23,198 nt of DNA from positions 1 through 23,198 of the IMG/VR virus record IMGVR_UViG_3300010150_000185. One strand, written 5' to 3'. Shown here in pieces: positions 1 to 23,198 of this stretch. The stretch comes from a virus. Position numbers and translations under genes: made by a program. The notes beneath the pieces were generated by a model. It did no database searches, was not told the DNA's origin, and saw nothing but the letters and a program-made list of their open reading frames with translations. Positions within the stretch are counted from its first letter, which is position 1. Each line of letters begins with the position of its first letter.

Positions 1-273
1 CTGCTCGCGGCTGTCGCTAGTCGCGGTGAAGACGCGGTTTTGATAGTAGGTTTCCGTTACGGATACGGGAGCGATTGCCAGCACTACATATTTAGTCTCA
101 GTGCCGCGAGCGTATAGCTCAATCTCTTGGTAGCCAGCCATGTGATACTCCACATAGTTGCTAGCAGTCTCGCCGCCCTCGCGCCATGTTCGCTCTTCGC
201 CAGTGCTGATCGTGCCGATCTTGCGGTACTTGCGCCGCTCGTTGCCGTAACCATATTCGATAGTCTTAGTCAT
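1..273 (-). CDS. Unknown early protein, truncated by window edge
   Basis: The reading frame opens with ATG at 273-271 and runs 91 codons to base 1 with no stop, so the C-terminus lies outside the window. The start is well supported: a very strong Shine-Dalgarno (TAGGAGGG) sits 7 bases upstream, behind its own promoter. The N-terminus is basic and polar (MTKTIEYGYGNERRKYRK), followed by a glutamate- and tyrosine-rich stretch and a short hydrophobic strand (YVVLAIAPVSV). There is no signal peptide, membrane segment or motif I recognise. It sits directly downstream of the antirestriction-like gene and carries the same promoter/leader cassette, so it is probably also expressed early. Function is unknown; a host-takeover or anti-defence role is possible from position only. 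Confidence 0.75.
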   Translation of the reverse strand, partial: MTKTIEYGYGNERRKYRKIGTISTGEERTWREGGETASNYVEYHMAGYQEIELYARGTETKYVVLAIAPVSVTETYYQNRVFTATSDSREQ

Positions 274-280
274 TTGATTG

Positions 281-311
281 CCCTCCTACAGGCGTTGTCT
301 CAGTTGACGCC
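281..311 (-). promoter_or_regulatory. Leader hairpin plus conserved CCTGTAGGAGGG ribosome-binding site
   Basis: Downstream of P1 the mRNA begins with a small hairpin, GGCGT (311-307) pairing with ACGCC (295-291), that runs directly into CCTGTAGGAGGG (292-281). The same 12-mer, also preceded by a hairpin, occurs at 1236-1225 and 8327-8316. Confidence 0.55.
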
Positions 312-345
312 CCCAAAGTTACAGCATTATTTGGGGAACGTCAAC
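303..345. repeat. Imperfect inverted repeat overlapping promoter P1
   Basis: GTTGACG-C-CCCCAAA (303-317) is repeated inverted at 345-330 as GTTGACG-TT-CCCCAAA, around a 12-base centre. The arms cover the -35 box on one side and reach the -10 box and start site on the other, as expected of an operator. In a read-through transcript from the ArdC-like gene it would also fold as a stem of two 7-bp blocks with a small internal loop. No T-tract follows, so it is not a standard terminator. Confidence 0.55.
316..344 (-). promoter_or_regulatory. Sigma70-type promoter P1
   Basis: On the minus strand the -35 box is TTGACG (344-339) and the -10 box TAACTT (321-316), with a 17-base spacer. It lies in the 80-base gap between the ArdC-like gene and the truncated left-end gene. 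The bases upstream (ACAAAAGTG) match those upstream of promoter P2. The -10 is a weak match to consensus, so the promoter may need activation. Confidence 0.6.
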
Positions 346-353
346 ACTTTTGT

Positions 354-1217
354 TTAGGCTGCTTCTGCCTTATTTTCTGGGGTTTGCAGGTCATCCAGTA
401 AGTCGGATGCCTGCTGGGCCAGCTTCGCCGCCTTGTAGATCGCTCGCTTGTCATTCTGGAGCGCCTTGAGCCAAGACTTGATGTACTGAGCGTGATCCTT
501 ACGGGGCAGGTTCTCAATGCCCAGATCAGCGCAGAGAAACGTGGCGGTCAACTCAGCAACCAACTCTTCAAAGGCGTAGCTTTCTGAACCAAAGCCACCT
601 GACAAGTCGCGCTCGCATCGTGACTTGTGACCAGTCCAGTGGCCCAACTCATGAAGCGCAGTCCCGTAGTATGCCTGAGTAGATTTGAAAGCCTCTACCG
701 GGGGAAGCTGGATGTGGTCAAGCGCAGGGCTGTAGCAAGCGCGGTCACCGCCGTGTTGGATGTGAGCGCCAGTGTTACCGATAAACTCTTCGGCGTTGGC
801 GAGTCGCTCTGCCAGCGCGAGAGGCTCTGCCTCTACCTGCGCCTCGACGCCATCTACTTGCTCGGCGTTGAAGACCCACCACAGTCTGCTAAAGGGGATG
901 GTCTTGATCTTGCCAGTCTTCTCATCTTTCTCTTCGATGAAGTTAAACAGGATGATCGGCGTACCCTTCTCCCCCTTGCGTACCTGACCGCCCTCTTTCT
1001 TCCAAGCGTTATAAGTACCCCAGCGGCTATCGCAATAGGGCTGAGTCATCAGGATAAAACGGTTGATGCCGTTATAGTGATTGCCAGTAGACATTGACAC
1101 TGGGCGAGCGCCGCCAAGGTTGATCCACGGCTTTTGCCAGCAACCCAAGTCGACAGACTCTAACTGAGAGATAACGTGCTTGGTAATGGCCTCGTAAGCG
1201 TCAGCTTTCTTTTTCAT
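354..1217 (-). CDS. ArdC-like antirestriction protein (ssDNA-binding domain plus zinc metallopeptidase-like domain)
   Basis: This 287-residue protein has the two-part layout of the ArdC/TraC family. An N-terminal DUF1738-type ssDNA-binding domain spans roughly residues 5-125 and shows the usual pattern of W27, the RPVS and YNGIN segments, W66 and the KKEGGQVRKGEKG loop. A C-terminal metallopeptidase-like domain (about 140-270) has the HELGH zinc motif at 189-193, followed by WTGH and the EELVAE segment at 217-222 that carries the third ligand. In plasmids ArdC protects incoming DNA from type I restriction and binds single strands. Here it is most simply an early anti-defence gene protecting injected phage DNA. 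It has its own promoter and a strong RBS 6 bases before the ATG, separate from the replication operon. The zinc motif is intact, so peptidase activity is possible but unproven. Confidence 0.85.
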   Translation of the reverse strand: MKKKADAYEAITKHVISQLESVDLGCWQKPWINLGGARPVSMSTGNHYNGINRFILMTQPYCDSRWGTYNAWKKEGGQVRKGEKGTPIILFNFIEEKDEKTGKIKTIPFSRLWWVFNAEQVDGVEAQVEAEPLALAERLANAEEFIGNTGAHIQHGGDRACYSPALDHIQLPPVEAFKSTQAYYGTALHELGHWTGHKSRCERDLSGGFGSESYAFEELVAELTATFLCADLGIENLPRKDHAQYIKSWLKALQNDKRAIYKAAKLAQQASDLLDDLQTPENKAEAA

Positions 1218-1224
1218 GTTGAAT

Positions 1225-1256
1225 CCCTCCTACAGGAAGCTGGCAACAGCGCCAGC
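1225..1256 (-). promoter_or_regulatory. Leader hairpin plus conserved CCTGTAGGAGGG ribosome-binding site
   Basis: The predicted start site of P2 is near 1260. A perfect 6-bp hairpin follows 4 bases later: GCTGGC (1256-1251), loop GCTGTT, GCCAGC (1244-1239). Two bases further on is CCTGTAGGAGGG (1236-1225), then the ArdC-like ATG at 1217. A hairpin at the 5' end of an mRNA commonly protects it from decay, and the SD is close to ideal. Confidence 0.6.
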
Positions 1257-1266
1257 GATGGGATCA

Positions 1267-1295
1267 AAGATACGCCCTTATTAAGCTAACGTCAA
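1267..1295 (-). promoter_or_regulatory. Sigma70-type promoter P2 for the ArdC-like gene
   Basis: The -35 box TTGACG (1295-1290) and -10 box TATCTT (1272-1267) are separated by 17 bases, in the 94-base gap upstream of the ArdC-like gene. The 20 bases 1288-1307 match 337-356 at 19 positions, so this promoter and P1 share the -35 box and its upstream flank. Confidence 0.7.
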
Positions 1296-1311
1296 CACTT
1301 CTGTTTACACT

Positions 1312-1695
1312 CTAATTCCAAGAAACCATGCGATATTCAGGGTCATTCTGGAATTTTTTTAACTCCTCACGATAGTGTTTGGCTATTTCTTTTCGCAGTG
1401 CGTCTGTTGTCTTCATAATGCCCTGAGACTTTTCCCTCAAAATTGCCATGTGCCCCTCACCCAGCGTGGACTCTAGCCAATCATGAAACGCGACTGGGTT
1501 TTCTGTGAAATAGCGATGACTCGAATGGGTGAGCGTCACTGCATTATCAAAACTCCACCGGAGAATTTTCGCTCGGCGTCCATAAATGTGAGCGCACTCT
1601 AAAGCATCCTCTCTCCCCGTATGCAGACACCTGCCGTCTCTAGCTCGCACTGCCTTGCTAAACCAAATGTCTGCCGTGTCTCTTTTTACTGCCAT
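1312..1695 (-). CDS. NinG/HNH-like recombination nuclease, divergent zinc site
   Basis: The 127-residue product begins at ATG 1695, which overlaps the upstream stop as TGATG; a longer frame to 1776 lies wholly inside the neighbour and is not used. Residues 10-75 follow the pattern of lambda NinG/Rap-type and related HNH proteins: WFSKAVRARDGRC, then LECAHIYGRR, RWSFDNAV and HRYFTENPVAF. NinG-type proteins act on branched DNA in phage recombination. The second half (80-127) is a charged helix with no match I know. The zinc ligands look altered: the usual CxxC knuckles are C23-L-H25 with C34/H36, and H57/H60 where CxxCH is expected. The NinB-like gene nearby in the same operon supports a recombination role. 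A generic HNH endonuclease is the alternative. Confidence 0.6.
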   Translation of the reverse strand: MAVKRDTADIWFSKAVRARDGRCLHTGREDALECAHIYGRRAKILRWSFDNAVTLTHSSHRYFTENPVAFHDWLESTLGEGHMAILREKSQGIMKTTDALRKEIAKHYREELKKFQNDPEYRMVSWN

Positions 1696-1946
1696 CAGTG
1701 AAAATCCAAGTCCCTGTCCGGAGTAAAAACAATCGCGCTTATCTCTTCCAACTCGGTGTTGTAACAAGTCATCCACAAGTCAAAAAACTCATCTAAAGGC
1801 ATCTTAATTGTCAAACCCTCGGGGAAGGTGTCGGTGTAAACATCTGTCTGTTTCGGGTTTGTCTGGTTTGTAGTTGCACCCCCGACTGTTGCAGTCAGCA
1901 ACAACGCCTCTCCCTTCGGTAAATCAACTTTAAATACAGGAATCAT
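1695..1946 (-). CDS. Small unknown phage protein
   Basis: An 83-residue acidic protein with alternating beta-like segments (IPVFKVDLP, ALLLTATVGG, GLTIKMPLDEFFDLW) and a C-terminal ISAIVFTPDRDLDFH. I do not recognise a family. Its ATG overlaps the stop of the phosphoesterase gene (ATGA) and its stop overlaps the NinG-like start (TGATG), so it is translationally coupled on both sides and is very probably a real gene. The residue pattern suggests a small beta fold; no catalytic motif is visible. Confidence 0.7.
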   Translation of the reverse strand: MIPVFKVDLPKGEALLLTATVGGATTNQTNPKQTDVYTDTFPEGLTIKMPLDEFFDLWMTCYNTELEEISAIVFTPDRDLDFH

Positions 1947-3103
1947 ACTCTCGGCCTCACGGTAACTCTGGCAACTTCGCCAGCAGTTTTGTCATAAGTG
2001 ATTGCTTTTGCCCCCCTGCGGGACACCCAACCCCCCCTTGCGGCGTAAGCATCCCTTCCGCTCAGTGTTGGGTGCATCTCTGCAATTGCCCCGCCGTCTT
2101 CAATTAATCTTTCATGGTGATAGTGCCCGGTGTGGATGTAGGTGTAACTCGCTTTACCCCACATCTCTCTAAAGCGCGGCTCACTTGCAAACAATTTATG
2201 CAATTGCGCGAGCTTTACTTTGTGACCATGATGAAAGCCCAGCATCGTCTCGCCATGAAGATAAGCATAATATGGGAAGTCGTTGTCGATCACTGCCAAA
2301 CGAGGCTCATCGCCGAACATGTGCTTAATGTGCTTGCGCAACCAAATGCTACCTGAGATGTCATGGTTGCCCTCTGCCGATACCACAATCACCTCATCGA
2401 ATTTCCGGAGCATCATCATCACCGCCTCAGTCATCACAGACATCGCCATTTCTACCAGCTTTCCGTAGCGGGTGTCCGCGTCCAATATGTGACCGGACTG
2501 CGGCGTAACGCTGAGAATCCCATCCCAATGCAGAAAATCGCCTAACTGGCAAAGCACTCCCGTCTTAGCCCTCGGGGCTGACTTGATCATGTCATTGATT
2601 GAGTTGAGGAACACATCTCTCGCTATGCCTACATCCCAGTCATCGCCTGTCTCCGCCTCGTAAGCGTACATCCCCAGATGAAAGTCAGTGATCGTCAGTA
2701 GTGTCAACAAGTTCTCATCGCATGACTTCGGCGGCTGAGTTGGCTTAAACTTTTTTAAGTTTTCTTGCGCAGACTCTAGTCGCTCTATCAAAATTTCAAA
2801 CTGTCGTTTTTCGTCGGTTTGCGACTTTACCCACTGCCGGACTGGGTTGCCGTCTTCGTCATAAAACGTCGACACCCCTTTAATCTTGTGGCCGTCCGGT
2901 ACAGGGTTTTTCCAATCGTGGTCTGGGCTGTAACCCCTATGGGCCGCTTTACCCTTTACGACTTGAATGTGATCCCGCACGGTACTGCGAGACATATTGA
3001 GTTTCTTGGCGGCTTGGTACTGAGACAGACCCTGTACGTGGGTTAGCTCAATCACCAGCAATTGTTTTTCTGTGTCGCAAAACTGCAATAATGGATGCTC
3101 CAT
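1943..3103 (-). CDS. HTH-metallophosphoesterase (calcineurin/Mre11-SbcD-like fold)
   Basis: This 386-residue protein joins two parts. Residues 10-55 form a helix-turn-helix of the sigma-region-4 type (LTHVQGLSQYQAAKKLNMSRSTV), followed by a linker with the WKNPVPDG and GVSTFYDEDGNPVRQWVK signatures seen in phage homologues. From about 132 a calcineurin-like phosphoesterase follows with all metal motifs in order: D140-x-H142, GDFLHWD (188-194), GNHD (245-248), HHGH (291-294) and GHYHH (326-330). The fold includes nucleases of the SbcD/Mre11 group, and within this recombination cluster a DNA nuclease acting on ends or hairpins is the best inference; a phosphodiesterase with another substrate is possible. 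The ATG follows AAAAGGGGG by 5 bases. The domain call is firm, the substrate is not. Confidence 0.85.
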   Translation of the reverse strand: MEHPLLQFCDTEKQLLVIELTHVQGLSQYQAAKKLNMSRSTVRDHIQVVKGKAAHRGYSPDHDWKNPVPDGHKIKGVSTFYDEDGNPVRQWVKSQTDEKRQFEILIERLESAQENLKKFKPTQPPKSCDENLLTLLTITDFHLGMYAYEAETGDDWDVGIARDVFLNSINDMIKSAPRAKTGVLCQLGDFLHWDGILSVTPQSGHILDADTRYGKLVEMAMSVMTEAVMMMLRKFDEVIVVSAEGNHDISGSIWLRKHIKHMFGDEPRLAVIDNDFPYYAYLHGETMLGFHHGHKVKLAQLHKLFASEPRFREMWGKASYTYIHTGHYHHERLIEDGGAIAEMHPTLSGRDAYAARGGWVSRRGAKAITYDKTAGEVARVTVRPRV

Positions 3104-3104
3104 A

Positions 3105-3539
3105 TTAGCCCCCTTTTAGTTCCATATACTCCGATTCTTGCGGACATGAAAGCCTGCATCCATGATCCAAGCCCCAAGCCATAACCTGATCCATAAAGTC
3201 CAACATCTCACCCCGATCCAGTCCACTTGTCTCTCGCACTTGGTCAGGAATTACAGTCTTGCCTATTATCCTATTTTCTGTGCCCAAAAACTTGTACTTT
3301 AGCAACTCCTTCATTTTTGCTTCTGTAATGTCAGCGCCGCGAGACGCAAAATGTTCTGCCATCTCCCTGCACCAAACGTGAAACAAGGCGTTCTGAGAAA
3401 GAGAGCGGCGGTCAACATACCGCTTTACTTTCCACTCTACGGGATGCTCCCAATTCCATTCGCTCTCCAAATAATCAGCGAAATAATCTAGGCGCTGGCG
3501 TAGTTGATTTTTGTCTTTGACTATCCAGAACTCACCCAT
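3105..3539 (-). CDS. ninB: NinB family recombination protein (lambda Orf homologue)
   Basis: The 144-residue length matches lambda Orf/NinB closely. The conserved RRSLSQN segment is at residues 44-50 followed by a helix (ALFHVWCREMAEHF), and the C-terminal LDRGEMLDFMDQV...GLDHG pattern at 107-127 corresponds to the MRVGEFAELLELIQ...TERG region of Orf. Lambda Orf binds ssDNA and SSB, helps load the annealing protein and can replace RecFOR in Red recombination. Here it lies between a small phage protein and the HTH-phosphoesterase, with an annealing-protein candidate and an SSB-tip protein upstream in the same operon. It overlaps the preceding gene by 8 bases; GGAG lies 7 bases before the ATG. 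Confidence 0.75.
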   Translation of the reverse strand: MGEFWIVKDKNQLRQRLDYFADYLESEWNWEHPVEWKVKRYVDRRSLSQNALFHVWCREMAEHFASRGADITEAKMKELLKYKFLGTENRIIGKTVIPDQVRETSGLDRGEMLDFMDQVMAWGLDHGCRLSCPQESEYMELKGG

Positions 3540-3879
3540 CGCAATGCTCCGGTGTTAATTCTGGCAGATCGGTTGCGGGCCTATTGCTACTGGTTTGCTC
3601 TCTTGTTCTAAAAAATCCCTCCGCCTCGGGGAACTTCCTCATATACGCCCGCGCATAAAACGGCCTGTAGTTGTTGTTCAACTTAAACATTGTAACGCCG
3701 TCTCCACCAATATCTTTTTCCCACCGGATGCGCTCAAATATTGCGTACACTGAATAGTTCTTGAACCCCCGACTGCGGATGTCTGCCGCAAATTGGACAA
3801 ACATATCCCACACTTCCGGATGCTTTTCGTGAAACGCTCTCACCTGCTCGCGCATCTCATCAAGCCGTGTCTTTTCCAT
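3532..3879 (-). CDS. Conserved small phage protein, function unknown
   Basis: A 115-residue protein of a type often seen in replication regions of phages and prophages, with the recognisable segments FHEKHPEVWDMF, RGFKNYSVYAIFERIRW, KLNNNYRPFYARAYM and GFFRTREQ. No enzyme motif is apparent. The aromatic/asparagine pattern suggests a compact helical protein, perhaps DNA binding. It starts within the last 20 bases of the helicase gene; the SD GAGGAGG lies 4 bases before its ATG. Membership of the family is recognised from memory; function is not known to me. Confidence 0.75.
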   Translation of the reverse strand: MEKTRLDEMREQVRAFHEKHPEVWDMFVQFAADIRSRGFKNYSVYAIFERIRWEKDIGGDGVTMFKLNNNYRPFYARAYMRKFPEAEGFFRTREQTSSNRPATDLPELTPEHCDG

Positions 3880-4837
3880 GACGCCTCCTCGGTATGTCTA
3901 CCCTAATGCTCGCCGCATTTTCTTTTCTCTTGAAGGTCTGCCCCGGCCCCTCAAACAGAGAAAGGGTTCCTTCAAACGAATGGTGTCTTTGCTTCGCTAC
4001 TATTAACTTGAAATCAAAGCCCTTTTCTATCTCGCTGTTTTCTCTATCTGTCAGCGGTATCGACTCCTCCATCTTTTTCTTTGCCCGCACCCTCAGCTTG
4101 TTGTGCCACGCTATCAATAACAAGTGAGCCTGATCAGTAATCGTCGACCCGCCCCTCACATCAAAACGTGTCGGCACATACTCATCGCCGCCGTGTTGCG
4201 GCTTCCGAACATGATGTACAACGATAATGTGAATCCTGAGCGCATCAGCCAAAGCAATAAGTTGATTAAAAAACAACCGCTCCTTTTCTGTGTCCTCCGT
4301 CACCGACATAAACTGCAAGTTATCCAAAGCGACAACATCGCACCCCCGCTTCGCCATCGCGGCAATGCACCCCAGCGCCTGAATCGGGCGCACTGAACCT
4401 ATCGCCCTGTACCACCAGATACGATCTCTAGCCCACTCGGCAAAGTCTTCCGCGAACCCCCGTGCAACCGAATCAACTGCCGCCGCCTGCTTGCACATGA
4501 GCTTTGCCGTGTCAGTCAGACGCATCTCAAACGACGCCAGACCTACCTTGTGATCCTTCGCGCAATGCACAAGCACCTGCGATAACAGCGTTGACTTTTT
4601 GTGTCCATTAATCCCAGCCAGCACCGTCACCTCCGACTTGCGCAAACGCACCAAGTCTTCAGTGTTGGGAAACGGTAATGGGATGCCGTGAGCCTCTTGC
4701 GACTCCTCAATCGATTGCAGGAACTCATCTTTAAATGCGTCAATGCCTACAACGTCAACATCCTCCACCTGCGCATAAATCTTTTGCAGGTCTTTGTCAG
4801 TAAAGTCCTCTACCTCGCGCCTCGGTATCTGATTCAT
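3860..4837 (-). CDS. Replicative DNA helicase, DnaB/Twinkle-type RecA fold
   Basis: The 325-residue protein is a stand-alone SF4 helicase domain without a primase part. Walker A is GINGHKKST (75-83), Walker B is the hydrophobic strand ending in ALDNLQ (170-174), motif H3 is HIIVVHHVRKP (203-213), motif H4 is RGGSTITDQAH (228-238), and a KQRHHS segment near 285 resembles the KQR motif before the C-terminal strand. It should form a ring that unwinds the fork. It is coupled to the loader-like gene by an ATGA overlap. One oddity is that the glycine before the catalytic lysine of Walker A is replaced by lysine (HKKS rather than HGKS); the key K81 and S82 remain. The N-terminal 60 residues are too short for a DnaB N-domain. 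Confidence 0.85.
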   Translation of the reverse strand: MNQIPRREVEDFTDKDLQKIYAQVEDVDVVGIDAFKDEFLQSIEESQEAHGIPLPFPNTEDLVRLRKSEVTVLAGINGHKKSTLLSQVLVHCAKDHKVGLASFEMRLTDTAKLMCKQAAAVDSVARGFAEDFAEWARDRIWWYRAIGSVRPIQALGCIAAMAKRGCDVVALDNLQFMSVTEDTEKERLFFNQLIALADALRIHIIVVHHVRKPQHGGDEYVPTRFDVRGGSTITDQAHLLLIAWHNKLRVRAKKKMEESIPLTDRENSEIEKGFDFKLIVAKQRHHSFEGTLSLFEGPGQTFKRKENAASIRVDIPRRRHGKDTA

Positions 4838-5448
4838 CGCACATACTCCTCATTACCAGATTGACCCTGCTCTTTGCTGTTCCAGTTTGCTAGCGCGGCC
4901 TGCCACGACTTCATCGGGTTCTTGCCAACCCTCCAGCCATTTGACTCATAGTAATTATAGAAGCGAGCCGCAATTCTGCCGGGGTAGTTCATCTCCCGAC
5001 ACCTAGCCTTCACCATATCTAGCGCGGGCTTCTTCATCCCTTTCTGTTCTATTCTCTTCTTTTCTATTCTATTAGGAGGGACTTTATCCGGAGTGTGTCC
5101 GGAGTTTGTCGGGACACTGTTAGTGTTGCGCATCAACTTGAGAGTGTACTCATCTGAACGGCCTGCCATTTTCAGACAGGTTATTCTGCCTTCAGCGTTC
5201 TCAAAAAGACCTAGCTCGCACATGAACCTCATCATCTCTTCGATAACGTCACGGTGAATGTTTACCTCTGCCGCGATAAGCTCCGCGTCCTCTTCAAGCT
5301 CAAATGTCAGGTTGTGCGGCTCTACTGTCCTTGCCACACACTCCAGCAAATACCAGTAGACACCGTAACCCTCCATCCCATACTTGAGGCGCAACCGCTT
5401 CAGCTTCGCGTCAATGCTTGCGTTTGAATCGTGCTTAAACCACTTCAC
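4834..5448 (-). CDS. Replication initiator / helicase-loader-like protein
   Basis: The 204-residue protein begins with the MKWFKHDSNASIDAKLKRLR pattern of the DUF4373 (Lin1244/Lin1753-like) family and forms a winged-helix-like N-domain to about residue 100. A polar linker (105-140) follows, then a C-terminal module with RFYNYYESNGW (162-172) and NPMKSWQAALANW (177-189). That tail pattern is typical of phage replisome organisers and DnaB-loader proteins. The start is GTG at 5448, overlapping the primase-module stop as GTGA, and its own stop overlaps the helicase ATG. Placement between primase module and helicase fits origin binding or helicase loading. The exact role is inferred. Confidence 0.75.
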   Translation of the reverse strand: MKWFKHDSNASIDAKLKRLRLKYGMEGYGVYWYLLECVARTVEPHNLTFELEEDAELIAAEVNIHRDVIEEMMRFMCELGLFENAEGRITCLKMAGRSDEYTLKLMRNTNSVPTNSGHTPDKVPPNRIEKKRIEQKGMKKPALDMVKARCREMNYPGRIAARFYNYYESNGWRVGKNPMKSWQAALANWNSKEQGQSGNEEYVR

Positions 5449-5867
5449 TCTGAACCCCCAGAATTTTGCTTAACTTTGTCGACAAAGCCGTTGCGCTTGC
5501 CGCCTCTTTTGAGCGCGTCAGCATACGCCTTCTTGTCGGCTTCTGTCAGGCGCTTTCCTGACTCCCGAGCGTACTCCCCAAGCTCCACGATAAAATCGTC
5601 CACAGACTCTCTCCCCGCCCTTCTCATAGGCGCTGGATAGTGCTGTGATGTCTCTGGAAATAGCGTCGACCAGTCAAGCCCGACAGCCGTGATAACGTCT
5701 AAGGCCGAGCAACCAGACCAGCACTTTAATAGCACCTTCCCGTCTGGCATCTCATCTACCGCCAGTGATGGACTGAGATCATTATGCGCAGGGCAAACCG
5801 CAATCCATTTCCCCTCTCCTAGTTGCTTGTATTTTTCTAACCTATCAAGCAATTCCTGTGCCGCCAT
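5445..5867 (-). CDS. Primase zinc-binding module (CHC2-like), no catalytic domain visible
   Basis: I start this gene at ATG 5867, 5 bases after an AGGAGG, rather than at the in-frame ATG at 5903, which lies in the loop of a hairpin and has no SD. The 140-residue product carries a CHC2-type zinc ribbon: CPAH (C25, H28), a SPSLAV strand, and CWSGC (C49, C53), followed by the helix ALDVITAVGL. In primases this ribbon reads the template for priming. The remainder (70-140) is charged and helical and has no TOPRIM or polymerase motif, and the downstream helicase has none either, so the catalytic part of the primase is missing or encoded elsewhere. Confidence 0.75.
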   Translation of the reverse strand: MAAQELLDRLEKYKQLGEGKWIAVCPAHNDLSPSLAVDEMPDGKVLLKCWSGCSALDVITAVGLDWSTLFPETSQHYPAPMRRAGRESVDDFIVELGEYARESGKRLTEADKKAYADALKRGGKRNGFVDKVKQNSGGSE

Positions 5868-5885
5868 TGAATCCTCCTGTATAAT

Positions 5886-5914
5886 GGCAAGGGAACTCCC
5901 CATGAGTCCTTGCC
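5886..5914 (-). promoter_or_regulatory. Long hairpin just upstream of the primase-module RBS
   Basis: The minus-strand message folds as GGCAAGG-ACTC (5914-5904), loop ATGGG, GAGT-TC-CCTTGCC (5898-5886): 11 base pairs with one 2-base bulge. It ends 7 bases before the AGGAGG (5878-5873) and shares 3 bases with the neighbouring hairpin at 5912-5928, so the two compete. It could control primase translation or serve as a binding site. Confidence 0.6.
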
Positions 5915-5935
5915 CAGTTACGCTGGGCTTTTTTT
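5912..5935 (+). terminator. Intrinsic terminator on the plus strand
   Basis: A perfect 6-bp stem GCCCAG/CTGGGC with a 5-base loop (TTACG) is followed on the plus strand by seven T. On the minus strand the same hairpin is preceded by seven A and has no T-tract, so it works as a terminator only for plus-strand transcription. No plus-strand gene is visible, which makes its purpose unclear: it may stop antisense transcripts entering the early operon. Confidence 0.65.
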
Positions 5936-6131
5936 ATTCCTCGCGCATGAACTCGGATACTTTCATATCCAAAGCCTCGCAAGCCCTAACCACAGTTGTC
6001 AGCTTCAGGTCATCCTGCATCCGCCACCTGTGAATCTGTTGAGGCGCTTTCTCCAAACGCCTCGCCAACTCAGCAGAAGTTATCCCCCTGCTCTCTTGTG
6101 CTTCTTTAAGAAGCGTACCTGCATTAATCAA
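5934..6131 (-). CDS. Cro/XRE-type HTH regulator
   Basis: A 65-residue single-domain helix-turn-helix protein. Residues 5-60 follow the five-helix XRE pattern: LLKEAQESRGI, TSAELARRLEK (helix 2), APQQIHRWRM (recognition helix), LTTVVRACEALDMKVSEFM. Proteins this small act as dimeric repressors at phage operators. The start is probably TTG at 6131, overlapping the upstream stop as TTGA, with AGAGGA 9 bases before it; no in-frame ATG exists nearby. It sits inside the replication operon, so it may tune early expression late in infection. The inverted repeat at P1 is a candidate target, but nothing in the sequence links them. Confidence 0.8.
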   Translation of the reverse strand: MINAGTLLKEAQESRGITSAELARRLEKAPQQIHRWRMQDDLKLTTVVRACEALDMKVSEFMREE

Positions 6132-6388
6132 AACGGAATGTCCTCTTCATCAGTTGCCAATTTCTGTTGCGCCTGCGGCTTAGGGGAGTCGCCTTTTGAG
6201 TACGGCTCCTGAATCTCTAGGCCAAGATACTTCTTTCCATTCTTGTCCTCATTGAGCCACGCTGACACCTCAAGTTGCTGTCCCTCCCAGCAGAAGCCAC
6301 CCCGATAGTCAGGGTGCTTATCCTGCTCCTTATACTGGTTACGATGCAGAGCGCCTTTACTTTCTTTGTGCTGGTAATCATTTGCCAC
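6128..6388 (-). CDS. Small ssDNA-binding-like protein with SSB-type C-terminal tip
   Basis: I use the GTG at 6388: AAAGGAG stands 7 bases upstream, while the longer frame to 6547 lies inside the neighbouring gene. The 86-residue product has a charged N-terminus, then a compact core (HPDYRGGFCWEGQQLEVSAW, NGKKYLGLEIQ) that reads as a small beta/OB-like fold, a polar Q/P-rich linker, and the ending DEEDIPF. That ending closely resembles the acidic tip of bacterial SSB (DDDIPF), the docking site for many repair and replication proteins. Placement directly after the annealing-protein candidate supports a ssDNA role. The core fold is inferred; the tip is directly visible. Confidence 0.65.
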   Translation of the reverse strand: MANDYQHKESKGALHRNQYKEQDKHPDYRGGFCWEGQQLEVSAWLNEDKNGKKYLGLEIQEPYSKGDSPKPQAQQKLATDEEDIPF

Positions 6389-7031
6389 GGTTGATCTCCT
6401 TTCTAGCTTGGTTGCTTTCATTGGTTCTAAAATACTGCCTTTCAGCAGTCGTGAAGATGCCTCCCTTCGTTGTTGCCAATCCAAACAGAAGCACTTTTTC
6501 TTCGTTACTAAACTCCTCATGCAGTTGGTTGGCGTAAGTAATATCATCCTCCTCTATCGCTTTCTTGATCTCTCCAACGGCCCTCCAGTTTTCGCGGACA
6601 AACTCTACATGAGCCATCAGTGCCTTGCCCGCTTTAGTTAAGTCTTCGATTCGCCCAGCCTCAGCCTTAAAGCTATCCGCCTCCTCTTCACTGTAAGCAT
6701 CGCCGTGTATTCCTATTAGCTTCAGAATCACCCGATCCTTTGCCCGCTTCTCAGCCATCGCGCAGAAGTATTTGTTGTGGCTAGTGGCAGATGATGCCTC
6801 GCCAATAGACCACTCGCTAACATCACCTAACCGCCCGGTGACGCACACCGCCACAAAGTCAGGGCCAACCTCTAGCGGCTTAGGCTCATCAAAAGTAATA
6901 CCCAACTCAGTAGCGATGCGCTCTAGTGCCTTATGCTTGATAGCGTAGGTTCCCTGCCTTACCTGCCAGCAGGCGTCTCTGGGGTCTTCACCCACATCAG
7001 TTAACAACTGTTTTAATTTATCGCTAATCAC
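6378..7031 (-). CDS. Conserved phage protein, possible Rad52/ERF-like annealing protein
   Basis: The 217-residue protein starts at GTG 7031 with AAGGAG 6 bases upstream and overlaps the preceding stop (GTGA). Residues 20-120 hold CWQVRQGTYAIKHKALERIA, a beta-rich stretch (FVAVCVTGRL, SEWSIGEAS), NKYFCAMAEKRAKDRVILKLIG (86-107) and YSEEEAD (113-119). The helix AMAEKRAKDRVILKLIG resembles the conserved EKA...DALKRAL helix of the Rad52/ERF/Sak group of single-strand annealing proteins. A charged, helical C-terminal half follows. With an SSB-tip protein next and NinB and NinG relatives downstream, a recombinase role fits, but the resemblance is partial and the protein may be another phage family. 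Confidence 0.5.
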   Translation of the reverse strand: MISDKLKQLLTDVGEDPRDACWQVRQGTYAIKHKALERIATELGITFDEPKPLEVGPDFVAVCVTGRLGDVSEWSIGEASSATSHNKYFCAMAEKRAKDRVILKLIGIHGDAYSEEEADSFKAEAGRIEDLTKAGKALMAHVEFVRENWRAVGEIKKAIEEDDITYANQLHEEFSNEEKVLLFGLATTKGGIFTTAERQYFRTNESNQARKEINRGK

Positions 7032-7414
7032 TGGACGCTCCTTAAATGGCTTACGTTGCCATTAGACTTTTGATCCCAATACTCCTCATCCTTTTGGCGT
7101 TGCTTCAGTCGAGCCAGCTTTGATAACGCTGGGTGACCGACGTAATCACAGATCATTGCCCGCGTCATCTTGTAAAGCCCGCCAGTTTCTTTTTCGTTAA
7201 ACACTTCTTTCACCCACTGGAGGTTGTGAGCTTCATCAATCGGAAGGCTGATGTCATCTAGCCATTCAGGGTCAGTGTTCACAAAGTCGACAACAATCTC
7301 CGCTTTCAGCCATTCAGGCAACTCTCTAAAAATTACAGCCTTAATCGCGCCGTCTTGATGCTCCCAGCCGTCCGCGTTCAAATCCAGCACATCGATTAAA
7401 TCACGCTTGTTCAC
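7028..7414 (-). CDS. Unknown early protein
   Basis: A 128-residue protein starting at GTG 7414, 7 bases after AGGAG, within the end of the preceding gene. It is rich in tryptophan and acidic residues in the first half (DGWEHQDG, ELPEWLKAEIVVDF, DPEWLDD), then has a helix with QWVKEVFNEKETGGLYKMTRAM and a charged tail (RLKQRQKDEEYW). No family recognised. It is coupled to the recombinase-candidate gene by a 4-base overlap. A regulatory or host-interaction role is only a guess from position. Confidence 0.75.
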   Translation of the reverse strand: MNKRDLIDVLDLNADGWEHQDGAIKAVIFRELPEWLKAEIVVDFVNTDPEWLDDISLPIDEAHNLQWVKEVFNEKETGGLYKMTRAMICDYVGHPALSKLARLKQRQKDEEYWDQKSNGNVSHLRSVQ

Positions 7415-7637
7415 TTAACATCTCCTTGGTGAGTATCGATCTCACTCTGCTTAAATGGTCTATCCCAAACTTGCGGCCTGCGGCGACACCGTAATGAAAC
7501 GGCTTCGTGAACGCCTCATCTTTAGTGCTGTTCACGATGTCACGCGACTCATCGACCCCATCGTTCATAACGTCAATGGCAGTAGTCAGAACCGCCAGTG
7601 CCTCTTTGATTGCCTCCCTTCTTGAGTCATACATCAT
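7401..7637 (-). CDS. Unknown small early protein
   Basis: I place the start at ATG 7637, which overlaps the upstream stop (ATGA) and has AGGAG 8 bases before it; an in-frame ATG at 7667 would lie inside the neighbour. The 78-residue product is mostly helical: a first helix (REAIKEALAVLTTAIDVM), an acidic turn, then KPFHYGVAAGRKFGIDHLSRVRSILTKEML. No family recognised. It is part of the five-gene block of unknown genes at the head of the early operon. Confidence 0.7.
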   Translation of the reverse strand: MMYDSRREAIKEALAVLTTAIDVMNDGVDESRDIVNSTKDEAFTKPFHYGVAAGRKFGIDHLSRVRSILTKEMLSEQA

Positions 7638-7828
7638 TTGCTCTTCTCCTCTGGCTGAACCGTCCATACGTTGGCTCGGACATACGCCAGCTTCCGGCAG
7701 GTGTGGCGGGCTAACAGCGCCCGCTCCTCCCTGTCTTCTGTGGAATACATATCGTCGACCAACTGACCGATGTCATTGAGGTTGTCGATAACCTCTTCAT
7801 ACACTTTGCGATGGAACCCCGGCTCCAT
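7634..7828 (-). CDS. Unknown small early protein
   Basis: A 64-residue, helical, acidic-then-basic protein (YEEVIDNLNDIGQLVDDM, EERALLARHTCRKLAYVRANVW). The ATG at 7828 overlaps the upstream stop as TAATG and its stop overlaps the next start as ATGA, which supports it as a real coupled gene. No family recognised and no motif seen. Confidence 0.7.
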   Translation of the reverse strand: MEPGFHRKVYEEVIDNLNDIGQLVDDMYSTEDREERALLARHTCRKLAYVRANVWTVQPEEKSK

Positions 7829-8082
7829 TAAACGACCCTCCGCATATGCTTCGCGTTGACTCTCAGCAGGTGAAACATGAACTCCTTCTGCTTTACCTTA
7901 AAGGGGTAAACATCAGAGGCGTTAAGCTCCTCTAGCTGACGATTGAACTCAGCAAGTAGCTTTTGGTCTACATACGGGCCAAGCGTCTTCGGCTTGCCGT
8001 CTGCTGACTTGGTGTACTTGCGCTTCTTACGGGGTAGCTCCGCAGGAGCAACGATTGGGGTTTTAACAGAAATGTTATCCAT
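7828..8082 (-). CDS. Unknown small basic early protein
   Basis: The start is set at ATG 8082, with AGAGG 9 bases upstream, just after the previous gene ends at 8088. The longer frame to 8205 overlaps that gene and is discarded. The 84-residue product has a disordered-looking N-terminus with a strongly basic cluster (PRKKRKYTK, about residues 18-26), then a helical half (DQKLLAEFNRQLEELNASDVYPFKVKQKEFMFHLLR). The basic cluster could contact nucleic acid. No family recognised. Confidence 0.7.
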   Translation of the reverse strand: MDNISVKTPIVAPAELPRKKRKYTKSADGKPKTLGPYVDQKLLAEFNRQLEELNASDVYPFKVKQKEFMFHLLRVNAKHMRRVV

Positions 8083-8087
8083 GAGTT

Positions 8088-8309
8088 TTATCCTCTTTTT
8101 GATTTGAATGGTGTGAAGTACCGCTCTTGACTGAGAGGCATACGCTTTCGCTCGCCAGTAGCAAACCTGACGTGCATCCACTTGCGTCCGCGCTTCTCTA
8201 TCCATGCGACCACTGAACCGTAGTCACCATGAAACCAGCAGGGCTGAAAGCCCCGATTGATAACCTTGCGATAAGTCCAAAAAAACTTTGGCTTGAGTGT
8301 GCTTGTCAT
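8088..8309 (-). CDS. First gene of the early operon, unknown protein
   Basis: A 73-residue very basic protein rich in aromatics (FFWTYRKVINRGFQPCWFHGDYGSVVAWIEKRGRKW, described here in two parts, residues 9-27 and 28-44) with a beta-strand-like pattern ending in RKRMPLSQERYF. It has its own promoter and the strong TAGGAGGG SD 6 bases before the ATG, so it is probably among the earliest and most strongly made phage proteins. Small basic early proteins of this kind often bind nucleic acid or a host enzyme, but no family is recognised here. Confidence 0.75.
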   Translation of the reverse strand: MTSTLKPKFFWTYRKVINRGFQPCWFHGDYGSVVAWIEKRGRKWMHVRFATGERKRMPLSQERYFTPFKSKRG

Positions 8310-8315
8310 ATTTAT

Positions 8316-8347
8316 CCCTCCTACAGGACAGAGCCATTTATTAGCTC
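8316..8347 (-). promoter_or_regulatory. Leader hairpin plus conserved CCTGTAGGAGGG ribosome-binding site
   Basis: From a predicted start near 8350 the message begins almost at once with GAGC (8347-8344) pairing GCTC (8334-8331), a weak 4-bp stem with a 9-base loop, then three bases and CCTGTAGGAGGG (8327-8316). Start codon at 8309. Same layout as the P1 and P2 leaders. Confidence 0.5.
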
Positions 8348-8356
8348 ATGGGACAA

Positions 8357-8386
8357 ATATTAACACGACTACACTTATGATGTCAA
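8357..8386 (-). promoter_or_regulatory. Sigma70-type promoter P3 for the early operon
   Basis: The -35 box is a perfect TTGACA (8386-8381). The best -10 is TAATAT (8362-8357) at an 18-base spacing. The upstream flank ACAAAAGGG resembles that of P1 and P2. It lies in the 121-base gap between the lysis and early genes and is the only promoter visible for the whole 8309-1312 operon. I see no terminator for the late transcript in this gap. Confidence 0.7.
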
Positions 8387-8430
8387 CCCTTTTGTGTTCT
8401 CGGGTTTTTGTTCGCTTAGATGTTTTGACT

Positions 8431-8790
8431 TCAGTATGACCAGATGGTGGGGCTAGGTAGCTCATCGCACCAGTCGAGATGAATGAACCTGCCTTCGCCT
8501 CTCTGGTTTATACCTATGCGGGGAACGTCATAGTACATCGCTACCTTTAGTAGCTTGTGCGCTTTCTCATGCGACACGGCAAGATCAACTGCCATGCCAA
8601 AGCTATGCGCACCTATGTGTCCTTTGTGCCTTTCGGCGGGGTGATCAAGACAACGGTATCCGCTAGTGACGATCAGCGGCTCTCCGTATGACATTCTTAT
8701 TCTGTTTAACTTGGCGAGTGCGTCAGGGTCAAACTTGTAGACACCGCACCCACACTTACAGCGCAGTTCATCTTCTGAAAAATAATTCAC
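8431..8790 (-). CDS. Endolysin, M15-family peptidoglycan peptidase
   Basis: The 119-residue protein is a single Peptidase_M15_3 domain. The N-terminus has the FSEDELRCKCGCG segment typical of these phage enzymes, then SGYRC (43-47), the zinc motif H62-SFGMAV-D69, and the third ligand in RFIHLDW (H104). It should cut peptide bonds in peptidoglycan (D,D- or L,D-carboxypeptidase/endopeptidase type). It has no signal peptide, so release depends on the adjacent holin. The start is GTG at 8790 overlapping the holin stop (GTGA). It is the last late gene before the early promoter gap. Confidence 0.9.
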   Translation of the reverse strand: MNYFSEDELRCKCGCGVYKFDPDALAKLNRIRMSYGEPLIVTSGYRCLDHPAERHKGHIGAHSFGMAVDLAVSHEKAHKLLKVAMYYDVPRIGINQRGEGRFIHLDWCDELPSPTIWSY

Positions 8791-9188
8791 TGCTGAGTCT
8801 TTCTAACCTGCGTGACAATCTTTTCGCCAGAGCGAGCGACAACATATCCGCCCAGTCCAATTTGCAGTAACGTCCACGCCTCGTCTCTCAGAGGATTGGG
8901 CAACCATCCTAAAGAGTCACCGACTGCCAGCGCCAAAAATGTCAGCATGGTGATCGGACGCCACGTTGCCGTGATCCAATGCTCCGACTTTGCTTCCGCC
9001 TGAACAATCCCGGCCTTGGCCTGTAGCGTATCTGACTCGTAATCAAAGACCCGTTGCATTGCCGCCGCTTGAACGTCAAGCAGGTGACCCTTAGCCTTTA
9101 GTCGCTCTTCGTCAGATGTGTGAAGCTCATCAATTAATTCTGCCGCAGGCTTAAACACCCCGGCGATTAATTCCATGACGCCCATCAT
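8787..9188 (-). CDS. Holin (GTA-type, 3TM family)
   Basis: The 133-residue protein has a charged, alanine-rich helical N-terminal half (residues 15-70) and then the signature SEHWITATWRP (68-78) followed by a hydrophobic segment (79-97) and a second one with LLQIGLGGYVVARSGEK (107-123). This matches the holin family described from gene-transfer agents. It would form lesions in the inner membrane to let the M15 endolysin reach peptidoglycan. Two adjacent ATG codons (9188 and 9185) could start it; both overlap the upstream stop. Its stop overlaps the endolysin GTG, so the lysis pair is coupled. Confidence 0.8.
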   Translation of the reverse strand: MMGVMELIAGVFKPAAELIDELHTSDEERLKAKGHLLDVQAAAMQRVFDYESDTLQAKAGIVQAEAKSEHWITATWRPITMLTFLALAVGDSLGWLPNPLRDEAWTLLQIGLGGYVVARSGEKIVTQVRKTQQ

Positions 9189-9484
9189 TGGCTAATTAGC
9201 TCGCTCGCACGTTTCAGGTCACGCAGGTACGCTGACTTGCAATGCTCTTTCTCTGCCAACTTGAACAACAAATCAATCGTGACCCGCGCTGAGTTCCAGA
9301 CCGGGTTAGCGCGGAGTCGATATGAGCGGCTACTTATTGACTCGTTTGGGTTCATGCCAAACAACAGGGTTACGTTAGCTAATTGGGAAGTTGCATCACC
9401 CACCCGGTAAACATAGCCCTTAAACGACTCGCCAGCCTCAGACATTACCTTCGCCACAACCTCAAAATCTTTTTGCCGATCCAT
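9185..9484 (-). CDS. Small conserved phage protein near lysis genes
   Basis: Start set at ATG 9484, 5 bases after GAGG and right after the previous stop; the longer frame to 9538 overlaps the neighbour. The 99-residue product has the recognisable pattern PNESISSRSYRLR (44-56), then a helix IDLLF and EHCKSAYLRDL (79-89). Short phage proteins with this N-E-S-x-S-x-R-x-Y-R ... H-C-x-x-A-Y pattern are common beside holin and endolysin genes, but I know of no defined function. No membrane segment or signal peptide is visible, so it is not an obvious spanin. Confidence 0.7.
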   Translation of the reverse strand: MDRQKDFEVVAKVMSEAGESFKGYVYRVGDATSQLANVTLLFGMNPNESISSRSYRLRANPVWNSARVTIDLLFKLAEKEHCKSAYLRDLKRASELISQ

Positions 9485-9486
9485 AA

Positions 9487-9768
9487 TTACCTCATCATGT
9501 ACACGGCGATAGAAACAATCGCGGAAATCGCAACCCAAAAAAATCGCTCCGTAGCTTTAACGGTCTGAGCATTTTTATTGATCGTTTCTTTCGCCTTATC
9601 AACGTCAGTCTCAATCAAATCCATCCTGTACTCAAGGCGGTCAACCCGCTTGTTAGATGAATATACTTTTTCTTCTACCCTTGCGATGGCGCTTACCGCC
9701 TCTGTCAGCTTGTCTAACTTTACTTCAAGCCGATCTAACCGCGTCAGGAATACCTCTTCCTGTGCCAT
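9487..9768 (-). CDS. Coiled-coil protein with C-terminal membrane anchor (XhlA-like layout)
   Basis: The 93-residue protein is a long heptad-patterned helix (residues 5-70: LTRLDRLEVKLDKLTEAV, then VDRLEYRMDLIETDVDKAKE) ending in a hydrophobic anchor (FFWVAISAIVSIAVYMM). This layout matches haemolysin XhlA and similar phage membrane proteins that work with holins. A GTG at 9771 directly before the ATG at 9768 could also start it; AAGGGG fits the ATG slightly better. It probably assists lysis, but an i-spanin role cannot be excluded, although the anchor is at the wrong end. Confidence 0.75.
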   Translation of the reverse strand: MAQEEVFLTRLDRLEVKLDKLTEAVSAIARVEEKVYSSNKRVDRLEYRMDLIETDVDKAKETINKNAQTVKATERFFWVAISAIVSIAVYMMR

Positions 9769-9780
9769 CACCGCTACCCC

Positions 9781-10569
9781 TTATGGCGAACAATTTACAG
9801 ATGCAGAGCCATCCGCGTTAGTTGTTACGTCACAGATCACTTGAGGAACATTCTCCATGATCTCAGCGATGGCGGCAGTGTACTCAGCCCATACACCGTC
9901 CAAAAGAGCGTTGTTCCCATTGTCCAGTGACAGCAAAGTTCCAAACCCCACGGTGCTGACATCTGCTATCCCCTCAATTCCAGCCAGACCCATATTTACT
10001 ACACCGTTGATTCCCGCCTCACCCAGCGTAACATTAGAATCAAAGCCAGCCGCACCCAGACTAACCGCACCATCAATACCAGCAGTGCCCAGCGTTACCA
10101 TGCCGTCAACGAATGGCGTGTAGTCGACGTTACCCAAGGCTGAGTAGCCAGCGGATGCCGTGTCCACAAATGCACCGTACAGCGCCTGATTATCTTTAGA
10201 CTCTGCGGCAACTCTAGCAAGTTCTGCTTTGCTGTTATACCGCGCCATCGTTTTAGCTGAGTCAGCCTGCATCCACATCATGCCCAGAGACGTTACGGGC
10301 GATGCCAAGACTGACGCCCACTGAATTGCCTCTGACTGCTGAGGCATCGGCTGGATTGTAGAAGTTTGAGTTAAAGCCAGCGCCATGACAGCCGCACTTG
10401 CGGCTTGACCATCACCGCTAGCGGCGATCTTAGATAGTGCTTCAAACTTAGATTGTGCGGCGGCGGAGTTAGCTTCTGCCGCCCTTTGTACCGCCTCGTA
10501 ATACTGAGTGTTGCTTGATGCGCAACCTGCAACAAGCACCACACATAAAATGCTTAGGATAGCCTTCAT
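9781..10569 (-). CDS. Phage lipoprotein with 11-residue tandem repeats
   Basis: The 262-residue protein begins with a lipoprotein signal peptide: MKAILSILCVVLVAGC, with C16 as the lipidated cysteine. Residues 20-140 are alanine-rich and helical (with WASVLASPVTSLGMMWM in the middle). Residues 155-198 contain at least four tandem copies of an 11-residue unit of the form DGxVxLGxAG(I/F), followed by degenerate copies. The C-terminus has two cysteines (246, 260) that might pair. It should be exported and anchored in a membrane. Its place between capsid and lysis genes suggests a role in lysis (an outer-membrane spanin component) or in superinfection exclusion; neither is shown. ATG follows GGGGG and overlaps the previous stop (ATGA). 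Confidence 0.8.
   Translation of the reverse strand: MKAILSILCVVLVAGCASSNTQYYEAVQRAAEANSAAAQSKFEALSKIAASGDGQAASAAVMALALTQTSTIQPMPQQSEAIQWASVLASPVTSLGMMWMQADSAKTMARYNSKAELARVAAESKDNQALYGAFVDTASAGYSALGNVDYTPFVDGMVTLGTAGIDGAVSLGAAGFDSNVTLGEAGINGVVNMGLAGIEGIADVSTVGFGTLLSLDNGNNALLDGVWAEYTAAIAEIMENVPQVICDVTTNADGSASVNCSP
9977..10108 (-). repeat. 33-bp tandem repeats inside the lipoprotein gene
   Basis: Four in-frame 33-base units (9977-10009, 10010-10042, 10043-10075, 10076-10108), each with CCAGC or a close variant near its left end and CCCAG (CCCAT in the first) in the middle on the plus strand. They encode the 11-residue units. Divergence between copies indicates an old expansion. Confidence 0.75.
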
Positions 10570-10694
10570 TTCTTACCCCCACGCTGTTTTGCTAAGTATG
10601 TTTTGTATGTCCGCATTGCGGCAGTGCGGCTTTTGTACATCGCCCTCCCGCCACCTACTCGGTACTTCCCATTAGGAGCCCTAGAGACTGGCAT
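10566..10694 (-). CDS. 42-residue basic phage protein
   Basis: A short gene that fills an otherwise empty gap. It starts at ATG 10694 (TGATG overlap with the upstream gene stop) and ends with TGA at 10566 overlapping the lipoprotein ATG (ATGA). The product is very basic and reads MPVSRAPNGKYRVGG, then GRAMYKSRTAAMRTYKTYL and a lysine-rich end. The G-x-Y-x-x-G-G...YxSR..A pattern matches a class of tiny phage proteins found near capsid and lysis genes. The double stop/start overlap is the main evidence that it is translated. Function unknown. Confidence 0.75.
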   Translation of the reverse strand: MPVSRAPNGKYRVGGGRAMYKSRTAAMRTYKTYLAKQRGGKK

Positions 10695-10981
10695 CAGATT
10701 TTGCCCTCGACAATCCTCAACTTTTTAAAGTCAGGATCATTCAGTTTTTTTAGGATTAGCTTCTTGCGACCTTCTGCATCATCCCAAGAGATTCCTTCTT
10801 CTTTCATCCATTGGGACAAAACGTGCATTGGGATTGAGCCAACACACCAAGAGTCATTTGTCTTTCCAAGACCCTGAGATCGCAGTGCTTGGTTTCTCTC
10901 AAGATACGCGCTGTTATCGTACTCTTTTAAGATCCCAAACTTCGATCCGTCAAGATCAACAAACTTTTCTTTAGTCTTCAT
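10694..10981 (-). CDS. Small unknown protein downstream of the capsid gene
   Basis: A 95-residue charged protein (KFVDLDGSKFGILKEYD, SYLERN-like segment, then WCVGSIPMHVLSQWMKEEG and a lysine-rich C-terminal helix). No family recognised. GAGG lies 6 bases before its ATG. It is the first gene after the capsid terminator, so it should be expressed at a lower level by read-through. Confidence 0.7.
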   Translation of the reverse strand: MKTKEKFVDLDGSKFGILKEYDNSAYLERNQALRSQGLGKTNDSWCVGSIPMHVLSQWMKEEGISWDDAEGRKKLILKKLNDPDFKKLRIVEGKI

Positions 10982-10990
10982 TTTAGCCTC

Positions 10991-11014
10991 AAGAAAAGGG
11001 GGCCGGAGCCCCCT
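10991..11014 (-). terminator. Intrinsic terminator after the major capsid gene
   Basis: On the minus strand AGGGGGC (11014-11008), loop TCCG, GCCCCCT (11003-10997) form a 7-bp G/C-rich stem followed by TTTCTT. It starts 8 bases after the capsid stop codon. Because the lysis genes lie beyond it with no visible promoter, it probably works as a partial terminator. Confidence 0.85.
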
Positions 11015-11021
11015 GTCTTAC

Positions 11022-11969
11022 TTAGGAGGTGGAGCAATCAAACACAGCACCAGACGCAAGCTCATTCTTACAGATAAGCGTCAGTTCCGTGGTCACCTGT
11101 CGGGTGGTTGCATCGCCAGTTTTGGCAAGAGCCACATTCTTGGTGGGTCGCAAAACGCCAACGCACCACATGTCATCCTGCATAACAAACACATCTTTGC
11201 TACGGTTCTCGCGTGAGGGTACAAACTCTACAGTACCCCAAGGAGTAACGTAAACGTCCATGTGCTTGATCACACGCTCATCTTCAGCGCGGATGGTGCT
11301 TCGCTGGTTGTTGTTACCAGTGAAACCCAGTGCCACGTTCATCTGAAACGCTGACAGGTAAACAGAATCTGGCTTGCCGCCTGACTCCCAGATTGACTGC
11401 ATGACGTTATCAAAGCGAGCTTGAGAGAACGCCGCCGCAGTGCCGTCAGTTCGAGCGTCCGTGCCATCGCCAGTAGCGACAGTAGCGTCACTAGCTTCGT
11501 CGATGTTGGTTACGATCCAAGAAGGAGCGCCTGCCAACTCACGGGCCGCACTTGAGCTACCAGCTACACGGGCATTGTTGTCAAACAGTGCCTTTTCAAT
11601 GTCCAGCTTTTGCTCTTTTGCGGTCTTCAAGACTTGATAGGCAACTTCTTTTGCGCGGCCCGCTTTTGCCAGCCCCTCATCAGTATCAGGGATGACTACT
11701 GCGTTCTTGAAAATCTGGGTGTAGTTGCCCAGACGAGTTGTAGCGGTACGGGCATCAGCGGATGTTGCATCGCCTTCGATGTGCGCATTAGTGGTTGAGG
11801 AGCGCAGTGCGTCCGTCTGCCACTCATGCAGAGTGTTAGCGGCTTTTACCTTGCCGCACTTTGAATAGAACGGGGTTTCTTCGGGCGACACATCATAGAT
11901 GACATCTTCCAAATCTTCCCGAATACCAACAGCATCGTAGCTGTCAAACGTGTTAGTGGCCTGTGCCAT
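11022..11969 (-). CDS. Major capsid protein, SU10 (DUF5309) type
   Basis: The 315-residue protein matches the SU10-type major capsid family. The N-terminus MAQATNTFDSYDAVGIREDLEDVIY is followed by the ETPFYSKCGK segment and the HEWQTDAL motif (48-55), and the C-terminal half has the GNNNQRSTIRAEDERVI and YVTPWGTVEFVPSR segments (approximately 216-255). It should adopt the HK97 fold and form the head shell. It follows the scaffold gene by 11 bases and is followed by a strong terminator, both usual for a highly expressed capsid gene. GAGG stands 9 bases before the ATG. Confidence 0.9.
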   Translation of the reverse strand: MAQATNTFDSYDAVGIREDLEDVIYDVSPEETPFYSKCGKVKAANTLHEWQTDALRSSTTNAHIEGDATSADARTATTRLGNYTQIFKNAVVIPDTDEGLAKAGRAKEVAYQVLKTAKEQKLDIEKALFDNNARVAGSSSAARELAGAPSWIVTNIDEASDATVATGDGTDARTDGTAAAFSQARFDNVMQSIWESGGKPDSVYLSAFQMNVALGFTGNNNQRSTIRAEDERVIKHMDVYVTPWGTVEFVPSRENRSKDVFVMQDDMWCVGVLRPTKNVALAKTGDATTRQVTTELTLICKNELASGAVFDCSTS

Positions 11970-11980
11970 GTCTAGTTACC

Positions 11981-12952
11981 TCATTGTTTAAGGATTAAAT
12001 CAAGCGCATCCTCTACCCTTCCGGAGCGCCTCAGTTTCGATCTAGTTTGCTTAGTTGCTTGAGATTTGGATGCTGTTTTCTTGGCTCCAGCCTTTACTAC
12101 TCGCTTCGCCTTTGGCTTCGCTTTTCGCTCTGCTTGCTGTTTGCCAGACTTTAACTCCTGATACTTGATCGCGTCATGCAGGACTCGGATTGCCCGGTGA
12201 TCCATGACAGCCGCAATCTCTCCCGGCTCATACCCATAAATCTCTTGGCCCATCGTTACCAAACGGTCACGGGCCTGAGAGGCTTGATCGGGATTCGCAA
12301 ACTCAGGAACTAGAGTCTTCAGCGTCTCCATCTCTCGCTCTAAATAAGCGCGTTGGGCTTGCACAGTCGCTTGTGACTGTTGCTCTGCCAACTGCTGAAA
12401 CTCTGACATTTTGCCATCGTACTCAGCTTTGTCCTCATCGTACTTCAGCTTGGCTTCCATAAAACCTATGGGGTCAGACTCAAACTGCTCTCGATTTGGT
12501 TCACTTGGCGGTCGCGGCAGTCCGCTGTCAGAGACAGCCATCTGGTACGCTTCCGTTATTTTTTGACGCTCACCCATCAAGGCATGAAAGACTTCTTCGG
12601 CTTGCTTTTTAAGCTGGGCCGCATCCTGCATACCTTTTTGGACATACTTCTGACCGCTGTATCCTCGCTTGAGGTCTTCTATGCTTACCTGCTCTTCCGT
12701 TCCGTCAACTTTGACGGTGAATAATTCAGGGGCTTCGTCCTCCGCTTCTTCAGCGTCTTCGTATTCCTCTTCTACGTCTTCTTCACTATCATCACTGGCC
12801 TCGACTTCTTCAACTTCAGATTCCTCTTCGGCTTCTTCGGCGTCTGCCTCAGCGGCGACCTCTTCTACCTCTGGCTCCTCTGGTCTTAGTAATCCGGTCA
12901 GTGCAGATTCTATAGTCCCATCGAATGTCACTTCTTGGTCAGTCGTTTCCAC
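11981..12952 (-). CDS. Capsid scaffold / head assembly protein
   Basis: The 323-residue protein has the standard scaffold layout: a very acidic N-terminus (residues 25-75, runs of E, D and A), a helical coiled-coil middle (110-260, with a QQLAEQQSQATVQAQRAYL stretch), and a very basic C-terminus (about 265-310, repeats of K, A and R) that would bind the shell. It directs capsid assembly and is lost before DNA packaging. Its position between portal and major capsid is the normal one. The start is GTG at 12952, with AGAGG 9 bases upstream, overlapping the preceding gene by 25 bases. Confidence 0.85.
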   Translation of the reverse strand: METTDQEVTFDGTIESALTGLLRPEEPEVEEVAAEADAEEAEEESEVEEVEASDDSEEDVEEEYEDAEEAEDEAPELFTVKVDGTEEQVSIEDLKRGYSGQKYVQKGMQDAAQLKKQAEEVFHALMGERQKITEAYQMAVSDSGLPRPPSEPNREQFESDPIGFMEAKLKYDEDKAEYDGKMSEFQQLAEQQSQATVQAQRAYLEREMETLKTLVPEFANPDQASQARDRLVTMGQEIYGYEPGEIAAVMDHRAIRVLHDAIKYQELKSGKQQAERKAKPKAKRVVKAGAKKTASKSQATKQTRSKLRRSGRVEDALDLILKQ

Positions 12953-13194
12953 GGTGCTAAACCTCTCTCTTGTTGCTTATCAAAAATCGCCTCATCTGAA
13001 AGAATGGTGGACATCCGATCTTCGATCTTCTCCAGCGCACAAACAATGTGGTGCGCTTCCATCCGTTCCTCTTCTGAGGAGTGCGGATTAAGGAAGACAG
13101 TTACCTGCTCTCCCCTAACATCTTCAACAAGACCCTTAAATGTCTCATCGTCCCGCAGGCGTCTAATCCCTGCGGCTTTGTCTTTTATGTTCAT
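12928..13194 (-). CDS. Small phage protein between portal and scaffold
   Basis: An 88-residue charged protein (IRRLRDDETFKGLVEDVR, NPHSSEEERMEAHHIVCALEKIEDRM). Small proteins of this pattern often sit between portal and scaffold/capsid genes in podovirus-like phages, but I know no function. The ATG overlaps the portal stop (ATGA). The helical make-up suggests a head-assembly accessory. Confidence 0.75.
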   Translation of the reverse strand: MNIKDKAAGIRRLRDDETFKGLVEDVRGEQVTVFLNPHSSEEERMEAHHIVCALEKIEDRMSTILSDEAIFDKQQERGLAPWKRLTKK

Positions 13195-15281
13195 CTAGGC
13201 GCGTTCTGCATCTGCTTAATGCGCTCGACATCGACTGAAGTGCCGTACTTGCCAATAATCTCTGCGGCACTAACGAGCAGGTCTTGATCCATCTTGTCTC
13301 TAGCCAAATCATCGTCTGCCGCCGCCCTAGCGGAATCCAACTGCAACTTAAACTGATCTTTTTGCGCCTGCATTTGAATCTTAGCCATGTCAGTTTGCGC
13401 TTTGGCTTGAGTTTTCATTGTCTCAGCTTGCAGGTATGCCTGAGCCTGCGCGTCTTGCGGCTGTCCCTGCTGTTGCTGTGCCTGCTGGGCCTGCTGGGCA
13501 AGCATTTGCTCTCTCTGCTGATCCATCGGCATAAAGTAGCGGTTGGCGTTTCTAATTCCATTCAGTGCGAGCATGTCGGATAGCGTGTTCCTGATTTGAG
13601 TCAACGACACCATGCCATTCGATAGACCAAAATTTTGAATAATCTGCGTCTGAATCTGGAAAGCTGAAGACAGCGCCGCCAGCTTTTGCTCTTCGCGCCC
13701 AGTACCCAGCCCTACATTTACAGTAACGTCCATGCCCGTATTCCAAGAGCGGGGATCAATAGGCTGATAGTTCTGACCGGAGAGGCGCATCATCTGCTCC
13801 TCTTCTACGTTCTCTACCATCACCTTTAGCATCAGCTTAAACATCTGACGCATACCGCCTTCCGCTAGGTTGCGGGCCATGACTTCGATCTGACCAGCCT
13901 GCGCCTGTACGGTGGCGTTAACTGCCGCCGCTGTAGTCGACTGAAGCGCGTCAGGAGAAAGACCAGTAGACGCCTTGGTGACGCCTGTCTTGCCTTCAAT
14001 CTCTTGATCCATGTACTGGAGTGCCGTCAACGTCTGACCAGCGACAAACGGAACAGCCTGTGGGACTACGGCTCCTGTCTGTTTAACGCGGATGATGCCA
14101 CCAATTTCATTATTCAAAAGGTCTTGGATATTGACCGCCGAATCTAAGACTTCCAGACGCGGCGAATTGGTAAGGGCTACATTGTCGAGTACCCCTCGGA
14201 GCATCGCGGTAGAAGCATCCTGATCATTAATAATCAGGTCAGCAACTGACCGCCCGTAGAAGGTATGCGGCTCTGGATCTACTTCAAATACTGAAAACGG
14301 GATATGCCCACATGGCTCATATGAAAGCAGTTTGTAGCCATTACCGCCCATTAAGACTTTATGAGGTTGCGGGATGCCAGTGCCGTTAACATCTATATCC
14401 ATGTACACCTCAGTGACAGCAACAAGCCGCATTGAGGGGTCTTTAATATCCTCTTCTTGATAGTCTTCTTCATATCCTCTGCGCTCAAACTCCTCTACCT
14501 CGGAGAATGTGTCAGAGTGCTGAAGACCAGACAAGTCTTTAACCTCTTCATAGTCAAAGCCCATCTCAATAAGCTCACCAATCCGCATATCGGTGCGGTG
14601 CGCAACGCAGTACGCCTCCTCCAGACTGCGAGCGTTTCGGTCTACAAAAAACTCTTCTGGGGGTACTGACTCAATGCACAGCTTCCCCTCTTCGCGGGTC
14701 TTTGCCACCTTTAGGTTGTATGAAGCAGGCTCAACCTCTAGCCCGCTCATGGGGTCTAGCTGGGCCTCACCAACTATCTCCTGCTCAATGATCTCAATGT
14801 TGTCATCTTGCAGGATAATGCTGATTTCCATCTCGCTTACGTTTTGGAAATCGTAAACCTCTTGCTCTTCGTAAGTGTCCCAATACACCTTGGCGATGCC
14901 ACACTTCTTAACCATCGCATCGTGGAAGCAGTCATTGAGTACGCGGTAGCCGTTATGCTCATTGAACACATAGTGCATATATTCAGTGGCTTGCTCTGCC
15001 AGAGGCACATCCTCTGGCCCGCGAGGCACATACTCAACTGGCTTGTCGGTGGACAAAAACACCCGCATCAGCGAGGGCTTGATAGCTCGGACGGTATCGC
15101 GCACTTTTGTAGCGACAACCTTGGATCGCCCCTCCTCTTCGCCGATATCAACTTCACCGTCAAAATAACGCTGGGCCTTAATTCGGTCTTCGGCAATTTC
15201 TGACTCGACAAAATCTACCGCATCCGATACTGCATCACGGGCGATGGATTCAATCTCTAACTCAGTCATCGGCTTGAGCAT
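13191..15281 (-). CDS. Portal protein
   Basis: The 696-residue protein matches podovirus (P22-like) portal proteins in length and layout. The N-terminal part has RAIKPSLMRVF and the FNEHNGYRVLNDCFHDAM...GIAKVYWD region (approximately residues 110-138), the wing region is acidic, and the stem/crown region has TGVTKASTGLSPDALQSTTAAAVNA (about 437-461). The C-terminal 100 residues are Q/A-rich and helical (AQQAQQAQQQQGQ), as in the long barrel of P22-type portals. Twelve copies would form the DNA channel and packaging-motor seat. The ATG overlaps the upstream stop (TAATG). The terminase is not in the window. Confidence 0.88.
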   Translation of the reverse strand: MLKPMTELEIESIARDAVSDAVDFVESEIAEDRIKAQRYFDGEVDIGEEEGRSKVVATKVRDTVRAIKPSLMRVFLSTDKPVEYVPRGPEDVPLAEQATEYMHYVFNEHNGYRVLNDCFHDAMVKKCGIAKVYWDTYEEQEVYDFQNVSEMEISIILQDDNIEIIEQEIVGEAQLDPMSGLEVEPASYNLKVAKTREEGKLCIESVPPEEFFVDRNARSLEEAYCVAHRTDMRIGELIEMGFDYEEVKDLSGLQHSDTFSEVEEFERRGYEEDYQEEDIKDPSMRLVAVTEVYMDIDVNGTGIPQPHKVLMGGNGYKLLSYEPCGHIPFSVFEVDPEPHTFYGRSVADLIINDQDASTAMLRGVLDNVALTNSPRLEVLDSAVNIQDLLNNEIGGIIRVKQTGAVVPQAVPFVAGQTLTALQYMDQEIEGKTGVTKASTGLSPDALQSTTAAAVNATVQAQAGQIEVMARNLAEGGMRQMFKLMLKVMVENVEEEQMMRLSGQNYQPIDPRSWNTGMDVTVNVGLGTGREEQKLAALSSAFQIQTQIIQNFGLSNGMVSLTQIRNTLSDMLALNGIRNANRYFMPMDQQREQMLAQQAQQAQQQQGQPQDAQAQAYLQAETMKTQAKAQTDMAKIQMQAQKDQFKLQLDSARAAADDDLARDKMDQDLLVSAAEIIGKYGTSVDVERIKQMQNAPR

Positions 15282-16657
15282 TACTCACGGCCCTCTTCGA
15301 TTCTTTGTGCTGTTGGGCCTGCTTGAGATGCAACAATGCCTAGCAGGGTTCGCTTCTGATCACGAGAAAGCCCACGGTGCTGGTAGATAAGGCGAGCTAC
15401 TCTTTGCTTGTTAGCGGGACTGGCAAGCAATGACCCCGTGGCAATCAGCAAGCCAGCAAGTTGCTCAAGCGACTCTCCGCCTAATGCAACGCTCGCACCT
15501 GCGGCTGTACCTATTGTTTGCTTCAAGCCTATTGTCTGGTTCTGGCTCAACCTGTTAACGGCGCGGGTTAGTGCCTCTTCGGCAGTCAACAGCTTAGAAA
15601 TGTTTTTGCCAGTCGGCGCGTAATCGTCAACAGTTTCCCTAAGAGCCTCACGCGCACCAGATGCAACTTCTTCAGTGATCTGCTTGGCAATCGGTGGCTC
15701 GACGGTAGGCACACTGCTCCAGTTAATCTGCTTGTCTAGGTTTCTTCTAAGCTCCAGCACTTGGTTTGGCGTTAGCTCCCTTACAGGGCCAAGATCGCTC
15801 AACCAACTCATCGCGTAATCTTCTATGACTGCGGCGTGATCAGTTGCCAGAGGGTTTGTCTTAGGGTCACTCAACTGCTTGTGCAATCCCTTGAGCGGAA
15901 TCAACACATCATTGATGGGGATCATCTTGCCAGACTGCTCTGCGACATTTACCAGACGCTCAAGCTCATCAGTGTTGGTGTCAATAATCTTGGTTAGCTT
16001 CACCAACCCTTCAGGGGTCAGGGGAACCTGCTCCTGCAACAGAGTGTCGATAACTTCTGACCTTACGCGGCGGTCACCCATTCTTGTGTGAGGAGACGTT
16101 CCCATCTTCAGGCCCGTTTCATACTCAGACTCTGGGAATGAGCGGATGCCGGGGATGTTAGAAAGCGCACCTAATCCACCAGTCACTGCCGCTGATACTG
16201 GGTCTACACCCTCAGCAATATCACCTATTCTTCGCACTACCTCTGCGCCGCCAGCGACAGTCGGCATTTTCGCGCTGGTAGCCGCCAGCTTAGTAAGTTT
16301 GCCAAGAGTTTTTACGGGTAAGCCAATAAGGGAGAAATCACTGGCGAACCCAACCGGATCGGTGTACGCCGTTCTCAGTGCGCTGTAGGGGCTACCGTAT
16401 CTCTCATCATAAAACCCTTTAAGCGCCTCAAGCCCTTCTCCAGTAAACATCAGCTTCACGCCCTCAACCATGAGTTGCGGGTCTGTGAATACAGTCATCA
16501 AGTCTTTGCCATACTGGGCGGCAGACGGGCCTATGTTCCTCAAACTGCCTACGGTGGAGTATCGCTCTCGCGGCGCAGTGATTGCCAAGTTTGTTTTCGG
16601 TATAAACTCTACACCAAATTCTTGGTCAAGCTGGGCGATAAATTCAGCTTCAGTCAT
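15281..16657 (-). CDS. Probable internal virion (ejection) protein
   Basis: A 458-residue protein placed directly before the portal gene. The first 110 residues contain SLRNIGPSAAQYGKD, LMFTGEGLEALKGFY and SPYSALRTAYTDPVGFASD, a glycine/alanine-rich hydrophobic stretch (115-175) follows, then a helical region with ELRRNLDKQINW, a DDYAPTGKNISKLLTAEEAL segment and NRLSQNQTIGL (approximately 315-385). This last region is found in internal virion proteins of podovirus-like phages. The alanine/glycine stretches near 390-410 may insert into membranes during ejection. No lytic transglycosylase motif is seen. The role is inferred from composition and position. Confidence 0.6.
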   Translation of the reverse strand: MTEAEFIAQLDQEFGVEFIPKTNLAITAPRERYSTVGSLRNIGPSAAQYGKDLMTVFTDPQLMVEGVKLMFTGEGLEALKGFYDERYGSPYSALRTAYTDPVGFASDFSLIGLPVKTLGKLTKLAATSAKMPTVAGGAEVVRRIGDIAEGVDPVSAAVTGGLGALSNIPGIRSFPESEYETGLKMGTSPHTRMGDRRVRSEVIDTLLQEQVPLTPEGLVKLTKIIDTNTDELERLVNVAEQSGKMIPINDVLIPLKGLHKQLSDPKTNPLATDHAAVIEDYAMSWLSDLGPVRELTPNQVLELRRNLDKQINWSSVPTVEPPIAKQITEEVASGAREALRETVDDYAPTGKNISKLLTAEEALTRAVNRLSQNQTIGLKQTIGTAAGASVALGGESLEQLAGLLIATGSLLASPANKQRVARLIYQHRGLSRDQKRTLLGIVASQAGPTAQRIEEGRE

Positions 16658-17913
16658 TATCGTTCTCTGCTGTTGTACGCATCAGCGTACTGCTGTGCCG
16701 CCTCTGGCGTTGGGAGAGGTTTTTGCTCGCCACTCGGAAGAGTTACAACATTGCCGCTAACCGTAGCCTGCTTTGCTTGCGGCTTGGTGTAAACCGGAGC
16801 CTCTACTGGCTGAAAGTTTCGCAGTCCCATGTCTTGAAGGTAATTGTAATTCCCTGACTGTAGGTTTGTGTTGTACTGATCAATCCCCCTGACAAGCGCC
16901 TTTCTTCTAATGTCAGTCAACTTGCGGATTGCCTCTGGTGTCATGGAGGTTGTACCAGTCATAACTGAGCGCAGGAACTCTCGCTCTGCTGGCGTATCCA
17001 AACCTCTCGCACCAATTCCCAGCGCGGCGATAGCGTCAAACACATCTGAACCCAGAAGCGCGTTAAGAAGCTGGGTATCTGTTGCTTGCCGGGCGGCTTC
17101 CTTGTCATTACCAAAGAAGTCCATAGCGCGAGCCATCTGCAACCTAAACTGATCAAACATACCAGTAATAGGCTGGCCTGAATCTAGCACTCGGTACACT
17201 TCATCCAAGTCTCGGATGCTTCCGACAGCTTTCTGGGCGGCTTCGATTTGCTTGTAGTCTTGCTCTGCAAACAGCCTGCCTGCCGCACCGTACATTGCCG
17301 CCTTACCCTTGTCGCCAATGTCAATGGTTGTCCCGCCAGAAGACAGAACACGATCTACGGCTTCTTCCATTGAAAGATTTGCATTAGACCCTCTAAGAAG
17401 CAATACCTTTTCCATGAAAGCAGATGGCTTTTGTGGCGCTCTAAACTGCGCGCCAATAGCGCCTTGAGTAAGCGCGGCGGCGAGCCGTGGTGACTTGATA
17501 AGTTGCGCGGCCTGAGATTCGTCAATTACCCCCTGACCTACTAGGTAATCAACATACTGCTTAGTCTCTTTTTCTGATGTTCGGCGCTTTCTAGACTCCG
17601 CAAGGTTAGCCATAGCCAACTGACTCATCGGGCCTTGCCCGCGCATTGTCATTCCGCCAAATCCAACAGCAAGCGTATTTGCTAGATCCGCCATCGATTG
17701 CCGGTCAGAAAAGAAATTACCCAAGCCGCTCATAAGACCTTGCGGCTCTTGCTGTGGTGCAATGTAATCAGGCGTAGCTGTTGTAATCGGCGCAGGCGTC
17801 ATTCTAGGGCGGACTGCCGAACCCATCGCGGCCCCCGGTACGCCAGAGGGTGCAGGAGCCATTGGGTTCATGCCAATTCCGAGCAAGCCGGGGTATTTCG
17901 GGTATCCCATCAT
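16657..17913 (-). CDS. Probable virion structural / ejection protein
   Basis: A 418-residue protein. The N-terminal 65 residues are proline-, glycine- and methionine-rich and probably disordered. Residues 65-125 hold LGNFFSDRQSMADLANTLAVG and SQLAMANLAESRKRRT, and the central and C-terminal parts are helical (QKAVGSIRDLDEVYRVLDSG, ALGIGARGLDTPAEREFLRS). No catalytic motif. It lies in the block of low-complexity virion proteins before the portal gene and overlaps the next start as TAATG, so a head-internal or ejected protein is likely. AAGG stands 9 bases before the first of two ATG codons. Confidence 0.55.
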   Translation of the reverse strand: MMGYPKYPGLLGIGMNPMAPAPSGVPGAAMGSAVRPRMTPAPITTATPDYIAPQQEPQGLMSGLGNFFSDRQSMADLANTLAVGFGGMTMRGQGPMSQLAMANLAESRKRRTSEKETKQYVDYLVGQGVIDESQAAQLIKSPRLAAALTQGAIGAQFRAPQKPSAFMEKVLLLRGSNANLSMEEAVDRVLSSGGTTIDIGDKGKAAMYGAAGRLFAEQDYKQIEAAQKAVGSIRDLDEVYRVLDSGQPITGMFDQFRLQMARAMDFFGNDKEAARQATDTQLLNALLGSDVFDAIAALGIGARGLDTPAEREFLRSVMTGTTSMTPEAIRKLTDIRRKALVRGIDQYNTNLQSGNYNYLQDMGLRNFQPVEAPVYTKPQAKQATVSGNVVTLPSGEQKPLPTPEAAQQYADAYNSRER

Positions 17914-17914
17914 C

Positions 17915-19228
17915 TTAAAATACCTTGCTGTAGTCTACGCGGAGGTAGCCGTCATCGCCCCTAACTACGGCATCAGGCTTATGCTTTTTCAGTTCTTGAG
18001 CAATTACACCAAATGTCGGATGACTCGCAAAGCCGCCGCGTTTAGCTTTGTCATTCCAATCCCATGTGTACAGATTGATTCCGTCTGGCGTCTTTCCTGC
18101 TGGCTTAATGTTTTCCTTTAGGGCTATATCGGAGCCAGACATTAGGTATGACCCTAGCACTCCCGCACCAAGTCCAAGGTAATCAAACAATCCCGGCTGA
18201 GATGTTGATGTCTGCCCAGTAACGCCGGGGTACATTCCGCCAAGAGAGCCAAGGATGCCAAGGATGTCATTTGGCCTGTCAGTAAAGCCTTGGAACAGAC
18301 CCTGAGCGGCGTCCATAATCGCTTGCTGTTGTGCCTGCTGTTGTGCACCAACTTGAGCCATGCCGCCTTGCATTGCCTGACCCTGACCAAAGCCAAGGTT
18401 TGACAAGTTACCCAACTGCTGTGCCGCGCTAAGTCCAAGCCCCGCTCCAGATAGTTGCGCCTGCTGATTGGCAAGCTGGGCTTTCAGCGCCATTGACGCA
18501 TCCTGCTGTTGCAGTCCCATGCCTTGCAGGTACGCACCTTGGTTTGCCATTTGAGCTTGCAAGTCTGCCTGATTCTTTGCCTGCAACTGGTTGCCGTAAA
18601 ACTGTTTTGCCTGCGCCTGCGCTTGCTGGTTTGCCAGTTGCGACTGCAAGTCTTGCGCCGCGCTAAACTCCCCGGCCCGGTTCAATGCCGAAATGTCCGA
18701 CAGTGCGGCCTGCTGTGCGTTTTGGTATCCCTGTTGGCGCAATTGCGAGGTTACGTTCCCCACATTCTGCATGTAGTCCTTTGCTGTCTGCGCCTCCATT
18801 AGCGCATGACGCGAGCCACCAAATGCGCCTGCCGCGCCCGCCTGTGCAGAAGCAAGATTCTGTTGCATCTGCTGGGCATCACTAAGATCGCGGGTGACGT
18901 TACCAATTACTTGGCTTTCATACGGGTTCATATACGGGGATAAGTCTGTGCCAGCCAACTGCGCCGCATCATACCCCTGACCAGAAACATTCATTGGCGT
19001 ATATTTATAGGCGTTATAGTTTTGTTTGATTTGAGGAGTTTGCAACCCATAAGTTGGGAGGCCGCTACTATAGTTAACTCTCATTGGCTGATAGCCAAGA
19101 TACTGGGCGGTTCCCTGACCAGCCTGATTTAGCGCATTTGCAGACGCGCCAAAAATTCCGCCTTGGTTGTAATTAAAAGGCTGTCCAGTATTGTTTATTG
19201 GAAAAGCGTGTCCGCCACCTGAACTCAT
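17915..19228 (-). CDS. Q/A-rich virion protein with C-terminal Peptidase_S74 chaperone domain
   Basis: The 437-residue protein has three parts. Residues 1-110 are glycine/asparagine/tyrosine-rich and end in DLSPYMNPYESQVIGNV. Residues 110-310 are glutamine/alanine-rich and helical, with the AGAFGGSRHALMEAQ segment (132-146) common in phage ejection-type proteins. Residues 366-437 are a Peptidase_S74 domain: SDIALKENI, GINLYTWDW, FGVIAQEL, HKPDAV and GYLRVDY. In tail fibres this domain trimerises the protein and cuts itself off. Here the usual SDIRLKENI has alanine at the arginine position. The ATG overlaps the previous stop (ATGA). A virion role is firm; the stage is not. Confidence 0.75.
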   Translation of the reverse strand: MSSGGGHAFPINNTGQPFNYNQGGIFGASANALNQAGQGTAQYLGYQPMRVNYSSGLPTYGLQTPQIKQNYNAYKYTPMNVSGQGYDAAQLAGTDLSPYMNPYESQVIGNVTRDLSDAQQMQQNLASAQAGAAGAFGGSRHALMEAQTAKDYMQNVGNVTSQLRQQGYQNAQQAALSDISALNRAGEFSAAQDLQSQLANQQAQAQAKQFYGNQLQAKNQADLQAQMANQGAYLQGMGLQQQDASMALKAQLANQQAQLSGAGLGLSAAQQLGNLSNLGFGQGQAMQGGMAQVGAQQQAQQQAIMDAAQGLFQGFTDRPNDILGILGSLGGMYPGVTGQTSTSQPGLFDYLGLGAGVLGSYLMSGSDIALKENIKPAGKTPDGINLYTWDWNDKAKRGGFASHPTFGVIAQELKKHKPDAVVRGDDGYLRVDYSKVF

Positions 19229-19500
19229 CGTATAAACCTCATTAAGCCCATCGGCAACGCGGGCGCTGGCCTACGGTAGATTCCTCGTGGAGAGCCACCT
19301 TGAGGTGCTTGAGGAAACTGAGGCATTTGAATTTCTGGATTAGTCGGCGGAAGCATCATGGAGGGAGGGCCACCCATCTGCATCCCCGGCATCTGCATAT
19401 TCTGCATTGGCATTACGTTGTAAGGCGTCTGCATGGGCATAGCCTGCCCCACTTGAGGATTAAAGCCCTGCGGCACACCGCCGCCTTTTCCACCCATCAT
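19225..19500 (-). CDS. Low-complexity M/P/Q-rich virion-associated protein
   Basis: The 91-residue product starts MMGGKGGGVPQGF and is then dominated by methionine, proline, glutamine and glycine (MPMQTPYNVMPMQNMQMPG), ending in a short basic stretch (GIYRRPAPALPMGLMRFIR). It is coupled to both neighbours by ATGA overlaps. The GGKGG opening is shared with the previous gene product. There is no fold to predict; it may act as a flexible linker or filler inside the virion, or be the remains of a longer protein that has been split. Confidence 0.65.
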   Translation of the reverse strand: MMGGKGGGVPQGFNPQVGQAMPMQTPYNVMPMQNMQMPGMQMGGPPSMMLPPTNPEIQMPQFPQAPQGGSPRGIYRRPAPALPMGLMRFIR

Positions 19501-20117
19501 GATAAGAAACCTCCGCGCATATATCGCCGTGGGTCAATGCCAAAGTACTGGTATGGATTAACCGCCCCGCCGTAAGGTGTATTTGCGTAAACATTGCCCA
19601 AATAATCACCGTAGCCCTCTGTCTCTGGGTCTAACGGATTGCCGTCTTCATCGGTAATGTTGAAAAACTTTTCTTGCAGATTCTCCGGAAGGTATTCCAT
19701 CTGCGGATAGTAGTAAGGCAGGTCTTGGTCTGGGCCTACAGGGAATAGAGAGCGGTACGTTTCCATGTAGTTAGGCGCAATCTCCTCAAGCGCCGCCAAG
19801 CTACGCATATACGTTTCCATTCCGGTATGACCAGCAAGCCCGTCTTCTTGCACATAGTCTGGGGTGACCATGCCTCCAGCTACCAATTCGCCAGCAGTGC
19901 CGGGGGCTATCAATCCGTAGGATTCCGCGCCTTTAGCCGCTGACATCATTGCCGCTTCTTGCATTGGGTTAAATGCCGCAACCTTCGGCCCTGCGTAAGG
20001 AGCGTATGGCATACCCGCTACGGTCTTGGCGGCATTGCGGTACATTGCAATGTCTTGAGCCTGACCGGGAAACAAGTCAACCTTACTGCTCTGTGATCCG
20101 CCTTTTCCGCCTGACAT
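19497..20117 (-). CDS. Virion protein of the GGKGG type
   Basis: The 206-residue protein opens MSGGKGGSQSSKVDLFPGQ, then has PYAPYAGPKVAAFNPMQEAAM (about residues 37-57), a pattern that in other phages begins a larger virion protein (YxPYTGxRVAxFTPxQ). The remainder is acidic and tyrosine/proline-rich (YYYPQMEYLPENLQEKFFN) and ends in a glycine/arginine tail. No enzyme motif. It is the first of three consecutive low-complexity structural genes. A head-internal or tail-tube role is inferred from context. Confidence 0.65.
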   Translation of the reverse strand: MSGGKGGSQSSKVDLFPGQAQDIAMYRNAAKTVAGMPYAPYAGPKVAAFNPMQEAAMMSAAKGAESYGLIAPGTAGELVAGGMVTPDYVQEDGLAGHTGMETYMRSLAALEEIAPNYMETYRSLFPVGPDQDLPYYYPQMEYLPENLQEKFFNITDEDGNPLDPETEGYGDYLGNVYANTPYGGAVNPYQYFGIDPRRYMRGGFLS

Positions 20118-20118
20118 A

Positions 20119-20487
20119 TTAAATATCTCTCACTAATGACCTGTACTGTTCTTTCCAGCCGTGACTTTTAAGTTCTCTAGCCCAGCCTGCGCGACCACAT
20201 ATCGTCATGCCGTCACACCCCAATTGTTTTGCAAACTCGCTTGCAGACTCATTCATTTCTACAATCGTGTCCTTGTTTCCCCCAGCCAAAAAAACGTGCA
20301 GTACTTTTTTCTTCGGATAGGTGATAACTTCTGTCACCGCACACGCATCATCAGCGGGCCAAAACTGCATATACCCAGACGATACGGCCTCGTAAATATC
20401 GCTAAAATCGTGCGTTTCCCCGCCGTGTTTTAAAGCCGCCTCTATCCACTCGCGGCAACGCTCCATCTCTTCACGTAAACCTTCCAT
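20119..20487 (-). CDS. Conserved phage protein, possibly acetyltransferase-like fold
   Basis: The 122-residue protein matches a small family common in structural regions of podovirus-like phages: ERCREWIEAALKHGG, SGYMQFWPADDACAVTEV, KKKVLHVFLAGG (58-70 region), then CDGMTICGRAGWARELKSHGW. The order of helix, strands, a GG turn and the final GRxGWxRxLxxxGW segment resembles a reduced GNAT fold, but the cofactor motif is not clear. GGTGG is 6 bases before the ATG. Recognised as a family; function unknown. Confidence 0.7.
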   Translation of the reverse strand: MEGLREEMERCREWIEAALKHGGETHDFSDIYEAVSSGYMQFWPADDACAVTEVITYPKKKVLHVFLAGGNKDTIVEMNESASEFAKQLGCDGMTICGRAGWARELKSHGWKEQYRSLVRDI

Positions 20488-20499
20488 ATTATACCACCG

Positions 20500-20793
20500 C
20501 TACGGGACTACTTTTAGAAACCCGTTATCAATGTATAAATCGCCAGAAGTTAGACCAGATGAGCTATTTGGTAAAGTATTCCCCTTAGCCAGCACCACCT
20601 CTACAAACTCATTGCTCTTGGTTACTACTGGCACAGCGGATGAAGAATCCCAAGCAAACCTGCCGTCCTCATTCGCCGTATCGTACTGCGTCTTAAAGTT
20701 GATTTTTGGCTTTACCCTCATTAGGTAGTCAGCCAAGTCTTCGGCCCACGATTGATTGTCGCCTGCGTAAGGAGGAGGAGTCTCGCCGCTCAT
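20500..20793 (-). CDS. Small virion-region protein
   Basis: A 97-residue protein with a disordered start (MSGETPPPYAGDN), a helix (WAEDLADYLMRV) and a C-terminal beta-rich part (GRFAWDSSSAVPVVTK, FVEVVLAKG, GDLYIDNGFLKVV). The AWD and DLYI..G.L segments resemble small beta repeats found on phage fibres and tail tips. The ATG overlaps the upstream stop (ATGA). Probably a minor structural protein; no named family. Confidence 0.65.
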   Translation of the reverse strand: MSGETPPPYAGDNQSWAEDLADYLMRVKPKINFKTQYDTANEDGRFAWDSSSAVPVVTKSNEFVEVVLAKGNTLPNSSSGLTSGDLYIDNGFLKVVP

Positions 20794-22292
20794 CTATATC
20801 CGCCCTCTTTCCCTCTCATTCGCAAAGCACCAAAACGCCAATTAGCTCCAACGTCGCCATCTACCCTTAGCCTTAGCTGACGCCCAGTAAACCTAACGTC
20901 AGTAGGGTTCGCTGGGGAATACGGACCATGAGTTGTTTCGGTGTCGTTAGGATAGAATCGAGTCTTAATTGTAATGTCCACCTCGCCCTGCGTGTCTTCT
21001 TCTGGAATCAAACTGTTAACTTTTACAACCTTGTTACCTTGATTGACCCTTACTGGCCCAGATTCTGCGAATGCTTTTGAGTTGCCGTGATTAAAGCCTT
21101 TATCATGCTCATACATTTCGCCAGTTGGCTCAATCCAGTGAGGGTGGGTGAACACGCCAGAGTCTGTTCCAGCAGAGCGGGCCAAGTCGCCAACAGACCA
21201 GTGATTCTCAAGGTAGTCATAGACAACGTACTTGTCGTTCTCTATCGATGTGCCAGACGGGTAGAACCACCACACTTCGTTGAACTTCTGATTTACAACA
21301 CAGAACGCAGAGCCAATTTCCTCTTTATTGATGTTTTTAAAGATGTGGTCATGAACATCACACTGGATTGGCTGAACCGTTGATCCGTTGTACATAAAGA
21401 ATTGGCTGTCGCCCATCCAAAACGCCATTCCTGAAATAGAGCCAGAGAGTAACGGGCCTGCAATACCGCAACCAGAAGCAAGTCGCTGAAATCCGTAAAC
21501 AGTCGGCGGGCCTTGGTATGTTGCAACGTGCGCATCAAGAGTTGTTAGTATAAGAGTCCTGCCCCTGACCTTCTCTGCGCAAACAATGTTTCCGTTTGTT
21601 TGAAGAACGATATCGCCAGCTTCGTTAGTTGGCTGTGGACTCCAAGCGGTTATATCTTCCCTGTCACACCATTGAACTTTCCTCGGGTCGCCGCCAGCGC
21701 CCAAGGCAAACAAAAATCTTTCTGCCGTTACAATAATCGCCTTATTAGTAGAAGGTACTGATCCGGATGATGCCGTAATGGTTGTGGCAAGCCCTGATCT
21801 GTTCCATAAGTAAATAGTGCCGTCATTAGTGGCAAGACCCACCAAATCTTCGCCGTAGTTATCAAGAACCCAATTTGTCGCAGGCACTGTGCGGTTGTCA
21901 GACTGTCTAGCTGTTCCGTATGTACCCTCGCCATAGTCCTTCCCGCCATAGCCAAGGTTTTCATCTGCGTTCAGGTTGCCTGCGGTAAAGCCAGTTGGCG
22001 TAATATCGACAAACCCAGTCGCAGGATCACCTGCCCAAGCGTACAGCTTATCGAATGTGCCAGTAGCAATCCTTGGTATGCCGCCGTTGTCATACCAAGA
22101 GTGAGCGCCGCGAGCGATTCTTGTTGTGCTTTGATTTATTGAAACATTCTCTAGCTCATCCCAGCCGCCAATCGGATGCAATACACCATTAGTCCAGCGC
22201 ACAAAGCTGGCATCATGCCATCTGCCCTCTGCTCTAGAGTCAGTGCCGTGATCTACGACACCGGGGGGGATGTTGAGAGTTATCGCGTCCAT
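20790..22292 (-). CDS. Packaged-DNA stabilisation / tail-hub-like protein (P22 gp10-like)
   Basis: The 500-residue protein is beta-rich throughout with repeating blades: GGWDELENV, RIATGTFDKLYAWAGD, LVGLATNDGTIYLWNR, FLFALGAGGDPRKVQWCDRED (200-220), LTTLDAHVATYQGPP, FWMGDSQFFMYNG, and EVWWFYPS...YVVYDYLENHWSVG (338-367). This pattern matches phage stabilisation proteins of the P22 gp10 type, which close the portal channel and carry the tail tip. It is coupled to both neighbours (TAATG and ATGA). The C-terminal 90 residues form a separate beta domain ending in LRMRGKEGGYR, which is typical of this family. Confidence 0.75.
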   Translation of the reverse strand: MDAITLNIPPGVVDHGTDSRAEGRWHDASFVRWTNGVLHPIGGWDELENVSINQSTTRIARGAHSWYDNGGIPRIATGTFDKLYAWAGDPATGFVDITPTGFTAGNLNADENLGYGGKDYGEGTYGTARQSDNRTVPATNWVLDNYGEDLVGLATNDGTIYLWNRSGLATTITASSGSVPSTNKAIIVTAERFLFALGAGGDPRKVQWCDREDITAWSPQPTNEAGDIVLQTNGNIVCAEKVRGRTLILTTLDAHVATYQGPPTVYGFQRLASGCGIAGPLLSGSISGMAFWMGDSQFFMYNGSTVQPIQCDVHDHIFKNINKEEIGSAFCVVNQKFNEVWWFYPSGTSIENDKYVVYDYLENHWSVGDLARSAGTDSGVFTHPHWIEPTGEMYEHDKGFNHGNSKAFAESGPVRVNQGNKVVKVNSLIPEEDTQGEVDITIKTRFYPNDTETTHGPYSPANPTDVRFTGRQLRLRVDGDVGANWRFGALRMRGKEGGYR

Positions 22293-22927
22293 TACGACAC
22301 CTTCGTTAGAGTGCAGTCACTAATAACTATGCCCCTGAAATTGCCGGGAACAGTTGGCGACTCTCGGGTTAAATACCACACCTGTATATGTATCCCTTTG
22401 TCATACCCTGACGGTATAGTGAAGTCCTCATCAACAGCGCCAACTTCAAGATAACTAGTTCTGGTGGTTGTTTCGGATACTACTAAATCTGCGCCACCGT
22501 TAGGATCGCTAAACCCAAAATCATCTGTGCTTTGCACCGTATCCAGCAATAGCACTCTATGCCACATAAATGCTTCTGTTCTATCACCAAAGGAGGTTCT
22601 GTCATCATCCCAGTACACTCCGCTTGTGATATTGAAAACGTCACCCACGTTGATTCGCGTTTGAGGGGTGTCTAAGATTGTTCTGCTTAACCTCACGCGA
22701 GCCGAACTATTGCCTGTATAGCTATCAGACTGAAGACAGCCAAGAGTGACGCCAGTGTTAGAACCTGTCGTGCGAGGAGCAGAAACTATTGAGCCGTTTT
22801 GAACGCCTCCTAGTTGAGGCCACGGGCCATCCCAGTTGGCAACATCACGCTCTGTGCTACTTAGGTCTTGCTGGAAGTAGACAGGCGAGCCTCCCCCAGA
22901 GCCAGAAACAAGCATATTGTGCCGCAT
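22292..22927 (-). CDS. Virion protein, probable tail or fibre-associated
   Basis: I start at ATG 22927, which overlaps the upstream stop as TAATG; the frame to 22978 lies inside that gene. The 211-residue protein has a glycine/serine-rich start (MLVSGSGGGSPVYFQQDL), then beta-rich segments with many aromatic residues (WDGPWPQLGGVQ, SGVYWDDDRTSF, FMWHRVLLLDTV, IHIQVWYLTRESPTVPG) ending in GIVISDCTL. The pattern suggests a beta-sandwich of the carbohydrate-binding or fibre-tip kind. No family recognised with confidence. Confidence 0.65.
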   Translation of the reverse strand: MRHNMLVSGSGGGSPVYFQQDLSSTERDVANWDGPWPQLGGVQNGSIVSAPRTTGSNTGVTLGCLQSDSYTGNSSARVRLSRTILDTPQTRINVGDVFNITSGVYWDDDRTSFGDRTEAFMWHRVLLLDTVQSTDDFGFSDPNGGADLVVSETTTRTSYLEVGAVDEDFTIPSGYDKGIHIQVWYLTRESPTVPGNFRGIVISDCTLTKVS

Positions 22928-23198
22928 TAAGAAGACGCCCCAATATATGAGCCGTAAAGCTGACCGCCTACATTCCACAAATGAATCCAGTTAGTAGCTG
23001 ATGCATCTAACGTAGGCTCTGCACCACCAATCCATTGCATTGAGGGCCATGTAACAGAATCTGTGCCAACTGAAGTAATCCGGAGCGTGGCAAACTCGCC
23101 AGATGACAAGTTGCTGGCAATGGTAACGCTCCCCGTCATGCTAATTGTTTGGATCGTGCCGTTGTCTGGATCTACAGTCTGAGTGCCGCTAGTGCCAA
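22927..23198 (-). CDS. Tail-fibre-like protein, C-terminal end only
   Basis: The frame is open from base 23198 and ends at TAA 22927, so only the last 89 codons are present; a methionine at 23139 is internal. The visible part is beta-rich: TVDPDNGTIQTISMTGSVTI, FATLRITSVG, TWPSMQWIGGAEPTLD, WIHLWNVGGQLYGSYIG. The pattern NGTIQT...L.G...T...WP...W.GG..P.L.....N.I.LW...G.LYG is a recurring C-terminal domain of phage tail and fibre proteins. The gene upstream is outside the window. Confidence 0.7.
   Translation of the reverse strand, partial: GTSGTQTVDPDNGTIQTISMTGSVTIASNLSSGEFATLRITSVGTDSVTWPSMQWIGGAEPTLDASATNWIHLWNVGGQLYGSYIGASS

Follow-up and report, generated by a model that had tools for sequence, protein, structure and literature searches.

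In phage T4, the ribosome-binding sites of genes e, soc, 49 and I-TevI are closed in long early RNA and open in RNA from the late promoter, which sits inside the 5′ arm of the inhibitory helix (PMC3014915, PMC2988022). Stem-loops at the 5′ terminus are an established means of stabilising bacterial and phage mRNAs (PMC3997798). On plasmid p576, EGeRS2 is a short repeated region whose strong promoter and leader inverted repeats stand ahead of ardC and of genes that can be exchanged; it has TTATCCC dual-motif operators and a ribbon-helix-helix (RHH) repressor (PMC8708921). The SAS/ESAS elements of cluster K mycobacteriophages carry GGGATAGGAGCCC in 11-19 copies, with a 17-bp repeat of one consensus (PMC3203893).

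Here we describe a start region found before three genes of a marine phage record (IMGVR_UViG_3300010150_000185; the 23,198 nucleotides analysed are called the window). We tentatively propose, at a little short of an even chance, that it represents three copies of a start cassette in which translation is tied to the gene's own promoter and shut in read-through RNA.

A 12-mer repeated before three genes

Nearly all genes of the window lie on the minus strand, in the order structural and lysis genes, an early/replication operon headed by early73, ardC and a left-end gene (Table 1); in the relative L031, the terminase lies further on after the left-end gene. Family and structure searches returned no known family for early73 and no match for the left-end gene, which is truncated in the window, as a preliminary description of this DNA had noted, but whole in L031.

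The 12-mer CCTGTAGGAGGG occurs exactly three times in the window, always on the minus strand, 6 nt from the ATG of early73 and 7 nt from those of ardC and the left-end gene; a search that tolerated two mismatches found one more site, unrelated and on the plus strand, where 1.4 were expected. All three copies follow, as first described, a TTGAC promoter; its spacing between -35 and -10 is 17 bp in each case. The accompanying statement that no other gene carries the 12-mer holds within the window, while near relatives have just two or three copies. Beyond an assumed AGGAGG core of the Shine-Dalgarno (SD) sequence, six more bases are identical in all three copies; by our arithmetic this agreement has a chance of about 4^-12, and shared descent or selection is needed to account for it. 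The UTRs of early73 and ardC are related (p 0.002), and a region upstream of the -35 is common to ardC and the left-end gene (p 0.0005). RNA starts were predicted at 7-8 nt after the -10. The left-gene promoter also holds a 15-nt inverted repeat, GTTGACGttCCCCAAA..TTTGGGGgCGTCAAC, largely retained in the relative L005, which folds at -29 kcal/mol in read-through RNA (z -2.7), leaves the pairing of the left-gene SD unaffected and could be an operator or a structure of the read-through RNA.

Table 1 Positions of the genes, leaders and paired segments discussed in the text.
Feature	Positions	Strand	Description
left-end gene (third-leader cargo)	1-273	-	cut by window end; 163 aa, complete in L031
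left-gene leader	271-353	-	-35 TTGACG 339-344; -10 TAACTT 316-321; stem GGCGT/ACGCC in 291-311; 12-mer 281-292; ATG 271-273
15-nt inverted repeat	303-345		left-gene promoter, -35 to about +7
ardC	354-1217	-	287 aa; ArdC N-terminal domain and zincin-like metallopeptidase; anti-restriction family; PF08401 and PF18818; phrog_7245, E 5e-86
ardC leader	1215-1304	-	-35 TTGACG 1290-1295; -10 TATCTT 1267-1272; hairpin GCTGGC-N6-GCCAGC 1239-1256; 12-mer 1225-1236; ATG 1215-1217
ardC outer pairing	1219-1268	-	TTGATCCC (5′ arm in 1260-1268) with GGGAT(t)CAA (3′ arm 1219-1227)
Cro/C1-type HTH protein	5934-6131		regulator within operon
early73	8088-8309	-	73 aa, basic; first gene of early/replication operon
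early73 leader	8307-8395	-	-35 TTGACA 8381-8386; -10 TTAATA 8359-8364; hairpin GAGCTA/TGGCTC 8331-8347; 12-mer 8316-8327; ATG 8307-8309
early73 outer pairing	8308-8360	-	ATATTTGTCCC 8350-8360 (overlaps -10 and discriminator) with GGGATAAATAT 8308-8318 (SD to start codon)
endolysin	8431-8790		lysis gene upstream of early73

Leader hairpins and their background frequency

From the predicted +1 to the SD, the leaders of early73 and ardC form 5′ hairpins of -6.8 and -11.8 kcal/mol, each at p 0.009 against dinucleotide shuffles. The left-gene stem, for which pairing of the SD region is a competing fold, is not better than shuffles over the same interval (p 0.31), so that all three hairpins originally claimed, GGCGT/ACGCC, GCTGGC/GCCAGC and GAGC/GCTC, are present as stems but only those of early73 and ardC go beyond chance; combined, the three leaders give a Fisher p of 0.0017. 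The stems are 4-6 bp long, differ in each leader and stand between conserved flanks. Changes between orthologous leaders fall in loops or preserve pairing (in ardC, GCCAGC becomes GCCAGT, with a G-U pair). A search of Rfam up to E=1 gave no match for the leaders. On another branch, the early promoters of L134, L147 and L151 have a 5′ hairpin with pairing-preserving changes of its own (GGUUGCG/CGCAGCC versus GGUUGA/UCAGCC).

The comparison set comprised places in IMG/VR that match AAAAGTGTTGAC-leader-GGAGG-ATG (more than 119 in unrelated phages). Of 74 leaders that follow a similar promoter in unrelated phages, 31% had a significant 5′-UTR hairpin (p<0.05), as against 7% of 81 intra-operon SDs from operons of this phage group (Fisher exact p 0.0002). 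With hairpins this frequent in unrelated leaders, the succession of promoter, hairpin and SD is not peculiar to the three genes but a common phage design. Findings of this kind are best read with that background in mind: short leaders at phage promoters have hairpins several times as often as intra-operon starts. As a family-specific element, AAAAGTGTTGAC was rejected on the number of these matches.

Predicted pairing between the promoter and the ribosome site

A second, outer pairing, which the preliminary description did not include, was found between the -10/+1 stretch and the ribosome site. An inverted-repeat search detected a nearly perfect repeat of 11 nt at early73, with one arm in the -10/discriminator and the other in the SD-start region; the bases between -10 and +1 complement the ribosome site and the start codon (ATATTTGTCCC/GGGATAAATATG, p 0.004). 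Complementarity of this kind recurs at most of the related early promoters. The corresponding pairing of ardC in relatives, TTGATCCC/GGGATCAA, is a perfect 8 bp in L004 and L005 and has a one-base bulge in the window.

Duplexes of positions -16 to -1 with the ribosome site reached -13.4 kcal/mol for early73 of the window (p 0.004), -11.8 for ardC of L005 (p 0.061), and -11.2, -11.0 and -10.6 kcal/mol in L007, L012 and L155, respectively; by the same test the outer pairing is not present in L150, L134 and L147. The 81 unrelated leaders averaged -3.1 kcal/mol, with none at or below -11 and none with p<0.05. Over six early promoters the duplex test gave a Fisher p of 0.0006 (0.009 without the window), values that belong to a pairing first noticed during exploration, some of the tested promoters being those that had suggested it.

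Promoter RNA and read-through RNA were folded separately, and closure was tested against shuffled upstream sequence. In the predicted folds, the ribosome sites of early73 and ardC are sequestered in the read-through form, that of ardC weakly in the window. As thermodynamic predictions of effect size, the unpaired state of the ribosome site falls from 0.63 in promoter RNA to 0.08 in read-through RNA for early73 of the window (p 0.007), and from 0.73 to 0.09 in L012 (p 0.007); in L005, closure was predicted for ardC (p 0.033; 0.33 unpaired in read-through RNA) and for early73 (p 0.040). With its bulge, ardC of the window is weak (closure p 0.13, duplex p 0.39), and the left gene of the window shows no closure (0.50 to 0.49). 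Each of the eight outer pairs is possible in every one of five leader variants, window ardC having a single bulged base, and one two-sided change replaces U-A at early73 by G-C at ardC; covariation counts for the outer stem, from five related rows only, do not beat shuffling (62/500). An RNA start 4-6 nt earlier than predicted would put the 5′ arm in the primary transcript too.

Conservation of the leaders and exchange of cargo

The exact 12-mer is present in the near relatives 3300009124_000038, 3300021958_000492, 3300021964_001485, 3300025085_001078 and 3300021959_002275, and it is retained only in near relatives (helicase identity at least about 96%). L007, L008 and L009 keep early73 at 78-81% identity and have neither the 12-mer nor a separate 5′ hairpin, which is the situation that the preliminary description had named as refuting its proposal. 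Here early73 of L008 and L009 has a different leader, with TTCCTACGGAGGGAATG, and this leader precedes another gene in L007: leader retained, cargo different. Where ArdC is 40-50% identical, the leader before it is unrelated, and the idea of an ArdC-linked leader in other phages was rejected on that result.

The third leader in L005 precedes a 283-aa gene without similarity to the 163-aa gene of the window and L031, and in L004, where ardC runs straight into the next gene, third leader and cargo are both missing. A leader whose cargo is swapped in one relative and whose slot is empty in another marks leader and cargo as a removable unit; by these sequence comparisons the pair behaves as a swappable cassette, as would be expected if it is functional. 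The earlier suggestion that selection maintains a shared leader design is thus borne out in part: the layout, the strong translation signals, hairpins at two of three leaders and a leader that outlives its cargo agree with it, but the design is not kept in L007-L009 or at 40-50% ArdC identity.

Several further observations were made on related contigs. The 283-aa cargo protein of L005 (12800-13651) is a member of phrog_4750/4265, families with no assigned function, and has low-identity matches in about 490 phage records. On contig 3300009124_000038 (L004 versus L006), early73 stands at each end, with about 36.5 kb between the copies, the next gene being 66% and 84% identical to that of the window; on its sequence, the contig is a circular genome with an overlap mixing two strains. 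The viral contigs L019, L022 and L026 have a common leader ending CCTGTAGGAGGGTAAAATGAATGAG, which contains the same 12-mer and has no evident hairpin, and in L136 (2482) another gene after the exonuclease gene has its SD set in AUACC-UUGGAG-GGUAU, together with a promoter. A portal search of genome contigs for host-indicating prophages found none.

Proposed mechanism and alternative explanations

From sequence, conservation, predicted folds and statistics we infer start sites, RNA stability, translation effects and timing as follows. The cassette would serve genes that need strong early expression from their own host sigma-70 promoter: the replication operon with early73 first, anti-restriction ardC and a swappable accessory gene. 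Promoter-started RNA would carry a leader of 35-45 nt consisting of a short hairpin close to or at the 5′ terminus, which should slow 5′-end-dependent decay, an SD inside CCUGUAGGAGGG, and the AUG. The DNA between -10 and +1 appears to encode the complement of SD, spacer and AUG, for early73 and, most clearly in relatives, for ardC. Own-promoter RNA would start after the 5′ arm, not upstream of TTTGTCCC/TTTGATCCC, leaving the ribosome site open, whereas RNA reading through from upstream genes (the lysis genes in the case of early73) would carry the arm and keep the site closed. Later read-through RNA would then leave translation of the cassette genes off.

If the outer pairing works in this way, translation would be conditional on the source promoter without a protein regulator, which would account for how early genes, those for anti-restriction factors among them, could be switched off when read-through transcripts come to prevail later. 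The wider generalisation, that a marine phage family has early-promoter discriminators antisense to the genes' own ribosome sites, so that early genes, one of them for anti-restriction, could be translated from own-promoter RNA alone and would stay silent in late read-through RNA, with a cassette that moves before new cargo, is rather unlikely as a whole. A discriminator complementary to SD and start codon nevertheless provides a simple computable signature to look for in other phages.

A serious competitor, to which we give a somewhat doubtful but substantial chance, is that the leaders do no more than drive strong expression: a sigma-70 promoter, a 5′ hairpin that stabilises the RNA and a strong SD would have been copied together through duplication or recombination, and the pairing of discriminator and ribosome site would be incidental. 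The excess of 5′-UTR hairpins in unrelated leaders over intra-operon SDs, the established stabilisation by 5′ structure (PMC3997798) and the relatedness of the early73 and ardC UTRs and of the ardC and left-gene upstream regions all agree with it; against it, several independent relatives have discriminator-ribosome-site duplex energies beyond those of the 81 unrelated leaders.

It is improbable that the three leaders form the regulon of one phage protein, either the Cro/C1-type protein or an RNA-binding protein acting on the SD hairpin CCU-GUAGGA-GGG. The element ACANAAGKGTTGAC is common to all three promoters, an HTH protein is encoded in the window, related early promoters have ACAC-N6-GTGT palindromes between -35 and -10, and the ardC regulon of p576 offers a precedent (PMC8708921); against this, AAAAGTGTTGAC is generic, the palindrome AACA-N4-TGTT is broken at early73, and the SD hairpins rank at just p 0.01-0.16 among ordinary SDs. 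As a shared operator, AACA-N4-TGTT overlaps the -35 at two of the three promoters (ardC and the left gene, not early73), and as a CsrA-like site the SD hairpin does not surpass many ordinary SDs, nor did a CsrA-like gene stand out in the ORF list of the window. With no single shared DNA operator or RNA-binding regulator found at the three leaders, the early idea of a target for one regulator is not sustained. The ACAC-N6-GTGT-type palindrome was located in early promoters of L007 (8046), L012 (6973), L138 (3467), L150 (4986) and L155 (1585); judged by its position and sequence, it is likely a repressor operator in these related phages, and the window promoter is without one.

Very improbable, finally, is chance or mere common descent, in which a recently duplicated leader persists functionless in a small phage cluster: the 12-mer is confined to near-identical relatives, but two leaders have significant hairpins, stems differ yet are complementary at the same position, the leader is retained on cargo change and the outer pairing occurs in relatives.

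Comparison with known systems

In appearance, the closest described elements are SAS/ESAS of cluster K, which likewise place a short identical SD sequence before several starts, some with upstream inverted repeats. They differ in sequence and number, GGGATAGGAGCCC in 11-19 copies versus CCTGTAGGAGGG in two or three, and 17-bp inverted repeats of one consensus were not found at these leaders, where the stems of 4-6 bp differ from one another. Going by sequence, the phage leader is not the same element.

In biological logic, EGeRS2 of the conjugative plasmid p576 and its relatives is closest, with its repeated promoter region before ardC and exchangeable cargo. The dual TTATCCC motif was not seen in the three promoter sequences read, and no gene for an RHH repressor was found, the operon regulator being an HTH protein. 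The leaders resemble stabilising 5′ stem-loops (PMC3997798) in having a short hairpin ahead of the SD, close to or at the predicted 5′ terminus; early73 and ardC each have one within a few nt of that terminus and beyond chance, and greater stability would be the expected consequence.

The T4 e/soc type shares the 5′ arm that overlaps the gene's own promoter; the starts predicted 7-8 nt after the -10 would fall inside or after this arm and would give an own-promoter RNA without it. Pairing of SD and start codon in the long RNA is predicted for early73 (0.08 unpaired) and ardC of L005 (0.33), weakly for ardC of the window and not for the left gene. T4 uses a late promoter for late genes, whereas the present arrangement, as predicted from folds, would use host sigma-70-like promoters for early genes. 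If true, the cassette would be the late-gene logic of T4 reversed and built into the promoters.
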